Shown here: piece after piece, positions 1-64,000 of the stretch
Position numbering within the stretch: the first letter of the stretch is position 1
How the letters are laid out: the number at the start of each line of letters is the position of its first letter
Assembly (NCBI GenBank): GCA_945830575.1
Contig: CALZZE010000012.1
Span: forward strand, 1 to 64,000
From: an uncultured Subdoligranulum sp.
GTDB lineage: Bacteria > Bacillota > Clostridia > Oscillospirales > Ruminococcaceae
Length of the DNA: 64,000 bases
Reading direction: 5' to 3'
Program-made: the position numbers and the translations under genes
Notes under the pieces: generated by a model
What the model saw: the letters and a program-made list of their open reading frames with translations, nothing else
Databases searched by the model: none
Told to the model about the DNA's origin: nothing

Positions 1-93
1 TCGCTATGGACCTTTTTATTCTCCTAAATGCTCATCTTCATTTTACAATGCGCCTATAATTATGGACGACAAAAAAACGCAAATATAAGAGAA

Positions 94-657
94 TCACGTT
101 AGAATACTGCCCGGAAATACCAGTGCGGTGTACAAATAGGTGAGGGCCTCATCGAGAGTTGCGTACCGGCAGATGACGGATGGATCTGGTTTGTTTTCAG
201 GAAAAATATGACCGTGTGGAAGGTCACAGCACATCAGCCATGCATCGAGGCGGGACTTCATGGTTGAGGTAATTTGTTCTAAAGCTGCACCATGTTTCGC
301 GTTGGAAATAAACACAAAACTGTCATAGCCAGCGCCATTTGGCTGCTCAACAAGCTCCAGCAGCGTATAGCGGTCATAGTAATCAAACAGGAGCAGCCTG
401 CCGCCGAAGGATTCTACTGCCGATGTTTCATGATCGTGTTCCGAAATTTGCGGAGTAATTGACAGGATGTCACGCAGCTGACAGAGTAAATGATCTCCAT
501 CGGGAGGGTACTCGTCGGTGCCCTTCAGGCTCTTAATTTCCTCGAAACAGTATGCTTGATCAGATGGTGAGAGCTGTCCGATTAAGGCTTTTTCGATGCA
601 TTCCAGCAGGTCGGCGCGATAGCCGGCCGAAATTTTTTGCTGGATAGATTGTTCCAT
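94..657 (-). CDS. hypothetical protein (187 aa)
   Basis: No family is recognised. The start is placed at the ATG preceded by AGGAGG about 8 nt upstream; a longer in-frame extension to 699 has no ribosome site of its own. The protein is acidic and soluble-looking, with no signal peptide or membrane segment. It is divergent from the XRE regulator at 802 across a 144-bp gap and lies at the left end of the AT-richer island, so it is probably island cargo. Function unknown. Confidence 0.6.
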   Translation of the reverse strand: MEQSIQQKISAGYRADLLECIEKALIGQLSPSDQAYCFEEIKSLKGTDEYPPDGDHLLCQLRDILSITPQISEHDHETSAVESFGGRLLLFDYYDRYTLLELVEQPNGAGYDSFVFISNAKHGAALEQITSTMKSRLDAWLMCCDLPHGHIFPENKPDPSVICRYATLDEALTYLYTALVFPGSILT

Positions 658-801
658 GTTTCCGTCCTCCTGACTCATAAACGTGCAATCAACGCACATC
701 TTGCTATATCAATTGTATATGTTGTCCCCATAAACGGCAATACTCATTTTGTCCGATTGTGGGTAAAATACCATTATGGATATAGGAAAGAGGTGGGGCA
801 G

Positions 802-1149
802 GTGAACGATGAGGCTTTGACAACGCTGCAAGGAATGGGGCAACGAATTGCGGCGCGTCGCAAACAGCTTGGCATGACGCAGGAGCAGGTGGCGGAATTA
901 TCTGGATTGTCCAACCAGTTTTTTGCGTGTGTGGAGCGCGGCGTGAAAAATATACGTGCCGAAAGTCTGCTGCGCGTGTGCAAGGCACTGGATGTGAGCG
1001 CTGATTACCTGCTGACCGGACAGGTAACAGATGTTGACCGCTTGCAAATCGTTGAGTTGGTGCGCCCCCTGAAGGATAAACAGCTGCATTGTCTGGAGGA
1101 AATCATTCGCCAGTACGTGACGGCGGTTGCGGGTGAGGAGAATGGCTGA
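802..1149 (+). CDS. XRE-family HTH transcriptional regulator
   Basis: 115-aa Cro/C1-type repressor. Residues about 10-65 form the HTH (RIAARRKQLGMTQEQVAELSG then NQFFACVERG), followed by a short helical tail likely used for dimerisation. The start is a GTG at 802 with AGGTGGGG just upstream; the frame is open further back to 637 but without a ribosome site. Divergent from the unknown gene at 94-657, whose promoter it probably controls. Convergent with the integrase and separated from it by a strong terminator. Confidence 0.8.
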   Translation: MNDEALTTLQGMGQRIAARRKQLGMTQEQVAELSGLSNQFFACVERGVKNIRAESLLRVCKALDVSADYLLTGQVTDVDRLQIVELVRPLKDKQLHCLEEIIRQYVTAVAGEENG

Positions 1150-1205
1150 TTGCGGGATTGTTCGGCTTTGCCTATAGTTTGCCCGGCGGACATCACCATA
1201 AAACA

Positions 1206-1247
1206 AAAGAAAACCACCACAGCCGCAAAACTGTGGTGGTTTTCTTT
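1206..1247. terminator. bidirectional rho-independent terminator
   Basis: A perfect 17-bp inverted repeat (arms 1206-1222 and 1231-1247, core ACCACCACAG/CTGTGGTGGT) has an 8-nt loop, with A-rich and T-rich outer arms. It lies between two convergent genes (XRE regulator and integrase) and would stop transcription from both sides. Confidence 0.9.
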
Positions 1248-1259
1248 ATGGGGGCATCA

Positions 1260-2621
1260 TCAAAATCCAAATACGTCGTCCATCACAGCGGCGCTTCGGG
1301 CCGAGGCGCGGGCGATGGCGTGGGCATAAATTGTGGTGGTCGTAGTCGGGGAGGCGTGTCCCAGAGTGCCGGCGACAGTAGTCACGGGACAGTGGCGCTC
1401 AATCATAATCGTTGCCGTTGTATGGCGCAGCGTGTGCAGATGCACAGGCGGCAGGTTATGACGCTTCACAAATCGCGCAAACCATTGTGTCAGAGAGTCC
1501 GGGTTTGGCACTTTACCGTCCATGTCTCCAAAAACAAACATATCATCATCCAAATCTCCGCCGAGCTCCTGCATCTGCGCCCGGCGATAGGACTGCCATT
1601 CCTGCAAGCAAATGATCGTAGCAGACGCTGCTTTGATGACACGGTCGGAGGAATCGGTTTTGGTCTCGCCCATAATGCACCCTTTGCCCGGCATGTACTG
1701 CACCGCCGCATCAATGGTAATCAACCCGTCCTCCCAATCGATGCTGGACCAACGCAAGGCCATCAGCTCCTCACGACGCATGCCCGTCGTAAGGAGTATC
1801 GTGATTGCAGTGCGCTGCATAATCGGCTCCCGCTGCAAACAATCCAAGAGACGTTTGGCCTGCGCAATTGTCAAAACCGGCTGCTTTTTGCCGTCCTTGC
1901 GGGGCAGACCGACACGCTCAGCGGGGTTACTGGATAAAAGCTGCCATTCTACGGCCTTGCTCAAAATAGACGAGACCAACCGCAGATAGTGCCGAACTGT
2001 GGTTCCGGAGCGCGTCTTACCGGGGTGTTCCCGAAACAGTTCCTCCAACGGCTGTCCCAGTGCGGCACTGATGGCCTCGGCTGTACGGCGGGACACCGTC
2101 TTGCCTTGCGCAGCGCTGCGTACCGTGTCCTCGGACAACTGGGTGGCCGTCTGGAGCTCCCGATAGGTAGCCATTCCCTGCTGGGCCATGTGATGCTTTA
2201 AGTCGCCGTTTACCACCCACGTATCCGTTCCGGAGCCCGCCAGAAGGCTGTCGCGCAGTTCAATAATGTGGGCCGGCTTGATCTTGATCAGGTACAGATG
2301 TCCCAAAACGGCGTTGATGGCAGGTAGCATACGCTGGTAGTCGTATACTGTTTTCGGCGCCAGCTCCGGCGTTGCATACTGCGTAATCCAGCGTTCCACA
2401 AAGACCTCAAATTTGATGTGTTGACCGGAATAATCACCGCTTTCGACCTCTTGTTCGAACGCCAGTTTCTGACGTTCCAGTTCTTTCTTGGTTCGCGCTG
2501 CCGACCATCCCGGCTCCGGCCGCCATGTCATGGTGCGCTCGATCTGATGCCCGGAGGCATCGTATCCGTCGTAGACGCGGATTTGGTACGTGCCGTTTGC
2601 ACGTTTTCGTACAGATGCCAT
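1260..2621 (-). CDS. int: tyrosine recombinase/integrase with inserted HTH domain
   Basis: 453-aa phage-type site-specific recombinase that would integrate and excise the island. It has an N-terminal AP2-like arm-binding region (about 1-60), a SAM-like core-binding domain (about 65-220) and a catalytic domain with Arg (TTGMRREEL), HxxR (LHTLRHTTA), LGH (GTLGHAS) and nucleophile Tyr (TTIYAHA), so all key residues are present. The core-binding domain is interrupted at about residues 145-198 by an XRE-like helix-turn-helix (ATYRELQTATQLSEDTVRSA). The start is the ATG with GGAGG 5 nt upstream; the longer frame to 2753 lacks a ribosome site. Divergent from the excisionase-like gene. Confidence 0.9.
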   Translation of the reverse strand: MASVRKRANGTYQIRVYDGYDASGHQIERTMTWRPEPGWSAARTKKELERQKLAFEQEVESGDYSGQHIKFEVFVERWITQYATPELAPKTVYDYQRMLPAINAVLGHLYLIKIKPAHIIELRDSLLAGSGTDTWVVNGDLKHHMAQQGMATYRELQTATQLSEDTVRSAAQGKTVSRRTAEAISAALGQPLEELFREHPGKTRSGTTVRHYLRLVSSILSKAVEWQLLSSNPAERVGLPRKDGKKQPVLTIAQAKRLLDCLQREPIMQRTAITILLTTGMRREELMALRWSSIDWEDGLITIDAAVQYMPGKGCIMGETKTDSSDRVIKAASATIICLQEWQSYRRAQMQELGGDLDDDMFVFGDMDGKVPNPDSLTQWFARFVKRHNLPPVHLHTLRHTTATIMIERHCPVTTVAGTLGHASPTTTTTIYAHAIARASARSAAVMDDVFGF

Positions 2622-2987
2622 GATTCCTCCTTCTTGATTGTAAACGGCACCTGTGCTATAATAATAATGTAGGTAATTGCGACAGATTGCCGTCTGTAGT
2701 GATTGCAACAGCCGGGACAGAGTTGCCGCTTTGTCTCGGCATTTTCTATACATATAGTATAGTAGGCGATGAGACCTACAGTCAAATCGGTGGAGCCGGA
2801 TTTTTTTCGGGATTTTTGTATTTTGACTTCAATTGGAGTGTTTACACAAAAGTTTCACATTCTGCTGGCGGTTTTATACGGCATTGCGGTACAAATTAGA
2901 CATTGATACGATATATTTTGTTTGCACTTGCCTTCTGAATCTGTTACAATGTTATTATAAGAACATCTGTAAATGGGAGGCAGCACC
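2622..2987. promoter_or_regulatory. int-xis intergenic control region
   Basis: 366-bp AT-rich gap between divergent integrase and excisionase genes. On the plus strand TTGCAC (2922-2927), a 17-bp spacer and TACAAT (2945-2950) form a good promoter for the xis-like gene. A 10-bp direct repeat (ATTGCGACAG 2676-2685 and ATTGCAACAG 2702-2711, 26-bp period) flanks a small palindrome (ACAGA/TCTGT, 2682-2697). It could be a recombinase, excisionase or regulator binding site. No gene is seen here. Confidence 0.6.
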
Positions 2988-3233
2988 ATGCAAATCCGTA
3001 CGATCTCAGGCGCTGTGCGCCAACTACAAAAGGATGATCCAGACACGGCGGTAACAGCCGCTTACATCAGGCGGCTTGTTTTGGCTGGCAAAATCCCCTA
3101 TACCCGATCAGGAAATCGGGTTTTGCTCAACATGGATGCTTTGCGGAATTACCTGGAGCTCGCAACATATTGTCAGACATCGAATATCCCCACCAAACAG
3201 CAGACAGCGGCCAGAATAGCCTCGGAAAAATAA
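2988..3233 (+). CDS. excisionase-like / HTH_17 DNA-binding protein
   Basis: 81-aa small basic protein. The central part (TAAYIRRLVLAGKIPYTRSG then NRVLLNMDALRNYL) is the MerR-like winged helix-turn-helix typical of excisionase-family proteins (HTH_17). It likely directs excision with the neighbouring integrase or represses it. The start is the second ATG, with GGGAGG 9 nt upstream and a sigma-70 promoter at 2922-2950. Its last 20 codons overlap, tail to tail, the end of the gene at 3173-3748. Confidence 0.75.
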   Translation: MQIRTISGAVRQLQKDDPDTAVTAAYIRRLVLAGKIPYTRSGNRVLLNMDALRNYLELATYCQTSNIPTKQQTAARIASEK

Positions 3234-3748
3234 TGTGGGGGATTATGCCAGTGATTGGCCCAATTGACTGCTTGACGGAAAACAGACTTCGGGACATTTT
3301 CCGAAAGAAGAGAGGGGAGAGTGAAGCTGTCGCGCTCGTGATCCAGTGCCAATCGGTACAGTTCATCCATACAGTCATCAAGCTCATCGGTATACAGCCA
3401 AATAGAAAGAGCCAACAGGATAAAATGGCCGAACAAATCGTACAGGGCAGAGGGACTGTACATGTCTTCCTCCGGGATGCGCATTTCCTGCCGACAATAA
3501 TTGCAAAAACAGTCAATGGATTTATCCGTCAGATAGTCTGCCAATTTTTGTACATTTTTGATGTTGGGATGAGTCCCATCGAAGAGCAATGCGCGGACAG
3601 GAAAATTGGTGCCGAGATATTGGCGCCGCAACGCAATCAAGTCCGCATTGATTGCCTGCGGAGACATCTTGCGCAAACCAAAGCGCTTACGGTTAGAATG
3701 GCGCTGGGCAGCTAAGACAAGTATAGTCGAAAGATTAGTCGGTGTCAT
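3173..3748 (-). CDS. hypothetical protein, last gene of the ClpX-like operon
   Basis: 191-aa protein of unknown family. A CxxC pair (CFCNYCRQEM) and a hydrophobic helix (FGHFILLALSIWLYTDEL) are visible. The start is the ATG overlapping the end of the ClpX-like gene by 14 nt, with GGAGG 9 nt upstream, which implies translational coupling. It is the distal gene of the minus-strand island operon, so it may be an accessory, substrate or effector of that system. The 3' end overlaps the convergent xis-like gene by 61 nt, which is unusual. Confidence 0.6.
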   Translation of the reverse strand: MTPTNLSTILVLAAQRHSNRKRFGLRKMSPQAINADLIALRRQYLGTNFPVRALLFDGTHPNIKNVQKLADYLTDKSIDCFCNYCRQEMRIPEEDMYSPSALYDLFGHFILLALSIWLYTDELDDCMDELYRLALDHERDSFTLPSLLSENVPKSVFRQAVNWANHWHNPPHYFSEAILAAVCCLVGIFDV

Positions 3749-5234
3749 TTTTGGGAACCTCCAAAACCAGTTGAACATCCGAAACATCGTACTCCTTACG
3801 CATTCGGTCCCAGATCAGTTGGATTGCTGCCGGGATACGCTGGGAGGTACGCTTGCGGCTTCGCATAATAAATTTCCCATAAATTTTAACGAAAGTAGAA
3901 GCGTGCTCATCAGGCTTGCTGGCAGCATCGGTGCACATGATATCGTAAGTAGAACGCCCGCCTTTAGGTGCCTCTTTGAGGGTATTTGCTAATTTGGCCA
4001 GGGATGCCATGTCGCACTGGCCGTTGGGTAAACAATGAAGCAAGTAGTAAATAGAACAGGTCAAAAAAGCGTGCAGCTCATCTACATGATGCATGTTTCC
4101 GCCCGCGCGACGGTACCCTGTACACAGGATGCTGGCTAACCGCTGTGCACTGGTCGAGGTAATTACCTTAATTTTTCGTACGCGAACAGTATCTCGGAAA
4201 AAAACAACGGCAGAATTGCGCTTTCCATGCTCATATCGCACGTTGTCGCCCTCTAAAACGACTTTGCTGATGGTTTTATCCTGCTCGACTTGCTGCAAAG
4301 CGCTGTGCATCGCGCTGTGGATATGCGGCGCCACGGCGCGTATGCCTGTTCCGGCTCGTGTGCAGCAATCTGCAATGTGCTGCACGGCGGTCTCATCAAT
4401 GGCCAGCCCCACACCGTAGACGTATGCCAGATAGCGCTGATACTGATACAGCAGTGTGCCCTTGTGCAAGGATAAAAGTTGACGGTAATCCGCCAAAGCG
4501 GGCGCAGGGATTTGCAAGACACAAGAAATACGGCCGAGTAACTCTTCCATAACGCCGAATTGTAGCAAATCCGCATGGGTGACCTGCTGGAGTAGCTCCG
4601 CCTTGCTCCAATGGGGACGGGTCTGGTTGCTGCCAAATCCGATGCCTTTGGCGGGCACCAGACGCTTTTCGACAATACTCTCAATGCCTGCAAAAGAGCC
4701 CGCATACAGGATAAGCCAGCGGTCAACCGGCACCGTGATAGGAGACTCTGCTTTGTCCGGGTGCAATGTCAGGCTGGTACCATTGGCCAACTGCAGCAGG
4801 TTGGGGGTCGGGTCGCCATCTCGCGTGGAATCTCATACCATTTTGTCTATTTCGTCCAGAAAGAGAACGCAATATCGAAAATGTTGCTCGTCCATGGCAT
4901 CCTTTGCAGCCAAAATTTTTTGACTCAGGGATTCGCCCTTCCAGCCTTCCCTCGATAACGCAGAACAGTCCACTGCCAGATATCCCAGTCCCAGCATCTC
5001 GCACAGCTTGCGCAGCAAAAAGGTCTTGCCGGTGCCGGTACGGCCCAAAATGAGTGCGGACTGAGACGGCAAATCGTCAATAGACATACCCATCTCAATC
5101 AGGGTATTGCGATTGATGTGCTGAGCCATCATGGCGCACAGGTCACGCGCATACTGCTGCTGGCTGGGCAGCGGGGCCACCCGGCTCAGCAACTGATGAT
5201 AGATCTCCTCGGTACTCCACACCTTCAGATGCAT
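3735..5234 (-). pseudogene. ClpX-like AAA+ ATPase interrupted by an in-frame TGA
   Basis: About 498 codons in one frame, broken by TGA at 4833-4835; the halves are 4833-5234 (133 aa) and onward to 3735. The first half has Walker A (GRTGTGKTFLL), the ClpX-like GWKGE pore region and Walker B (CVLFLDEIDKM). The TGA falls two codons after Walker B. The second half keeps family landmarks: GSFAGIE, the ClpP-docking IGF loop (KGIGFG), LLQFGVMEELLGRIS (Arg finger) and sensor-2 (RAGTGIRAV), then about 150 unrecognised residues. The N-terminal zinc domain of ClpX is absent. The ribosome site is AGGAGAAGG. The frame continues without shift, so this is a nonsense mutation (for example CGA to TGA), a readthrough site or a sequencing error. 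Confidence 0.8.
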
Positions 5235-6138
5235 AGTTTCCTTCTCCTTTTTTCGGGTTTGGTGGTGGAACCACCTCTCCGGTTTGTGGGTCGTACCATT
5301 GGAGCAGTTCGTTCACAGGCACGCCCAAAAAATTGCTGGCACGCAGATAATATTCTGCCACAGGTGTACGACGTCCGCACTCATAACTGTTGATCTGGTC
5401 AAAGCATTTGCCGATGCGCTGGGCAAGCTGCCGTTGAGTCAATCCTGCCTGCATCCGAAAATACTTTAACCCGCGCACAGGTTTTGTTTCGATGATTGTA
5501 AATGCATAGCTTGCCGGACGAAATCGGAACTGTTCGATGTACTCATCGAAATCATACCGTTCAATATCCGGTTGATCCGAATAAACGTTTCTGACCATGA
5601 CAATTTGATAACAAAAACCGTGCGTAATCATTTGTTTCGCGCATCGGATTTCATAGGGTGTGAAGTAAGCCTGGCGGGAATCCTCACCACTGGATTTGAC
5701 CTCTATGGCCATGGGCTGGCCGGCATCGTCAAAATTCAAAAAGTCCATGCCTTTGAGGTCCAGCGGCCCGCTGGTCACTTTCATAATCAAACCGGCCATG
5801 CCAAGATGCTGCTCTGCTACTCGTTGACGCTCCATCTGAAGGACGATCTGCTCACCTTTGTAGGCGATATCCATGTGTTTGAGCTCTGATGCAAAGGCGG
5901 TGTGAATCGGTGGATGCGTTTCATAAAACGAGACAGGCATCGCGGTATAATCGTTGCGAAGCAGCATATCTACCGATACGCCAAAATAAGCAGCCAGTTT
6001 TCGGTATTTTTCAATCCCGCCGACAACCCCGCCATACAGGATATCGGCCAGATCCTGCATGGTGATCCCCGCGCGATTGGCCAGAGTCCAGGTTTCAAGC
6101 CCAAGATAGGCTCGCAGGATATCAGCAATGTGCAGCAT
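5143..6138 (-). CDS. HTH - DUF3883 (NO VEIN, EVK) - HTH protein, copy 2
   Basis: 331 aa. The N-terminal XRE-like HTH is about 1-60. A middle domain (about 100-200) has the pattern GMDFLNFDDAGQPMAIEVKS followed by a conserved helix and the strand YQIVMVRNV, matching DUF3883/NOV, a PD-(D/E)xK nuclease-like fold (Asp...Glu-x-Lys seen). A second XRE HTH is about 230-290 (RMQAGLTQRQLAQRIGK). It overlaps the upstream paralogue by 17 nt and the downstream ClpX-like gene by 92 nt; the extra low-complexity tail of about 40 residues causes the long overlap. Role inferred: DNA-binding nuclease or regulator of the island system. Confidence 0.75.
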   Translation of the reverse strand: MLHIADILRAYLGLETWTLANRAGITMQDLADILYGGVVGGIEKYRKLAAYFGVSVDMLLRNDYTAMPVSFYETHPPIHTAFASELKHMDIAYKGEQIVLQMERQRVAEQHLGMAGLIMKVTSGPLDLKGMDFLNFDDAGQPMAIEVKSSGEDSRQAYFTPYEIRCAKQMITHGFCYQIVMVRNVYSDQPDIERYDFDEYIEQFRFRPASYAFTIIETKPVRGLKYFRMQAGLTQRQLAQRIGKCFDQINSYECGRRTPVAEYYLRASNFLGVPVNELLQWYDPQTGEVVPPPNPKKGEGNYASEGVEYRGDLSSVAEPGGPAAQPAAVCA

Positions 6139-6997
6139 TGTGAGGCACCTCCATCATCAGCAGGTCGTCTACCGGGACACCGAGTATTGTAGCCATTGTC
6201 AGGTACATCTGAGCAGATGGCGCGGCGTTGCCCCGTTCATAGGCCAACAAGTCCGCTACGCTGCATCCGAGATAACCAGCAAAATCGCTTTGGGGAATCC
6301 CCAAACGCTCACGGTATCGTGCAATGTTGTTTTTTTCCGTTTTGGGCGGGCATTTCGGAACCGCAAGTATCGTGGCCATACTCTTACAGCGCGTTGCAAG
6401 CAAATGCTGGTACGTCATGCGTTGTATTTTGGGTTGATTGGAGTCCAGATCCTGTATCAGAATGACCCAATACTGACCGTTTTGGGCAATCATTCGCTCG
6501 GCCGTCTCGCACTCGTTTGCTGACATTTTAAAGCCGCCCTGCTCCTGTATGCTGGATTTGACCTCCAGCGCCATGGGGATTCCGTCACAATCAAAGGACA
6601 GGATATCGTAACCCGAAAGTCGGGGATAGTCCGCCGTTCGGCGAACTAAGGGGAGGAGATTGGGATGTTCCTGTGCTACACGGGCGCGTTCCTGGGCCAA
6701 AATCAACTGCTCTCCCCGAAATCCAATGATGCTCGGCTCATCAGTTGCGATGGTCTTTTCCTTGGGCACCGGGTGGCGCTGGAAAAAGTCGGCGGGAATC
6801 AGCGTAAAATCATTTGCCAGCAGCGCGTCCACCGGGATCCCCCACAAATCGCTCAGACGCAGATAGGTTTCAAGGGTGCCGTGCGCCCCGCCCTGCTCAA
6901 GTCGCTGCAGAGTGCCCACGGAAATGTCCAGGTGGTGTGCCAGCTGCAGCTGAGACAGGCCCAAATAGCTGCGCAAAATCATGATCAACGATATCAT
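6122..6997 (-). CDS. HTH - DUF3883 (NO VEIN, EVK) - HTH protein, copy 1
   Basis: 291 aa, same architecture as its downstream neighbour: N-terminal HTH (about 1-60, LRSYLGLSQLQLAHHLDISV), DUF3883-like core (GYDILSFDCDGIPMALEVKS), and C-terminal HTH (RERLGIPQSDFAGYLGCSV). The two proteins are diverged paralogues from a tandem duplication. GGAGA lies 8 nt before the ATG. First full-size gene of the island operon. The EVK signature suggests a restriction-endonuclease-like fold, but activity is not shown. Confidence 0.75.
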   Translation of the reverse strand: MISLIMILRSYLGLSQLQLAHHLDISVGTLQRLEQGGAHGTLETYLRLSDLWGIPVDALLANDFTLIPADFFQRHPVPKEKTIATDEPSIIGFRGEQLILAQERARVAQEHPNLLPLVRRTADYPRLSGYDILSFDCDGIPMALEVKSSIQEQGGFKMSANECETAERMIAQNGQYWVILIQDLDSNQPKIQRMTYQHLLATRCKSMATILAVPKCPPKTEKNNIARYRERLGIPQSDFAGYLGCSVADLLAYERGNAAPSAQMYLTMATILGVPVDDLLMMEVPHNAAHC

Positions 6998-7043
6998 GGC
7001 TGTTCTCCATTATATAAGGTGGGATAGATTCAGATTTTGTTGT

Positions 7044-7079
7044 GTGACCGCAAGGGTCACTGACCCCGCGGGTGAATCT
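7044..7079. promoter_or_regulatory. tandem operator-like inverted repeats before the nuclease-like genes
   Basis: GTGACC and GGTCAC arms (7044-7060, 5-nt spacer) are followed at once by a second related unit built on ACCC/GGGT (about 7062-7074). A wider AGATTCA (7026-7032) / TGAATCT (7073-7079) pair encloses both. It lies 47 bp upstream of the first HTH-DUF3883 start, so it may be a binding site for one of the HTH proteins, or an RNA hairpin in the leader. Confidence 0.5.
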
Positions 7080-7085
7080 GGTAGG

Positions 7086-7157
7086 TCAGGATGGGCCGCA
7101 GTGCACGACGGCCATTACGAACGAGAGAAAAAGACGGAACAAGTTCATTGCAAACAT
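7086..7157 (-). CDS. possible small hydrophobic peptide (23 aa)
   Basis: Short frame MFAMNLFRLFLSFVMAVVHC followed by GPS and stop, with AAAGGAG 7 nt before the ATG. One hydrophobic helix makes it look like a small membrane peptide or a leader peptide. It lies in the predicted transcript between the promoter near 7430 and the HTH-DUF3883 genes. Coding status is unproven. Confidence 0.35.
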   Translation of the reverse strand: MFAMNLFRLFLSFVMAVVHCGPS

Positions 7158-7215
7158 GAGGATACTCCTTTGTGTATGGTAGATTTTAAGGGCTGGAACG
7201 TGAGAGATTCGGGAG

Positions 7216-7362
7216 CTATCTCGGGTGGATTTGGAAGGTTAAAAAGACTCGGGTTGGTACAAAGCGGATTACCCTGTTGATCGTGACGCCAGTGAAGAGG
7301 GATTCGTCAACTGTTTTCAAGGGGACTTGAGTTGCGTCTTTTTTCTGAAACATTGAAAGCAT
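7216..7362 (-). CDS. small ORF at the head of the island operon (48 aa)
   Basis: 48-aa frame starting MLSMFQKKDATQVPLKTVDE, with an excellent AAGGAGG ribosome site 5 nt from the ATG, placed directly downstream of the minus-strand promoter at 7425-7453. No family is recognised; it ends in a basic, hydrophobic segment (INRVIRFVPTRVFLTF). It is likely the first gene of the operon that continues into the HTH-DUF3883 and ClpX-like genes. Confidence 0.5.
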   Translation of the reverse strand: MLSMFQKKDATQVPLKTVDESLFTGVTINRVIRFVPTRVFLTFQIHPR

Positions 7363-7373
7363 GGGACCTCCTT

Positions 7374-7453
7374 ACAATCAGGTGATTGTTTCTTGAAAGT
7401 ACACATACATTTGATTGTATAACTATAATACAACAATCTTTTGACTGCGTCAA
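7374..7453. promoter_or_regulatory. divergent promoters with shared palindromic operators
   Basis: Minus-strand promoter: TTGACG (7453-7448), 17-bp spacer, TATTAT (7430-7425), reading toward the 48-aa ORF and island operon. Plus-strand candidate: TTGAAA (7393-7398), 17 bp, TGTATA (7416-7421), reading toward the XRE gene at 7524. A perfect 16-bp palindrome with arms ACAATCA and TGATTGT sits at 7374-7389, and a second GATTGT...ACAATC pair spans 7413-7438 over both -10 boxes. This is the expected layout for an autoregulating XRE repressor controlling the divergent operon. Confidence 0.65.
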
Positions 7454-7523
7454 CCCCTTTTTCAAAACTTTTGCTTGCAATTTTTTTGAAAATTTTGTAT
7501 CATATGATTGGGAGGAATGCATC

Positions 7524-7916
7524 ATGACAATCGGAGAGAAAATCAAATACGCCCGACTTCAGGCGGGAATGTCACAAAAAACGCTTGGGAATAAGCTTGG
7601 CATATCTTATCAGTGTATTGCGCAATGGGAAAACAATCTTCGTCGGCCAAAACTGGAGAATATTCTCAAGCTGGCCGCTGCCCTTGAAATTGCCCCCTCT
7701 GATTTGGATGATTCTATTGCAGGAACGGCTCAAATGTCACCCGCAAGGGATGTTTCTGTTGATCGTATCCAAATCGTTTTGGGGGAGGAGCGAGCAAACC
7801 GCTTGTGCCAATCGCTGAATGCGCTGAATGAACAGGGAAAGAACACAGCAATCCAGCGAGTGGAGGAACTTACGGAAATTTCCCGTTATACAAAAGACAG
7901 GGAAGACAAGGTTTGA
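7524..7916 (+). CDS. XRE-family HTH repressor divergent from the island operon
   Basis: 130-aa protein with an N-terminal Cro/C1 HTH (KIKYARLQAGMSQKTLGNKL then SYQCIAQWENN) and a C-terminal helical tail. Start ATG with GGAGG 8 nt upstream; the frame is open further back but unsupported. The palindromic operators in the divergent promoter region make it the likely repressor of both its own gene and the HTH-DUF3883/ClpX-like operon. It is the last island gene before core-like sequence resumes near 8.3 kb. Confidence 0.8.
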   Translation: MTIGEKIKYARLQAGMSQKTLGNKLGISYQCIAQWENNLRRPKLENILKLAAALEIAPSDLDDSIAGTAQMSPARDVSVDRIQIVLGEERANRLCQSLNALNEQGKNTAIQRVEELTEISRYTKDREDKV

Positions 7917-8004
7917 AGTCGTACAGAAAAAGTCTGGGTGAAGTGTTCCCGTCGATGGGGATACTGAACTCTCGGAAATGCTGAAAATGAGGAACAATAG
8001 ACAA

Positions 8005-8037
8005 AACCGCAAGTCATCGGCTTGATGGCTTGCGGTT
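8005..8037 (+). terminator. rho-independent terminator after the XRE gene
   Basis: Stem arms AACCGCAAG (8005-8013) and CTTGCGGTT (8029-8037), with further inner pairing (CATC/GATG), followed by ATTT. Confidence 0.75.
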
Positions 8038-8177
8038 ATTTCAGTGCACCCGGAGGCGGGGGATAGAAAATCAGAATCCGGCAATGATTCGGATTCATAG
8101 GGGATCTTTTGTGAGTCTTCTGGCCGTTTGAGATGTGGAGCGCTCTGCCATTCTCTGTGTGTGAAGTGAGACAATAA

Positions 8178-8216
8178 AAAGTCAGGCTCCTCGGTTTCGC
8201 CGGGGGTCCTGACTTT
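8178..8216. terminator. terminator-like hairpin
   Basis: Arms AAAGTCAGG (8178-8186) and CCTGACTTT (8208-8216), with a GC-rich inner stem, A-rich on one side and T-rich on the other. It does not directly follow a surviving gene and may be the original terminator of a core gene displaced by the island. Confidence 0.55.
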
Positions 8217-8334
8217 CTGTAACATTGCAATATTATGCTGACCTTGGACACATCCCCTGCATCTTCCGTTTTTTCCATCATGTCGGTTTTTGCAGGGAAA
8301 GTCAATGCGGCGAGCGGCTGGGAGCAGTGCAAAA

Positions 8335-8362
8335 TTGACAGAAAAAGGAACTTCCGTATAAT
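8335..8362 (+). promoter_or_regulatory. promoter of the Crp/Fnr regulator
   Basis: TTGACA (8335-8340), a 16-bp spacer and TATAAT (8357-8362), 20 bp before the start codon: a near-consensus sigma-70 promoter. Confidence 0.75.
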
Positions 8363-8382
8363 GAAAACAGGGAGGGGATTCC

Positions 8383-9042
8383 ATGGAAGTGAAGGATTTT
8401 TTTCCGGTCTGGAACGATCTGTCCCCGGCGGAACAGCAACTGCTGGAGGGCGGCGCCGTCCGGCGGACGGTGGAAAAGGGCGCGGTGCTGCACAGCGGCA
8501 GCCTGGACTGCACCGGTCTGCTGCTGGTGGAGCGCGGACAGCTGCGCGCCTGTATCCTTTCCGATGAAGGCCGGGAAATCACGCTGTATCGTCTGCTGGA
8601 TCGGGACATCTGCCTGTTTTCCGCCTCCTGCATGCTGCGCTCCATTCAGTTTGAGGTGACCATTCAGGCACAGCGGGAGACAACGCTGTGGGTGCTTGCG
8701 CCGGAACCTTACCAGTGCGTGATGGAGCACTCGGCCCCGCTGGCGAATTTCACCAACGAGGTGATGGCGGGGCGGTTCTCTGACGTGATGTGGCTGCTGG
8801 AACAGATTTTGTGGAAACGCTTTGACCAGCGGCTGGCGGCGTTTCTGCTGGAGGAAAGCGCACTGGAGGGCACCAGCGTGCTGAAAATCACCCACGAGGC
8901 CATCGGCAGCCACATGGGCAATCCCCGCGAGGTGGTGACCCGGATGCTGCGCTATTTCCAGTGTGAGGGGCTGGTCAGGCTGTCCCGCGGAACGGTGGAA
9001 ATTCAAAACGCGGACGGGCTGAAACAGCTTGCACGCATATAA
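8383..9042 (+). CDS. Crp/Fnr-family transcriptional regulator
   Basis: 219 aa. The N-terminal cyclic-nucleotide-binding-like beta-barrel (about 10-130) lacks an N-terminal Fe-S cysteine cluster. The C-terminal winged helix has a recognition region THEAIGSHMGNPREVVTRML (about 168-190). It probably senses redox or a small ligand and activates the convergent CoA-disulfide-reductase/rhodanese operon; a GTGATCAC palindrome at a class II activator distance lies before that operon. GGGAGG precedes the ATG. Confidence 0.9.
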   Translation: MEVKDFFPVWNDLSPAEQQLLEGGAVRRTVEKGAVLHSGSLDCTGLLLVERGQLRACILSDEGREITLYRLLDRDICLFSASCMLRSIQFEVTIQAQRETTLWVLAPEPYQCVMEHSAPLANFTNEVMAGRFSDVMWLLEQILWKRFDQRLAAFLLEESALEGTSVLKITHEAIGSHMGNPREVVTRMLRYFQCEGLVRLSRGTVEIQNADGLKQLARI

Positions 9043-9046
9043 AAAA

Positions 9047-9082
9047 CAGGACATTCTCCCACGGGTTGCGGGGAATGTCCTG
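9047..9082. terminator. bidirectional terminator between convergent genes
   Basis: Arms CAGGACATTC... (9047-9060) and ...GAATGTCCTG (9070-9082), preceded by A6 and followed by a T-rich stretch; it lies between the regulator and the reductase gene. Confidence 0.85.
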
Positions 9083-9087
9083 CTTTC

Positions 9088-10779
9088 TTATTGGTCCATG
9101 CCGCAGGGGAGGGCCTGTTCCGTCAGGCGGCGGTCGTGCATCACCGCGTCATAGTAGCGGAACCCGCCGGAGAAGTTGTAGCACTCAAACCCATGCCCGG
9201 CCAGAATGCGGCAGGCAATGTAGCTGCGCAGGCCGCTCTGGCAGATGACATAGACCGGCTTATCCGGCGGAAGCTCGCCCAGCCGTTCCCGCAGCTCGTC
9301 CACCGGAATGTTGACAAAGCCCTCGATGTGGCCCCGGCGGTATTCCCCGGTTGTGCGGGTGTCCAGCAGGGTCACACTGCCGTCGCGGGGCAGGGCGTCC
9401 GCGTCCTCCAGATGCCACTGCCGCAAAAGCCCGTTGGCAAGGTTGTCCACCATAAACCCGGCCATGTTCACCGGGTCCTTGGCGGAGGAATAGGGCGGCG
9501 CATACGCCAAATCCAAATCCTTTAATTCGGTGGCCTTCATTCCGGCGTGAATGGCGGTGGCCAGCACATCGATGCGCTTGTCCACCCCTTCGTACCCGAC
9601 GATTTGCGCCCCCAGCAGGCGGTATGTTTCCTGCTCAAAGACCACCTTCATGGTCATGACCCGGCCGCCCGGATAGTAGCCCGCATGGCTCATGGGGGAA
9701 AGAAGTACGGTGTCCACGTTCAAGCCAGCCTTTTTCGCGTTGGTTTCGTTCACGCCGGTGACAGCGGCGGTCAGGTTAAACACCTTGATGACCGAACTGC
9801 CCTGCGACCCCCGATACCGGCTGTCGCCGCCGCAGATGTTGTCCGCCGCAATGCGCCCCTGCCGGTTGGCGGGACCGGCCAGCGAAATCAGCGCGTCCTG
9901 CCCGGTGACGGAGTGCTTCACCTGCACCGCGTCGCCCACGGCGTAAATGTCGGGAACCGAGGTCTCCATGCGGTCGTTGACCACAATGCTGCCCTTGATG
10001 CCCAGCGCCAGCCCGGCCTCTCTGGCAAGGGCGGTATCCGGGGTGACCCCAATGGCCAGCACCACCATGTCGGCGTGGAGCGGCGCTTCGTCCTTCAACA
10101 GCACGTCCACGCCGCCGTCCTTCTCCACAAAGCCCTCCACCGTATGGCCCAGCGCCAGCCGGACACCGTTCCTGCGCATCTCGGCGTGGAGAAGCGCCGC
10201 CATGTCCGCGTCAAAGGGATTCATCAGCTGTCTGGGACGCTGGACGATGGTGACCTCCAGCCCCAGCGCCCGCAGGTTTTCCGCCAGCTCCAGCCCGATG
10301 AAGCCGCCGCCCGCCAGCACGGCGGATTTGGGGTGGTGTTGGGTGATGTGGTCCTTGATGCGCAGGGTGTCCTCCACGGTGCGCAGCGTGAACAGCTTGT
10401 CCAGCCCCACGCCGGGCAGCCGGGGCTGGGTGGGTCTGGCGCCGGGGGACAGCAGCAGCTTGTCATAGGATTCCTCAAAGGTCTCGCCGGTTTCCAGATT
10501 GGTCACCGAGACCGTCTTGCGGTCCGGGTGCAGTGCGGTGACCTCGTGGTGTACCTTCATGCTGACCCTGAACCGGGAGAAAAAGCTCTCCGGCGTCTGG
10601 AGGGTCAGCTCCGCCGGGTCGGTGATGACATCACCGATGAAATAGGGCAGACCGCAGTTAGCGTAGGAAACGTAGCCGCTGCGCTCAAACACCACGATTT
10701 CCGCCTGTTCGTCCAGCCGGCGGATGCGGGCCGCCGCCGTTGCGCCGCCCGCCACGCCGCCCACAATGACAACTTTCAT
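9088..10779 (-). CDS. CoA-disulfide reductase-type FAD/NAD(P) oxidoreductase with C-terminal rhodanese domain
   Basis: 563 aa. FAD-binding GGVAGGATAAARIRR at the N-terminus; the redox-active single cysteine is in SYANCGLPYFIGD (about residue 43), as in CoA-disulfide reductases and NADH oxidases. NAD-binding AGGGFIGLELAENL is central, followed by the dimerisation domain. A C-terminal rhodanese domain (about 465-555) has active Cys in VICQSGLRSYIA. The family reduces CoA-disulfide/CoA-persulfide and handles sulfane sulfur; cytoplasmic. The ATG directly follows the stop codon of the upstream rhodanese gene, so the two are cotranslated. Confidence 0.93.
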   Translation of the reverse strand: MKVVIVGGVAGGATAAARIRRLDEQAEIVVFERSGYVSYANCGLPYFIGDVITDPAELTLQTPESFFSRFRVSMKVHHEVTALHPDRKTVSVTNLETGETFEESYDKLLLSPGARPTQPRLPGVGLDKLFTLRTVEDTLRIKDHITQHHPKSAVLAGGGFIGLELAENLRALGLEVTIVQRPRQLMNPFDADMAALLHAEMRRNGVRLALGHTVEGFVEKDGGVDVLLKDEAPLHADMVVLAIGVTPDTALAREAGLALGIKGSIVVNDRMETSVPDIYAVGDAVQVKHSVTGQDALISLAGPANRQGRIAADNICGGDSRYRGSQGSSVIKVFNLTAAVTGVNETNAKKAGLNVDTVLLSPMSHAGYYPGGRVMTMKVVFEQETYRLLGAQIVGYEGVDKRIDVLATAIHAGMKATELKDLDLAYAPPYSSAKDPVNMAGFMVDNLANGLLRQWHLEDADALPRDGSVTLLDTRTTGEYRRGHIEGFVNIPVDELRERLGELPPDKPVYVICQSGLRSYIACRILAGHGFECYNFSGGFRYYDAVMHDRRLTEQALPCGMDQ

Positions 10780-11100
10780 CTATCGTTCCACCTTTCCCCG
10801 CCATGCGGCGATGCCGCCGATGTTGGTCACGTTGGTATATCCCATCTGCTTGAGCAGGCTGGCCGCCTGACTGCTCCGCGCCCCGGACTGGCAGTAGACA
10901 AACAGCGGCGCGCCCTTGTCCTTGACGGCGGCCTCCGCGTCATGCAGCGTTTGCAGAGGAATATTTTTGCTGCCGGGGATATGCCCCTGCGCGTATTCCT
11001 GCGGGGTGCGAACGTCCAGCAGCACCGCGCCCGGCGTGGCATTGTATTCTTCCACGCCCTGATGAATATCCGGCTGTTTCAAAAAATCGAAAAAACCCAT
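10780..11100 (-). CDS. single-domain rhodanese (sulfurtransferase)
   Basis: 106 aa; one rhodanese domain with catalytic Cys in LFVYCQSGARSSQAA (about 68-82). It moves sulfane sulfur between carriers, here probably feeding the fused reductase-rhodanese encoded directly downstream (its stop TAG abuts the next ATG). Start chosen at ATG 11100 because GGAGG lies 7 nt upstream; the longer frame to 11145 has no ribosome site. Confidence 0.92.
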   Translation of the reverse strand: MGFFDFLKQPDIHQGVEEYNATPGAVLLDVRTPQEYAQGHIPGSKNIPLQTLHDAEAAVKDKGAPLFVYCQSGARSSQAASLLKQMGYTNVTNIGGIAAWRGKVER

Positions 11101-11135
11101 AAGATGTCCTCCTTGTATTGTCCTGATTATTCTAT

Positions 11136-11176
11136 AGTATACCACAGATTTTCATTTGTTTCTGTGATGTGATCAC
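11136..11176 (-). promoter_or_regulatory. rhodanese operon promoter with candidate Crp/Fnr site
   Basis: TATACT (11141-11136, minus strand) serves as -10, but no good -35 is seen, as expected for an activated promoter. A GTGATCAC palindrome (11169-11176, within a wider GTGA...TCAC pair from 11164) is centred about 41-43 bp upstream of the expected start, the classical class II activator position. A link to the convergent Crp/Fnr gene is inferred. Confidence 0.45.
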
Positions 11177-11355
11177 CCATTGCTTTCAGCCTTCAAACGC
11201 TGTTTGAGCTTGCGCCAGTATGCTGTGGGATTGGCACGATCGGTCAGTACGCTGACTGCATCAACGATAGAAAAATACCATTCTTCTTGTTCTTCGTCCC
11301 ATGCTGTGCGGATACGCTTGTCTTCAAAAAGCTGAATCTTATCGTTTTGACTCAT
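11173..11355 (-). pseudogene. BRO-family N-terminal fragment
   Basis: 60-aa frame starting MSQNDKIQLFEDKRIRTAWD and containing EEWYFSIVDAVSVLTD and AYWRKLKQRL. These are the first residues of BRO-N (phage antirepressor-like) proteins, which normally run several hundred residues. The rest is missing, so this is a truncated remnant. The start overlaps the upstream phosphatase gene by 17 nt. Confidence 0.7.
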
Positions 11356-11812
11356 GTGGAATCTTAATCAGATGGTGAAGCAGCCCCTGACAACCTTCCT
11401 CCACATCCCGCCAGGTTGCATCGAAATCATCGGTGTACCACGGGTCAGCAACCTCGCCGGGGCGGTCAGTGTAGTCCAGCAGCAGATGCAGCTTGCCGTC
11501 CGGGTCACCGCCACAAATGCGGCGCATGTTTCGGAGATTCGCCCTGTCCATGCCGATGAGCAGGTCAAACTGCCGGTAGTCCCCAACGTGAAGCTGGCGC
11601 GCCGTCTTGCCGGAGCATCCGATACCGTGCTCGGCCAGCTTGCGGCGGGCAGGCGGATAAACCGAATTTCCGATCTCCTCAGTACTGGTGGCGGCGGACT
11701 CGATTTGAAAATCCTGCTCCAGTCCCGCTTTCTTCACGATATCTTTCATGACAAACTCGGCCATCGGACTTCTGCAAATATTGCCGTGGCACACGAATAG
11801 TATTTTTATCAT
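11339..11812 (-). CDS. low-molecular-weight protein-tyrosine phosphatase
   Basis: 157 aa, the usual family length. The P-loop CHGNICRSP (C-x5-R-S) is at the N-terminus and the general acid Asp is in VADPWYTDDF near the C-terminus. Cytoplasmic phosphatase acting on phosphotyrosine or phosphoarginine-type substrates. Start ATG 11812 gives MIKILFVCHGN; GGAGA lies upstream. AT-richer than the core genes and surrounded by remnants. Confidence 0.92.
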   Translation of the reverse strand: MIKILFVCHGNICRSPMAEFVMKDIVKKAGLEQDFQIESAATSTEEIGNSVYPPARRKLAEHGIGCSGKTARQLHVGDYRQFDLLIGMDRANLRNMRRICGGDPDGKLHLLLDYTDRPGEVADPWYTDDFDATWRDVEEGCQGLLHHLIKIPHESKR

Positions 11813-11911
11813 CGTCTTATATCTCCATATAAGTCTTGCATTTCTTCTCAAATGCCCAATATCGCAGGAGTTTTTGGCATTTTCAGGAAGAAGTTGCAGC
11901 GGTTCGTTTTG

Positions 11912-12568
11912 TTATTCTCTAATCAGCATATACAGATTTCCGTCACCAACATCAGTGCCATTAAAATAGGTCGTGCCATTCACTTCGTAATGAACTGCAT
12001 ATGTAATACCTCCGCCACCATCTCGTGTACCCAACACTTGAATTTCACCAGTAGTAGGAACGGTATAAACAACTGGTTTGTTCTTGATCATGAACGGATC
12101 GCCTATTGTAACGCCATCCACCAGAACCTGAACATAGTCACCATCTTCTGCAGCATAGTCCCAAATGTGGATTTTGCTTTCGTCAGATGGTGAAGAGTGT
12201 GTGATCGTCAAATCTTGTCCCGCCAAGTTCTCGTCGTCTGTAAGAATTCGGACGCCGATAGGGAGTTGCGTTGACATGCCGCTTTCCACCGCTTGTACCG
12301 CTTCTTCAGATGTATTTACACTTGTGGAACTCGGTGCCAGAAATATGGATACCGCAAACAATGCCATCAAAACCAAACCAGTTGCTTTCAATTTCCTATC
12401 AGCCATTGTTTTGTGTTTTTTCTTTGTTTTCGGCTCGGCAGTATGTCCAGCAGAATCATATTCTGGTGCTGTAGGTGTATACTGTGACAGATTTGCGTTG
12501 CTACCGGCACTATAACTCATTTTGTTGGAGGGCTTGTCCGCAAAACGCCTTTGATTATTATTGCTCAT
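11912..12568 (-). CDS. hypothetical membrane-anchored protein
   Basis: About 218 aa. A hydrophilic, Ser/Asn-rich cytoplasmic head (about 1-60) with a lysine-rich stretch (PKTKKKHKTMADRKLK) precedes one transmembrane helix (ATGLVLMALFAVSIFLA); about 130 extracellular residues follow, beta-rich. The ATG at 12568 has GCGAGGG at suitable spacing; a second ATG two codons upstream is too close to it. It overlaps the upstream membrane protein gene by about 11 nt, so the two form a unit. No family recognised. Confidence 0.6.
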   Translation of the reverse strand: MSNNNQRRFADKPSNKMSYSAGSNANLSQYTPTAPEYDSAGHTAEPKTKKKHKTMADRKLKATGLVLMALFAVSIFLAPSSTSVNTSEEAVQAVESGMSTQLPIGVRILTDDENLAGQDLTITHSSPSDESKIHIWDYAAEDGDYVQVLVDGVTIGDPFMIKNKPVVYTVPTTGEIQVLGTRDGGGGITYAVHYEVNGTTYFNGTDVGDGNLYMLIRE

Positions 12569-12905
12569 ATTCATCCCTCGCTATTCTCATTGGTTTCTTA
12601 TGGAAATAGATGCACATTGCGACTCTGAGCACAACAATTACTGCGATCATCAGCCACAGGAAAAGGGTATGCCTTGAATCACTCTGCACTTGGTATCCAT
12701 AATTCAACAGTTCGATTCCGATGGACAGAATCGTAACATCTGCCATCAGAATGGTGATGTACGGATATAACCAGGGAAGTTTACGAAAGCACTTTCTGAA
12801 TGCAGGGACAAGCATCGTTATTCCAAAGACAAGTCCAAAGATAACCAGGAATATGAATCCTATGGTCTGCGTTGCAAAGCCGGACTTGATTATGGTTGAA
12901 ATATC
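12558..12905 (-). pseudogene. multi-pass membrane protein, 5' end lost at a deletion junction
   Basis: Frame with four hydrophobic segments (for example [20 protein letters not shown] and LFLWLMIAVIVVLRVAMCIY), ending at 12558. The frame runs back to 12950, but residues before about [10 protein letters not shown] belong to reversed AAA-gene sequence in another frame, and no ribosome site is seen. The start was apparently removed by the deletion that joined it to the AAA fragment. It may still be translated from a fused message. No function assigned. Confidence 0.5.
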
Positions 12906-13029
12906 GGTTAAAAGCTTCAAGCAGCTTGGATTTACCACTACGACGCACACCAGTGATAACTTTGATATCCGGCGTTCCGATCACATTGGTCAATTTATCT
13001 AAATACTGGTTGCGGTCAATCAATTTCAC
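12905..13029 (-). pseudogene. N-terminal fragment of an AAA (DUF4143-type) ATPase
   Basis: Starts [20 protein letters not shown] and contains Walker A in [17 protein letters not shown], typical of the first 40 residues of ATP-binding proteins with DUF4143 (normally about 400 aa). After residue about 40 the homology stops and the reading enters the neighbouring membrane-protein sequence out of frame: a deletion remnant. Confidence 0.7.
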
Positions 13030-13526
13030 TGTTCATCACCTCGTAAATATAGTATATCCGCCTCGATTACCAAAATCAACTGTTTTTCGAAAATGGTAAA
13101 TAGAATTATGCATCAAAACATGCACGGTGAAAATTCACCCCGCGATGTGAATATTCGCCCCAAACAAGTGAAAAACAGCCCGTCGATCATATGACCGGTG
13201 AGCTGTTACAATGTATTCGATTGCTCTTTCATAACTTCCGACATCATTCTGGCACCCAGTTTAAAGCCGTTTTGGAAGATCAGGCAATGTCGTTCAAACG
13301 GAGAGCGTACCATAATATAGGTGTTGTCGAAGCGTTTCGGCATGAGTTCTTAAAAACTGCTGAGAGGAAAAGTGAAAACACACCCCGAATCCTGACCGTT
13401 ATTTGACCGTTGATGCCATAAAAAGACAGGAAGGATAAAAACAAGAAAAAAGATATATGGCGTTTTCACGACAAAAATACAGTAATATCGGAATGAAAAG
13501 ATGTGCTATAGGAGAAAATAATACAT

Positions 13527-13568
13527 CTCTTAATCAGTGGGTCCTGGGTTCGAGTCCCCGATGGTGCA
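13527..13568 (+). tRNA. tRNA-Lys(CTT) 3' half fragment, probable att scar
   Basis: From the anticodon loop (CTCTTAA; anticodon CTT at 13529-13531) through variable loop, T-arm (GGGTTCGAGTCC) and 3' acceptor strand (ATGGTGC). The 5' half is absent: upstream sequence is AT-rich and cannot pair. One T-stem pair is broken. Such 3' tRNA halves are what tyrosine integrases leave at an element end. Not a functional tRNA. Confidence 0.8.
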
Positions 13569-13574
13569 CTCCAA

Positions 13575-13617
13575 AAAAGCATGACCGTACGCTGTAAAAT
13601 GCGACTGCCGTGCTTTT
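13575..13617 (+). terminator. terminator-like hairpin after the tRNA fragment
   Basis: AAAAGCA (13575-13581) and TGCTTTT (13611-13617) enclose a partly paired loop and are followed by a T-rich run. Probably inherited with the tRNA 3' end. Confidence 0.4.
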
Positions 13618-13665
13618 CTTTTTGCTGCTTTTTGACTCAAAACCCGATTCCTGACCGTTATTTGG

Positions 13666-13754
13666 TAACCGCCCACCGAAACCGCACCCTTGACAAAGAA
13701 TCCGGGATCGAAGGTGAACCTTCGGTCCCGGATGCGTAACCGCCCATCGAAACC
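13666..13754. repeat. hairpin framed by 18-bp direct repeats
   Basis: A strong inverted repeat (arms 13700-13715 and 13718-13733, core CGAAGGT/ACCTTCG, GA loop) lies between two 18-bp copies of the motif TAACCGCCCAnCGAAACC (13666-13683 and 13737-13754). It looks like a repetitive extragenic element. Confidence 0.6.
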
Positions 13755-14048
13755 ACGTCTTGCACCTCACCCTCCCTCCATGAGAGAATATCCTCAACAG
13801 GAGAATATCCATTGAGTGGTGTTGGAGCTCTCTAAAAGCACGCGTGTGGGGCGGCGGTTCATTGGCGGATGGGTGCTTATTCTCAAGGGTGTGGTTTCAG
13901 TTGGAAATTCAAAAGCGAAGGCGTTTTCATATTGCCAATCTTTTCTGCCGACTACTGAAAATTGGGCTGGAAAGCAGGCTGCGTTTTCTGCGCAAAAAAG
14001 CCCGGTCCTTCTTACGATAAGAGATGCTGGCATGAAAAGTTGATTCCA

Positions 14049-14077
14049 GTAACCTTGAAAGTGCCGAGCAACGGGGG
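14049..14077 (+). repeat. dispersed 29-bp repeat, copy A
   Basis: Shares the core TTGAAAGTGC then GAGCAACGGGGG with 20708-20736 (25 of 29 positions). Both copies are intergenic and in the same orientation. Confidence 0.6.
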
Positions 14078-14114
14078 TGTCCGGTTTCACAGAAAAGTAA
14101 CAGAAAAGCTGTTC

Positions 14115-14126
14115 GCAATCGCTTGC
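14115..14126 (+). promoter_or_regulatory. candidate LacI operator before its own gene
   Basis: GCAATCGCTTGC differs at one base from the perfect GCAATCGATTGC at 15400-15411. It lies 64 bp before the regulator start and suggests autoregulation. Confidence 0.5.
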
Positions 14127-14189
14127 AATCTTGTTGCAAAGATGTTACAATTCCCATAAAGACCCTGTGGGAAAAGAGGCTGAAGAACC

Positions 14190-15182
14190 ATGACCATTTA
14201 CGATATTGCGAAAAAAGCCGGCGTTTCTGCCAGTACCGTATCCCGTGTGGTGAACAACAAGCCGGGCATCAAGCCGGAGACCCGCCGGAAAATCCAGGAG
14301 CTGCTGAAGGAGTGCAGCTACACCCCCAACGAGACTGCGCGCGGGCTGGTGAAGCGTTCCAGCCGGATGATCGGCATCCTCATCACCGACATCCGCTATG
14401 CCCACTATATGGACATTGCCTTTTTTGTGGAACAGGAGCTGTCCCGCGCCGGGTACACCTGCCTCATCGTCAATACCGGCATCCCTGACGAGAGCAAGGT
14501 GGAAGCCATCCACCGTCTGGCCCAGCGGCAGATTGACGGGCTGCTGATGGTCGGCTCCACCTTCCAGTGTGCGGCGGTGCAGGAGGCCATTGAGCAGGAT
14601 CTGCCGGACATCCCTGTGGCGATGGCAAACGGCTATCTGCCGCTGCCCAACGTCAAGGGGGTGCTGGTGGATGAATGCAACGGCGTGGCGGAGTGCATCC
14701 GGCTGATGCAGAGCAGAAATCATCAGAAGATCGCGTTTATCATTCCCAGCTCCACCCCCAGCAACCTGCAAAAACAGCAGGGTTTTGAGCAGGCCATCCG
14801 GCAGGGGACCCACCCGGAATGTGCCGAATGGGTGTACCAGTCGCCCACTTCGCTGGAGGACGGCTACCGTGTGACCAACCAGATCTTGCAGGAACACCCC
14901 GATGTGGAGGGGCTGATGTTCTGCGAGGACGAGGCTGCGGTCAGCGCTGTGCGTGCGCTCCTCGATGCGGGCATCCCGGTGCCGGAGCAGGTCAGCGTTA
15001 TCGGCACCGACAACACCCGCTACTGCGAGATATGCAACCCCAAGCTGACCGCGCTGGACAACATGATGCTGGAAATGAGTATGGAATCCGCCCGCATCCT
15101 GCTGGAAAGCCTGAACGGAAACAACAGCCTGCCCGCCCGCATCATGCTGTTTTCCCGCATCATTGAACGGGAGACCACCTGA
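14190..15182 (+). CDS. LacI-family transcriptional regulator of the yia-like operon
   Basis: 330 aa, normal family length. LacI HTH at residues 2-50 (TIYDIAKKAGVSASTVSRVV) with hinge, followed by a periplasmic-binding-protein-like effector domain. Directly upstream of, and codirectional with, the sugar-acid TRAP operon, whose promoter carries two CAATCGATTG palindromes; a related site precedes this gene. The ligand is presumably the operon's sugar acid or an intermediate. Confidence 0.93.
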   Translation: MTIYDIAKKAGVSASTVSRVVNNKPGIKPETRRKIQELLKECSYTPNETARGLVKRSSRMIGILITDIRYAHYMDIAFFVEQELSRAGYTCLIVNTGIPDESKVEAIHRLAQRQIDGLLMVGSTFQCAAVQEAIEQDLPDIPVAMANGYLPLPNVKGVLVDECNGVAECIRLMQSRNHQKIAFIIPSSTPSNLQKQQGFEQAIRQGTHPECAEWVYQSPTSLEDGYRVTNQILQEHPDVEGLMFCEDEAAVSAVRALLDAGIPVPEQVSVIGTDNTRYCEICNPKLTALDNMMLEMSMESARILLESLNGNNSLPARIMLFSRIIERETT

Positions 15183-15268
15183 GCGCCTCCCCCATGTCCC
15201 CGCCGAACCATCACCCGCACCGCCCGGCCCCGGAACAGGGGAGCCGGGCAGTTTTTGTGCAAGAAATA

Positions 15269-15411
15269 CAATCGATTGCAAAAATAAATAGAAAAAGTGA
15301 TGATTTGTTTGGCGGATTTCCTAAAGATTCAAAGGAATATTTGTATAATATTACGATATTGACAATCTTTATGCGGGAATATATACTATTCCCAGAAAAG
15401 CAATCGATTGC
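15269..15411 (+). promoter_or_regulatory. promoter and paired LacI operators of the yia-like operon
   Basis: TTGACA (15359-15364), 17-bp spacer, TATACT (15382-15387). Operators CAATCGATTG at 15269-15278 and GCAATCGATTGC at 15400-15411: one upstream and one just after the predicted start site, 132 bp apart centre to centre, a layout suited to repression by looping. This is typical LacI/GalR half-site sequence. Confidence 0.75.
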
Positions 15412-15473
15412 AAAACAAATTGCAAAACCCTTCCGAACAGCCACTCAACCAAACACAAAAATGAGGTGTTGCC

Positions 15474-15950
15474 ATGATTACAGGACACGGCGGGTCGCAG
15501 CCCGCTGCGTATTCGGCCCCGCTCAACCGGCTGCTGGCCTTCTGCGCCGGGCTGGACACCGCGTCCCTCTCCGAGGGCCGGTATGACCTCTTCCCCGGCG
15601 AGGACATCATCGTTCTCATCAACGAGCGGGTGACCCAGCCCGCCGGCCAGCGCCCTGCCGAGGTGCACCGCCACTACGCCGAGCTGCATTATGTGGTCAG
15701 CGGCGGCGAGTGCATCGGCTACTATCCGGAGGACGGCCGCAACGAGGTGTCCGCCGACCTTCTGGAGGAAAAGGACACGCTGCTGTACCGCGACCGCCCC
15801 GATGCACCGGAAATTCTGCTGCCCCTCGGCCCCGGCGACTACGCCGTGTTCTGGCCGCAGGACGTCCACCGCCCCTTCTGCACCCGGCCCCAAATCGGCG
15901 GCGCGCCGGAGGCCATCAAAAAAATCGTCATCAAATTTCCCGCGGAATAA
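15474..15950 (+). CDS. yiaL: YhcH/YjgK/YiaL-family protein
   Basis: 158 aa cupin-like protein of the DUF386 family. Histidines and acidic residues of the barrel are visible in EVHRHYAELHYVVSGGE and in VFWPQDVHRPF. E. coli YiaL sits in the matching 2,3-diketogulonate operon; the family is thought to act on sugar-acid or amino-sugar intermediates, with the exact reaction unsettled. First gene of the operon under the LacI operators, 18 bp before the reductase gene. Confidence 0.85.
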   Translation: MITGHGGSQPAAYSAPLNRLLAFCAGLDTASLSEGRYDLFPGEDIIVLINERVTQPAGQRPAEVHRHYAELHYVVSGGECIGYYPEDGRNEVSADLLEEKDTLLYRDRPDAPEILLPLGPGDYAVFWPQDVHRPFCTRPQIGGAPEAIKKIVIKFPAE

Positions 15951-15968
15951 ACAAGGAGGAATCCAACC

Positions 15969-16970
15969 ATGCGAGTATCCTACGATGAAATGAAAGCCCA
16001 GTTCAAGCGCGTGCTGATGAAGAAGGGCTTCACCGAAAAGGGCGCCGACGATGCGGCCACCCTGTTCGCCCAGAACAGCCTGTGCGGCATGTTCAGCCAC
16101 GGCCTGAATCGGTTCCCCCGTGTGGTCAGCTATCTGGACAAGGGCGAGATCGACCCCAACGTGGTTGCCACCACCGAGATCGCGCTGGGCGCGTTCGAGC
16201 GTTGGGACGGCCACCGGGGCTTTGGCCCGCTGAACGCCAAGATGGCCATGGACCGGGCCTGCGAGCTGGCCAAACAGTACGGCATCGGCATTGTGGCGCT
16301 GGGCAACAACAACCACTGGATGCGGGGCGGCAGCTACGGCTATCAGGCCGCCGACAACGGCTGCATCGGCATCTGCTGGTCCAACACCTGCCCCAACATG
16401 CCCGCGTGGGGCGGCAAGGACAAAAAAATCGGCAACAATCCGCTGATTTTTGCCGTTCCCCGCGCCAACGGCCGCCATGTGGTCATTGACTGCGCCGTCA
16501 GCCAGTTCAGCTACGGCAAAATCGAGGACTGCCGCCTGAAAGGTCTGCAGCTGCCTGTCCCCGGCGGCTACGACGAGGACGGCAACCTGACCACCGACCC
16601 CGCCCAGATTGAAAAGACCTGGCGGGTGCTGCCCATGGGTTACTGGAAGGGCAGCGGCATCTCCATCGCACTGGACCTCATCGCCACCATCCTCACCGAT
16701 GGCAACAGCGTACAGAAGATCGGCACCTTCGGTGACGAGGTGGGCCTGACCCAAATCATGATCGCCATAGATCCGGCCAAGGGCAACACCCCCGAACGCA
16801 CCGAAGAGATCGTCAACGAGATTCTGGCCGACATCAAAACCTCCGTTCCCGCCAAGGAGGGCGGGGAAGTGCTCTACCCCGGCGAGATGGAGGCCCGCAA
16901 CATCGACGACTTCACCGCCAACGGGATCCCCGTGGTGGAGGAAGTCTGGAACAGCATCCTCGAAATGTAA
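15969..16970 (+). CDS. dlgD: 2,3-diketo-L-gulonate reductase-type dehydrogenase (Ldh2/MDH2 family)
   Basis: 333 aa, standard length of malate/L-lactate dehydrogenase 2-family NAD(P)H oxidoreductases. Family motifs: SHGLNRFPRVV, catalytic His in LGNNNHWMRGGSYG, GGKDKKIGNNPL. Together with the adjacent YiaL and TRAP genes it reproduces the E. coli yiaK neighbourhood, so reduction of a diketo sugar acid is the best guess, though malate- or ureidoglycolate-type substrates are possible. AAGGAGG precedes the ATG. Confidence 0.85.
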   Translation: MRVSYDEMKAQFKRVLMKKGFTEKGADDAATLFAQNSLCGMFSHGLNRFPRVVSYLDKGEIDPNVVATTEIALGAFERWDGHRGFGPLNAKMAMDRACELAKQYGIGIVALGNNNHWMRGGSYGYQAADNGCIGICWSNTCPNMPAWGGKDKKIGNNPLIFAVPRANGRHVVIDCAVSQFSYGKIEDCRLKGLQLPVPGGYDEDGNLTTDPAQIEKTWRVLPMGYWKGSGISIALDLIATILTDGNSVQKIGTFGDEVGLTQIMIAIDPAKGNTPERTEEIVNEILADIKTSVPAKEGGEVLYPGEMEARNIDDFTANGIPVVEEVWNSILEM

Positions 16971-17005
16971 GAACCCCCACGATATCACGAGAAAAGGAGA
17001 AAACC

Positions 17006-18055
17006 ATGAAAAAACTGCTTGCTGCCCTCACAGCCACCTGCCTGCTCGCCGCCAGTCTCGCCGGCTGCGGCTCCTCTGCCGCCGCGGGCGCCGCCGCCGG
17101 TGACGGCACTGTGGCGGAACTGAACGTCTCTCTGGCCCACAACCAGACCTCCGCCGACAACCCCTACGTCATCGCCAGCGAGAAGTTCAAGGAAGCGCTG
17201 GAGGAGGTCTCCGGCGGCCGCGCCACCGCCACGCTGTACCACGGCACGCTGGGCGAAAATGAGTCCGAGCTGATTGAAAAGCTGGAAATGGGCGCGGTGG
17301 ATATGACCGTTGCCTCCCCCGGCTTCATGACCTCGCTGGGCGTAAACGAAATCGATATGTTCTCTCTGCTCTACCTGTTCGACAGCTTTGACCACTGGGA
17401 AGCCTGCGTGGACGGCGAATTCGGCGATGCCATGAAGGAAGTCGTGGCCGAAAAGCTGGACAACCGTTTCAAAATCATGGGCTACTGGACGGCCTCTGTG
17501 CGGGACTACTACGGCAAACAGCCCATCACCAGCCCCGCCGACCTGAAGGGCCTGACCATCCGCACCCAGAGTGCTCCCGTGGTGCAGCAGTTCTGGATCG
17601 AGTGCGGCGCCATCCCCACCACCGTGGCCTGGGGCGAGCTGTATCAGGCATTGCAGCAGGGCGTGGTGGATTCCGCCGAGAACGACTACACCAGCTTCCG
17701 TCTGAAGGAGCACCACAAGACCGACAACGGCAAGTACGTCTGCGAGACCCATCACGATTACACCACCCGTCTGTTCCTGACCTCCGGCACCTTCTATGAC
17801 AACCTCACCGACGAGCAGAAGGGCTGGGTGGACGAGGCCTGCCGCATCGCCACCGAGGAAAACCGCGACGTGACCATCCGCATGTTTGAGGAATCCAAGC
17901 AGAAGGTCATCGACGACGGCGCCATCGTCACCAACTGCGAGGACATGGACATTGATGCCTTCAAGGCCATCGCCATTCCCATTCAGGATCAGTTTGCCGA
18001 GCAGAACAATATGCAGCAGTATCTGGAGATGATCCGCAGCGCTGCCAAGTCCTGA
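17006..18055 (+). CDS. yiaO: TRAP transporter substrate-binding lipoprotein (DctP family)
   Basis: 349 aa. Lipoprotein signal with lipobox LAGC (Cys about 18), then the DctP/SBP_bac_7 domain, including the conserved substrate-contact region DLKGLTIRTQSAPVVQ and GALYQ-like AWGELYQALQQGVVD. It binds a carboxylate sugar outside the membrane and delivers it to the two permeases encoded next. Start with AAAGGAG. Confidence 0.93.
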   Translation: MKKLLAALTATCLLAASLAGCGSSAAAGAAAGDGTVAELNVSLAHNQTSADNPYVIASEKFKEALEEVSGGRATATLYHGTLGENESELIEKLEMGAVDMTVASPGFMTSLGVNEIDMFSLLYLFDSFDHWEACVDGEFGDAMKEVVAEKLDNRFKIMGYWTASVRDYYGKQPITSPADLKGLTIRTQSAPVVQQFWIECGAIPTTVAWGELYQALQQGVVDSAENDYTSFRLKEHHKTDNGKYVCETHHDYTTRLFLTSGTFYDNLTDEQKGWVDEACRIATEENRDVTIRMFEESKQKVIDDGAIVTNCEDMDIDAFKAIAIPIQDQFAEQNNMQQYLEMIRSAAKS

Positions 18056-18076
18056 CCAGGTGTGAGGTGACTGCGT

Positions 18077-18586
18077 ATGAAACAAATCAATAAAGCGCTG
18101 GGCGTTCTGCAAAAGGTGCAGACAGCCGCCGGCGGCATGTTCCTGACCATCTTCCTGTTCACGGTGGTGTTCCAGATCCTCAGCCGCTATCTGGGCATCG
18201 TTGCCACATGGACCGAAGAGGTCTCCATGTACTCCTTCATCTGGGCCACCTTCCTGGGGGCCGGGGCCATGGTGTACGAGGAACGGCACTTCGCCTTCAC
18301 CTCGGTCAGCGACATGCTCAAAAACCAGCGAGCCAAAACCATTCTGTCCATCTTCATCAAGGTCATCATGCTGGTGTTCAGCGTGCTGATGCTGTACTAC
18401 GGTGTGCTGGTGACCAAACAGTTCTGGAACTACAAGTGGACCACCCTTCCCCAATTCAGCCGCGGCCCGGTGTGGCTGTGCATGCCGCTGTGCGGCGCCA
18501 CCGCCACGCTGTACCTGCTGGGTCAGCTGGGCCAGCTCATTCTTGACCTTGTGAAAGGAGGCGACACCGCATGCAAGCCCTGCTGA
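18077..18586 (+). CDS. yiaM: TRAP transporter small permease (DctQ family)
   Basis: 169 aa with four transmembrane helices and the family pattern TEEVSMYSFIWATFLGAGAM followed by the conserved RxH-type ERHFAF. It partners with the large permease, whose start overlaps its end by 16 nt. Confidence 0.9.
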   Translation: MKQINKALGVLQKVQTAAGGMFLTIFLFTVVFQILSRYLGIVATWTEEVSMYSFIWATFLGAGAMVYEERHFAFTSVSDMLKNQRAKTILSIFIKVIMLVFSVLMLYYGVLVTKQFWNYKWTTLPQFSRGPVWLCMPLCGATATLYLLGQLGQLILDLVKGGDTACKPC

Positions 18587-19857
18587 TCGTGCTGTTTGTC
18601 CTGTTTGTCGTCATCGGCGTGCCCATCTCCTTCGCGCTGGGCTTTGTATCCTTCTCCGGCATGGCCATGCTGGCCACGGTGCCCAACACCACCGTGTTCA
18701 CCAAAATGTTCAACGGTCTGAACAGCTTCACGCTGCTGGCGGTGCCGCTGTTCATTCTGGCCGCAAACCTGATGAATGAAGGCGAAATTTCCGAGCGTCT
18801 CATCAAGGTGTGCAACGCCTGCGTGGGGCACTTCAAGGGCGGTCTGGCCCACGCCAACATTCTGGTGTCCATGGTGTTCGCGGGCATCTCCGGCTCTTCT
18901 CAGGCGGACACCGCCGGCATCGGCAAGATCCTCATCCCCGCCATGGAAAAGCAGGGCTATGACAAGGGCACCTCGGTGGGCGTCACCGCCGCGTCCTCCA
19001 CCCTCGGCTCCATCATCCCGCCCAGCATCACCATGGTGGTCTATGCGGGCATTGCCAACGTGGGCACCGGCGCACTGTTCATGACCGGTCTTGTCCCCGG
19101 CGTACTGCTGGGCATCGCCATGATGGCGGTGGTGGCCTTCTTCGCCGACCGCAAACACTTCCCCCGCGGCGAAAAAATGCCCGCCAAGCAGGTCGTCAAG
19201 ATGGTGGCCGAGGCATTCCCCGCGCTGCTCACCCCCATCATCCTCATCGGCGGCATTGTCAGCGGCCTGTTCACCCCCACCGAATCCGCCGCCTTCGCGT
19301 GCATCTACGCCCTCATCATCGGCATCTTCTTCTACCGCACCATTAAAATCAGCCGTCTGCCCGGCATCCTCATCGAGACCATGAAGCTGTCCAGCCTGTC
19401 CCTGTTCGCGCTGGCCACCGCCAACGCGCTGGGTGAGCTGCTCAGCTACTACCACCTGAACGTGCTGGTCCAGCAGTTCTTCGTCAATCTGGCTGCCGGC
19501 AAGCTGGTGTTCCTGCTCATCGTGGTTGCCTTCTTCATGTTCGTGGGCACCTTTATGGATGCGGTCCCCGCCATGATCCTCTTCGTGCCCATCATCCTGC
19601 CCACCGCCACCTCGCTGGGCATCAGCCCCATCATTCTGGGCCTTGTCATCGTGGTCACGCTGGCGCTGGGTCTGGTCACCCCGCCCTACGGCCTCTGCCT
19701 GCTGCTGGCGGGCACCATCAGCGGCATCACCATCGAGGAATCCTTCAAGGGCGTGCTGCCCTACTTCCTCTCCTCGCTGGCGGTACTGGCCCTGCTGGTG
19801 CTGTTCCCGGAGTTCTGGCTGGCCATCCCCGCCGCGCTGTTCCCGGCGCTGTTCTGA
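18571..19857 (+). CDS. yiaN: TRAP transporter large permease (DctM family)
   Basis: 428 aa, about 12 hydrophobic segments, standard DctM length. Conserved stretches: LLAVPLFILAANLMN, GSSQADTAGIGKILIP, IIPPSITMVVYA and GLVTPPYGLCL. It forms the sodium-driven import channel with the DctQ subunit. Confidence 0.93.
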   Translation: MQALLIVLFVLFVVIGVPISFALGFVSFSGMAMLATVPNTTVFTKMFNGLNSFTLLAVPLFILAANLMNEGEISERLIKVCNACVGHFKGGLAHANILVSMVFAGISGSSQADTAGIGKILIPAMEKQGYDKGTSVGVTAASSTLGSIIPPSITMVVYAGIANVGTGALFMTGLVPGVLLGIAMMAVVAFFADRKHFPRGEKMPAKQVVKMVAEAFPALLTPIILIGGIVSGLFTPTESAAFACIYALIIGIFFYRTIKISRLPGILIETMKLSSLSLFALATANALGELLSYYHLNVLVQQFFVNLAAGKLVFLLIVVAFFMFVGTFMDAVPAMILFVPIILPTATSLGISPIILGLVIVVTLALGLVTPPYGLCLLLAGTISGITIEESFKGVLPYFLSSLAVLALLVLFPEFWLAIPAALFPALF

Positions 19858-19875
19858 GCCGCGGAGGTGGAACCC

Positions 19876-20541
19876 ATGCCCATCAACGCCCCCTCTCTGG
19901 CCAATCTGAGTCTGGTGGAATTTGGCGGCCGGCTCCGGGAACTGAAAGACAGCGGCGTGAACTTCTTCCACATCGATCTGATGGACAGCCATTATGTGCC
20001 CGCCCTCTGCCTGCCGCCCCGCACCGTGCGTGATGTGAAGACACTGTGCCCCGACGCCGTGGCCGAGGTCCATCTGATGGTAGACGACCCCACCGCCTAT
20101 CTGGATGAACTGCGGGACAACGGCGCGGACTGGGTGAGCTTCCATCTGGACAGCACCCGCTTTGTACGCCGCACGCTGGCGGCCATCCGGGAGCGGGGGA
20201 TGCGGGCCGGGGTGGCGCTCAACCCCTCCCAGCCGGTGGAGCTGCTCCGTCCGGTGCTGCCCTGGCTGGATTACGTGGTGTTCATGTCGGTGGAGCCGGG
20301 CTTTTCCGGCCAGCGGTTTCTGGATGGCTCCATGGAGCGTCTGGCCGCGCTTTGCCGGCTGCGCAGCGACAGCGGCCTGCCCTTCCAGATCGTGCTGGAC
20401 GGCGGCGTGGACTACCCGGTGGCCCGGCAGGCTGCGGCGCTGGGGGTGGATGTGCTGGTCACCGGCATCTACATGATGTTCGCCCAGCCGGACGGCATCC
20501 CCGGCGCAGTCCGCCGCTTCAATGCGGAGTTCCCGCAATGA
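19876..20541 (+). CDS. ribulose-phosphate 3-epimerase family protein
   Basis: 221-aa TIM barrel. Signature residues: HIDLMDSHYVP (metal His/Asp), EVHLMVDDP, VEPGFSGQRF and DGGVDY with catalytic Asp. In this operon it likely epimerises a pentulose phosphate made from the imported sugar acid (compare SgbE/UlaE neighbours in the E. coli system), rather than being the housekeeping enzyme. The ATG with GGAGGT 7 nt upstream is preferred to an in-frame GTG three codons earlier. Confidence 0.85.
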   Translation: MPINAPSLANLSLVEFGGRLRELKDSGVNFFHIDLMDSHYVPALCLPPRTVRDVKTLCPDAVAEVHLMVDDPTAYLDELRDNGADWVSFHLDSTRFVRRTLAAIRERGMRAGVALNPSQPVELLRPVLPWLDYVVFMSVEPGFSGQRFLDGSMERLAALCRLRSDSGLPFQIVLDGGVDYPVARQAAALGVDVLVTGIYMMFAQPDGIPGAVRRFNAEFPQ

Positions 20542-20579
20542 ATTTGCTTTTCTCTTGAAGATACTCCTTTCTTACAGAG

Positions 20580-20615
20580 AGCCCCCTGTCCGTGGCTTTG
20601 CCCGGACAGGGGGCT
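20580..20615 (+). terminator. operon terminator
   Basis: GC-rich perfect stem (20580-20592 / 20603-20615, core CCCCTGTCCG/CGGACAGGGG), 10-nt loop, 38 bp after the epimerase stop. The downstream T-run is weak. Confidence 0.75.
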
Positions 20616-20707
20616 TGTCTGCAACCGCTGTCGATTGCAATAAATATGTACGGCTGCATCGGTCTGCCCGCCAAGCCGGGCCTTGGCATCGAGGTGGATC
20701 GGGAACG

Positions 20708-20736
20708 GTAGCTTTGAAAGTGCGGAGCAACGGGGG
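20708..20736 (+). repeat. dispersed 29-bp repeat, copy B
   Basis: Matches 14049-14077 in the core TTGAAAGTGC and GAGCAACGGGGG. The 288-bp gap it sits in also contains the operon terminator and a half LacI-like site (TCGATTGCAA, about 20630-20639); no gene is seen. Confidence 0.6.
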
Positions 20737-20829
20737 CAAAAGGATTCCCCGGAAGAAATCTGCGAAAAACCGTGCCCCAGCATCAACCCCCGGGGATGTG
20801 GTTCCGGATATCCTGACAGGACATTCCAA

Positions 20830-21453
20830 TCACAGCGATTTCCGGAGATAATCCGCCGTGATGGTGTCGGCTCGCGCTGCCATGTCTGCCGGGGTGCCGG
20901 CAAACACGATTTCACCGCCGGCGATGCCGCCGTCCGGCCCCACGTCAATGAGCCAGTCCGCCTGTTTCATCACATCCAGATTGTGCTCGATGACGATGAC
21001 GGTATTGCCGCGTTCCACTAAGCTGTCCAGAAGTTCCATGACCTTCTGCACATCGGAGGCGTGCAGTCCGGTGGTGGGCTCGTCCAGCACATAGATGTTG
21101 CCTTTCTTGTCCAGATACTTGGCCAGCTTGACCCGCTGGCGCTCGCCGCCGGAGAGGGTGGACAGGGGCTGCCCCAGAGACAGATAGGGCAGACCTACCT
21201 CCAGCATGGCTCCCAGCGCTTTGCGGAGCTTTTTGTTCCCCTTGAAAAACTCGTAGGCCTCCCCGGCGGACAGATCCAAAATCTCCACGATGTTTTTGCC
21301 GTGATAGCGGTAGGAGAGAGCCTCCTCGCTGTACCGCCTGCCCTCGCAGGCCTCGCAGACGGTGGTGACCGGGTCCATGAATACCAGTTCGGTGACGATC
21401 TGCCCCCGCCCGCCGCAGACCGGGCAGCCGCCCTTGCTGTTGAAGGAAAACAA
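20830..21453 (-). pseudogene. 3' fragment of a UvrA-family ATPase
   Basis: About 207 aa matching only the C-terminal quarter of UvrA-type proteins (normally 750-950 aa): zinc module CPVCGGRG...CEACEG, ABC signature LSGGERQRVKLA, Walker B IYVLDEPTTGLHASD and the H-loop VIEHNLDVM. The first ATP site, UvrB-binding region and Walker A are missing. Homology begins at FSFNSKGGCPVC with no ribosome site, so it is a truncated remnant. The full-length relatives may be the short UvrA-like proteins of Firmicutes rather than the repair enzyme. Confidence 0.8.
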
Positions 21454-21652
21454 CGACCCATTATTATACAGGAATCTGTCCGTTGCAGATAGGCGGTTTT
21501 TTCATGGAAATGTGTCGGATTTACAGGTGCTGTTCCGGTGAGAGCGCAAAATATCATGTTCCCGGAAGATTCCGGGATTTTTTATGTTTTTTCCCTGTTC
21601 CGCGCTGCGAAAACATGGTATGATAGAAACAGCTTCAAAGGGGGAAAAACAG

Positions 21653-22369
21653 ATGACAAAAGACTCGTTTCAGGATAAAGTAGCGGTCATCACCGGCGGC
21701 GCGCATGGCATCGGCCGCTGCATTGCGGAGGAATTCACAAAAGAGGGGGCGGCGGTGGCGGTCATTGACTGTGTGCCGGGAGAACATTTTGTGGGTGACA
21801 TAGCCGACAAAACGGTGCTGGAGGCATTTGCACAGGACGTCATCCGCCACTTTGACCGGGTGGATGTGCTGGTGAACAACGCGCCGCCGCTGTTCAAGGG
21901 GCTGGACGAGTGTACCTATGAGGAGTTCCAGCGTTCGCTGGCCATCGGTGTGACGGCACCCTTTTATCTGGCAAAGCTGTTTGCACCTTACTTTGGGGAG
22001 GGCGCCAGCATCATCAATATTTCCTCCTCCCGCGACCGCATGAGCCAGCCCCAGACCGAGAGCTACACGGCGGCCAAGGGCGGCATTGCGGCGCTGACCC
22101 ATGCGCTGGCGGTCACGCTGGCTGGAAAAGTGCGGGTCAATTCCATCTCGCCCGGCTGGATCGACACCGCCTATACGGTGTACCATGGCCCGGACGCCGT
22201 CCAGCAGCCGGCGGGACGGGTGGGCAACCCCATGGACATTGCCAATATGGTACTGTTCCTCGCCTCAGACAAGGCGGGGTTCATCACCGGGGAAAATATC
22301 TGCATTGACGGCGGCATGACCCGGCAGATGATCTATCACGGAGACTGCGGCTGGACGCTGCAGCATTGA
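21653..22369 (+). CDS. short-chain dehydrogenase/reductase (SDR)
   Basis: 238 aa classical SDR: GGAHGIGR cofactor loop at about 14-21, NNAPP (in place of NNAG), catalytic Ser in NISSSRDRMS, YTAAKGG catalytic YxxxK, and a C-terminal GGMTRQMIY tail. NAD(P)-dependent oxidoreductase of unknown substrate. Start chosen at ATG 21653 (GGGGGA upstream); the longer frame is unsupported. Confidence 0.9.
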   Translation: MTKDSFQDKVAVITGGAHGIGRCIAEEFTKEGAAVAVIDCVPGEHFVGDIADKTVLEAFAQDVIRHFDRVDVLVNNAPPLFKGLDECTYEEFQRSLAIGVTAPFYLAKLFAPYFGEGASIINISSSRDRMSQPQTESYTAAKGGIAALTHALAVTLAGKVRVNSISPGWIDTAYTVYHGPDAVQQPAGRVGNPMDIANMVLFLASDKAGFITGENICIDGGMTRQMIYHGDCGWTLQH

Positions 22370-22390
22370 AACAGGGAAAGGACGATCACC

Positions 22391-22663
22391 ATGAGAGAAA
22401 CGGAAATTCGTGTGGGAGACATTGTGCGGCATTTCAAGCGGGAATGGGTGGAGGAAGGCTCCACCAAATACCTGTACAAGGTTCTCGCTTTTGCCCAGCA
22501 CACCGAGACAGGGGAAAGGCTGGTGGTGTATCAGGCACTGTATGAGCCGTTCAAGGTCTGCGCCCGGCCCTACGACATGTTTATGAGCGAGGTGGACCGG
22601 GAAAAATACCCGGACGTACAGCAGAAATACCGCTTTGAAACCGTTGCGGCTGAGCGCGGCTGA
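22391..22663 (+). CDS. DUF1653 family protein
   Basis: 90 aa. Pattern [12 protein letters not shown]...[22 protein letters not shown] and FxSxVD-like [11 protein letters not shown] is the DUF1653 signature. Small soluble protein of unknown function, 21 bp after the SDR gene and probably cotranscribed. Confidence 0.85.
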
Positions 22664-22703
22664 TTCCGGCTTCGGGGAAGGCAGGGCGTTGGGAGGAAAC
22701 AGG

Positions 22704-23684
22704 ATGGACTATTACGGCACGATTGGCCCGGCATGTGCATCGGCAGCATGCCTGCGGCGTATGCGGGAGGCGGGGATGACCGGCATCCGGGTGAATCTTT
22801 CCCACGGGACGCTGGAAAACCAGAAGGAGTATCTGGCGCTGATCCGGGAGGCGGGCATTCCCAAGCTGCTGATCGATCTGCAGGGCCCGGAGCTGCGCAT
22901 CGGTGATCTGGCGGAACCGCTGGAGCTGCCGGAGGGAGCCGAGCTTCGTCTGGGACGGGACGGCGTGCCCTGCCCCGCGGCGCTGATCGCCGCCGTGCGG
23001 GAGGGGCAGAGGCTGCTTCTGGACGACGGGAAAATGGAGGCGGAGGTGGAGCAGGTACAGCCGGACCATATGCTTTGCACCGTCCGGCGAGGCGGGGTGC
23101 TGCGAAGCCGGAAAAGTCTGGCGGCTCCCGGCGTTGTGCTGCATACGCCGACGCTCACGGCAGAGGACCGGCAGAATCTGGAGCAGGCCAGGCAGTACGG
23201 TGTGACCGGGGTGATGCTGCCCTTTGTGCGCGGCGCGGAGGATCTTCTGACGCTGCGGGACGCGCTGGAAAAGAGAGGCATTGGGGACATCCGCATCTTC
23301 GCCAAGATCGAAAACCGGGAGGGCGTGCAGGCGCTTGCCGGGCTTCTGCCGTATGTGGATGAAGTCGTGATTGCCCGTGGTGACCTGGGCAATGCGATGC
23401 CTTTGTGGGAACTGCCTGCCGTTCAAAAGTACATCGCCGGGGTGTGCCGCAGCAGCGGCGTGCCCTTCATGGTGGTGACGCAGCTGCTGGACAGTATGCA
23501 GACGCGGGCAGTGCCCACCCGCGCCGAGGTGTGCGATGTGTACAACGCGGCGCTGGACGGCGCCTCCAGCCTGATGCTGACAGGGGAAACCGCGGTGGGG
23601 AACTATCCCGTGGAGGCAATGCAGTATCTGGTCAAAACAGCGCAGCAGGCGGAAAGGATGCGGAGCAGGGATGCCGCGCTTTGA
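22704..23684 (+). CDS. short pyruvate-kinase-like protein
   Basis: 326 aa against about 470-585 for normal pyruvate kinases. The TIM-barrel motifs are there (GPACAS, VNLSHGT, LLIDLQGPELRIGD, IFAKIENREG, VIARGDLGNAMP, MVVTQLLDSM, DGASSLMLTGETAVGNYP), with a shortened B domain and no C-terminal regulatory domain. It could be a bona fide short pyruvate kinase or a paralogue with another enolpyruvate/aldol-type reaction. GGAGG 7 nt before ATG 22704. Confidence 0.8.
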   Translation: MDYYGTIGPACASAACLRRMREAGMTGIRVNLSHGTLENQKEYLALIREAGIPKLLIDLQGPELRIGDLAEPLELPEGAELRLGRDGVPCPAALIAAVREGQRLLLDDGKMEAEVEQVQPDHMLCTVRRGGVLRSRKSLAAPGVVLHTPTLTAEDRQNLEQARQYGVTGVMLPFVRGAEDLLTLRDALEKRGIGDIRIFAKIENREGVQALAGLLPYVDEVVIARGDLGNAMPLWELPAVQKYIAGVCRSSGVPFMVVTQLLDSMQTRAVPTRAEVCDVYNAALDGASSLMLTGETAVGNYPVEAMQYLVKTAQQAERMRSRDAAL

Positions 23685-23711
23685 GGGAATAGATTCCTGA
23701 CGAACTGAAAA

Positions 23712-23938
23712 AAGCGTATCCGTCAATGGATACGCTTCAGACTGTCAAAAAAGGTCAATCATCACGAGAAACCTTGCCATCATTTGTAGGGGCGGGACAT
23801 GTCCCGCCCGCAAAAGGTCGCCTTACAACGATGTTTCTTGCACGGCAACGTACCGCGGGGCGTCGAGGACGCCGCCCCCTACAAACGCGAAATGAGGTTT
23901 TTCGACACGCTGAAGCGTATCCGTCAATGGATACGCTT
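23712..23938. repeat. MITE-like element with nested inverted repeats
   Basis: About 227 bp. The outer ends are hairpins with arms AAGCGTATCC/GGATACGCTT (23712-23737 and 23913-23938), each followed inwards by similar inverted sequence (TTCAG..TGTC, GAAACC). Inner inverted pair TTTGTAGGGG (23783 onward) and CCCCTACAAA (ending 23885) encloses the palindrome GGGCGGGACATGTCCCGCCC. No coding capacity. It fills the gap between the convergent pyruvate-kinase-like and fructokinase genes and may serve as their terminator. Confidence 0.7.
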
Positions 23939-23944
23939 TTCCTG

Positions 23945-24895
23945 TCACAGGCTGGTGGGGTAGCTGTCGATGGCGCCGTGGGCCTGTATGCTGACGCCGC
24001 AGAAGGCGTTGGACAGCCGGAGAACCTCCGTCAGGGTTTCGGCGCTCAGGCCGGGCAGCGATGCGGCGGTCACGCCCGCACGGTGCAGCTGCCACAGGAA
24101 GGAGCCGATGAAACCGTCCCCGGCGCCGGTGGTGTCCACCGCCCGCACCGGCGTGCAGGGGGCAAAGCCCTCGGCGGCGCGGGTGAAAGCGTAGGCTCCC
24201 TCGCTGCCGCAGGTGTACACAATCAGCTGCACATGGCCGGTGAACAGGGCGGGCAGAGCGGCACGGATGTCGGCGGTGCCGGTGAGAAATTCCAGCTCCT
24301 CATCGGAGATTTTGAGGATGTCCGCCTGCGGCAGAAACTCCCACACGGTGCGGCGCAGCGCCTCCCGGTCGGGCCAGAGGGGGAACCGCAGATTGGGGTC
24401 AAAGCTCACGATGGCACCCGCGTCCTGCGCCGCCCGGATGGCCGCGCTGTGCGCCCCGCGCATGGGGCTTTCCACCAGCCCCACGCTGCAAAAATGCAGA
24501 GCGAAGGCATCCCGGAACCAGTCCGGGTCGATCTGGTCAGCGGCATAGAGCAGGTCGGCGGAGGGATTGCGGTAAAAGCTGAAGGTGCGGCTGCCGTTTG
24601 CGCCCAGCGACACAAAGGCCAGCGCGGTGTTGGCGGCATCGGTGAAGGGAACATGGGACACATCAATGCCGTATCCGGCCAGACGGTCTGCCAGCATATG
24701 GCCGAAGGGATCGTTGCCCAGCTGGGTCAGCAGCGCCGCCTGCCCGCCAAGGCGGGCGAAGGCACCGCACACATTGGCGGGTGCGCCGCCGATGCGGGGC
24801 ATAAAGGACGGCACTTCGGCAAATTCACAGCCGCTGCGGGTGGGGATCATATCAATGAGGGCTTCTCCGATGGAAAACAAGGTCTGACCGGGCAT
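23945..24895 (-). CDS. scrK: fructokinase (PfkB family)
   Basis: 316 aa ribokinase-fold sugar kinase: SIGEALIDMIP, RIGGAPANVC substrate motif and DTTGAGDGFIGSF with catalytic Asp near the C-terminus. It phosphorylates the fructose released by the GH32 enzyme encoded just upstream (3 bp between them). Last gene of the sucrose operon. Confidence 0.92.
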   Translation of the reverse strand: MPGQTLFSIGEALIDMIPTRSGCEFAEVPSFMPRIGGAPANVCGAFARLGGQAALLTQLGNDPFGHMLADRLAGYGIDVSHVPFTDAANTALAFVSLGANGSRTFSFYRNPSADLLYAADQIDPDWFRDAFALHFCSVGLVESPMRGAHSAAIRAAQDAGAIVSFDPNLRFPLWPDREALRRTVWEFLPQADILKISDEELEFLTGTADIRAALPALFTGHVQLIVYTCGSEGAYAFTRAAEGFAPCTPVRAVDTTGAGDGFIGSFLWQLHRAGVTAASLPGLSAETLTEVLRLSNAFCGVSIQAHGAIDSYPTSL

Positions 24896-24898
24896 GGT

Positions 24899-26296
24899 TT
24901 ATTCCTCCCCTTTGAGTGGATACAGCAGTCCCGCTGCGCCGTCCAGCCGGACGGTGCGGGCGGTCTGCGCGGGAAAATACCGGGTGGTGAAGACGGTCTC
25001 ACCGTCGTTGAGGAAAATCTCCGCCGAGGAGGCGTCCGCCAGCACCCGCACGCTGCGGCAGGGAGCTGCCAGCCGGGCGCGGCGTTCGCCGTCCCGCCCG
25101 CAGGCAAGGGTCGGGTCGGTGAAGCGCAGCACAGCGCTCTGGTCGTTTTCCGTGTATTGCAGCGCCAACCCGCCCGCGAGGGTCAGCGTGAAGTCCCCGG
25201 CGGGGGCGGCAGTCAGCTCAAAGCAGACCGGTGCATCCGCACAAGGCAGGGGGACAGGCGCACCGCACCGCAGCGCCGCCAGCTCGGGGGCGGGGTTCTG
25301 ACGCAGCGTGCCGTCCGGGCCTGCCGTCAGCACCCGGGGCACCGTCAGGCAGTGGTTCCAGCCGTAGGCCGCGCTGGGTGTGCCGTAGGGCGCGTCCGGC
25401 ATGGCCATCCAGCCGAACTGCAGGCGGCGTGTCCCATCCAGAAAACTCTGGGGCGCGTAAAAATCATAGCCCGCGTCAAAGGGATGGAAGTCCCCCAGCG
25501 TGCAGTCTCCCCGCCAGTCCCCGTACACCGGGAAGTACCCGCAGCCGTACACGTTGGGGCAGTCGATGCCCTGAGGCGACACCGCCAGATACCACTGCCC
25601 GTCCAGTTCAAACAGGTCGGGGCACTCCCACATGTAGCCGAAAGGCTCCGGGGTGGTCAGCGTGTTTAGGTGGGTCCAGTGCAGCCGGTCGGTGCTTTCC
25701 AGCACCAGCACCACGCCCTTGTCCTCCAGCGTGCGGGCGCCCAGCACCATATAGTACCGCCCGTCCTGCTTCCAGACCTTGGGGTCCCGCACATGGCAGG
25801 TCAGCCCGGCGGGGTAGTCGGCGTTGGTCATCAGGCAGTGCTTTTCGTCCAGAGTCACGCCGTCCCGGCTGACACCCAGACACAGATTGTGGCCCCGCCC
25901 GGCGCGGATGTAGTCAAAATTGCCGTTGTGCTTGACATTGCCGGTGTAGTACAGCCACAGAGCACCGTCCTCCCACAGAGCCGAGCCGGAGTAGGCACCG
26001 TGGCAGTCATAGGGAGCATCCGGGTAGAGCATGACGGGCAGGCGCTCCCAGTGCAGCAAATCCCGGCTGCGGACATGCCCCCAGTGCTTGACGCCGCCCT
26101 CCGGGTCAAAGGGGCCGTACTGGTAAAACACGTGGTACTCGTCCCCAATCTTGCACAGGCCGTTGGGGTCGTTGAGCCAGCCCACCGGGGGCTGAATGTG
26201 GAACCGCTGGCGGTGGGGGTCGGCGTCCGCCCGGGGTGCGTCCGCCGCCTCGATACGCGCCGCCAGTCGGGCGAGATCCCGATGCAGTGCGTTCAT
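24899..26296 (-). CDS. scrB: sucrose-6-phosphate hydrolase (GH32)
   Basis: 465 aa. GH32 five-blade propeller motifs: nucleophile Asp in GWLNDPNGL, VRDPKVW (stabiliser Asp) and WECPDLF (acid/base Glu), plus a C-terminal beta-sandwich. It cleaves sucrose-6-phosphate from the PTS into glucose-6-phosphate and fructose. No signal peptide, so cytoplasmic. Overlaps the PTS gene end by 4 nt. Confidence 0.93.
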   Translation of the reverse strand: MNALHRDLARLAARIEAADAPRADADPHRQRFHIQPPVGWLNDPNGLCKIGDEYHVFYQYGPFDPEGGVKHWGHVRSRDLLHWERLPVMLYPDAPYDCHGAYSGSALWEDGALWLYYTGNVKHNGNFDYIRAGRGHNLCLGVSRDGVTLDEKHCLMTNADYPAGLTCHVRDPKVWKQDGRYYMVLGARTLEDKGVVLVLESTDRLHWTHLNTLTTPEPFGYMWECPDLFELDGQWYLAVSPQGIDCPNVYGCGYFPVYGDWRGDCTLGDFHPFDAGYDFYAPQSFLDGTRRLQFGWMAMPDAPYGTPSAAYGWNHCLTVPRVLTAGPDGTLRQNPAPELAALRCGAPVPLPCADAPVCFELTAAPAGDFTLTLAGGLALQYTENDQSAVLRFTDPTLACGRDGERRARLAAPCRSVRVLADASSAEIFLNDGETVFTTRYFPAQTARTVRLDGAAGLLYPLKGEE

Positions 26297-27690
26297 GCTG
26301 CCTCCTTACCGGTCTGTTCCGGTTTCCAGAATACCCAGGTCACGGCGAAGGACACGCCGAAGGAAATCGCCATCATCAGCAGGTAATGCACCGGCATGTG
26401 CAGGTGCAGCAGCAGGCCGAAGATGCCGGTCACGCCGGTGCCGGTGGCGCCCAGCCCCACGATGCTGGCGTACAGCGCGCCGCAGGCACCGCCCGCCAGA
26501 GCGCCCACAAAGGGAGTCATAAAGCGCAGGTTCACGCCGAAGATGGCAGGCTCGGTGATGCCCATGCAGGCGGACAGTGCCGAGGGCAGCGCCATGGACT
26601 TGATTTTGGCGTCATGGGTCTTGAGGGCCACCGCCAGCGCCGCGCCGCCCTGACCCACGTTGGCCGCGCTGGCCAGCGGCAGCCAGAAAGTCAGACCGTA
26701 GCGGGCCAGCTGGCCAAGGTCAATGAGGGTGTACATGTGATGGATGCCGGCCACCACCGTGATGGCGTACAGGCCGCCCATGATGAAGGAACCAACGCCG
26801 AAGGGCAGGGTGAGCAGCCACTGCACGCCGCTGATGACGCCGTTTTCAATGCCGGTGAAGATGGGGCCGATGACGGCCAGCGTGAGATAGCCGGTGACGA
26901 ACACCGAGACCAGCGGGGTGACAAACAGGTCGATCATGGCGGGCACGATTTTATGCAGCCGCTTTTCGATCTGGCACATGACCCACACCGCGATGATGAC
27001 GGGGATGACGTGGCCCTGATAGCCCACCAGCGGCACCGAGTACAGCCCGCCGAACACCGGCTGCATGACCTCCACGCCGGAAGAAACGGTCCAGGCGTTC
27101 TGCAGGTCGGGGTGGATCATGATCATGCCGATGACCGCGCCGAGGAACGGGTTGCCGCCGAACACCTTGGCCGCCGAGAAAGCGATGAGGATGGGCAGGA
27201 ACACATAGGCGGTGTTGGAGAACAGCTTGGCGAACACATAGATGGAGCCGGTGGTGTCGATGTTCAAAAAGCCGTTGTTGACCATGAAGTTGAGCGCCTC
27301 CATGAGGCCCATGAGGAAACCGGAGGCCACGATGGCCGGGATGATGGGCACAAAGATATCGCCCAGTGTTTTGATGGCCCGCTGATACCAGGGGGCGCGG
27401 GCCGCCGCGGCCTGCTTGACCTCCTCCTTGGAGGCCTCCGAGATGCCGGCCTGTTTGGTGAATTCCTCATACACCTTGTTGACCACGCCGGTGCCGAAGA
27501 TGATTTGCAGCTGTCCCTGTGCCTCAAAGACGCCCTTGGCGCCCTCGGCGTTTTCCAGTGCCTTTTTGTTGACAAGACTGTTGTCCGCGATGACGAGCCG
27601 CAGACGGGTGGCGCAGTGTGCCGCCGAAACGATGTTGGACGCGCCGCCAACATTTTCCAGCACCTGCCGGGCTGCTTTCTGGTAATCCAT
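26293..27690 (-). CDS. scrA: PTS sucrose-family transporter subunit IIBC
   Basis: 465 aa. N-terminal EIIB domain with phosphorylated Cys in AAHCATRLRLV (about 26), then a ten-helix EIIC domain (conserved GITEPAIFGVNLR). No IIA domain, so IIA must come from elsewhere. It imports and phosphorylates sucrose for the hydrolase encoded next. First gene of the operon. Confidence 0.92.
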   Translation of the reverse strand: MDYQKAARQVLENVGGASNIVSAAHCATRLRLVIADNSLVNKKALENAEGAKGVFEAQGQLQIIFGTGVVNKVYEEFTKQAGISEASKEEVKQAAAARAPWYQRAIKTLGDIFVPIIPAIVASGFLMGLMEALNFMVNNGFLNIDTTGSIYVFAKLFSNTAYVFLPILIAFSAAKVFGGNPFLGAVIGMIMIHPDLQNAWTVSSGVEVMQPVFGGLYSVPLVGYQGHVIPVIIAVWVMCQIEKRLHKIVPAMIDLFVTPLVSVFVTGYLTLAVIGPIFTGIENGVISGVQWLLTLPFGVGSFIMGGLYAITVVAGIHHMYTLIDLGQLARYGLTFWLPLASAANVGQGGAALAVALKTHDAKIKSMALPSALSACMGITEPAIFGVNLRFMTPFVGALAGGACGALYASIVGLGATGTGVTGIFGLLLHLHMPVHYLLMMAISFGVSFAVTWVFWKPEQTGKEAA

Positions 27691-27730
27691 AGTTGTCCGC
27701 TCCTTTTTTGGGTGGGATTACAGGAAATTC

Positions 27731-27829
27731 TGTAATCGATTTCATCTAACGACTACATTATATTCGATTATACAGAAAAATTCCATTCTCAAAAGCGCCA
27801 AATCGGTCAGAAATATGTTATCGATTTCA
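27731..27829 (-). promoter_or_regulatory. sucrose operon promoter region with two ScrR operators
   Basis: TGTAATCGATTTCA (27731-27744) and TGTTATCGATTTCA (27816-27829) are the same LacI-type site 85 bp apart. Between them the minus strand has TATAAT-like -10 boxes (about 27755-27775), with no clear -35 at ideal spacing. A matching half site (CGATTTCA) lies before the regulator's own gene at about 28886. Confidence 0.7.
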
Positions 27830-27851
27830 CACGGTTTCATACCAATTTCTG

Positions 27852-28868
27852 TCATTTTGCCCAAATATCCTCGGCAGAATTTTCATCTCCGGTGGAGGTG
27901 CGGCGTTTCAGCTCGTAGCCCAGCATCCGCTCCTGCGGGGCGGCATCCGGGTTGGCCAGCAGTTGCAGCAGCAGCCCGGCGGCGGTCTGGCCCGCGGTGT
28001 GGTAGTGCAGATGAACGCTGGTCAGCGGCACAAAGGCCACCCGGCCTGCCTTGCTGTCGCCCACCGAGGCGATCATCACGTCCTCCGGCACCCGGATGCT
28101 GTGGGTGCGGCAGTATTGCAGCGCGCCCAGTGCGATGGAGTCGGTGGCGCAGAACAGGCAGTCCAGCCGTCCCGCCTTCTGGAACAGCTGCTCCGCCTGA
28201 TGGTAGCCGGAGTCCATGTTGAACTCGGCGATGCACATGCGCTGGGGGCGGGGGACAAGCCCTGCCGCCCTGAGAGCCGCGTCAAACCCCTGCCGGCGGG
28301 CGTGCCCGGCGGCCTGGTCCAGAAGCGTGACCCCCAGATACCCCGGCGCACGGCGGCCCTTCTGGAGCATGAGCGCGGTGGCGGCCTGCGCCGCGCCGAG
28401 ATCATCGTGATAGACCGAATGATAGCCCTCGCACCGCTGGCCCAGAATCACCACCGGCACCCGCAGGCTTTGCAGCACCGCATGATGCTCCGGCGTGAAG
28501 ATGGAGGCAATGAGGATGATGCCGTCCACCGTATTATGGCGCAGAAGGTCCAGCGCCTCCACCTCCTTGGTACAGTCGTTGGCGGTATTCATTAAAAGAA
28601 GCTGGTAGCCCTGTTCGCCCAGAACCCGGCTGATGCCGTCCACCATGCGGGCACAGCTTTCGCTGCTCAGCTTGGGCAGCACCACGCCCACCTGCCGGGT
28701 GCGGCGGGTGCGCAGCATCTGGGCCTGCACGCTGGGGCGGTAGCCGGTGGCCTCCACCGCCGCCGCGATCCGTGCGCGTTTTTCCTCACTGAGATAGCCG
28801 CCGTTGAAATAGCGGCTCACCGCGGCTTTGGAAACGCCTGCCGCTTTGGCAAATTCCGTAATGTTCAT
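27852..28868 (-). CDS. scrR: LacI-family regulator of the sucrose operon
   Basis: 338 aa. HTH at the N-terminus (NITEFAKAAGVSKAAVSRYF), followed by the sugar-binding effector domain. Start set at ATG 28868, with GGGAGG 6 nt upstream; the frame is open to 29009 without support. Same strand as and just upstream of the scrABK genes, whose promoter carries paired operators. Fructose or fructose-phosphate is the expected inducer for the family. Confidence 0.9.
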   Translation of the reverse strand: MNITEFAKAAGVSKAAVSRYFNGGYLSEEKRARIAAAVEATGYRPSVQAQMLRTRRTRQVGVVLPKLSSESCARMVDGISRVLGEQGYQLLLMNTANDCTKEVEALDLLRHNTVDGIILIASIFTPEHHAVLQSLRVPVVILGQRCEGYHSVYHDDLGAAQAATALMLQKGRRAPGYLGVTLLDQAAGHARRQGFDAALRAAGLVPRPQRMCIAEFNMDSGYHQAEQLFQKAGRLDCLFCATDSIALGALQYCRTHSIRVPEDVMIASVGDSKAGRVAFVPLTSVHLHYHTAGQTAAGLLLQLLANPDAAPQERMLGYELKRRTSTGDENSAEDIWAK

Positions 28869-28900
28869 GGTACGCCTCCCGGGAACGATTTCATACCCCC

Positions 28901-28929
28901 AGTATACCGCAAAATGACGATGCAGGCAA
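28901..28929 (-). promoter_or_regulatory. scrR promoter
   Basis: Minus strand TTGCCT (28929-28924), 17-bp spacer, TATACT (28906-28901). Confidence 0.6.
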
Positions 28930-28995
28930 GATGGAGGGCATAGGTCTTTTCGTGGGCGTTTTATACGATGTGTCAGGTTGTATTTCCGATCGGAA

Positions 28996-29137
28996 TATGG
29001 TAGAATCAAGGCAATACCGCGTAACCATCGAAAATATTTTCGCGGCGCAGCCCGCCGCCGATGTGCTGACCGTGCTGGTCTGCCTGTTCTCCATCAAGCC
29101 GATGCAGGACATCGCGTCCCGCAATCTGCATCATTGA
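28996..29137 (+). pseudogene. possible 3' remnant of a MATE-type efflux gene
   Basis: The frame ends with IFAAQPAADVLTVLVCLFSI followed by KPMQDIASRN, resembling the last helix of MATE multidrug exporters (AQPxxDxLT pattern). The other 400 residues are absent. Upstream, TTGTAT (28978-28983), an 18-bp spacer with the palindrome TTCCGATCGGAA (28984-28995) and TAGAAT (29002-29007) look like a regulated promoter. It probably now serves the Nudix gene. Confidence 0.4.
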
Positions 29138-29161
29138 CAGCCGCGGAGGAGAATTCTCTGT

Positions 29162-29605
29162 ATGAAGTTTGAAATTTTCCCTTTCAATACGCGGGAACAC
29201 TATTTTTCTGCCGATGTCATCGCTCTGTATCAAGGGCAGTGGCTGTTTTGCATGCACAAAAACCGTGCCACTTGGGAACATCCCAGTGGCTGGATCGAGG
29301 AGGGCGAGACCCCGTTGGAGGCGGCCAAACGGGAATTGTATGAGGAAACCGGCGCGGTTTCGTTTGACATGGAGCCGCTGTGCGACTATTTCATTGATGG
29401 AGAACTCAATGGATATCACTACTGCGGCAGCGGGCAGGTGTATTTCGCGGTGGTACATACCTTGGGTGAAATCCCGCCGGACAGCGAGATGGGGAAGGTG
29501 GGCCTGTTCGACTCGCTGCCGCAGGAATTGACCTACCCGATTTTGCGGGACTGCTTTGACATTGCCGTTCAAAAGAAACGGTCGGCTCAGGAGGAAAACA
29601 CATGA
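29162..29605 (+). CDS. Nudix hydrolase
   Basis: 147 aa. Complete Nudix box GWIEEGETPLEAAKRELYEE followed by TG (about 41-63), which binds Mg2+ and hydrolyses nucleoside-diphosphate-linked compounds. Ribosome site GGAGGAG. Overlaps the hydrolase gene by 4 nt (ATGA), so cotranslated. Confidence 0.9.
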   Translation: MKFEIFPFNTREHYFSADVIALYQGQWLFCMHKNRATWEHPSGWIEEGETPLEAAKRELYEETGAVSFDMEPLCDYFIDGELNGYHYCGSGQVYFAVVHTLGEIPPDSEMGKVGLFDSLPQELTYPILRDCFDIAVQKKRSAQEENT

Positions 29606-30204
29606 AGCGTTTGGTATTGTATGTCCATGGCAAAGGAGGCAGCGCGGAGGAAGCGAAGCATTATCAGCCGCTTTTTGCCGGAAGTGATGTGATGGGGTTT
29701 GACTATCAGGCGCAAACCCCATGGGAGGCGAAGGACGAGTTCGTCCGCTTCTTTGATCTGCACAGCAAAGGATATGATGCCGTCATTCTGATTGCAAACA
29801 GCATCGGAGCCTTTCTGTCAATGAGCGCCTTATCGGAAAAGAAGATTTCTCTGGCGCTGTTCATTTCGCCCATCGTCAATATGGAACAGCTGATTTCGGA
29901 TATGATGCTGTGGGCCAATGTGACCGAGGAGGAACTGCAAAACCGGAAGGAGGTTCCCACAGAGTTCGGAGAAACCCTGTCATGGGAATACCTGTGCTAT
30001 GTGCGGGAGCATCCCGTCAGCTGGAGCATTCCCACCTGTATTTTGTATGGCGGAAAGGATCATCTGACTTCCCGGGAGACCATCACCGGATTCGCCGCGC
30101 AAACCGGCGCGGCGCTCACCGTTATGGAGGAGGGGGAGCACTGGTTCCATACAGAGGAACAGATGGATGTTCTGGATCAATGGGTCAAAGATTCCCTCCG
30201 GTAA
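29602..30204 (+). CDS. alpha/beta-hydrolase
   Basis: 200 aa. HGKGGSAEEAKHY oxyanion-type start, nucleophile Ser in IANSIGAFLSM (small Ala/Asn in place of the usual first Gly), Asp region in LYGGKDHLTS and catalytic His in EGEHWFHT. Cytoplasmic esterase or peptidase of unknown substrate, translationally coupled to the Nudix gene. Confidence 0.85.
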   Translation: MKRLVLYVHGKGGSAEEAKHYQPLFAGSDVMGFDYQAQTPWEAKDEFVRFFDLHSKGYDAVILIANSIGAFLSMSALSEKKISLALFISPIVNMEQLISDMMLWANVTEEELQNRKEVPTEFGETLSWEYLCYVREHPVSWSIPTCILYGGKDHLTSRETITGFAAQTGAALTVMEEGEHWFHTEEQMDVLDQWVKDSLR

Positions 30205-30214
30205 ATGCATAAGC

Positions 30215-30255
30215 AAACCTCCTCCCTGCTTTCTCATGGAGCAGGGAGGAGGTTT
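30215..30255. terminator. bidirectional terminator
   Basis: Perfect 16-bp stem (30215-30230 / 30240-30255; core CCTCCTCCCTGC/GCAGGGAGGAGG) with outer A/T ends, between the convergent hydrolase and alcohol dehydrogenase genes. Confidence 0.9.
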
Positions 30256-30260
30256 ATTGT

Positions 30261-31442
30261 TCAGTGGTTCGCGTTTTTGTAGATTTGCGCAATGTCCTTC
30301 TCGTCAAGGCGCTGGAAGCTGCCGATGGTGCGGGTGCGCTGGAAGGAGCAGCGGTAGGCGAGGTCAAGCACCACCTCGTCCGGCTGCACGCCCACATCGT
30401 TGTTTTCTCCGAAGCTGGTGGGCATTCCGATGGAGCGGAAGTATTCTTCGGTGGCCCTGATGCCGGCCAGTGCAAGCGCTGTCTCGTCTGCGTTTTCCAG
30501 ACCCCACACGTTTTTCGCGTAGCGGGTAAACCGTGCCGTTCTCGTCTTGCAGACGTACCGTGCCCAAGACCCCCACACCGTCGCAAGGGAGGCGCCGTGG
30601 GCGGTATCGAACATGGCGGAAAGCTCATGGCCCAGCTGATGCACCGCAAAATCCGGCTGTCCGCCAAGGCCGGTCAGGCCGTTGTGGGACAGCGAGCCTG
30701 CCCACATCAGCTCACTCATGGCGTCGTAGTCGTGGGTGTCCCCGATGGCCACGCGGCCGCTGGCAATCACGGTGCGGAGCAGCGCCTCCGCGATGGCATC
30801 GGTCAGTTCGTTGTCCAGCGGATTGAAATACCGGTCCAGCGTGTGCATCATGATGTCGGTGACGCCGCAGGCAACCTGATACACCGGCAGCGTATAGGTC
30901 AGCTCCGGGTTCATGATGGCAAATTTGGGGCGGTTCAGATCCGAGGACAGGCCGCGCTTGCTCCCGGTGGCAAGGTTGGTCAGCACGGCGGAATTGCTGG
31001 TCTCGCTGCCCGCCGCGGAGATCGTGAGGATGACGCCCACCGGCAGCGCCGCGGCCGGAACGCTCTGGCCGCTCCAGTATTCCCAGATGTCCACGGCGGG
31101 GTTGGCGGTGCCGATGGCAATGGCCTTGGCGGTGTCAATGGCGGAGCCGCCGCCCACGGCCAGAATGAAATCCGCCTGAAATTCGATGGCGGCGCGGATG
31201 CCGTCCTGCGCGTGGTTCAGGGTCGGATTCGGTTTCGCGCCTCCGAAGGTCTGGTAGGGCAATCCCGCGGCATCCAGCAGCCGGCAGACCTGCTCCAACA
31301 GGCCGCTTTTCTGAACGCTGCTGCCGCCATAGACGACGAGAACGCGGTGTCCCCCGTATTTGCTGACATAGTCAGCGGTACGGCACTGGGTATCCTTGCC
31401 GAAAACGACCTCTGTGGGACTTAAATAGGTAAATGCCTGCAT
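30261..31442 (-). CDS. iron-containing alcohol dehydrogenase (butanol-dehydrogenase type)
   Basis: 393 aa. NAD(P) motif GGGSAIDTAKAIA, metal ligands in GVTDIMMHTLDRYF and HQLGHELSAMFDTAHGA. Reduces aldehydes to alcohols in fermentation; the sequence type is BDH/YqhD-like. Start at ATG 31442 (GGAGG upstream) rather than the in-frame ATG at 31487. Confidence 0.92.
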   Translation of the reverse strand: MQAFTYLSPTEVVFGKDTQCRTADYVSKYGGHRVLVVYGGSSVQKSGLLEQVCRLLDAAGLPYQTFGGAKPNPTLNHAQDGIRAAIEFQADFILAVGGGSAIDTAKAIAIGTANPAVDIWEYWSGQSVPAAALPVGVILTISAAGSETSNSAVLTNLATGSKRGLSSDLNRPKFAIMNPELTYTLPVYQVACGVTDIMMHTLDRYFNPLDNELTDAIAEALLRTVIASGRVAIGDTHDYDAMSELMWAGSLSHNGLTGLGGQPDFAVHQLGHELSAMFDTAHGASLATVWGSWARYVCKTRTARFTRYAKNVWGLENADETALALAGIRATEEYFRSIGMPTSFGENNDVGVQPDEVVLDLAYRCSFQRTRTIGSFQRLDEKDIAQIYKNANH

Positions 31443-31623
31443 GGTAACAACCTCCTTTTTTCCGATTATATCACAACCGGGAGCCATTTACAAAATAAAA
31501 ATACGCAAATTCTGGAAACACCGGGACGGAAAGCAGCGGCTTTCTGTCCCGGGCATCTTGCGGAAAACGGCAAAATCGAATAGAATAAATGTGCAATATA
31601 CCCAAGAAAACAGGAGAAAACAA

Positions 31624-32334
31624 ATGAATATCACGACCGTATTGTTTGACTTGGACGGCACGCTGCTGCCGATGGACAACGATGCCTTCACCAAAGGCTA
31701 CTTCAAACTGCTGGCAGGCAGGATGGCGCCCCATGGCTACGAGCCGCGGCAGCTTGTGGACGCCATCTGGGCAGGCACGGCGGCTATGGTTAAGAACGAT
31801 GGCAGCCGGAGCAACGAGCAGGCATTCTGGGCGCGGTTTGCGGAAATCTACGGGGAAAAAGCCATTGCGGATGAGCCGCTGTTTGATGCGTTTTACACCA
31901 CGGATTTTCAAAAGGCCCGGGAAATCTGCGGCTTCAACCCGGAGGCGGCCAAATCGGTGCGGGCCATCAAAGAGATGGGACTGCGGGTGGCGCTGGCCAC
32001 CAACCCGATTTTCCCGGCGGTGGCCACCGAAAGCCGCATCCGCTGGGCGGGTCTGGAGCCGGAGGACTTTGAGCTGTACACCACCTACGAAAGCATCGGA
32101 TACTGTAAGCCCAACCCGGCCTATTACCGGGAGGTGGCCGCCAAGCTGGGCGTTGACCCGGCACAGTGCCTGATGGTGGGCAACGATGTTGAGGAGGACA
32201 TGGAGGCGGCGGAGCAAACCGGAATGCGTGTGTTTCTGCTGACGGACTGCCTCATCAACCGGGAGAACAGGGACATCTCGGCGTATCCCCACGGCAGCTT
32301 TTCCCAGCTGATGGTTTTCTCAAAGAAGCTGTGA
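31624..32334 (+). CDS. HAD-superfamily hydrolase
   Basis: 236 aa. Motif I FDLDGTLLP, motif II ATNP (Thr), motif III Lys in YCKPNPAYY and motif IV GNDVEEDMEA: all four are present. Phosphatase of unknown substrate. GGAGA before the ATG; TAGAAT about 45 bp upstream is a plausible -10. Confidence 0.88.
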   Translation: MNITTVLFDLDGTLLPMDNDAFTKGYFKLLAGRMAPHGYEPRQLVDAIWAGTAAMVKNDGSRSNEQAFWARFAEIYGEKAIADEPLFDAFYTTDFQKAREICGFNPEAAKSVRAIKEMGLRVALATNPIFPAVATESRIRWAGLEPEDFELYTTYESIGYCKPNPAYYREVAAKLGVDPAQCLMVGNDVEEDMEAAEQTGMRVFLLTDCLINRENRDISAYPHGSFSQLMVFSKKL

Positions 32335-32406
32335 GAGCGGCTCTTTGGAAATGAAAGGCGGCAAACTATTTGAAATAGGGAAATACAAAATGCCGGCCCT
32401 TTTCAC

Positions 32407-32442
32407 GCCCCGGCCGCAGGCGAAACCGCCTGCGGCCGGGGC
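32407..32442 (+). terminator. strong GC-rich terminator
   Basis: Perfect 16-bp stem (32407-32422 / 32427-32442, core CGGCCGCAGGCG) with a 4-nt loop AAAC, followed by TTGTTTT. Confidence 0.85.
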
Positions 32443-32517
32443 TGCCTTGTTTTCCTCCCGCGGGATTGACAGAACATTGCAAATATGTTAGTGTTTTTCC
32501 AAAAAAGGGGTGATAGG

Positions 32518-33234
32518 ATGCCGCTGACAGACAAAGCCGCCTTGTTACATCTGGCCCATGCTCTCGGCAAGGCCACCGGGCTGGGGGTGCGTGTGGCGGA
32601 GCAGGGACGGGTGACGGACTATGTCTCCCCGTTTCATCTGCACCCGGACCCAGCCGGGCCGGAGCTGCCCGCCCTGCTGAACCAGACCCACCGGGCCGGG
32701 GTATCCTGCACCGCCGCCGTTGCCAGCCGGGCGGCCATCGGGGGCGGCATGGACAGCCGCACCGCGTTCCTACTGTCAGATTTGTACATTCAGCGCATCG
32801 AGCTGCTGCGGGATATTCCCGCTGTCCTCAAGCTGCGGGAGGAAATCATGGTGGACTATGCCGAGCGGGTGCGCCGTCTTCGCTACCGGGTGGGCGATGC
32901 GGGGGATGTGTTTTCCGCCTGCGCCAAGTATGTGGATGAAAACCTGTACGCCCCGCTGCGGGTGGAGGATGTGGCCGCGGCGCTGGGGTATTCCCGCAGT
33001 TATCTGAGCACCCGGTTCCGCCAGCAGACCGGCATGACGCTGACCCGTTACATCTTACAGCAAAAGGTATTTGAAGCCCAGCGGCTTCTGCAATTCTCCG
33101 GGGAGAGCCTGCGGGACATTGCCAACACCTTCGGATTTTCCTCCCAGAGTCACTTCCAGAACGTGTTCAAGTCCGTCACGGGGGAGACACCCATGGCCTT
33201 TCGCAGGCGTGTCGGCAAGAGCAAACATAACTGA
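32518..33234 (+). CDS. AraC-family transcriptional regulator
   Basis: 238 aa. The C-terminal 100 residues contain the two AraC HTHs (VEDVAAALGYSRSYLSTRFR and LRDIANTFGFSSQSHFQNVF). The N-terminal region is not a clear cupin. It is followed by a broken GH3 beta-glucosidase gene, which it may once have controlled. Start ATG with AAGGGGTGATAGG upstream. Confidence 0.88.
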   Translation: MPLTDKAALLHLAHALGKATGLGVRVAEQGRVTDYVSPFHLHPDPAGPELPALLNQTHRAGVSCTAAVASRAAIGGGMDSRTAFLLSDLYIQRIELLRDIPAVLKLREEIMVDYAERVRRLRYRVGDAGDVFSACAKYVDENLYAPLRVEDVAAALGYSRSYLSTRFRQQTGMTLTRYILQQKVFEAQRLLQFSGESLRDIANTFGFSSQSHFQNVFKSVTGETPMAFRRRVGKSKHN

Positions 33235-33317
33235 TATAGACTAAACAAAAATGCAATACTTTCTCCCTTTTTTATGGTATTCTATAAAAAAACCACAGAA
33301 AGGGAGACTTTTATAAT

Positions 33318-33779
33318 GTGAACACCAGCGACTGGTTCGTGGAGGGCGGCGAGTACGGCAGCGAGATTGGCTCCTCCAGCCGGGACATCCGCCTGCACGC
33401 CGGTCTTACGCTGCCCGGCGACGAGGGAGAAGCCCCCGACCTGCGCGGGACAGCCCCCGCCTACTATGACCTGTCCGGCGGAATGAACGTATCCGCAGAA
33501 CAGTTTGAGGCACTCTATGGCCGCCCGGTCACGCCGTGGCATGCCGTCCGCCCCTTCACCCGCAACACCACGCTGAGTGAGCTGCAAATTCATCCCATGG
33601 GAGCCGCATTGGTGGAGCAGATGAAACAGGGCATGACGGCGACCCTCTCCGGCAACGATCTGGAGGCCATGATTACCGCCATGCTGGACGACATGCCGCT
33701 GCGTCAGCTGTCCATGATGGATCCCGTGCATTTCGGCGGGAATACGCTGGACAAGCTGCTGGCCCAGCTGAACGCATAA
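33318..33779 (+). pseudogene. GH3 beta-glucosidase, C-terminal remnant joined to its start region
   Basis: 153 aa matching only the end of GH3 beta-glucosidases: GEYGSEIGSSSRDIRLHAGL (fibronectin-like strand pattern), VSAEQFEALYGRP and RPFTRNTTLSELQIHPMG. A promoter-like stretch and AAAGGGAG site lead to an ATG immediately followed by TGA (33316-33321); the open frame can only start at the overlapping GTG 33318. A deletion appears to have removed some 600 codons. Confidence 0.75.
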
Positions 33780-33792
33780 GGAGGAAGCTGTA

Positions 33793-33882
33793 ATGTCTGG
33801 CGTCAAAAAGAACGACGCACTGTGCTTTTACGCGCTGCTGGCGGTGCGGCTGGCACAGCGGGCCGACAGCAGAACCGCCTGA
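33793..33882 (+). CDS. small ORF (29 aa) after the GH3 remnant
   Basis: MSGVKKNDALCFYALLAVRL then AQRADSRTA, with AAGGAGG 9 nt before the ATG and a terminator 7 bp after the stop. Could be a genuine small protein or the start of a deleted gene. No family recognised. Confidence 0.4.
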   Translation: MSGVKKNDALCFYALLAVRLAQRADSRTA

Positions 33883-33888
33883 TTTTTC

Positions 33889-33916
33889 GCTCCTGCCCCG
33901 GCAACGGGACAGGAGC
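33889..33916 (+). terminator. rho-independent terminator
   Basis: GCTCCTGCCCCG (33889-33900) / CGGGACAGGAGC (33905-33916) with GCAA loop, then ATTTTGT. Confidence 0.8.
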
Positions 33917-34026
33917 ATTTTGTGCTCTGAAATTCAGATAAATTCCTAAAAATGGGGAAAGGCTGTTGACATTTTCAGACAAAAAGCGCTATAATCGAAG
34001 TGGAATCATCCGGAGGAGGTACCGCC

Positions 34027-36075
34027 ATGAGCCAACATCTGCCATTGACTGTCCGCGTTCCCATCGAAGCGGACAACCCGGCCATCTGCCGGGAGGAGAG
34101 CCGCTGCATCAAATGCGGCATGTGCAAGGAGGTCTGCACCCAGGCCATCGGTGTGCATGGTACCTATACGCTGGCCCAGACCGGCGGCCATGCCATCTGC
34201 ATCCACTGCGGGCAGTGCGCAAACGTCTGCCCGCCCGCCAGCATCACCGAAATTTACGAATACCATGCGGTTCGTGAGGCTGTCAAAGACCCGGACAAGG
34301 TGGTCATCGTCAGTACGTCGCCCTCGGTGCGCGCCGCGCTGGGCGAGGAATTCGGCATGCCCAAGGGCAGCTTTGTGCAGGGAAAAATGGTGGCCCTGCT
34401 GCGGGCGCTGGGCGCGGATTATGTGCTGGACACCAGCTTTGCCGCCGACCTCACCATTCTGGAGGAGGCCAGTGAGCTGGTCCGCCGCATCACCACGGGG
34501 GACAGACCGCTGCCGCAGTTCACCAGCTGCTGCCCGGCGTGGATCAAATTCGCCGAGACCTACTTTCCAGAACTGATTCCTAATCTCTCCAGCGCCAAGA
34601 GTCCCCTCGGCATGCAGGGACCGACCATCAAGACCTATTTCGCCCAGAAAATGGGCATTGACCCTAAGAAGATCGTCAACGTGGCGCTGACCCCCTGCAC
34701 CGCCAAAAAGTTCGAGATCCGCCGCCCCGAGATGAACGACGCGGGCAAGCGTCTGGGGGATCCCACCATGCGGGATATGGATCAGGTCATCACCACGCGG
34801 GAGCTGGCGCTCTGGGCCAAAGAGGAGGGCATTGACTTTGCCTCCCTGCCGGACAGCGAGTACGACAGCCTGATGGGCGAAGCCTCCGGCGCGGGCGTGA
34901 TTTTCGGCAACACCGGCGGCGTGATGGAGGCCGCACTGCGCACCGCCTATTTCTTCATCACCGGAGAAAACCCGCCGAAGGAACTGCTGAACCTGCAGCC
35001 GGTGCGCGGGTATGAGGGCATCCGGGAAGCCAGCCTTACCATCAACGGCCTGACCGTAAATGTGGCGGTGGTCTACGGCACCGCCAACGCCCGCAGGATG
35101 ATCGAGCGGGTGCGGGAAGGCAAAAAGCAATATCATTTCATTGAGGTCATGACCTGCCCCGGCGGCTGCATTGGCGGCGGCGGGCAGCCGCGGGACCTCG
35201 AAAACGATGCCGACGACATCCGCAAGGCGCGCATCCAGAGCCTGTATGGGCGGGATGCGGCGATGACCCGGCGTCTCAGCCATGAAAACAGCGAGCTTCA
35301 ACAGCTGTACGGGGAATTCTACGGAAAGCCTTTGAGCGAGCTGGCAGAAATTATGCTGCATACGGCCTATCGCGACCGCAGCAGCGACCTACATCAGGAA
35401 GGAGCAAATCGTATGTCGAAATGGAAATGCAGTGTCTGTGGTTATGTGTATGAGGGCGACGTGCTGCCCGAGGGCTTTACCTGCCCCGTCTGCCGTCAGC
35501 CGGCCTCCGCCTTTAAGAAGGTCGAGGAGGTTCCCGCCGCCGGCGGCAACCCCTATGCCGGAACCAAGACCGAGAAGAACCTGCAGGAGGCTTTCGCCGG
35601 TGAGAGCCAGGCCCGCAACAAGTACACCTACTTTGCGAAGGTCGCCCAGCAGGAGGGCTATGAGGAGATGGCCGAGTTGTTCCTCAAGACTGCCCGCAAC
35701 GAGCAGGAGCACGCCCGCGTCTGGTTCCAGGAGCTGGGCCACATCGGCAATACCGCCGAGAACCTGCTGGCCGCCGCGGAGGGCGAGAACTACGAGTGGA
35801 CCGATATGTATGACCGCATGGCCCGCGAGGCGGACGAGGAAGGCTTCCATGAGCTGGCCGAGAAGTTCCGCAAGGTGGGCGCCATCGAGAAGCGCCATGA
35901 GGAGCGCTACCGCAAGCTGCTGAACGATGTCAAGATCAAGCAGGTGTTCGAGAAGAGCAGCCTGACCATCTGGGAGTGCCGTGTCTGCGGCCACATCGTG
36001 GTGGGAACCAAGGCTCCGGAGGTCTGCCCCGTGTGCAGCTACAGCCAGTCCTACTTTGAAGTTCACAAAATCTGA
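34027..36075 (+). CDS. [FeFe]-hydrogenase (group B type) fused to rubredoxin-rubrerythrin
   Basis: 682 aa. Two [4Fe-4S] ferredoxin motifs ([11 protein letters not shown] about 27-37; [11 protein letters not shown] about 58-68). H-cluster motifs TSCCPAW (about 166), TPCTAKKFE (about 222) and [16 protein letters not shown] (about 380) indicate a complete active site of group B type. From residue 463: rubredoxin ([10 protein letters not shown]...CPVC), ferritin-like diiron domain ([23 protein letters not shown]) and a terminal rubredoxin-like knot ([10 protein letters not shown]...CPVC), as in NADH peroxidase/rubrerythrin. AAGGAGC and an ATG (35413) lie exactly at the joint, so the second half may also be made alone. 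Confidence 0.88.
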
Positions 36076-36086
36076 GTGATTACAGA

Positions 36087-36121
36087 AAATACGCCGCAGG
36101 CATCGCCCTGCGGCGTATTTT
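36087..36121 (+). terminator. rho-independent terminator
   Basis: AAATACGCCGCAGG / CCTGCGGCGTATTT stem (36087-36100 / 36107-36120), CATCGC loop, T-run into 36124. Confidence 0.9.
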
Positions 36122-36207
36122 TTGTGGCTCTCTACGATGCGTTGATTGTGCTTTCGGGAAAATGGCTCTATAATGGGAGCAGTCGAAAAAATACAAAGGA
36201 GAGTACA

Positions 36208-36383
36208 ATGGATCAAAGGAAAATGGGCACTATCTGTCCTTTGCGGCGCTGCTGACGGGGGATTCCGTCATCCTGCGAAAAGTCTATCCGGAATGGGATC
36301 TGCAGCTGCGGATCCCCATGCTGGCCCACGGCACGCTGCTCTGGTATTGCACACGAGACGGCCTGTTTTACCAGTACGTGTGA
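36208..36383 (+). pseudogene. frameshifted small gene remnant
   Basis: A ribosome site (AAAGGAG) and ATG at 36208 are followed within 15 codons by a frame change. The downstream frame reads YLSFAALLTGDSVILRKVYP then WDLQLRIPMLAHGTLLWYC and ends at 36383. Start and end are out of frame by 2 nt. No family confidently assigned. Confidence 0.45.
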
Positions 36384-36392
36384 CGGGCCGCA

Positions 36393-36575
36393 CTATTTCT
36401 GCGCGGCAAATTCATAGGCCTGCGCCAGCCACGCAAACAGCTCCTCGTCCAGATCGGATGGCTGGCTGATGACAAAATGCGTTGTCCACCGCCCGGGGTA
36501 CGGTTCGGTCTTGGCGGCAACGCGCCCGGACTCCAGTGGGTAGGGAAGGCCGAGAGTCAGCACAAAGAAGGAACA
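36393..36575 (-). pseudogene. DUF5655-like C-terminal fragment
   Basis: Minus-strand frame reading LTLGLPYPLESGRVAAKTEP, then PGRWTTHFVISQPSDLDEEL and stop. It resembles the end of DUF5655-domain proteins; the amino-terminal part is gone (a stop codon lies just upstream in frame). This and its neighbours show that 36.1-37.7 kb has lost several genes. Confidence 0.5.
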
Positions 36576-36617
36576 GACGGTTCTGTTTCAGCAGCTCGAC
36601 CCACAGGAGGAACCAAC

Positions 36618-37322
36618 ATGAAAATCCGAAAAGCGTCCAAAATCATGGGCCTTGTCCTGCTGCTGGCGGCGGCCTGCTTTGCGGCGGGACGCTACAGCTG
36701 GCGGCTGTGGGGCTTTGCCGCCTGCCAGAGCGCCGGCATCGAGACCGTGGAAGTCAGCGAGAGCGCCGTGCACATCACGGGGTTTTATCCGGGGTCGTTT
36801 CCCAGCGGCTTCTGCGGCTATTACGCGCAGGAGCGGGACGGCGCGCTGTATGTGGGGTTCCGGTTCGGTGACATCGCGGGCTTTTTTGAGACAGGGGACT
36901 TTGACATTATGATCCCGGTGAAAGGGGACATCAGCCGGGTGGTCATGAAAAGCAGTCAGGCCGAGACGGAGCTTTGGAACCGGGATGCCGGCTTTGTGCT
37001 CCAGTCGGAGCAGTACGGCGTTTTCGTCAGGCTGGAGCAAAACGATGTGTATGCGGTAACCATGTCCTATGAGGGATTCAGCGGCGGGCCGGCCTGCCCG
37101 GACGGGATGGCGTGGGAGAGCGGACAATTCCTTTTCATGGACAACGACATCATGATGGTTGCCAAAGACACAGGAGCGCCTGTGCCGTTCATCGTGACCG
37201 TGCGGGGTGCGGATGGGACGGTGCTGGCGGAGGGGAACTTCCAATTTGAGGTGGAACAGGAAAAACTGTTTTTGACCTTCACCGCGGACGGAAAAATCGA
37301 GGAAACCTATGCGGCTCCCTGA
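36618..37322 (+). CDS. hypothetical membrane-anchored/secreted protein
   Basis: 234 aa. N-terminal signal-anchor (KIMGLVLLLAAACFAAGRYS) and an extracellular beta-rich domain with many aromatic and acidic residues. ATG with AGGAGGAACCAAC upstream. No family recognised; no partner gene nearby. Confidence 0.7.
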   Translation: MKIRKASKIMGLVLLLAAACFAAGRYSWRLWGFAACQSAGIETVEVSESAVHITGFYPGSFPSGFCGYYAQERDGALYVGFRFGDIAGFFETGDFDIMIPVKGDISRVVMKSSQAETELWNRDAGFVLQSEQYGVFVRLEQNDVYAVTMSYEGFSGGPACPDGMAWESGQFLFMDNDIMMVAKDTGAPVPFIVTVRGADGTVLAEGNFQFEVEQEKLFLTFTADGKIEETYAAP

Positions 37323-37421
37323 CCGGAAAATGACCTGCCGCGCCGTATGATTCTTTGTACTGAGCAGCAAAAAGGACCGCTATGTGAGCGTGTATTTTGA
37401 CGGCGAGCGGTCACTTTCTCG

Positions 37422-37625
37422 GTGCGCGTGACGGGCGGCGAGATCGCCATGGCATCCGTCAAGACCCGCACCGATATCCCCAAGAACAAAATTTTTGATG
37501 TGATGGCGGAAATCCGCGCCGTCACCATCCCCGCGCCGGTGGCGCTGGGGCAGGTCATCCTGCCGGATGCCGCCCACACCGGCGTGGCGGTCATCGCCAC
37601 CAAGGCGGTGGACGCAGCAGAGTAA
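37422..37625 (+). pseudogene. DUF1667-family C-terminal remnant
   Basis: Reads VTGGEIAMASVKTRTDIPKN then KIFDVMAEIRAVTIPAPVAL and DAAHTGVAVIATK: the second half of DUF1667 proteins, which usually accompany a glycerol-3-phosphate dehydrogenase. The CxxC-rich first half is missing, and the preceding bases (37355-37420) read in a different frame as an unrelated fragment. Broken gene. Confidence 0.6.
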
Positions 37626-37734
37626 CGCTCTGAATCACAAAAGGCCGCTGCATTCGGTGCGGCGGCCTTTTCCCTTGCTATTTTGCACCGCGGATGCTAC
37701 AATGGGGCAAAGGAAAACGGAGGAGCGGTGCGGT

Positions 37735-38658
37735 ATGGAAATCAAAACAGTGGCAGTCATGGGTGCGGGGGCCGTCGGCGGCTATTTCCTCTGGGGGCTG
37801 CGCCAAAAGCTGGCGGAAAACCTGTGGGTGGTGGCGCAGGGCGGCCGCGCCCGTCAGCTGCAGGAACAGGGATTGTACATCAACGGCGAGCGGATGCCGC
37901 TGCATCTGCGCACCCCGGAGCAGGCCCGCGGGGCGGATCTGCTGCTGGTGGCCACCAAGTACGGTGCATTGGAAGAGGCACTGCCGGACATTGCCGCCGT
38001 GGCCGACGGCCATACGGTGGTGATGAGCCTGCTCAACGGCGTCAACAGCGAGGATGTGATCGCCGGGGCGGTGGGGCGTCAGGCGGTGCTGCCCGCGTTC
38101 ATGAAAATCGCATCGGAGCGCCGGGGCAACGCGGTGTTCTTTGATGCACAGAACACGGCGGGACTGTACTACGGCGAACCGGACAGCCCGGCCGTCAGCG
38201 ACCGGATGCGGGCGGTGGCGGCGCTGCTGGACGGCACGCTGCTGCACTATCATATGGTGGAGGACATCCAGCGGCAGATCTGGTTCAAGTACGCGCTGAA
38301 CGTCAGCCAGAATCTGCCGCAGGCGGTTCTGGGCGTGGGGGTCGGCGCGTATGCCGACAGCGTTCACGCGGCGTATCTGCGGGACACGTTGCGGGGGGAG
38401 GTGGCGGCGCTGGCGGCGGCCAAAGGCATCGACATTGCCGCCCCCGGCGAGGTGGGCACCACAAGCCCCTCTGCCAAGCGGGCGCGGTATTCCACCCTGC
38501 AGGATCTGGACGCTGGCCGTCACACCGAGGTGGACCTGTTTGCCGGGGCGGCGGTGGAGATGGGCCGGGAACTGGGCGTTCCCACGCCCTGCTGCGAATT
38601 TGTTTTGCATCTCCTCCACGCGCTGGAAGAGAAAAACGACGGCCGGTTTGATTATTAA
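37735..38658 (+). CDS. 2-dehydropantoate 2-reductase family (ApbA/PanE)
   Basis: 307 aa. NADP-binding GAGAVGGYFLWGL at the N-terminus, LLVATKYGALEEAL, catalytic Lys in WFKYALNVSQN and C-terminal helical domain with S-A-K pattern. Could make pantoate or be one of the ketopantoate-reductase-like paralogues acting on other 2-keto acids. GGAGGAG before the ATG; monocistronic. Confidence 0.85.
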   Translation: MEIKTVAVMGAGAVGGYFLWGLRQKLAENLWVVAQGGRARQLQEQGLYINGERMPLHLRTPEQARGADLLLVATKYGALEEALPDIAAVADGHTVVMSLLNGVNSEDVIAGAVGRQAVLPAFMKIASERRGNAVFFDAQNTAGLYYGEPDSPAVSDRMRAVAALLDGTLLHYHMVEDIQRQIWFKYALNVSQNLPQAVLGVGVGAYADSVHAAYLRDTLRGEVAALAAAKGIDIAAPGEVGTTSPSAKRARYSTLQDLDAGRHTEVDLFAGAAVEMGRELGVPTPCCEFVLHLLHALEEKNDGRFDY

Positions 38659-38742
38659 GGCATCGGCGCACCTTTTCCTGCCTGTCCCTTGCTTTTGCGC
38701 CGGCGATATGGTAAAATACTACATAAATACAGAGAATAAGGG

Positions 38743-39453
38743 ATGAAACAAAAGAGAATGGTTGGTACAGTACAGGAAGCCGTCTATGAGGAACTGAAAA
38801 AGGGAATCATGACGCTGAAACTGGAACCGGGATGTGAGATCAGCACGCAGGAGATCGCCAAAAAACTGAACGTCAGCCGGACGCCGGTCCGGGAGGCGTT
38901 TATCCGCCTGCAGAGGGAGGGACTGGTGGAGTCCATTCCCCAGCGGGGGACGGTGGTGTCCCGCATTGATTTGAAGCGGGTGGAGCAGGAGCGCTTTATC
39001 CGGGAATGTCTGGAGCTGGCTGTGGTGCAGCCCTTTCTGGAAAAGTGTACGCCGGAACATTTTGCGATGCTGCATCAATTTCTGGAGGAGCAGCGGCAGT
39101 TCTGCCGTGACAGGAATTTCGCGGAATTTGTCCACAGCGACAACCGGATGCACAAGCTGTTTTTCACGGTGGCCGGGCAGGAGCTGGCCTGGGACACCAT
39201 CAGCAACGTGACGGGGCATTACTACCGCATCCGCATTCTAACGGTGCAGAACGAAAAAACCATTCAGGGTACCCTGCGCCAGCATGAGGAGATTGTCCGT
39301 CTGATGGAGGAGGGACGGAGCAAGGATGCCCGGGAGGAAATGTCCGTCCATGTGAAAAAACTGAACTACGAGAAGATGGAGCTGGTTCAGCAGAACGCCG
39401 ACTATTTTGTCAGCGGCGAGGAACCCACCGGCCTCCAGATCGGGAGCCTGTAA
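38743..39453 (+). CDS. GntR-family (FCD) transcriptional regulator
   Basis: 236 aa. N-terminal winged helix (VYEELKKGIMTLKLEPGCEI, then VSRTPVREAFIRLQREG), and a C-terminal all-helical FCD ligand domain with metal-binding His/Asp pattern. Located just before the second TRAP/sugar-acid operon, whose promoter region contains two long CTAACATG palindromes; FCD regulators commonly respond to hexuronates or aldonates (UxuR, ExuR and GntR relatives). Likely its repressor. Confidence 0.9.
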   Translation: MKQKRMVGTVQEAVYEELKKGIMTLKLEPGCEISTQEIAKKLNVSRTPVREAFIRLQREGLVESIPQRGTVVSRIDLKRVEQERFIRECLELAVVQPFLEKCTPEHFAMLHQFLEEQRQFCRDRNFAEFVHSDNRMHKLFFTVAGQELAWDTISNVTGHYYRIRILTVQNEKTIQGTLRQHEEIVRLMEEGRSKDAREEMSVHVKKLNYEKMELVQQNADYFVSGEEPTGLQIGSL

Positions 39454-39463
39454 GACGAATGAC

Positions 39464-39500
39464 AGCCCGCCCTTTCGCAATTTTTGCGAGAGGGCGGGCT
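39464..39500 (+). terminator. regulator gene terminator
   Basis: Arms AGCCCGCCC... (39464-39480) and ...GGGCGGGCT (39484-39500), followed by TTTT. Confidence 0.9.
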
Positions 39501-39587
39501 TTTTGTGTGCCAAAAAACAGGGACACCCATGAAAAACCGCGCCTTCGCCGCATGTCACCCCGACGCTATCCCCTTTCCTACCACCAA

Positions 39588-39686
39588 CTAACATGCTAAC
39601 ATATTAGCATGTTAGACAAAAGCGGCCGGATTTTTTTGTGGAACATTGCGGATTGACACTGACATGCTGATATGCTAACATGTTAG
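39588..39686 (+). promoter_or_regulatory. promoter with two 28-bp palindromic operators (GntR/FCD)
   Basis: Operator 1 is a perfect inverted repeat: arms CTAACATGCTAA (39588-39599) and TTAGCATGTTAG (39604-39615), CATA between. Operator 2 (39659-39686) is an imperfect copy ending in CTAACATGTTAG. Promoter: TTGACA (39653-39658), 17-bp spacer, TAACAT (39676-39681); operator 2 covers the spacer and -10. 71 bp separates equivalent positions of the operators. Strong case for direct repression. Confidence 0.8.
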
Positions 39687-39781
39687 TGAAAGAAGGCGCT
39701 CCACACAGGTCAACAGCAGGGAACACCCTGCCGGCTGCTGCAGAAGTCCCTGTGGCGGGAGATGCCCCGAAACAAATGTAG

Positions 39782-39953
39782 GGCAATACCGCACAATTCA
39801 CGGCTGATGCCTTACGCACCGCTACGGCGGCTGCGGCGCACCATCTGCGTCGCAAAAATGCTCGATAATACACAAAGTATTATCTGCGCTTTTTGCTTAG
39901 CAGCTGGCACGCCTCGCTCGCCGTATCGGCACGTAGAATTATGCGGTGTTGCC
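39782..39953. repeat. 172-bp MITE, copy 1
   Basis: Terminal inverted repeats GGCAATACCGCACAATTC at the left and the complement of GGCAACACCGCATAATTC at the right; flanked by GTAG on both sides, a possible 4-bp target duplication. The interior has GATAATAC/GTATTATC pairing. A second, inverted copy lies at 48694-48865. No coding capacity. It sits in the 5' leader of the TRAP operon, between promoter and first gene. Confidence 0.85.
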
Positions 39954-39973
39954 GTAGAAAAAGGAGAATTGTC

Positions 39974-40996
39974 ATGAAAAAACTGATCTCTCTTGCTCTG
40001 GCAGCAACCATGGGCCTGTCTCTGGCGGCCTGCGGCGGTTCCTCCACCTCCACTGCTGGCGCCGAAGCCGGCAAAGACTCCGCCGCCGGCGGCAGCTACA
40101 CCCTCAAGGTCGGCACCGCCCTCACCGAGACCGACCCTCTGTTCATCGCCCTGACCGAGGTTTTTGAGAAGACCGTCGAGGAAAAGACCAACGGCGACGT
40201 GCAGGTGGAAGTTTACTCCGGCTCCCAGCTGGGCAGCGACGAGGACGTTCTGGAGCAGGCCATCGTGGGCGCGGGCGTCGGCATCATCACCGACCCGGGC
40301 CGTCTGAGCAACTACGTCTATGACATCGGCGTGCTGCAGGCTCCCTACATCGTCAGCAGCTATGACGAGGCTCTGAAGCTGTTCGAGACTCCCACCTTCC
40401 AGGAACTGGCCGCTCAGGTGGAGGCGCAGGGCTTCAACATCCTTTCCTTCAACTACTATCAGGGCGAGCGCGAGCTGTTCACCAAGACGCCCGTCACCGG
40501 CCCGGCGGACCTGAAGGGTCTGCGCATCCGCTCCTCCGGCTCTCAGGTCGTCACCTCCACGCTGGAGGCCATGGGCGCCAACACCACCGTTCTGGCCTGG
40601 TCCGAGGCGTATCAGGCGCTGCAGCAGCAGGTCATCGAGGGCGTTGAGGTCCACCTGTCCGCCGCTGTCGGCTCCTCCATGCAGGAAGTCACCAAGTATC
40701 TGGCCTTCACCGGTCATCAGCAGCTGCTCACCGGTCTGGTCATCTCCGACGCCTGGTTCCAGAAGCTGCCCGCCGAGTACCAGCAGATCCTGAAGGATGC
40801 CTCCTACGAGGCCGGCAAGAGCGCCTCCGAAAACGTCATCGCCAAGAATGACGAGTACCTCAAGACCCTCACCGACGGCGGCATCGAGGTCGTGGACTGT
40901 GACGTGGAGGCCTTCAAGACTGCCTGCGACAAGGCCTACGAGGTTCTGAAATACACCGAGATCAAGGCCAAGCTGGATGCTGACATGGGCCGCTGA
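39974..40996 (+). CDS. dctP: TRAP transporter substrate-binding lipoprotein (DctP family), second system
   Basis: 340 aa. Lipobox LAAC after a 20-residue signal, then the DctP fold with PADLKGLRIRSSGSQV and AWSEAYQALQQQVIEGVE. Receptor for a sugar acid; first gene of the operon, AAGGAG 8 nt upstream. Only moderately similar to the 17006 receptor, so a different ligand is likely. Confidence 0.93.
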   Translation: MKKLISLALAATMGLSLAACGGSSTSTAGAEAGKDSAAGGSYTLKVGTALTETDPLFIALTEVFEKTVEEKTNGDVQVEVYSGSQLGSDEDVLEQAIVGAGVGIITDPGRLSNYVYDIGVLQAPYIVSSYDEALKLFETPTFQELAAQVEAQGFNILSFNYYQGERELFTKTPVTGPADLKGLRIRSSGSQVVTSTLEAMGANTTVLAWSEAYQALQQQVIEGVEVHLSAAVGSSMQEVTKYLAFTGHQQLLTGLVISDAWFQKLPAEYQQILKDASYEAGKSASENVIAKNDEYLKTLTDGGIEVVDCDVEAFKTACDKAYEVLKYTEIKAKLDADMGR

Positions 40997-41026
40997 TCTC
41001 TCCCGGCTCTGATTTGAGGTGGAACT

Positions 41027-41539
41027 ATGTTCAAAAAATTTGAGGATATTCTGACCAAGATCGAAACGGCGGTCGTGTGCTTTGGCCTGATGCTGCTGAT
41101 CGTGACGGTTTTCGCGGCGGCGGTCCTGCGATTCTTCGGAATCGATATGTCCATCTCCACCGACCTTGCCCAGCTCACCTTCGCATGGGTCAGCTTCATC
41201 GGCGCCGATCTGGCCATGCGCTCCGACCGGCACATGGGCGTGGACATGCTCACCGCAAAGCTCCCGCTGGCGGTACAGAACGGCATCTACCTGTTCAACT
41301 ACCTGCTCATTCTGGGCTTCCTCATCTTCGCGGTGCGCTACGGCATCGACCTGTGCATCGTCAACGCGGCCCGTAAGTACAACACCCTGTACATCAGTTA
41401 CTCCTTCGCCACCGCCAGCTGCCCTGTGGGCTGCGGCCTGATGTGCATCTCCGCTGTCAAGCACATCGTACAGTATGTGCGCAACATCGTCAAAAACGAT
41501 TACAGCAGCCTTGTGAAAAAGGAGGGCGTTGAAGCATGA
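41027..41539 (+). CDS. dctQ: TRAP transporter small permease (DctQ family), second system
   Basis: 170 aa, four helices, family patterns STDLAQLTFAWVSFIGADLA and RSDRHMGVDM. Overlaps the large permease start by 4 nt. Confidence 0.9.
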   Translation: MFKKFEDILTKIETAVVCFGLMLLIVTVFAAAVLRFFGIDMSISTDLAQLTFAWVSFIGADLAMRSDRHMGVDMLTAKLPLAVQNGIYLFNYLLILGFLIFAVRYGIDLCIVNAARKYNTLYISYSFATASCPVGCGLMCISAVKHIVQYVRNIVKNDYSSLVKKEGVEA

Positions 41540-42822
41540 TCATCCTTGGCATTACCTTTGTCGTTCTGCTGGCTATCGGCATGCCGGTCGCCTTTACGGT
41601 GGGCCTGTCCGCCCTGTCCTTCTTCGTGACAGAGGGCGTTCCGGTGCAGATCGTTGTCCAGAAAATGGTCAGCGCCACCCAGTCCTTCTCTCTGCTGGCC
41701 GTGCCCTTCTTCGTTCTCGCGGGCAACCTGATGAACGAGACCGGCATCACCTCCCGCCTCATCAAGTTCTGCAATCTGGTCACCGGCCACATGCGGGGCG
41801 GTCTGGCGCAGGTCTCGGTGCTGCTGTCCTGCCTGATGGGCGGCATCTCCGGCTCCGCCACGGCGGACGCCGCCATGGAGAGCCGCATCCTCGGCCCTGA
41901 CATGGAAAAGCGCGGCTACTCCAAGGGCTTTACCGCAGCCATTCTGGCCATGGGCGGCCTCATCACCTCCACCATTCCTCCCAGCCTAGGCCTCATCCTC
42001 TACGGCGTCACCGGCGAGGTCTCCATCGGCCGCCTGTTCTTAGCGGGTCTGGTTCCCGGCGTTCTCATGACGCTGGTGCTGATGTTCGCGGTGGACCGCA
42101 TCTCCAAAAAGCGCAACTACGCCCCCGAGCATGAAAAGTTCCCCAGCCTTGGCGAAGTGTTCAAGGGCCTGCTGGACAACATCTGGGCGCTGATGTTCCC
42201 CGTCATCCTCATCGTGGGCATCCGGTTCGGCATCTTCACCCCCTCGGAGGCCGGCGCCTTCGCAGTGGTCTACGCGCTGGTGGTGGGCATGTTCATCTAC
42301 CGCGAGCTGACCGTCAAAAAGCTGATGGAATGTCTCGCCACCACGGCGGTGGATCTGGCGGTCATCATGTTCATCATCATCTGCTCCAATGCCTTCGGCT
42401 ACGCCATCGTCACCGGACAGCTGCCCCAGACGCTGGCCCGCGTCATCACGGCGGTCTCCGATAACAAGTACGTGATCCTGCTCATCGTCATGCTGTTCGT
42501 CTTCTTCGTGGGCATGTTCATGGAGGCCACCGCCAACGTGCTGCTGCTCACCCCCATCTTCCTGCCCATCATCATGAGCTTCGGCTGGGATCCCGTCCAC
42601 TTCGGCGTCATGTACATGATCCTCATCACCATGGGCGGCATGACGCCCCCCATCGGCGTCACCATGTACACCACCTGCTCCATACTGGACTGCTCGGTGG
42701 AAACCTACACCAAAGAATCCATCCCCTTCATCGTATCCATCATCGTGCTGCTGGTGCTGCTGGCAGCCTTCCCGCAGCTGACGCTGTTCCTGCCCAATCT
42801 GGTCTACGGCGTTGCAGCCTGA
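41536..42822 (+). CDS. dctM: TRAP transporter large permease (DctM family), second system
   Basis: 428 aa polytopic membrane protein with LLAVPFFVLAGNLMNETG, SGSATADAAMESRILGP, TIPPSLGLILYG and GGMTPPIGVTMY. Same length as the first system's DctM and clearly homologous, but not a recent copy. Confidence 0.93.
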   Translation: MIILGITFVVLLAIGMPVAFTVGLSALSFFVTEGVPVQIVVQKMVSATQSFSLLAVPFFVLAGNLMNETGITSRLIKFCNLVTGHMRGGLAQVSVLLSCLMGGISGSATADAAMESRILGPDMEKRGYSKGFTAAILAMGGLITSTIPPSLGLILYGVTGEVSIGRLFLAGLVPGVLMTLVLMFAVDRISKKRNYAPEHEKFPSLGEVFKGLLDNIWALMFPVILIVGIRFGIFTPSEAGAFAVVYALVVGMFIYRELTVKKLMECLATTAVDLAVIMFIIICSNAFGYAIVTGQLPQTLARVITAVSDNKYVILLIVMLFVFFVGMFMEATANVLLLTPIFLPIIMSFGWDPVHFGVMYMILITMGGMTPPIGVTMYTTCSILDCSVETYTKESIPFIVSIIVLLVLLAAFPQLTLFLPNLVYGVAA

Positions 42823-42844
42823 TTAACAGAAAAGGAGAAGTATT

Positions 42845-43855
42845 ATGAGACTGTCTTTTGAAGAGATCCAGAGCGAGATCAAGCGCGTTTTCGTCAAGTA
42901 CGGCATGACCGAGGAAAAGGCGGACATCTGCGCCCGCATCCACACCGAGTCCACCTATGACGGCATCTACTCCCACGGCACCAACCGTGTGGCCCGCTTT
43001 GTGGACTACATCCAGCGCGGCTGGGTGGATATCAACGCCGACCCCACCATCGAGAAGGACCTGGGCGCCGTCAAGGTCATCAACGGCAACATGGGCCCCG
43101 GCATCCTCAACGCCCTGTACAGCGCCGACCGTGCCATGGAGATGGCTGACCAGTACGGCATCGGCATGGTGGGCCTCAAGAACACCACCCACTGGATGCG
43201 CGGCGGCACCTACGGCCTGTATGTGGCGCGCAAGGGCTACGTGGCCATCATGTGGACCAACACCGAGGCCTGCATGCCGCCGTGGGGCGCCAAGGAGTGC
43301 CGTCTGGGCAACAACCCCTTCGTGCTGGCCTGCCCCGGCGTGGAGAACGGCCCCGCGCTGCAGCTGGACATGGCCATCAGCCAGTACGCCTACGGCAAGC
43401 TGCAGGTGACCCGTCTGGCCGGCAAGAAGCTGCCCTTCCCCGGCGGCTTTGACAAGGACGGCAACATCACCGACGATCCCGGCGCCATCGAGGAATCCAT
43501 GCGCATCATGCCCATCGGCTACTGGAAGGGCTCCAGCTTCTCCTTCATGCTGGACGTGCTGGGCTCCATCCTCACCGACGGCGTGGGCGCGGTGGATCTG
43601 GACGCTGCCACCAAGGGCAGCTGCGGCGGCTGCTCTCAGGTCATGATCGTCATTGACCCCAGCCGCATCACCGACGGCGCCAAGATGCACGAGACCGTGC
43701 GCCGCGCCATCGAGTACATCAAGAGCGCCGAGCTGGCCGAGAAGTCCACCGGCGTCATGGCTCCCGGCGAGGACTACATCCAGTTCAACAAGGACCACGA
43801 TGCCAACGGTATTTTCGTGGACGACACGGTCTGGGCCGAGATCAAGGCACTGTAA
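42845..43855 (+). CDS. Ldh2/MDH2-family dehydrogenase (2,3-diketogulonate reductase-like)
   Basis: 336 aa paralogue of the dehydrogenase at 15969. Motifs SHGTNRVARFV, LKNTTHWMRGGTYG (catalytic His) and WGAKECRLGNNPF are conserved. Reduces or oxidises a keto sugar acid with NAD(P)H. AAAGGAG before the ATG. Confidence 0.85.
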   Translation: MRLSFEEIQSEIKRVFVKYGMTEEKADICARIHTESTYDGIYSHGTNRVARFVDYIQRGWVDINADPTIEKDLGAVKVINGNMGPGILNALYSADRAMEMADQYGIGMVGLKNTTHWMRGGTYGLYVARKGYVAIMWTNTEACMPPWGAKECRLGNNPFVLACPGVENGPALQLDMAISQYAYGKLQVTRLAGKKLPFPGGFDKDGNITDDPGAIEESMRIMPIGYWKGSSFSFMLDVLGSILTDGVGAVDLDAATKGSCGGCSQVMIVIDPSRITDGAKMHETVRRAIEYIKSAELAEKSTGVMAPGEDYIQFNKDHDANGIFVDDTVWAEIKAL

Positions 43856-43943
43856 CGCAAGGTACGCATCCTGAAACGGGCGGGGGATGCCCGGAAGGGC
43901 ATCCCCCATTGTAAGGTCAAGGTTGACTGAGGGAGGAAACAAC

Positions 43944-44966
43944 ATGAAAGCCATTCAAATCGTCAAACCCAACGAATTGAAAGTCATCGACATGCCCAAG
44001 CCGGAGCTGGATGAGCAGAACAATGTGCTGGTCAAGATTCGCGCCGCCGGCATCTGCGGTAGCGATGTGGGCATTTACCACGGCACCAACGCCGCCGCCA
44101 CCTATCCCCGCGTCATCGGCCACGAGATGGTGGGCGAAGTGGTGGAGGTCGGCCCCACCGCCAAAAAGGTCAAGGTGGGCGACCGGGTCATCGTGGATCA
44201 GGTCACTGCCTGCGGCCACTGCTATGCCTGCCGCAAGGGCCGTCCCAACGTCTGCGGCAATTTGAAGGTCCGCGGCGTTCACATTGACGGCGGCTACCGG
44301 GAGTTCATGGCTGTGCCGGATACCGACTGCTATCTGGTGCCGGACAAGCTCAGCTATCAGGACGCCATCATGATCGAGCCCACCACTATCGCGGTGCAGA
44401 GCTGCTCCCGCGCCCAGCTGGAATCCCAGGACGATGTGATGATCATCGGCGCGGGCGCGCTGGGCACCAGCCTGCTGCGCATCGTGCGGCTGTACAACCC
44501 CCACAAGATCATCATGGTGGACATTGACGACGCCAAGCTGGAGGAGTGCCTGAAAAACGGCGCCACCCATGTCATCAACAGCATGAAGGAGGACGTGGTT
44601 GCCCGCGCCCACGAGCTGACCGACGGCTACGGCCCCACCGTCACCATCGACGCCGCCTGCTTCAAGGGCAGCTTCCTGATGGCCTGCAAGGCCACCGGCA
44701 ACGCCGGCCGCGTCATCACCATGGGCTTCAGCGTGGCCCCCGACGAAATCAACCAGTTCGTCATCACCTCCAAGGAACTGGACGTGCGGGGCAGCCGCCT
44801 GCAGAACCGCAAGTTCCAGAACGTCATCGATCTGGTGAACGAGGGCAAGGTGGAACTTTCCGGCAGCGTCAGCCACACCTTCCCCATGGAGGACGCCCAG
44901 AAGGCCTTCGACTTTGTGGACAGCCGCGATCCCTCCATCCGCAAGATCGCCCTGCTGCTGGACTGA
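43944..44966 (+). CDS. zinc-dependent medium-chain dehydrogenase, copy A
   Basis: 340 aa. Catalytic zinc ligands in GICGSDVGIYHG and GHEMVGEVVEVG; structural-zinc cysteines in CGHCYACRKGRPNVCGN; Rossmann GAGALGTSLLRI. Sugar-acid alcohol dehydrogenase of the sorbitol/L-idonate/L-gulonate 5-dehydrogenase type. Nearly identical over most of its length to the gene at 47674 in the same operon. Preceded by a strong intercistronic hairpin (about 43882-43907) that could tune expression. Confidence 0.88.
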   Translation: MKAIQIVKPNELKVIDMPKPELDEQNNVLVKIRAAGICGSDVGIYHGTNAAATYPRVIGHEMVGEVVEVGPTAKKVKVGDRVIVDQVTACGHCYACRKGRPNVCGNLKVRGVHIDGGYREFMAVPDTDCYLVPDKLSYQDAIMIEPTTIAVQSCSRAQLESQDDVMIIGAGALGTSLLRIVRLYNPHKIIMVDIDDAKLEECLKNGATHVINSMKEDVVARAHELTDGYGPTVTIDAACFKGSFLMACKATGNAGRVITMGFSVAPDEINQFVITSKELDVRGSRLQNRKFQNVIDLVNEGKVELSGSVSHTFPMEDAQKAFDFVDSRDPSIRKIALLLD

Positions 44967-44985
44967 TTCTGAAAGGAGAAATCGT

Positions 44986-46083
44986 ATGCCAATGAAAATG
45001 GGCTGGCGCTGGTACGGCGAGGGCAACGACCCCGTCTCTCTCGGCGACATCAAGCAGATCCCCGGTGTGACCAGCATCGTGTGGGCGCTGCACAACAAAA
45101 TGCCCGGCGAGATCTGGACCGAGGAGGAGATCAAGCACGAGGTCGACCTGATCCACAGCTATGGCTTTGACGCCGAGGTGGTGGAGTCCGTCAACGTGCA
45201 TGACGACATCAAGATCGGCCTGCCCACCCGGGACGCGCTCATCGAGAACTACAAGACCTGCATCCGCAATCTGGGCAAGTTCGGCGTGAAGGTCATCTGC
45301 TACAACTTCATGCCGGTGTTTGACTGGACCCGCACCGACCTGTTCCATCCGGTGGGCGACGGCTCCACCGCCCTGTACTACGAGGCTTCCGCCATCAAGG
45401 GCGACTACAAGAGCATGGCGGACTATATCATGAGCTTCACCGAGAAGTACAACATGACCTTCCCGGGCTGGGAGCCGGAGCGGATGGCCAAGCTGGACGA
45501 GCTGTTCAAGGCCTATGCCCCCGTCAGCAAAGATCAGCTGTGGGAGAACCTGTTCTACTTCCTGCGCGCCATCATGCCCACCTGCGAGGAGGCCGGCATC
45601 AAGATGGCCATTCACATGGACGATCCCCCGTGGGATATCTTCGGCCTGCCCCGCCTGATGGTGGACGCCGCCGCCTGTGAGAAGCTGCTCAAGGCCGTTG
45701 ACCATCCCTGCAACTGTCTGACGCTGTGCACCGGCTCTCTGAACGCCAACCCCAACAACAACTGCGCTGACATGGTGAAGAAGTTCCATGACCGCATCGC
45801 CTTTGCGCACATCCGCAACATTCACCACCTGCCCAACGGCGACTTCTCCGAGGCCGCCCACCGCGACTGCTGCGGCGAAACCGGCATCATCGACATCCTG
45901 CGCGCCTACCATGACGCGGGCTGGGAGGGCTACATCCGTCCCGACCACGGCCGTCAGCTGTGGGAGGAAGGCCCCGGCGTCTGCCGCCCCGGCTACGGCA
46001 AGTACGACCGCGCTCTGGGCATCCAGTACATGCTGGGCGTCTGGGATCTGCTGGACAAGCTGGACGCTGAGAAAAAAGCGTAA
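44986..46083 (+). CDS. uxuA: mannonate dehydratase
   Basis: 365 aa xylose-isomerase-like barrel. Motifs MKMGWRWYGEGNDPV, CYNFMPVFDWTRTDL, MAIHMDDPPWDIFGLPR and RPDHGRQLW supply the metal and catalytic ligands. Converts D-mannonate to 2-keto-3-deoxygluconate in hexuronate catabolism. Its presence points to a hexonate/hexuronate substrate for this operon; the zinc dehydrogenases likely supply mannonate via fructuronate. AAAGGAG upstream. Confidence 0.93.
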   Translation: MPMKMGWRWYGEGNDPVSLGDIKQIPGVTSIVWALHNKMPGEIWTEEEIKHEVDLIHSYGFDAEVVESVNVHDDIKIGLPTRDALIENYKTCIRNLGKFGVKVICYNFMPVFDWTRTDLFHPVGDGSTALYYEASAIKGDYKSMADYIMSFTEKYNMTFPGWEPERMAKLDELFKAYAPVSKDQLWENLFYFLRAIMPTCEEAGIKMAIHMDDPPWDIFGLPRLMVDAAACEKLLKAVDHPCNCLTLCTGSLNANPNNNCADMVKKFHDRIAFAHIRNIHHLPNGDFSEAAHRDCCGETGIIDILRAYHDAGWEGYIRPDHGRQLWEEGPGVCRPGYGKYDRALGIQYMLGVWDLLDKLDAEKKA

Positions 46084-46150
46084 CAGCGAACGTTTGAATG
46101 ACCTGTGCGTGCCGCTGCGGCGGCACGCCCTTTAAAAAGGAGTGTCTACT

Positions 46151-46600
46151 ATGTTTTTCTCTCCCGTTTCTCTTGCCACCAAATACAACTATCTGGAAGA
46201 AAAGTTTCTGGCTGCCTACAAGTGGCTGGCTGAGACCGATCTGGACAACACCGCCGCGGGCAGCTACCCCATCTGCGAGGGAGTGACTGCCAACGTGCAG
46301 GAGTACACCACCTTCCCCGCCGCCGAAGGCTCCTTCGAGACCCATGACCTGTTCTTTGACATTCAGTACATCATCTCCGGCAAAGAGCAGTTCGGCGTCT
46401 GCAAGCGGGACGGTCTGATTCTGAAACAGGACAATCCCGACAACGACGTGAAATTCTATGAGGAGCCGGAAATGAGCGGCACCGTTCTGCTGCTGCCCGG
46501 CGACCTGATCGTGGTTGCCCCCGAGGATGCCCACAAACCCCGCTGCGCCGCCGGCGCCCCCGAGTTTGTTCGCAAAGTGGTTGTGAAAGTCAAGGTCTGA
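46151..46600 (+). CDS. YhcH/YjgK/YiaL-family protein, second copy
   Basis: 149 aa DUF386 cupin-like protein; ligand pattern in THDLFFDIQYIISGKEQFGV and PGDLIVVAPEDAHKP. Same family as the 15474 protein. Start ATG 46151 with AAGGAG; an in-frame GTG three codons earlier is less likely. Confidence 0.85.
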   Translation: MFFSPVSLATKYNYLEEKFLAAYKWLAETDLDNTAAGSYPICEGVTANVQEYTTFPAAEGSFETHDLFFDIQYIISGKEQFGVCKRDGLILKQDNPDNDVKFYEEPEMSGTVLLLPGDLIVVAPEDAHKPRCAAGAPEFVRKVVVKVKV

Positions 46601-46638
46601 TTTTTTGTATATCTGTATAAGGAAGGACGGAATATAGT

Positions 46639-47661
46639 ATGAAAGCGATCAAACTTGCTGAACCCTGGAACATCTCCTGCGTCGAAATGGAAAAGCCCAC
46701 CCCCAAGGAGGGCGAGGCCCTCATCAAGGTTGTTGCCGCCGGTATCTGCGGCAGTGACATTGGCGCCTTCCGCGGCACCAACGGTCTGGTGAGCTATCCC
46801 CGCGTCATCGGCCATGAGCTGGCCGGTATCGTGGAATCCATTCCCGAAAACAACAAAAACGGCATCAAGGTGGGCGACCGCGTGGTGGTGGACCCCTACC
46901 TGTACTGTGGGCACTGCTATCCCTGCTCCATCGGCCGCACCAACTGCTGCACCGACCTGAAGGTGCTGGGCGTCCATGTGGACGGCGGCATGGCGGAGTA
47001 TTACTGCCACCCCGCTGACATGCTCATCAAGATTCCTGAGGGCATGACCTGGGAGCAGGCCGCCATGGCGGAGCCTCTCACCATCAGTCTGCACGGCATC
47101 CACCGCGGCGGCCTGAAGGCCGGCGAGTTCTGCGCCATCTACGGTGCCGGCCCCATCGGTCTGGTGGCTGGCATGGTGGCCGAGGCCTACGGCGCCCACG
47201 CCATCGTCATCGATCTGGTGCAGGAGCGTCTGGACTTCGCCAAGAAGGTGGGCATCGAGTATGTCATCAACTCCGGCAAGGAGGATCCCATCGCCAAGGT
47301 TGCCGAGATCACCGGCGGCATGATGGCTCAGCAAGTCATGGAATGCACCGGCGCCAACCCCTGCGTCCGTGGCTGCCTGGATTTGGTGTCCAACGCGGGC
47401 CGCATCACCCTCACCGGCTGGCCCAAGAAGGAGACCAGCCTGCCCACCGACGTCATCACCAAGAAGGAAGTGGACATCCGCGGCGCACGCACCAGCGCGG
47501 GCGAGTTCCAAGAGGCTCTGGAGCTGATTGCCACCAAGCGCGTGGACATGGATCAGATCCTGACCAAGACCGTCACGATGGACGAGGCCCCCGCCACCAT
47601 CGTGGACATTGAAAAGAACCCCGGCAACTACATGAAGGTCGTTGTCCGGGTCGCAGAATAA
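46639..47661 (+). CDS. zinc-dependent medium-chain dehydrogenase (RspB/GatD-like)
   Basis: 340 aa. Catalytic zinc motif GICGSDIGAFRG, GHELAGIVESI; structural cysteines CGHCYPCSIGRTNCC; NAD-binding YGAGPIGLVAG. Belongs to the same superfamily as its neighbours but is clearly diverged. Proposed oxidation of a sugar acid hydroxyl feeding UxuA. Confidence 0.88.
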   Translation: MKAIKLAEPWNISCVEMEKPTPKEGEALIKVVAAGICGSDIGAFRGTNGLVSYPRVIGHELAGIVESIPENNKNGIKVGDRVVVDPYLYCGHCYPCSIGRTNCCTDLKVLGVHVDGGMAEYYCHPADMLIKIPEGMTWEQAAMAEPLTISLHGIHRGGLKAGEFCAIYGAGPIGLVAGMVAEAYGAHAIVIDLVQERLDFAKKVGIEYVINSGKEDPIAKVAEITGGMMAQQVMECTGANPCVRGCLDLVSNAGRITLTGWPKKETSLPTDVITKKEVDIRGARTSAGEFQEALELIATKRVDMDQILTKTVTMDEAPATIVDIEKNPGNYMKVVVRVAE

Positions 47662-47673
47662 GAGGCATCCATT

Positions 47674-48693
47674 ATGAAAGCTGTTCAAATCATCCAACCC
47701 AACGAGCTGCGCGTCATTGAGATGGACAAGCCCGTTCTTGATGATACCAACAACGTGCTGATCAAAATGACCGCCGCCGGCATCTGCGGCAGCGACGTGG
47801 GCATCTACCACGGCACCAACGCCGCTGCCACCTATCCCCGCGTCATCGGCCACGAGATGGTGGGCGTTGTGGCGGAGGTCGGCCCCACCGCCAAGAAGGT
47901 AAAGGTGGGTGACCGGGTCATCGTGGACCAGGTCACCGCCTGCGGCCACTGCTATGCCTGCCGCAAGGGCCGTCCCAACGTCTGCGGCAATCTGAAGGTC
48001 CGCGGCGTTCACATTGACGGCGGCTACCGGGAATTCATGGCCGTGCCCGATGCGGACTGCTATCTGGTGCCGGACAAGCTCTCCGACGTGGAGGCCGTCA
48101 TGATCGAGCCCACCACCATCGCGGTGCAGAGCTGCTCCCGCGCCCAGCTGGAGGCTATGGACGATGTGATGATCATCGGCGCGGGCGCGCTGGGCACCAG
48201 CCTGCTGCGCATCGTGCGGCTGTACAACCCCCACAAGATCATCATGGTGGACATTGACGACGCCAAGCTGGAGGAGTGCCTGAAAAACGGCGCCACCCAC
48301 GTCATCAACAGCATGAAAGAGGACGTGGTCGCCCGTGCCCACGAGCTGACTGACGGCTACGGCCCCACCGTCACCATCGATGCCGCCTGCTTCAAGGGCA
48401 GCTTCCTGATGGCCTGCAAGGCCACCGGCAGCGCCGGCCGCGTCATCACCATGGGATTCAGCGTGGCTCCCGACGAGATCAACCAGTTTGTCATCACCTC
48501 CAAGGAGCTGGACGTGCGGGGCAGCCGCCTGCAGAACCGCAAGTTCCAGGATGTCATTGATCTGGTGAACGAGGGCAAGGTGGATCTTTCCGGCAGCATC
48601 AGCCACACCTTCCCCATCGAGGACGCCCAGAAAGCCTTTGACTTTGTGGACAGCCGCGATCCCTCCATCCGCAAAATCGTCTTTACCTTTTAA
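47674..48693 (+). CDS. zinc-dependent medium-chain dehydrogenase, copy B
   Basis: 339 aa, near-copy of the 43944 gene. Long stretches of DNA are identical, while the first 35 codons and the last few codons differ, a pattern expected of gene conversion or a recent duplication. Zinc and NAD motifs as in copy A. Last gene of the operon; its TAA is followed directly by MITE copy 2. Confidence 0.88.
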   Translation: MKAVQIIQPNELRVIEMDKPVLDDTNNVLIKMTAAGICGSDVGIYHGTNAAATYPRVIGHEMVGVVAEVGPTAKKVKVGDRVIVDQVTACGHCYACRKGRPNVCGNLKVRGVHIDGGYREFMAVPDADCYLVPDKLSDVEAVMIEPTTIAVQSCSRAQLEAMDDVMIIGAGALGTSLLRIVRLYNPHKIIMVDIDDAKLEECLKNGATHVINSMKEDVVARAHELTDGYGPTVTIDAACFKGSFLMACKATGSAGRVITMGFSVAPDEINQFVITSKELDVRGSRLQNRKFQDVIDLVNEGKVDLSGSISHTFPIEDAQKAFDFVDSRDPSIRKIVFTF

Positions 48694-48865
48694 GGCAATG
48701 CCGCATAATTCTACGTGCCGATACGGCGGGCGAGGTGTGCCAGATGCTAAGCAAAAAGCGCAGATAATACTTTGTGTATTATCGAGCATTTTTGCAACGC
48801 AGATGGTGCGCATCGTTCGTCGGAGCGGTGCGTAAGGCGTTAGCCGTGAATTATGCGGTGTTGCC
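48694..48865. repeat. 172-bp MITE, copy 2 (inverted)
   Basis: Reverse-complement copy of 39782-39953, same length, ends GGCAATGCCGCATAATTC and its complement. It begins at the base after the stop codon of copy-B dehydrogenase, so it also forms the operon's 3' end; internal GATAATAC/GTATTATC-type pairing may act as terminator. Confidence 0.85.
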
Positions 48866-48934
48866 AATAAATAACCTCCTCCTAAAGCAGCAGCGCCGGG
48901 GCAGTTGATACCTGCCCCGGCGTTACTGTATTTT

Positions 48935-49591
48935 TTATGCCCGGAATTTGCGCCAAAGCGCCAGCAGCCAGCTGAAAATGGCCGCCGCCAATGCCGGGTA
49001 CAGAATCAGACAAAAGCCCTGATACCAGTTGGGAATAAAATAGTCCAGCCCCTTGGGCAGGTCTGCCGCCCGGTTCAGTGTGATGATCCCGCCCGGGAAG
49101 GAAACCGTCAGACTTTTTCCCTCATCGGGGCTGCAGGGGTCCAGCCGCAGCGCGGCGATGCTGCCCCGGGGCAGCGTGAAACGGTAGCTGCCATCGGCAG
49201 CGGTCTCAGGAAACACCCGACGTTCCTGACTGTACGGCTGCCCCACTCTGGTGGTGTAATACAGGCACATTTCCCGCGGTTCACCGCCCGCGAAGTCAGC
49301 GGAATAGCTTACGGTGCGCACCGCACCGGGCACCTCATCCAGCAGCAGCTGGGGGTCTCCATCGGTGGTTTGCAGCACGCCATGAGCCCCGGTGGGTTCC
49401 AGACCCACCAGCTGGAAGTTCGTCACTTCCAACGTATATTCCTGCAAGCCGGCCATCGCGTCCCCCGCCATCTGGAACACGCCCAGCACCACCCACAGCA
49501 CCAGCGCCAGCCCGTAGCAGGCCAGCGGCAGCTGCGCACGGCGAGAGGTGGGCGTTGTCAGCTTTTGCAGCGGTTGTTTTTTGTGATTCAC
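48935..49591 (-). CDS. small membrane protein paired with a glycosyltransferase-like gene, copy A
   Basis: 218 aa. N-terminal helix (LPLACYGLALVLWVVLGVFQ), about 140 extracellular beta-rich residues with the motif AALRLDPCSPDEG, and a C-terminal helix (FCLILYPALAAAIFSWLLAL). Overlaps the upstream polytopic gene by 4 nt. Homologous in layout to the 51695 gene. Likely an accessory or carbohydrate-recognising subunit of the membrane enzyme. Confidence 0.65.
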   Translation of the reverse strand: MNHKKQPLQKLTTPTSRRAQLPLACYGLALVLWVVLGVFQMAGDAMAGLQEYTLEVTNFQLVGLEPTGAHGVLQTTDGDPQLLLDEVPGAVRTVSYSADFAGGEPREMCLYYTTRVGQPYSQERRVFPETAADGSYRFTLPRGSIAALRLDPCSPDEGKSLTVSFPGGIITLNRAADLPKGLDYFIPNWYQGFCLILYPALAAAIFSWLLALWRKFRA

Positions 49592-51639
49592 GGGACAGCC
49601 ACCTCCATTTCCACCGGGACGAAGCCTTGCGGCGTCACCCGGTACAGCAGCGTCTCGCCGTTCAGTGCCGCCGCCAACCGGTCGGCAAACAGTTCCGCGT
49701 AGCTTTCCACAAAAATCTCATCCAGCTGCTGCAGGTACAGCACCGTGCAGCCGTTTTGCCGCACCACCTCCGCCAGATGCTCCGGCGTGTAGGCCCGGTA
49801 ATAGTAACTGCGGGGGCCTTCCTCGGTGGGGCGCAGTTCCTCCAGACCGAAGGTGCCGCCGCCGCCATCCAGCGCGTTGGGGTCGGTGCTGCCGGAATAA
49901 TCCACCAGAATGGGATAAAAATCAAACACCGCGCCAAACCACGCCGCGCCGTTGTCCCCCTGACTGATGAAAAACACCCGGTCGTTTTGGGTGAGGTAGC
50001 TGCTCACCAGCTCCGCTTCGGCCCGGTCTGCCTTACGGTCGGCAAATTCGCTGTCCGCAAAGCCCAGCACTGACAGCTGGGGCAGCACCATCTGGTTGAC
50101 CCGCAGCAGCATGACCACCGCCAGCGCCAGCAGCACCCCCTGCCCCGCCAGCTCGAACCGGGGACGCAGGAATTCCAGCCGGGACAGGCTACGCTGGGTG
50201 CCCGGCTGCAGCGCCAGCGACAGGCAGGCCAGCGCCAGCACGAACCAGCCAATATAATAACTCTCGATGTAGCGGTTGTAATCCGTCAGGCTTTCCGCTT
50301 GAAAAGGCTTGAAAATGAACCCGTAGCTGAGCGCCAGCATCAGGTTATAGCCCCCAAAGCAGACAAGGCTGAGCAGCCCCATCAGCCCCAGCCGGGCGCG
50401 AAGGCGGCGGCTGCCGGACAACAGCACCGCCAGCACAAACACCGCCAGAATCAGCAGCACCACGTTGCGGCCCTGCCCGATCATGCTGAGCTTGCCCGCG
50501 TCGGTCCAGAACTGGGTATCCATATCCGCCATGGCCTGCCGGAACTGGGGCTCCCGCTGGGCCACAAAGCCTTCCACCGGCTGCCCCAGCAGAATTTTGA
50601 TGCCGCCAGTCACCACCTCCGCCATGGAGGCGGTGGTCTCCCCCATACCGCCGCTCTCGGCGTTTTTGGCCACCAGCATTCCCACAAAGCGGACATTCCA
50701 GAAATAGTAGATGACCATGGGTGCGGCAAAGGCGGCCGCCGCCATGCCAAAGCGCCGGAGTATCGTCCGGCTGCGGTCAAAGAGAACGGAATCCACCGCC
50801 ACCAGTCCTGCGGCCACCAGTGCCAGCACAAAGGTGTTGGCTTTCAGGTTGGCGGCCAGCGCCAGCACCGGCAGCACGGCCCAGCGGGGGCCGCGGTCAC
50901 GGCGCACCATCAGCCACAGCGCCACCGCGCCGCCCATCACAAGGCCAGCGGGCACATCGCCGTAGGCGGTCATGTAGGTGGTGTCCAGATAGATGGTGTG
51001 GTTGTACACCGTCAAAAACCACGGCGTACACCACAGCACCGCCGCCAGCGGCACCGCCACCCGGTAGTCCCGCCAGCGGATGCCGCCCAGCACTGCCGCG
51101 TAGACGGCAAAGGCCAGAATGTCATAGGACGCGTAGAGCTTCCAGTCCGCATAGCGGCCAAAAAAGCTGAAAAAGTAGCTGAGCAGCGGCAGGCCGGGAT
51201 TCTGTGTCACCGCCCACGGCGTGCCCAGTTCCGCAAAGGCGTACAGCCGGTTGTCCACCTTGGTGATTTTCACCGCGGTTGCCCACAGGTTCAACTCGTC
51301 AAAGCCGGTGGCCATAGGCTGCCGGATGGAGAAATACAGACAGAACGTCAGCGCCGCTCCCCAGAACAGCACTGAGCCGGGGCTGAGCAGCGCACGGTAG
51401 TCCGGTTTTGTCTCTCTGCGCGGCCACAGTGCCCAAAGCCCCAGCGCCGTGCAGACAAGCAGCAGCGAGATGGTGGAATAATACAGCGCATCAGCCATGC
51501 CCGCAAAGGTGAGCGCCAGCACCACCAGCCCCAACGCCGTGAGCGGCGCAAGGGAGGCGTTGAGGCGGCATTTCAGCGTGAGAAACGCGCAGAGCAGAAA
51601 CAGTACCAGCAGAGATGCCAGCACGCAGAAAAACTCCAT
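49588..51639 (-). CDS. polytopic membrane glycosyltransferase-like protein (GT-C type), copy A
   Basis: 683 aa with a dozen or more transmembrane helices. An extracytoplasmic loop near the N-terminus has QPMATGFDELNLWATAVK, the acidic-residue position typical of GT-C transferases using lipid-linked sugars. A soluble C-terminal domain (about 540-683) carries NDRVFFISQGDNG. Probably adds sugars to a surface polymer outside the membrane. Confidence 0.7.
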   Translation of the reverse strand: MEFFCVLASLLVLFLLCAFLTLKCRLNASLAPLTALGLVVLALTFAGMADALYYSTISLLLVCTALGLWALWPRRETKPDYRALLSPGSVLFWGAALTFCLYFSIRQPMATGFDELNLWATAVKITKVDNRLYAFAELGTPWAVTQNPGLPLLSYFFSFFGRYADWKLYASYDILAFAVYAAVLGGIRWRDYRVAVPLAAVLWCTPWFLTVYNHTIYLDTTYMTAYGDVPAGLVMGGAVALWLMVRRDRGPRWAVLPVLALAANLKANTFVLALVAAGLVAVDSVLFDRSRTILRRFGMAAAAFAAPMVIYYFWNVRFVGMLVAKNAESGGMGETTASMAEVVTGGIKILLGQPVEGFVAQREPQFRQAMADMDTQFWTDAGKLSMIGQGRNVVLLILAVFVLAVLLSGSRRLRARLGLMGLLSLVCFGGYNLMLALSYGFIFKPFQAESLTDYNRYIESYYIGWFVLALACLSLALQPGTQRSLSRLEFLRPRFELAGQGVLLALAVVMLLRVNQMVLPQLSVLGFADSEFADRKADRAEAELVSSYLTQNDRVFFISQGDNGAAWFGAVFDFYPILVDYSGSTDPNALDGGGGTFGLEELRPTEEGPRSYYYRAYTPEHLAEVVRQNGCTVLYLQQLDEIFVESYAELFADRLAAALNGETLLYRVTPQGFVPVEMEVAVP

Positions 51640-51694
51640 GGCGGAAAGTCCCTTCCGGAAAATTTACATTTTGTATATTTTATCAAGAATATTA

Positions 51695-52318
51695 CTATTT
51701 GTTTTCCAAAAACAAGGCAGCCAGTGCAGCAGCAAACACCGGGAGCAGCAACAGCAGCAGCCATTGCCCGCTGCCGGGCACAAGGTCCAGCAGCCACAGC
51801 CGCGCCGGGTTGAGCGTTACACCATAAAAATAGGTAGGAATTCCGCCCATGCTGTCCGGGTCGATGCGCAGCCCGGTCACGTATCTGCCGCCCAGATCAA
51901 ACTCGTAGCCTCCGTCCACCACACGGGCATACACCTTCTGGCTTTCGCTGTAAACCGTCTGGCCGGGGGTAAGGTAGTACAGCGCCACCGCGCCGGGGGC
52001 CAGACGGTGCTCCACCTCCAGACGGACGGTACGGAGATACCCTCTCCCCTGCCAGAAAATATGGGGGTCATTGCTGGTGGAAAGATACCAGTCCGGGCGC
52101 TCGTCCGGGGATTGCCACCACTCGTTGCTGTCGTAGCGCTCAAAGCTCTCGGTCTGCAGTTCCTGCGACGTCAGCGTCTGGCTGGGCATCTCGCCTTTCA
52201 GCTTGTAGGTGAGCATCATGGCGCTTTGCAGCACACAGTACGCCACCCACAGGATCGCAGCCAACCCGTAGCAAACCGCAAGAAGCTGCCGGGCAGAAAC
52301 CTTTTTCCTCATTTCCAC
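51695..52318 (-). CDS. small membrane protein paired with a glycosyltransferase-like gene, copy B
   Basis: 207 aa, same design as the 48935 protein: N-terminal helix (LLAVCYGLAAILWVAYCVLQ), extracellular region with TGLRIDPDSMGGIP, C-terminal helix. Its start overlaps the end of the upstream polytopic gene by 10 nt. Confidence 0.65.
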   Translation of the reverse strand: MEMRKKVSARQLLAVCYGLAAILWVAYCVLQSAMMLTYKLKGEMPSQTLTSQELQTESFERYDSNEWWQSPDERPDWYLSTSNDPHIFWQGRGYLRTVRLEVEHRLAPGAVALYYLTPGQTVYSESQKVYARVVDGGYEFDLGGRYVTGLRIDPDSMGGIPTYFYGVTLNPARLWLLDLVPGSGQWLLLLLLPVFAAALAALFLENK

Positions 52319-54273
52319 GGGCTCACCCCGCTTTCTGCCACTGCCACCGGCGTGAAAGGAATCTCCTTGTCCTTTCCTTCAAACCGATACAGCGTGGCGG
52401 GCATATCCGGCGTCAGACCCCCCTCAAAATACGGAGAGAATTCATGCTCCAGATAATCGTCCGCCCGGTCGATCAACAGGTATTGGCAGTCCATTTCAGC
52501 GAGGTAGTCCACCAGCGAATGGATGTTGCACACGGCCTGATAGTCATATTTCTCCCAGTTCAGGCTCTCCACCAGATTCATGAAATCCGAATCCCAGCGG
52601 TGGGTCTTGTCCTCGCCGCCCCAGTAGATGCCGCCGTAGCCATTGACCACCTTGGCGGTCAGTTCATATTTATAATAGTACCAGCGGGTCGCATCGTCGC
52701 CCTGACTGATGACCAGCACCCGGTCATCCCAGTCCAGCACCTCGTTGGCGACGGCGGCCCGGCGCTGCACATCGGCACGGGGCGTGTACAGGCTGTCCGC
52801 CCGGGACCAGAACCCGGCCACCGGCACGCCCCGCCACAAAAACACCACTGCAAAGCACACAGCGCCGCCGCCCACCGCCAAACCGGTGAGCCGGACACGG
52901 GTCCCCTGCCCCAGCAGGCAGAGCATGGCCAGCAGCCAGCCCAGATAGTAGGACGAAAGATACCGCTCATAGTCCTTCAAGGCGAGGGCTTCCGGCTCGG
53001 CAAAATTGTAAAAATATAAAATTAGATGGAACACATACAGTGCCGCAAAGCAGAACGCCAAAGCGGCATACACCGCCAGCACGCGGCGGCGCGGCGCGCC
53101 TTGTCCGGCACAGAGCCACGCAGCCGCCGCAACCAGCGTGATGACGGTCACCGTCACGAGGCCGCTGCCCAGCAGGCAGATGCGACGCTCCGTGAAGGCG
53201 CGGGCCATCAGTTCCATGATTTGGGCGAATTTGGGTTCCCGGCCGATGCCAAGCAGCTGTTGAACGCCGCCCACCAGCACCGCACCGTAGCTCATGCCGC
53301 CGCTGCCCACCGCACCGCCGGCGGAGGTGTTGGGGTCTACCGCCGCGCAGTAGCGCCCCCACAGCAAAAACACCGCCAGCACCGGCAGCGCCAGCAGCAC
53401 CGACCGCCCCAGATGCCGCAGCCATTGCCGCGGAGTACCCGCCAGCTCATACACAAACAGGACAAACACCGCGATGAGACCATAAGCAAAGGCGATGTCT
53501 TTGGTCATGGTCAGCAGCGCCAGCGCGGGCGCTGCCGCCAGCGGCCCCGCCCCAAAATACACGCACAGCGCCCCGCCGAACAGCATGGCAAGGGGCAGGT
53601 CCGCCATGGCATTGGCGTACACCGTACTGGCTGTACCCGCCGGAATCGTGCTGAAAAAGTACGGCAGCAGGATGCCGCAGCCAAACAGCAGCACCGCCGC
53701 CGGCCATTTTTTGCGGGACAGTCCCACCGCAGCGGACACACAGGCCAACACCAGACTGTCCAGCGCGGCAAGACACTGCCATTCCGAAAATTCCGGGAAC
53801 AGCCCCAGATAAAAATACGTGATGAGACTGGTGGCCGGATAGGTCTGGTATGCAGCCAAATTCACCGGATTGGCGGCATAAAACAAGCCGGTCTCCTTGA
53901 GCATCTTGGGAGCAAGACCCCAGGCGGTGAATTCGTCCCACTGGGTAAACATGGGCTGGTTCACCGCAAACAGAACCCAAAACAGTGCGGAGCCTGCCAG
54001 AAACAGCACAAGGCCCGGGCTTTGCAGCGCCGCAAGGCAGCGGTTCCACCTGGCCTTCATGGCCAGCAGACAGCCAACCGCCAGCAGCAGTGCCAGACAC
54101 AGCCACAGCGCGCCGGGCAGCACGCCCAGACAGCCGCCAGCCAGCAGCACCACCGCCACGCAGCCCAGCGTGGGCAGCGGCAGCAGCGCGGCCTCCACCC
54201 CGGTTTTGGCGGAAAGTGCAGCGCAAAAGCCCCCCAGCAGGGCAAGAATCAACAATCCCCCAATGGATGACAC
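52309..54273 (-). CDS. polytopic membrane glycosyltransferase-like protein (GT-C type), copy B
   Basis: 654 aa, many hydrophobic helices, first-loop acidic motif in NQPMFTQWDEFTAWGLAPKM and C-terminal soluble domain with DDRVLVISQGDDATRWYYYK. The ISQGD and DE landmarks match copy A, so the two are paralogues produced by tandem duplication together with their small partners. Confidence 0.7.
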   Translation of the reverse strand: MSSIGGLLILALLGGFCAALSAKTGVEAALLPLPTLGCVAVVLLAGGCLGVLPGALWLCLALLLAVGCLLAMKARWNRCLAALQSPGLVLFLAGSALFWVLFAVNQPMFTQWDEFTAWGLAPKMLKETGLFYAANPVNLAAYQTYPATSLITYFYLGLFPEFSEWQCLAALDSLVLACVSAAVGLSRKKWPAAVLLFGCGILLPYFFSTIPAGTASTVYANAMADLPLAMLFGGALCVYFGAGPLAAAPALALLTMTKDIAFAYGLIAVFVLFVYELAGTPRQWLRHLGRSVLLALPVLAVFLLWGRYCAAVDPNTSAGGAVGSGGMSYGAVLVGGVQQLLGIGREPKFAQIMELMARAFTERRICLLGSGLVTVTVITLVAAAAWLCAGQGAPRRRVLAVYAALAFCFAALYVFHLILYFYNFAEPEALALKDYERYLSSYYLGWLLAMLCLLGQGTRVRLTGLAVGGGAVCFAVVFLWRGVPVAGFWSRADSLYTPRADVQRRAAVANEVLDWDDRVLVISQGDDATRWYYYKYELTAKVVNGYGGIYWGGEDKTHRWDSDFMNLVESLNWEKYDYQAVCNIHSLVDYLAEMDCQYLLIDRADDYLEHEFSPYFEGGLTPDMPATLYRFEGKDKEIPFTPVAVAESGVSPWK

Positions 54274-54291
54274 GGCTGCACCTCCTTCCTG

Positions 54292-55935
54292 TTATTGCGG
54301 GATGGTGTAAAACGGTCCCACGAAATAGTGCTGGAACAAAAGGACGGCCCCCACCAGCGCCCCGGCACCGAACACCGGCAGCGCCAGCCGCTGTGCCCCG
54401 GCACGGGGAGTGGCCACGCGGCGCAGCAGTGCCGCCGCGCCCACCGTCAGCAGCAGCCAGACCGGCAGGAAATACCGGGTCTGCAGTCCCACGATGCGCA
54501 CCATGGCCACCGGCGTGTAGGTAATGTACATGGCGGTCATGGCGCCCACCGCGTAGACGGCGGCAAACAATCCAAGCCCCGCTGTGCGGCGGCGGCCAAG
54601 GCCCTGCTGCGGCTCGGCACAGAGCAGCGCCGCAAACCCCAGCAGCAGCGGGCCGGTGAGGCTGAGCATCGGGATGGACAGGTCTTTCCATCCGAACAGT
54701 CCCAGCTGTCCCACAAAAAATTCGTTCTCGTACAGTGTGCCCAGCAGCACCGAAAGATAACGCAGCGGGTTGGCCAAAATAAAGGCCAGCTGCTGCCCGC
54801 CGTTGACGGTCTCGCCGCCCTGACGGGCAATGAATGCATAGTTGTGGCGCATGGCAGTGCCGTACCATTCGGTGAACAGCGTGACCGCCAGCGCGGCAGC
54901 CGTGGTGCCCAGCCACCACCAGCGGCGGCGGCCTTTGGCCTTCCACTGCGCCCGGCACACCAGAAACGGCAGCAATGGCCACAAAAGATTCAGGTAGGGT
55001 TTGGCAATATTGACGAACACCGCAGCCGCCGCATACAGCGCGGCGGTGGAGGTGTCCCACTCCCGCCGGGTCAGCAGCGCCAGCATCAGGTAATAGCAGC
55101 CCAGCAGGGTGGCGTCATAGCTCAGAGACGCCCCCATGAACAGCGACATGGGCAGCAGCATCACGCACAAAAATGCCGGCCGGCAGCGCTGCGCCTGTTT
55201 CAGCGCCAGCCAGCACAGAAGCGTGTAGGCCAGCAGATTGCCCACCCGCCCGGCATACAGGCACACCAGCGCCCCGCCGCCGAACAGCCGCGCCAGCGCC
55301 ATGCCCAGCGCACCGGGCAAAAACGGCAGGACCAGAAAGCTGATGGGTTCCGTCACCGGCTCGCCCTGCACCTCTTTGGCAAAATACCGGGCAAAGCTGT
55401 CCGTCACCGACTGGATGGCCCCCTCATCACCGTACTGTTTGAGGGCGTACCCCGCCGTGTTGTAGGGCTGGTCCGCCCCGGTGATGGGGTCTTTGCCAAG
55501 CCCCGCCGAGGTATGAGCATTCACCCACGCACCGGGGAACGCCTCCATCAGGCAGGTGGCATCCTCCGGGTAGCCCCGGTCGGCGTCAAAATCCAGCCTG
55601 CCCATGGAAATAGCGTAGGTGCGAAGGTAATGGTCGGTCTCATCGGGGGTCTGCAAGGGCGGGTCCGCAAACACGAACAGCAATCCGCACAGGAAAATGC
55701 ACACCGCTGCCCGGACATTCTGCTCCCGTATCCGGCTCAGCAGCCACACGCCCAGCGCAACGAGCAGCGCAAAGCCCACGCATCCCGCCGTGGTGACAAG
55801 GGGCGGCAGGCGGGTGTCCAGATAATAAAACACCCGCCAGTAATAGCTGACCCCCACCCCCGCCGCCAGCGCCGCGATCAGCGTGAGGAGCGGTTTCGGT
55901 ATTTTTTGCAACAAATGTTTCGGCATACTACTCAC
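54292..55935 (-). CDS. DUF2142 family membrane protein
   Basis: 547 aa with about 12 helices; the family signature is in ADPPLQTPDETDHYLRTYAI (PDE in the first external loop), similar to GT-C enzymes. Members sit in surface polysaccharide clusters. Overlaps the epimerase gene by 4 nt and is followed 18 bp on by the copy-B transferase gene. Confidence 0.8.
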   Translation of the reverse strand: MSSMPKHLLQKIPKPLLTLIAALAAGVGVSYYWRVFYYLDTRLPPLVTTAGCVGFALLVALGVWLLSRIREQNVRAAVCIFLCGLLFVFADPPLQTPDETDHYLRTYAISMGRLDFDADRGYPEDATCLMEAFPGAWVNAHTSAGLGKDPITGADQPYNTAGYALKQYGDEGAIQSVTDSFARYFAKEVQGEPVTEPISFLVLPFLPGALGMALARLFGGGALVCLYAGRVGNLLAYTLLCWLALKQAQRCRPAFLCVMLLPMSLFMGASLSYDATLLGCYYLMLALLTRREWDTSTAALYAAAAVFVNIAKPYLNLLWPLLPFLVCRAQWKAKGRRRWWWLGTTAAALAVTLFTEWYGTAMRHNYAFIARQGGETVNGGQQLAFILANPLRYLSVLLGTLYENEFFVGQLGLFGWKDLSIPMLSLTGPLLLGFAALLCAEPQQGLGRRRTAGLGLFAAVYAVGAMTAMYITYTPVAMVRIVGLQTRYFLPVWLLLTVGAAALLRRVATPRAGAQRLALPVFGAGALVGAVLLFQHYFVGPFYTIPQ

Positions 55936-56915
55936 AGGATGTACTGGCCCACCTTATACTGGTCCAGATTGCCCCGCAAAAATTCGATGGTCTCGGCCAA
56001 GCCCTGCGCAAAGGTGTACTGAGGCGCCCAACCGGTGAGGCTGCGCAGCTTGGTGGCATCGCCCAGCAGTCGGTTGACCTCACTCTTTTCGGGGCGCAGA
56101 CGCTCCGCCTCGCAGACGATTTTCGCCTGCGGGTTGATCTGGGCGATCAGTTCGTTGGCCAGATCACCGATGGAATGTTCCACGCCGGTGGCTATGTTCA
56201 GCTCCTGCCCGATGGCGGCATCGCAGTCCGCGATGGCCATAAAGCCGCGGGCGGTGTCCTTGACATAGTTGAAGTCCCGGGTAGGGGTCAGGCTGCCCAG
56301 CTTGATCTCGGTCTGCCCCGCCAGCAGCTGGGTGATGATGGTGGGAATGATGGCCCGGCCGCTCTGGCGGGGGCCGTAGGTATTGAAGGGCCGCACGATG
56401 GACACTGGCAGATCAAAGCTGCGATAAAAGCTCTCCGCCAGACGGTCCGCGCCGATTTTGGTGGCGGAATAGGGGCTTTGGCCCTGATAGGGATGCTTTT
56501 CATCGATGGGCACGTACTGCGCCGTGCCGTACACCTCGCTGGTGGAAGTGACCATCACACGCTGGGTGCCCAGTTCCCGCGCTGCATTGAGCACGTTGAG
56601 GGTGCCCTTGATGTTGGTGTCCACATAGCTGTCCGGGCTGTGGTAGGAGAACGGAATGGCAATGAGCGCCGCCAGATGGAACACCCGTTCCTGCCCGCGC
56701 ATGGCGGTGCGCACGCCGTTGGGGTCGCGCACATCGCCCATGAAAATGTCCATCTCGTTTCTGATTTCGGGAGGCAGGGTGTCGATCCAGCCAAGACTCC
56801 CGAAGGAATTGTACAGGCAGAAAGCGCGGACCTTTTCGCCGCTTTTCACAAGCTCCTCCGCCAGATGACTGCCGATAAACCCATCGGCGCCGGTAACAAG
56901 AACGGTGTGTGACAT
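55932..56915 (-). CDS. NAD-dependent nucleotide-sugar epimerase/dehydratase (extended SDR)
   Basis: 327 aa. TGADGFIGSHL cofactor loop at the N-terminus, catalytic SxS/YxxxK in TSTSEVYG...YSATKIGAD, and RPFNTYGPRQSGRAIIPTII. Makes a nucleotide sugar for the downstream membrane transferases. Start ATG 56915 with GGAGCAGC; first gene of the six-gene operon. Confidence 0.92.
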   Translation of the reverse strand: MSHTVLVTGADGFIGSHLAEELVKSGEKVRAFCLYNSFGSLGWIDTLPPEIRNEMDIFMGDVRDPNGVRTAMRGQERVFHLAALIAIPFSYHSPDSYVDTNIKGTLNVLNAARELGTQRVMVTSTSEVYGTAQYVPIDEKHPYQGQSPYSATKIGADRLAESFYRSFDLPVSIVRPFNTYGPRQSGRAIIPTIITQLLAGQTEIKLGSLTPTRDFNYVKDTARGFMAIADCDAAIGQELNIATGVEHSIGDLANELIAQINPQAKIVCEAERLRPEKSEVNRLLGDATKLRSLTGWAPQYTFAQGLAETIEFLRGNLDQYKVGQYIL

Positions 56916-56955
56916 ACGCTGCTCCTTTATCGAAAAAAACGATTTATTACAAAAC

Positions 56956-56984
56956 AGTATAACCGATTTTTGTGTAAATTTCAA
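56956..56984 (-). promoter_or_regulatory. promoter of the surface-glycan operon
   Basis: Minus strand TTGAAA (56984-56979), 17-bp spacer, TATACT (56961-56956), 41 bp before the epimerase start. Confidence 0.75.
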
Positions 56985-57094
56985 CTGTTTCCCGCGCTCA
57001 CGAAGAAAAAGCCGCATTTTTTGCCGCCGAAACTGTAACGCAGACCGATGGTTTCCGTTCTTATGGGTGAAAGGACAAAAAAGGAGGATTCCCC

Positions 57095-58015
57095 ATGAAA
57101 AAACGGTTTTATTCTTTCGTGACTGCGGCTGCGCTCACTGCGGCCATGCTCACCGGCTGCGGGTCGGCGGTCAAGGGCGGCGGCGCCGCCAGCAGCACCG
57201 CCAGCTATGACATGGCCGCCGAGAGCGCGGCGGAATATGCTGCCGGAGCCGTTGTGGCCGAGGAAAACGGCGCTATCCAGAGCAGTCTGACACCCCAGAC
57301 CGGCACCGAGCGGAAAATTGTGTACACAGCCTCGATGCGCATGGAATCCACCCGGTTTGACGATGCCCGCGCCGCGCTACTGGCGGCGGTGGAGGACTGC
57401 GGCGGGTATCTGGAATCCACTGACCAGAGCGGTTCCGCCAAGGAGGGCAGCCGGTGGGTATACTACACGGTACGGGTGCCTGCCGAGAAGTACACCGCGT
57501 TTCTGGAACAGGCCGGGCAGGCGGGCAGTGTGCTGAATCTGAACGAAAGCGCGCAGGATATCACCATGGAATATGTGGATGTGCAGGCGCGGCTGGAATC
57601 ACTGCAAAACAAAAAGACCCGGCTGGATGCGCTGGCTGACAAGGCCGAGACCACCGCCGACCTTCTGGAAATTGAGAATCAGCTCACCGAGGTGCAGTAC
57701 CAGCTGGAAAGCTACACTCGCCAGATGAAGGTCATGGACAATCAGGTGGATTACTGCACGGTGGACATTTCGCTGCGGGAGGTTGCCACGCTGACCCCCA
57801 CCGGCGTTTCCTTCGGTGAGAGGATCGCGGATGCGTTCACCGGCGGATGGACGGCCTTTGCAGCGTTTGTGCAGGATGCCGTGGTGGCCATCGTTTACAG
57901 CCTTCCCCTACTGCTCATGCTTGGAATCCTGGCGGCTGTACTCGTGCCGGTACTCCGCAGACGGCGGCAAAGCAAGCGCCGGAAGGCAGACAAGGAACCG
58001 CCCAAGGAACAGTAA
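57095..58015 (+). CDS. DUF4349 lipoprotein
   Basis: 306 aa. Signal with lipobox LTGC, a DUF4349 domain (VYTASMRMESTRFDDARAAL, then GYLESTDQSG), a coiled-coil segment (about 170-215, ARLESLQNKKTRLDALADKA) and a C-terminal helix (IVYSLPLLLMLGILAAVLVP) with a basic tail. Surface-anchored protein of unknown role. AAGGAGG before the ATG. Confidence 0.88.
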   Translation: MKKRFYSFVTAAALTAAMLTGCGSAVKGGGAASSTASYDMAAESAAEYAAGAVVAEENGAIQSSLTPQTGTERKIVYTASMRMESTRFDDARAALLAAVEDCGGYLESTDQSGSAKEGSRWVYYTVRVPAEKYTAFLEQAGQAGSVLNLNESAQDITMEYVDVQARLESLQNKKTRLDALADKAETTADLLEIENQLTEVQYQLESYTRQMKVMDNQVDYCTVDISLREVATLTPTGVSFGERIADAFTGGWTAFAAFVQDAVVAIVYSLPLLLMLGILAAVLVPVLRRRRQSKRRKADKEPPKEQ

Positions 58016-58031
58016 CTCACATAGACAAGTC

Positions 58032-58065
58032 AAAAGACGGCTTCGATTGCTCGAAGCCGTCTTTT
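58032..58065 (+). terminator. rho-independent terminator
   Basis: Perfect stem AAAAGACGGCTTCGA / TCGAAGCCGTCTTTT (58032-58046 / 58051-58065) with TTGC loop; symmetrical enough to serve the convergent HAD gene as well. Confidence 0.9.
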
Positions 58066-58099
58066 TTCAGTGGAAATGGAAACTCATAAGGGATAGAAT

Positions 58100-58756
58100 T
58101 CAGTCATTCAGCCAGTTGTAGTCAAACTCGTGGAAGCTGCGGATGTAATGCGCGGCGCCGACCTGAAGAAGGTCGTCCCCGCATTCCTGCTCACCGATCG
58201 CCACGATACGGCCCGCGCCGTTGCGGCTGGCAAGAGAGATGGCAAATTTGCTGTCCTCCACCACAAGGGTCTGTGAGAAGGGAACCTGCAACCGCCTTGC
58301 GGCCTCAAGATGCATTTCGCCTTTGTTGGCATACGTGCCATTGTCAAACACCACATCCTCCTTGCGGAACCACCGTCCAAGATGGAAGGTGTCAAAGTAG
58401 AAGTCGATGTTGGACTGAATGGAGGCGCTTGCCAGCGCAAAGGGAATGCCCTTTTGGCGCAGCGTTTGCATGAACTGCTCCGCACCCGCTACAAGATGCA
58501 CACTGTCTGAATTTCTCCTGCACACCTGACGATACAATTCCTCTTTGCGTTCTGAATACTGACGACATTCCTCGTCAGTCAGCCAGGGGGCGAAGTTTTT
58601 CAAAATCGCCTCGTTGCAGGGACCGCAGATCAGGCTTTGGTCCAGAGGGTTCGTATCTTCCGGATGTAGTTCATGATAGATCTCTGACCACGCAATCACA
58701 TGAAAGCGGGTATCAAAGAACATCGTCCCGTTAAAATCAAGAAGTACTGCTTGCAT
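58100..58756 (-). CDS. HAD-superfamily phosphatase (beta-phosphoglucomutase-like)
   Basis: 218 aa. Motif I LLDFNGTMFFD (Asn in place of the usual second Asp neighbour pattern DxDGT), motif II ASASIQSN, Lys in FRKEDVV and motif IV VVEDSKFAI. Ten bp after the PTS IID gene and in the same operon, so it likely dephosphorylates or isomerises the imported sugar phosphate. Confidence 0.85.
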   Translation of the reverse strand: MQAVLLDFNGTMFFDTRFHVIAWSEIYHELHPEDTNPLDQSLICGPCNEAILKNFAPWLTDEECRQYSERKEELYRQVCRRNSDSVHLVAGAEQFMQTLRQKGIPFALASASIQSNIDFYFDTFHLGRWFRKEDVVFDNGTYANKGEMHLEAARRLQVPFSQTLVVEDSKFAISLASRNGAGRIVAIGEQECGDDLLQVGAAHYIRSFHEFDYNWLND

Positions 58757-58766
58757 AAGGGATCAA

Positions 58767-59591
58767 TTAGAAGATGCCAACCAGCGCGCCCAGCAGGCCG
58801 ATGACCAGCAGCAGAGCGATGCACTGCACGGGTTTCCAGTTCTTCTTCTTCATGAGGAAGAACAGGCCGAGGGTCAGGCACAGGGGGATCAGCTTGGGCA
58901 GGATGCCATCCAGGATGCTCTGGATCACGATGGGGCTGTCGCCGTTCTCGAGAGTCAGGGCGATGGTGGTTCCGCCGTAGTTGGAGGTCAGAGCGCCGAC
59001 GACGAAGACACCCAGCATGGAAGCCGCACGGGTGAATTCTTTGGCGTTGGCAGTCAGGATGTCGATTGCCTTGGTGCCCAGGTTGTAAGACCAGTACATC
59101 AGGAAGAAACGAACACCGAACTGAACGATGTTGAAGATCAACAGGAACAGAATGGGGCCTGCCAACGAGCCGTTGATGGCCATGTTGGAGGTAATACCGG
59201 CGGTGATGGGAACGAGGGTGAACCAGAAGATGGCGTCACCGATGCCGCCCAGGGGGCCCATGGCAGCAACGCGGACAGCGCGGATGGTGCCGATGTCAGC
59301 CTTCTGCTGCTCCAGAGAGAGCACGATGCCCATAACGAAGGTGACCAGGAAGGGGTGGGTGTTGAAGAACTCCAGGTTGTGCTCCATGGAGAGCTTCAGG
59401 TCCTCCTGATCGTCGGCATGGATCTTCTCCAGGCCGGGCAGGATGGCATACAGCCAGCCGGCAGCCTGCATACGCTCGTAGTTGAAGGAGGCCTGCAGGT
59501 TCAGGGAACGGAAGACCATCTTGTTCAGCGTCGCTTTGTCAAGCGGCTGAGCAGGGGTCAGATTGTTGTAATGAGTTGCATTAGATGCCAT
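58767..59591 (-). CDS. PTS mannose/fructose/sorbose family subunit IID
   Basis: 274 aa. N-terminal NKMVFRSLNLQASFNYERMQ is the EIID signature; conserved GPLGGIGDAIFWFTLVP follows, with helices at the C-terminus. Start at ATG 59591 with GGAGGTGACGAAG; overlaps the IIC gene by 11 nt. Confidence 0.92.
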   Translation of the reverse strand: MASNATHYNNLTPAQPLDKATLNKMVFRSLNLQASFNYERMQAAGWLYAILPGLEKIHADDQEDLKLSMEHNLEFFNTHPFLVTFVMGIVLSLEQQKADIGTIRAVRVAAMGPLGGIGDAIFWFTLVPITAGITSNMAINGSLAGPILFLLIFNIVQFGVRFFLMYWSYNLGTKAIDILTANAKEFTRAASMLGVFVVGALTSNYGGTTIALTLENGDSPIVIQSILDGILPKLIPLCLTLGLFFLMKKKNWKPVQCIALLLVIGLLGALVGIF

Positions 59592-60396
59592 CTTCGTCAC
59601 CTCCATTACCGCCAATACCGGAACCGGCGGCATTCTTGATTGCTACGTTGACCTGGAAGTCATTGTACGCAATGGCGAAGCCAACAAACGCGACCAGCAG
59701 CAGAGCAGAGCCAGACAGCGCGGGAATGTAGCCAATGATGGTCGCCAGAACGAAACCGGCGAAGTAGATGCCCCAGTACTCCTTGGCCAGCATGATGCGG
59801 AGCAGAACGGCGAAGCCGACGAAACGCATCATACCACCCGCGGTGGACAGGCCGGTCATGACCCACTGGAACTGCTCAGCCAGAGCGCTGAGGGTCTGGC
59901 CCATGGCGGAACCGCCGATCATGCCCAGCGTGCAGACGAAGGCAAACAGCAGGCCCAGAATCGCCATGGCCAGATAGTTCAGACGGACGATGCCCTTGGT
60001 ATCGCCCTTCTCAGCCATCTTGTCGGCCATAGACATCATGGGGGCCATGGCGGTGAACAGCAGGGTGATCATGTACTGACCGATCAGAGCGAAGGGAACC
60101 GCCAGACCAACGGCAGCGGTCGGCTCCAGACCGGAAGCGATAGCGAAAACGGTGGCCATAACGCCGCCGATAACCGCGTTTGGCGGCTGAGCGCCGCCAA
60201 CGGGCATGTTGCCGATGGTCATCAGCTGGTAAGTACCGCCGACGATCAGGCCAGTGGGAAGGTCGCCCAGAATCGCACCGATGACGGCACCGGAAACGAT
60301 AGGCTGGTACAGGGATTCCAGTAAATCAAACTGATCGATGGCGATGATGAACACCCACACAAAGACCAGGATGATCTGAATAGCACTAAAGCCCAT
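59581..60396 (-). CDS. PTS mannose/fructose/sorbose family subunit IIC
   Basis: 271 aa polytopic protein; signature GAVIGAILGDLPTGLIVGGT and PNAVIGGVMAT. Start ATG 60396 with AAAGGAG; an ATG seven codons earlier overlaps that ribosome site. Confidence 0.92.
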   Translation of the reverse strand: MGFSAIQIILVFVWVFIIAIDQFDLLESLYQPIVSGAVIGAILGDLPTGLIVGGTYQLMTIGNMPVGGAQPPNAVIGGVMATVFAIASGLEPTAAVGLAVPFALIGQYMITLLFTAMAPMMSMADKMAEKGDTKGIVRLNYLAMAILGLLFAFVCTLGMIGGSAMGQTLSALAEQFQWVMTGLSTAGGMMRFVGFAVLLRIMLAKEYWGIYFAGFVLATIIGYIPALSGSALLLVAFVGFAIAYNDFQVNVAIKNAAGSGIGGNGGDEDGI

Positions 60397-60450
60397 AAGA
60401 AAATACTCCTTTTCCAAGTATTTTGGGAAAGCGCCCGATCTTGTCTGAAC

Positions 60451-60927
60451 TTATTTGAACAGCTTGTCGGTGCTTTCAGCGTGTTCGGTGGGAACACGAC
60501 GGATCTCCAACTCCACACCAAGTTCCTGCAGCCGCTTGAATGCAGCAACGTCAGCATCATCAACCGCAACGGAGCCGGCAACCTGACGCTTGCCGTCAGC
60601 CATGTGCATGTTGCCGATGTTGACTTTCTTGATGGGCACGCCGCCCTCCACCAGACGGACAACGTCCTGCGGATTCTCACAAACGATGAAAATCAGCTGC
60701 TTGGCGCTGGCCTTGTGGATGGTGTCGATCGTCTTCTGGATGGTCCAGTAGCGCATGGCCGCGTAGGAAGGCGCAGCCATGTCCATGAGGCCCTGACGCA
60801 GCTTGTTGCCCGCAACCTCGTCGTTCGCAACGAGGATGAGGTTCGCGCCGATGGCGCCGCACCACTGGGTCGCAACCTGACCATGAACAAGACGGTTGTC
60901 GATTCGTGTCAAAACAATGTTCGGCAT
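60451..60927 (-). CDS. PTS mannose/fructose/sorbose family subunit IIB
   Basis: 158 aa. Phosphorylated His in RIDNRLVHGQVATQW (about 15) and NIGNMHMADGKR are family marks; close to the N-acetylgalactosamine/sorbose IIB group. Start at ATG 60927 with AAGGAGG. No IIA gene in the visible cluster, so the phosphoryl donor is encoded elsewhere. Confidence 0.92.
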   Translation of the reverse strand: MPNIVLTRIDNRLVHGQVATQWCGAIGANLILVANDEVAGNKLRQGLMDMAAPSYAAMRYWTIQKTIDTIHKASAKQLIFIVCENPQDVVRLVEGGVPIKKVNIGNMHMADGKRQVAGSVAVDDADVAAFKRLQELGVELEIRRVPTEHAESTDKLFK

Positions 60928-61155
60928 TTTGAGATTCCTCCTTGAAATAATTTTTCTGAGTTTCCAATTCAGAGCAACTATATTATACGGCAAACGCGGA
61001 AAAAAGTCTTTGTAATTTTTAACAAATTGTTTCTAAAAAACGGTAAATCCGGGTTTTCTTCGGCAGTATTTCCTGTAATCGAATCACAAAGCACAAAAAA
61101 CTCTGGTCATTCTCAACAAAACGTGCTATAATATCTTATAAAGGAGGAATTTTTC
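60928..61155. promoter_or_regulatory. divergent promoter region between PTS and AraC genes
   Basis: 228 bp, AT-rich. Plus strand: TGGTCA (61104-61109), 17 bp, TATAAT (61127-61132), ahead of the AraC gene. Minus strand: TATAAT on the complement at about 60981-60986 for the PTS operon, without a good -35, so activation by the AraC protein is plausible. TTGT/ACAA-rich repeats near 61010-61030 are candidate binding sites. Confidence 0.5.
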
Positions 61156-62355
61156 ATGCAGAACGAAACTTCTGGAGAAGATTTTCTTATTTATGGCTCT
61201 GTATATAAAGAGCCCATCGGTCTGGACAACCCTGCCCTCATTCATCTGAAGACCGAGGCCATCACAAAGCGCTACATTTCCCAGTTCCACCAGTTCAACT
61301 GCGATGTGTACCTGCAGGTGGAAAGCGGCGTTGGTGTGCTGCTGGTCTCCACGACCTCCAACACGGATGACGTGCAGGAGTTTGCCATGAACCGGTACAT
61401 CCATCTCAAACCCAATGTGAATTTTGCCGTTGTATCCACCACGCAGAAGCTGTCCTATGAGCTGATCGCGGACCAAAGCTACATCCTGACCGCCATCGAC
61501 ATGTCCCGTCCCTATGAGTTTTCGACGGTGATCCCCCGCATCGAGATCTGGAAGATCATGGGGCATTACTACCGCATCCGCACGCCCAACTATACCTTTA
61601 AGGGAGAGAGCCACGATTTCTTTGAACTGACCTACGTGGACTCCGGCGAGCTTTGCACCGAGGTGGACGGAACGCTGTACACACTGAAGGACAAAGACCT
61701 CATCATTTACGGTCCCGGCCAGTTCCACACGCAGTACACCGATGACACCCATTACGCCTCCTACATCACCATCCTGTTCGATATGCACAACGTCATCCCC
61801 ATGGAGCAGTCCGTCTGGTATGAGGGGCTCATCAACCGGGTATTCCACTACGATCAGAAGATCAACACCCTCATCAAGGCGTTTGTGCGGGAGAGCACCA
61901 CCGGCATCCCCTACATGAACAGCCTGATGCTGAGCCTGCTGACCGAGATCATCATCCGGCTGCTGCAGGGCATCTACGCCACCCCCACCATCCAGACCAC
62001 CAACGTGGCGCACCAGAGCGCCATGGACGAGCTGTTTGACCGCATCATCGATTACATCGACCAGAACATCTGCGAGCCGCTGACCATTCCCCAGATCTGC
62101 GACCACTTTTCCCTCTCCCGCTCGGCGCTCCAGCTCATGTTCAAAAAGCATGTGGACCAGTCCCCCAAAAAGTACATCAACGACCGCAAGCTGGAATACA
62201 GCTGCCAGCTTTTGCTGGACGGACACAGCACCATCAGCGAGATCTCGCTGCAGCTGGGGTACAATTCCATCCACTATTTTTCCAAGGCCTTCAATATGAA
62301 ATACCACATGTCCCCCAGCAAATTCATCAAGGAACACGCCAAATTGAATGACTAA
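61156..62355 (+). CDS. AraC-family transcriptional regulator with cupin domain
   Basis: 399 aa. Central cupin-like ligand domain (FFELTYVDSGELCTEVDGTL, about 155-235) and a C-terminal double HTH (LTIPQICDHFSLSRSALQLM, then ISEISLQLGYNSIHYFSKAF). Divergent from the PTS genes and first of a gene set with an oxidoreductase and aldolase. Likely activates both transcription units on sensing the imported sugar. AAAGGAGG before the ATG. Confidence 0.9.
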   Translation: MQNETSGEDFLIYGSVYKEPIGLDNPALIHLKTEAITKRYISQFHQFNCDVYLQVESGVGVLLVSTTSNTDDVQEFAMNRYIHLKPNVNFAVVSTTQKLSYELIADQSYILTAIDMSRPYEFSTVIPRIEIWKIMGHYYRIRTPNYTFKGESHDFFELTYVDSGELCTEVDGTLYTLKDKDLIIYGPGQFHTQYTDDTHYASYITILFDMHNVIPMEQSVWYEGLINRVFHYDQKINTLIKAFVRESTTGIPYMNSLMLSLLTEIIIRLLQGIYATPTIQTTNVAHQSAMDELFDRIIDYIDQNICEPLTIPQICDHFSLSRSALQLMFKKHVDQSPKKYINDRKLEYSCQLLLDGHSTISEISLQLGYNSIHYFSKAFNMKYHMSPSKFIKEHAKLND

Positions 62356-62367
62356 AAGGAGGCGCCC

Positions 62368-63330
62368 ATGAACGTTGGCATCGTTGGGACAAGCTCGATC
62401 GCACAGACCATGATCGGGGAGTTTCAGAGCACCGGCACCTTCCGCTGCACCGCCATCTGCTCCCGCAGCGGGGCGCGGGGCCGGGAGGCGGCCGACAGGT
62501 ACGCCATCGAAACCGTGTATACAGACTACGCCCGGATGCTGGCAGACCCGGCGGTGGAAATGGTCTACATCGCCGCGCCGAACAGCCTGCACTACGACTA
62601 CGCCATGGCCGCGCTGACAGCCGGCAAGCATGTGCTTTGCGAAAAACCTTTCGTGCCCACCCTCGCGCAGGCCGATACGCTGTACCGGCTGGCGAAGGAG
62701 CGGGGCCTGATGCTGTTGGAGACCATCACCACCGCCTACCACCCCAACTATGCCCGGGCGCGGGCGGCGTTGGCGCAAATCGGCGATGTGATGGGCGTTT
62801 CCTGCGTTTTTTGCCAGCGCTCCAGCCGGTATCAGGCTCTTTTGGAGGGACATGTTTCCCCCGTGTTCTCCCCCGCCTTCTGCGGCGGCGCACTGATGGA
62901 CATCAATTTGTACAACGTTCATTTTGTGGTGGGGCTGTTCGGGGAGCCGCAGGCTGTCCACTACTATCCCCACCTGCACGAAAACGGCATCGACACCAAC
63001 GGCGTTCTGGTGCTGGAATATCCCGGGTTCCTCTGTACCTGCACCGGCGCCAAGGACAGCGCCGGCGGCAATTCGGCGGAGATCCGCGGCAGCAGGGGAC
63101 GCATCGAGATCCGGCCCGGCAGCAGCAACTGTCAGGAGCTGGAAGTCCTCTGCGGCGGGGACGCCCGGCGCACAGCGGAGGACGGCTCCCCGTGGAAATA
63201 CGAGGTGCTGGGTCTGGAACGCATCGTGGCGGAAATGGACTTCGACGCCTGCGACAGGGCGTTTGCGGTCACCCGGTCTGTGGTGAAGGTTCTGGAGGCC
63301 GCCCGCAAAGATGCGGGGCTGTCGTATTAA
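62368..63330 (+). CDS. Gfo/Idh/MocA-family oxidoreductase
   Basis: 320 aa. N-terminal Rossmann start GIVGTSSIAQTMIG, EKPFVPT motif with catalytic Lys at about 92, and C-terminal beta-sheet domain. NAD(P)-dependent dehydrogenase acting on sugars or cyclitols. 12 bp after the AraC gene, with AAAGGAGG. Confidence 0.9.
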   Translation: MNVGIVGTSSIAQTMIGEFQSTGTFRCTAICSRSGARGREAADRYAIETVYTDYARMLADPAVEMVYIAAPNSLHYDYAMAALTAGKHVLCEKPFVPTLAQADTLYRLAKERGLMLLETITTAYHPNYARARAALAQIGDVMGVSCVFCQRSSRYQALLEGHVSPVFSPAFCGGALMDINLYNVHFVVGLFGEPQAVHYYPHLHENGIDTNGVLVLEYPGFLCTCTGAKDSAGGNSAEIRGSRGRIEIRPGSSNCQELEVLCGGDARRTAEDGSPWKYEVLGLERIVAEMDFDACDRAFAVTRSVVKVLEAARKDAGLSY

Positions 63331-63455
63331 AAAGTGCAAAATATGGAGCGTTTTGAGTCTTGTCAAAGTGCCCGACAGCCGATATAATAAAAAAGGAAAC
63401 TTGGTTAATCCTTTAACGAACAATGTGCTGCGAATCCATAAGGGAGGTTTTTATT

Positions 63456-64000
63456 ATGGCTCTGGTTACTACGAAGGAATTGATGCTGGACGCTCAGAAG
63501 AACCATTACGCCATCGGCGCATTCAACGCCGAGAACATGGAGATGGTTCAGGCGATCATTGCCGCGGCGGAGGTGCTGCGCGCCCCCGTCATCGTGCAGA
63601 CGACCCCCGGCACCCTGAAATACGCATCCCCCGCGATGTTCTACGCCAATGTGGCCGCTGCTGCCGCCGAGGCTACCGTGCCGGTGGTGATGCATCTGGA
63701 TCACGGCAGCAGCTTTGAGCTGGCCATGAAGGCGTTCCGCGCCGGTTACACCTCCATCATGATCGATGGTTCCCACAGTGTTTTTGAGGAGAACATCGCC
63801 ATCACCAAATCCGTGGTGGCTGCCTGCCATTCTGCGGGCGTCCCTGTCGAGGCTGAGCTGGGCAAGGTCGGCGGCAAGGAGGACGATCTGGACGGCGGCA
63901 TGGGCAACGGCTACACCGACCCCGCCGAGGCCGCCGAGTTTGTGGAGCGCACCGGCGTGGATTCTCTGGCGGTGGCCATTGGCACCGCCCACGGCGTGTA
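63456..64000 (+). CDS. class II fructose/tagatose-bisphosphate aldolase (partial, runs off the edge)
   Basis: 181 codons visible. Zinc-binding His region VVMHLDHGSSFE, MIDGSHSVFEENI, EAELGKVGGKEDD and SLAVAIGTAHG are class II aldolase motifs; the GKVGGKEDD form suits the tagatose-1,6-bisphosphate (KbaY/GatY-like) branch. With the mannose-family PTS and HAD gene it suggests a galactosamine or tagatose-type route. AAGGGAGG before the ATG. The C-terminal part is outside the window. Confidence 0.9.
   Translation, partial: MALVTTKELMLDAQKNHYAIGAFNAENMEMVQAIIAAAEVLRAPVIVQTTPGTLKYASPAMFYANVAAAAAEATVPVVMHLDHGSSFELAMKAFRAGYTSIMIDGSHSVFEENIAITKSVVAACHSAGVPVEAELGKVGGKEDDLDGGMGNGYTDPAEAAEFVERTGVDSLAVAIGTAHGV

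Follow-up and report, generated by a model that had tools for sequence, protein, structure and literature searches.

In McrBC, an AAA+ motor and a nuclease of the PD-(D/E)XK type share the work. The integrative element ICEBs1 carries an ImmR/ImmA switch, and degradation of a repressor upon induction is exemplified by the action of ImmA on ImmR in this element as well as by that of ClpXP on the Mu repressor. ClpXP also degrades the type I nuclease HsdR if the host DNA is incompletely modified, as described in an excerpt of PMC12707154. Among 21 selected E. coli defence systems, 11 include a part that binds DNA or is of cleavage type, in many cases with a distant likeness to PD(D/E)XK, and a methylase is predicted in only one of these 11 in the portion of PMC9519451 that treats them. 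The DUF3883 domain is termed a novel REase domain in a passage of PMC3710099.

The window, that is, the whole 64,000-nucleotide stretch of DNA analysed, originates from an uncultured Subdoligranulum sp. and contains four closely packed minus-strand genes, designated A, B, C, and E, at 3173-6997. The reading frames A-B, B-C, and C-E overlap by 17, 92, and 14 nt, respectively, which argues for A-B-C-E as one functional unit. A ribosome-binding site is found upstream of each of these genes and of an XRE-family regulator gene, which is located at 7524-7916 on the plus strand, divergent from the operon. In A, B, C (on both sides of the stop codon described below), and E, the in-frame coding score exceeds that of all five other frames. 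The compact minus-strand operon and the divergent XRE gene, as well as an integrase gene and xis beside the operon, had all been proposed in the first-pass annotation and were borne out. None of the four family libraries scanned describes the operon, in line with the earlier statement that no named system of this composition was known to the annotator. That C, together with E, would be an anti-restriction device destroying host defence nucleases, with A and B as mere neighbours or regulators, is very improbable; ClpX-like matches do occur in phage records, e.g., in one of 636 kb, but the overlapping frames favour one functional unit.

Gene A (6122-6997, minus strand, with a GGAG ribosome-binding site upstream) encodes a 291-aa protein of the arrangement HTH-NOV_C (DUF3883/NO VEIN)-HTH. 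Gene B (5143-6138, minus strand) encodes its paralogue of 331 aa, which is 33% identical to A. Both proteins score above the Pfam gathering cut-off of 22.1 bits for NOV_C (PF13020), with 37.2 bits for A and 28.9 bits for B, and Pfam detects an XRE-type HTH domain on the C-terminal side of both proteins as well as a second, N-terminal one in A. Two HTH-DUF3883-HTH proteins had been announced; A is fully of this type and B has the NOV_C and the C-terminal HTH domain, but the N-terminal part of B, which aligns with A, gives no Pfam HTH match.

One of the closest counterparts is found at locus L229 (G1206:C7), where the gene of a 257-aa DUF3883 protein and a MethyltransfD12 gene, which scores 120 bits against a cut-off of 22, overlap. 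This D12-class adenine methyltransferase and the DUF3883 protein are a probable restriction-modification pair. The L229 protein resembles A in the DUF3883 core, including D, E-x-K, and the surrounding residues (35% identity over 79 residues). In an alignment of A, B, and the L229 protein, D131 and E145-x-K147 are identical, as are G95, E96, E103, R104, R106, V107, G129, D136, G139, V146, S148, S149, and E162. On the basis of the motif, D131, E145, and K147 are taken by us to form a PD-(D/E)XK-like active site; the conserved D...E-x-K in A and B supports the nuclease-like EVK core that had been ascribed to their DUF3883 domains. Because D131 and E145-x-K147 are shared with a methyltransferase-linked DUF3883 protein, there is good evidence for A and B as putative restriction-type nucleases. 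Unlike the operon, the L229 locus possesses an overlapping methyltransferase gene, its DUF3883 protein is without a Pfam HTH domain, and neither C nor E is matched in the 16 kb opened. A Pfam scan of the 10 proteins of 97-7913 revealed no DNA methyltransferase; in the absence of a cognate methyltransferase from these proteins the operon differs from type II restriction-modification.

The structure model of A is poor (pLDDT 55; central domain mostly <50), with firm support for the HTH domains only. Around and after D131-K147 this poor model contains a strand-strand-helix-strand-strand succession, a secondary structure that is compatible with a nuclease fold. A fold search with the model gave no match at E ≤ 0.001, the 50 listed being either proteins of HTH type or chains of a single, unrelated enzyme (~23 Å rmsd). 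The PADLOC models PDC-S36, PD-T4-1, and TmtA match A and B over the DUF3883 part, to which the likeness is confined.

Gene C is located on the minus strand and encodes a ClpX-like AAA+ protein. Its first part (4833-5234) comprises Walker A, the pore loop GWKG, and Walker B and is terminated shortly after the latter by a TGA in frame (4833-4835); the second part (3735-4790), with the frame unchanged, encodes the remaining ClpX-like fold, an IGF loop, and ~165 extra residues. Thereby, C is split into 133 and 365 codons (351 counted from the first TTG). The domain identity and motifs of a ClpX-like ATPase given in the first-pass annotation hold, but the protein is not intact, the TGA having been overlooked. 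Since the stop lies just past Walker B and the first TTG thereafter, at 4790, is without a ribosome-binding site, the unfoldase probably does not function in this copy, and with C interrupted the four-gene module is probably partly disabled in this genome. The stop may stem from an error in base calling or assembly. As for a recoding of the TGA, nothing in the analysis supports it.

Like ClpX (NF003745, TIGR00382), C has Walker A (GRTGTGKT) and Walker B (FLDEIDK) motifs, an aromatic pore loop (GWKG where ClpX has GYVG), an IGFG loop of the ClpP-docking type, a GR arginine finger, and a sensor-2 arginine, residues whose functional roles in C we assume. In an alignment with eight ClpX sequences, the N-terminal zinc domain is absent from C, as is the greater part of the RKH/pore-2 segment. 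Also unlike ClpX, C carries the C-terminal extension, and its two parts reach 37.3 and 82.7 bits with the ClpX model NF003745, far below the curated cut-off of 359. The ClpX-like region of the second part matches phrog_5534, annotated as of unknown function, at 5e-5. The genome carries clpP (G000:C6:65898) beside the housekeeping clpX. This and the conserved IGF loop support the earlier view of C as a ClpX-type ATPase able to work with ClpP; the partnership itself is not secured, because C is far from ClpX and devoid of the zinc domain and most of RKH/pore-2.

Gene E (minus strand) is an orphan. It probably starts at 3748 (3173-3748, 191 aa), where GGAGG precedes the start by 9 nt; the alternative start at 3787 (204 aa) has GGAG upstream, too. 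E has no match in Pfam, NCBIfam, or PADLOC, in plasmids or viral contigs, or in the PDB below 0.1; against PHROG only E-values of 0.18 and 0.29 were obtained, and in phages a single poor match (E 0.2, 26%). Among 233 loci compared, the window's own DNA is the only match. The model of E is mostly helical and of low, unusable confidence (pLDDT 40).

The best reading of these features, proposed with low confidence, is that A and B would be nucleases of restriction type and that proteolysis linked to ClpP would set their level, as in ClpXP restriction alleviation. As we infer it, A and B would combine a PD-(D/E)XK-like DUF3883 core with XRE-type HTH DNA-binding domains, would be cargo of a small integrase-bearing element, and would be switched by the divergent XRE repressor. 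Their activity would be restrained by proteolysis, without a methyltransferase protecting the chromosome. C would be a ClpX-like unfoldase dedicated to this task: it would dock on host ClpP, would use E as an adaptor or substrate receptor, and would strip A and B off the DNA in the way in which HsdR is removed by ClpXP. The likeness to restriction alleviation of type I enzymes, as far as the excerpt of PMC12707154 describes it, would be that a ClpX-type unfoldase and host ClpP remove a nuclease, thereby sparing unmodified DNA; the difference is that a housekeeping ClpX serves there, whereas here a dedicated, element-encoded paralogue would do so and no methyltransferase is seen. Distinctly doubtful is the stronger version, a methylation-free restriction module of two DNA-sequence-reading nucleases, in which self and non-self would be set by the element-encoded ClpX-like unfoldase feeding host ClpP. 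If the proteolytic mechanism holds, methylation would be replaced by targeted proteolysis in a nuclease barrier that spares the host, and element-encoded ClpX-like proteins would be given a role. Even if the mechanism fails, one operon brings together nuclease-like DUF3883 domains, HTH domains of the XRE type, and a paralogue of ClpX.

The state of C bears on this reading. A and B are open while C is interrupted, which argues against proteolytic restraint, as losing control over a nuclease should be costly, unless the operon is kept off by the XRE regulator, or the stop arose only very recently or stems from faulty assembly. The earlier interpretation, in which ClpX-like unfolding and ClpP proteolysis control or activate the nuclease-like proteins, stands in its domain reading and falters in its assumption of an intact ATPase. 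It is rather unlikely that the operon is decaying cargo without present function, the stop in C being its first visible lesion; the in-frame TGA and the lack of a re-start signal would agree with decay, but A, B, E, and the XRE gene are open and have ribosome-binding sites, the coding signal persists in the codons past the stop, and an error in base calling or assembly could account for the stop. Alternatively, A-B-C-E might constitute one effector complex, in which a ClpX-like ring would remodel A and B or load them on foreign DNA in a McrBC-like manner, without ClpP. Methyltransferase-free nucleases and an AAA+ protein do share one operon on a mobile element, and all but one of the 11 systems with a DNA-binding or cleavage-type part in PMC9519451 come without a predicted methylase. 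This is clearly unlikely nonetheless, as C belongs to the ClpX/HslU type and has an IGF loop, C is broken where A and B are not, and no complete PADLOC anti-phage system was matched; the matches are at the level of HTH, DUF3883, and AAA domains, and the second part of C has none.

The element on which the operon resides is marked by a tyrosine integrase gene (1260-2753, minus strand; likely start ATG 2621), with an HTH inserted in the N-terminal half of the protein, and by an excisionase-type small HTH gene (2973-3233, plus strand; likely start ATG 2988), convergent with E. Integrase and excisionase together point to an integrative element, with the excisionase marginally under the TIGR01764 cut-off (28.6 vs. 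28.8 bits). Relaxase or transfer genes are absent from the 10 proteins scanned; the contig starts at base 1, and the left part may be missing. In front of the operon, an operator-like palindrome, ACAATCA-GG-TGATTGT, is found at 7374-7389, with further half-sites at 7412, 7433, and 7505. As regards the palindromic operators noted earlier, the palindrome alone is weak, being one of seven perfect 7+2+7 palindromes in 64 kb against ~4 expected by chance; the half-sites (≤1 mismatch) are clustered, however, five of the 158 in 64 kb lying within 201 bp, two of them inside the palindrome, where ~0.5 would be expected. A promoter-like TTGACG-17-TATTAT for the operon (7425-7453, minus strand) overlaps a half-site, and promoter-like pairs in both directions overlap operator-like sites; in 1100-8400, 15 promoter-like sites were found versus 7.4 expected, so that chance pairs occur.

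From this arrangement a lysis-lysogeny-type switch of the element could be envisaged, in which the XRE regulator, A, and B would regulate integration and excision, C and host ClpP would degrade a repressor on induction, and DUF3883 would serve as sensor or oligomerisation domain. The position of the operon between xis and the XRE gene, with shared operator-like sites, would suit such a switch, as would the two XRE-type HTH domains of A, which match repressors in the fold search (best E 0.002). Like ImmR/ImmA, such a switch would combine a repressor of the XRE type with a proteolytic partner on an integrating element; in contrast to ImmR/ImmA, no ImmA-type peptidase family is present among the 10 proteins scanned with Pfam. 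Against it stands D...E-x-K, which is kept in A and B in common with the methyltransferase-linked protein and would be needless for a pure regulator. Furthermore, xis relatives adjoin 8 of 11 sister integrases, but none of the 11 loci matches C or E, and A and B match through HTH stretches only; the module is thus not a standard part of the element's control. Such a switch appears rather improbable.

As to the insertion site, the right flank from a Crp-type gene at 8383 onwards is common to the genus, some part of 7950-11200 being matched in 32 of 35 genomes, this one among them. In the left 1260 bases, matches are limited to pieces of ≤42 bases, which occur in 3 of the 34 other genus genomes. 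An AraC-family gene adjoins the Crp gene in all five relatives opened. The AraC relative of this genome is on contig 49, with no match to window proteins nearby, so that no empty site can be deduced. No direct repeat of ≥14 nt fits as attachment sites; no tRNA was found, and Rfam gave no match. The defence-gene enrichment considered in the first-pass annotation did not materialize, as 30 neighbouring proteins (8.4-57 kb) yielded one PADLOC match at 1e-10, an ABC/UvrA-like fragment.

No relative of the four-gene set was found in the samples of genomes, phages, plasmids, and viral contigs searched. Of 150 relatives, 138 match C at 22-32% identity, and these matches were read as housekeeping ClpX. 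C-matching records number 60 in plasmids and 53 in phages; in the best 20 of each listed, matches end by residue 232, and many were read as contaminating chromosomal ClpX. Viral contigs gave none. The extra C-terminus of C has no relative in the samples searched; a scan of 247 family genomes gave, besides the window itself, one weak match, rejected on opening. A is matched by the window's own genome only among 394 order genomes at 1e-12, and among 398 phylum genomes at 1e-5 by seven, namely the window's own and six limited to HTH stretches. An A+B profile matched 120 of 341 class genomes at 1e-6, window's own included, and among the matches listed outside the window all include the HTH stretch except G1206. 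The A+B alignment gave 55 stretches in genome contigs, none of which was confirmed. No match was obtained with A in phages, nor with A, the A+B alignment, or B in viral contigs.

A hand-made DNA pattern for G-x-P-M-A-x-E-[VI]-K occurs at at least 117 loci in genome contigs, and its version with two serines at none in viral contigs. Fifty-six of the 117 listed loci belong to one other protein family, with F-x-PSNPW after the motif, which is presumably sulfide:quinone reductase-like; when these 117 were searched by tblastn with the window proteins, nothing came up beyond weak matches to HTH, to the integrase, and, in one case, to the AAA region. In plasmids at 0.01, A matched 10 records, none reaching 80% coverage and mostly over HTH stretches; record H2 proved to be an ordinary XRE gene on opening. 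In record H3 (2e-3), residues 73-185 of A, i.e., the DUF3883 part, match a protein annotated as DUF3578.

The packed minus-strand operon proposed in the first-pass annotation was borne out. The HTH-DUF3883-HTH paralogues A (6122-6997) and B (5143-6138), the ClpX-like AAA+ gene C (3735-5234) and the gene for the orphan small protein E (3173-3748, alternatively from 3787) are all on the minus strand, each with its own ribosome-binding site, and overlap by 17 nt (A/B), 92 nt (B/C) and 14 nt (C/E, with the E start taken as 3748). The XRE gene (7524-7916) is divergent from them, and the claimed palindromic operators were recovered as predictions in the common control region, where a palindrome (7374-7389) and three more half-sites overlap promoter-like sequences for the operon direction as well as for the XRE direction. 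Beside this control region, a role of A-B-C-E as an element-control switch would have to be considered; it is rated rather unlikely. From the predicted operon promoter to A, an untranslated leader of ~420 nt would be expected (6998-7420), for which no Rfam match was obtained; at 7044-7060, the sequence GTGACC...GGTCAC forms a short inverted repeat in it.

Both A and B exceed the Pfam cut-off for NOV_C/DUF3883. The matches listed for a joint A and B profile in 341 class genomes consisted of HTH-bearing ones and a single DUF3883 protein of 257 amino acids, encoded at locus L229 of another genome of the class. There (7488-9382), the reading frame for this protein overlaps a D12-class N6-adenine DNA methyltransferase gene; because such overlap is the arrangement expected for restriction-modification, the two are probably a restriction-modification pair. 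DUF3883 is termed a novel REase domain in PMC3710099 and presumed to be a type II REase group in PMC10609329. As to the restriction-endonuclease-like core claimed for this domain, D131 and E145-V-K147 are kept in A, B and the L229 protein, as are 12 more residues from G95 to E162, but the fold of A was not confirmed by predicted structure or fold search. Judged from sequence, this is evidence for, not proof of, nuclease chemistry in A and B. No methyltransferase was found among ten proteins scanned at 97-7913.

C was aligned with eight ClpX proteins out of 30 loci, the host's own ClpX being among those failing the motif and length filter. It has Walker A, Walker B, an aromatic pore loop, an arginine finger, a sensor-2 arginine and an IGF loop, and in this alignment it is identical in 63 of the 169 columns that are invariant (at least 90%) in the eight proteins. 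The IGF loop is the means of ClpX docking on ClpP, and a housekeeping clpP-clpX pair is present in the source genome. The second part of C shares 22-32% identity with ClpX; unlike ClpX, C has no zinc domain and its pore-2/RKH segment is largely missing, while its ~165 extra residues had no relative, own excepted, in 247 family genomes. The ClpX-type motifs of the claimed ATPase are thus in place, but not in one open gene: an in-frame TGA (4833-4835) lies downstream of the Walker B motif. Beyond it, the next 365 codons of the frame contain no stop (351 if counted from the first TTG), and they score higher for coding than all five other frames; no ribosome-binding site is found at this later TTG. 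The split falls within the AAA+ large domain, and therefore neither part alone holds a complete ATP site. Barring sequencing error or stop read-through, this copy would probably yield no working unfoldase. Plain decay of the operon, considered in the light of the interrupted gene, is held to be rather unlikely; a motor-nuclease complex is less probable still, and an anti-restriction role of C with E is regarded as highly improbable.

The most economical account using all parts, though a tentative one, would be that A and B are restriction-type nucleases restrained by ClpP-linked proteolysis, modelled on the removal of HsdR by ClpXP as described in PMC12707154. It meets with a difficulty: a restraint factor would not be expected to be disrupted in a copy whose candidate nuclease genes remain open. 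Such a gene set is not described in the papers listed on DUF3883 or in the 15 of 455 listed on ClpX with defence, and none of these 15 names DUF3883. A-B-C-E, a single instance with one broken gene and no relatives in the samples searched, is taken as candidate restriction-type nuclease cargo; no new class is claimed.

Searches of 394 order genomes (at 1e-12) and of 398 phylum genomes (at 1e-5) yielded A itself but no relative of it; the order, phylum, class and family samples overlap one another. E had none in phages, plasmids and viral contigs, and the A-B-C-E set none in such searches or in two scans of genome contigs; distant relatives may exist, because pattern scans detect close ones only. 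Sister integrases (E-value up to 1e-90) occur in nine of 384 order genomes, own genome counted. According to the complete match table for their 11 places, all inspected, a relative of the excisionase-type gene xis is present at eight, C and E have no match at 1e-3 at any, and A or B match through HTH stretches only. Thus, the integrase-xis backbone is recurrent; its cargo has so far turned up only here in the samples searched.

The expected integrase and xis were both located near E by domain and family scans: xis adjoins E on the plus strand, and the N-terminal half of the tyrosine integrase (1260-2753) carries an inserted Cro/C1-type HTH (residues 185-240). Elsewhere in the genome, a relative of this integrase (G000:C20:6344-7699; 51%) contains an internal TAG. 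The source genome comprises 2.88 Mb in 69 contigs, and the window covers the initial 64 kb of contig 12. GC content is 0.45-0.55 across 1-8 kb versus 0.57-0.65 across 8-11 kb, dropping again to 0.44-0.50 at 11-14 kb; the right flank, from a Crp-type gene at 8383 onward, is common across the genus, whereas the left end is not. On these grounds, the operon and its integrase-xis neighbours resemble a small integrated element, neither end of which was located. At the contig end, an orphan 201-aa gene (94-699) and a divergent XRE gene (775-1149) are found, whose DNA was matched only in short pieces in 34 other genus genomes; both may be part of the same island as A-B-C-E.

Nothing in the 30 neighbouring proteins scanned (8.4-57 kb) points to a defence island or to enrichment near defence genes: the sole protein among them to match a PADLOC model at 1e-10 is an ABC/UvrA-like fragment. 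This 207-aa ABC-ATPase fragment (20830-21453) looks like a UvrA-type C-terminal piece despite its match to mad3 (3e-33). Further along the window, at 34000-36075, one 691-aa frame combines the large and small subunit domains of an iron-only hydrogenase with rubrerythrin and a rubredoxin-like domain.
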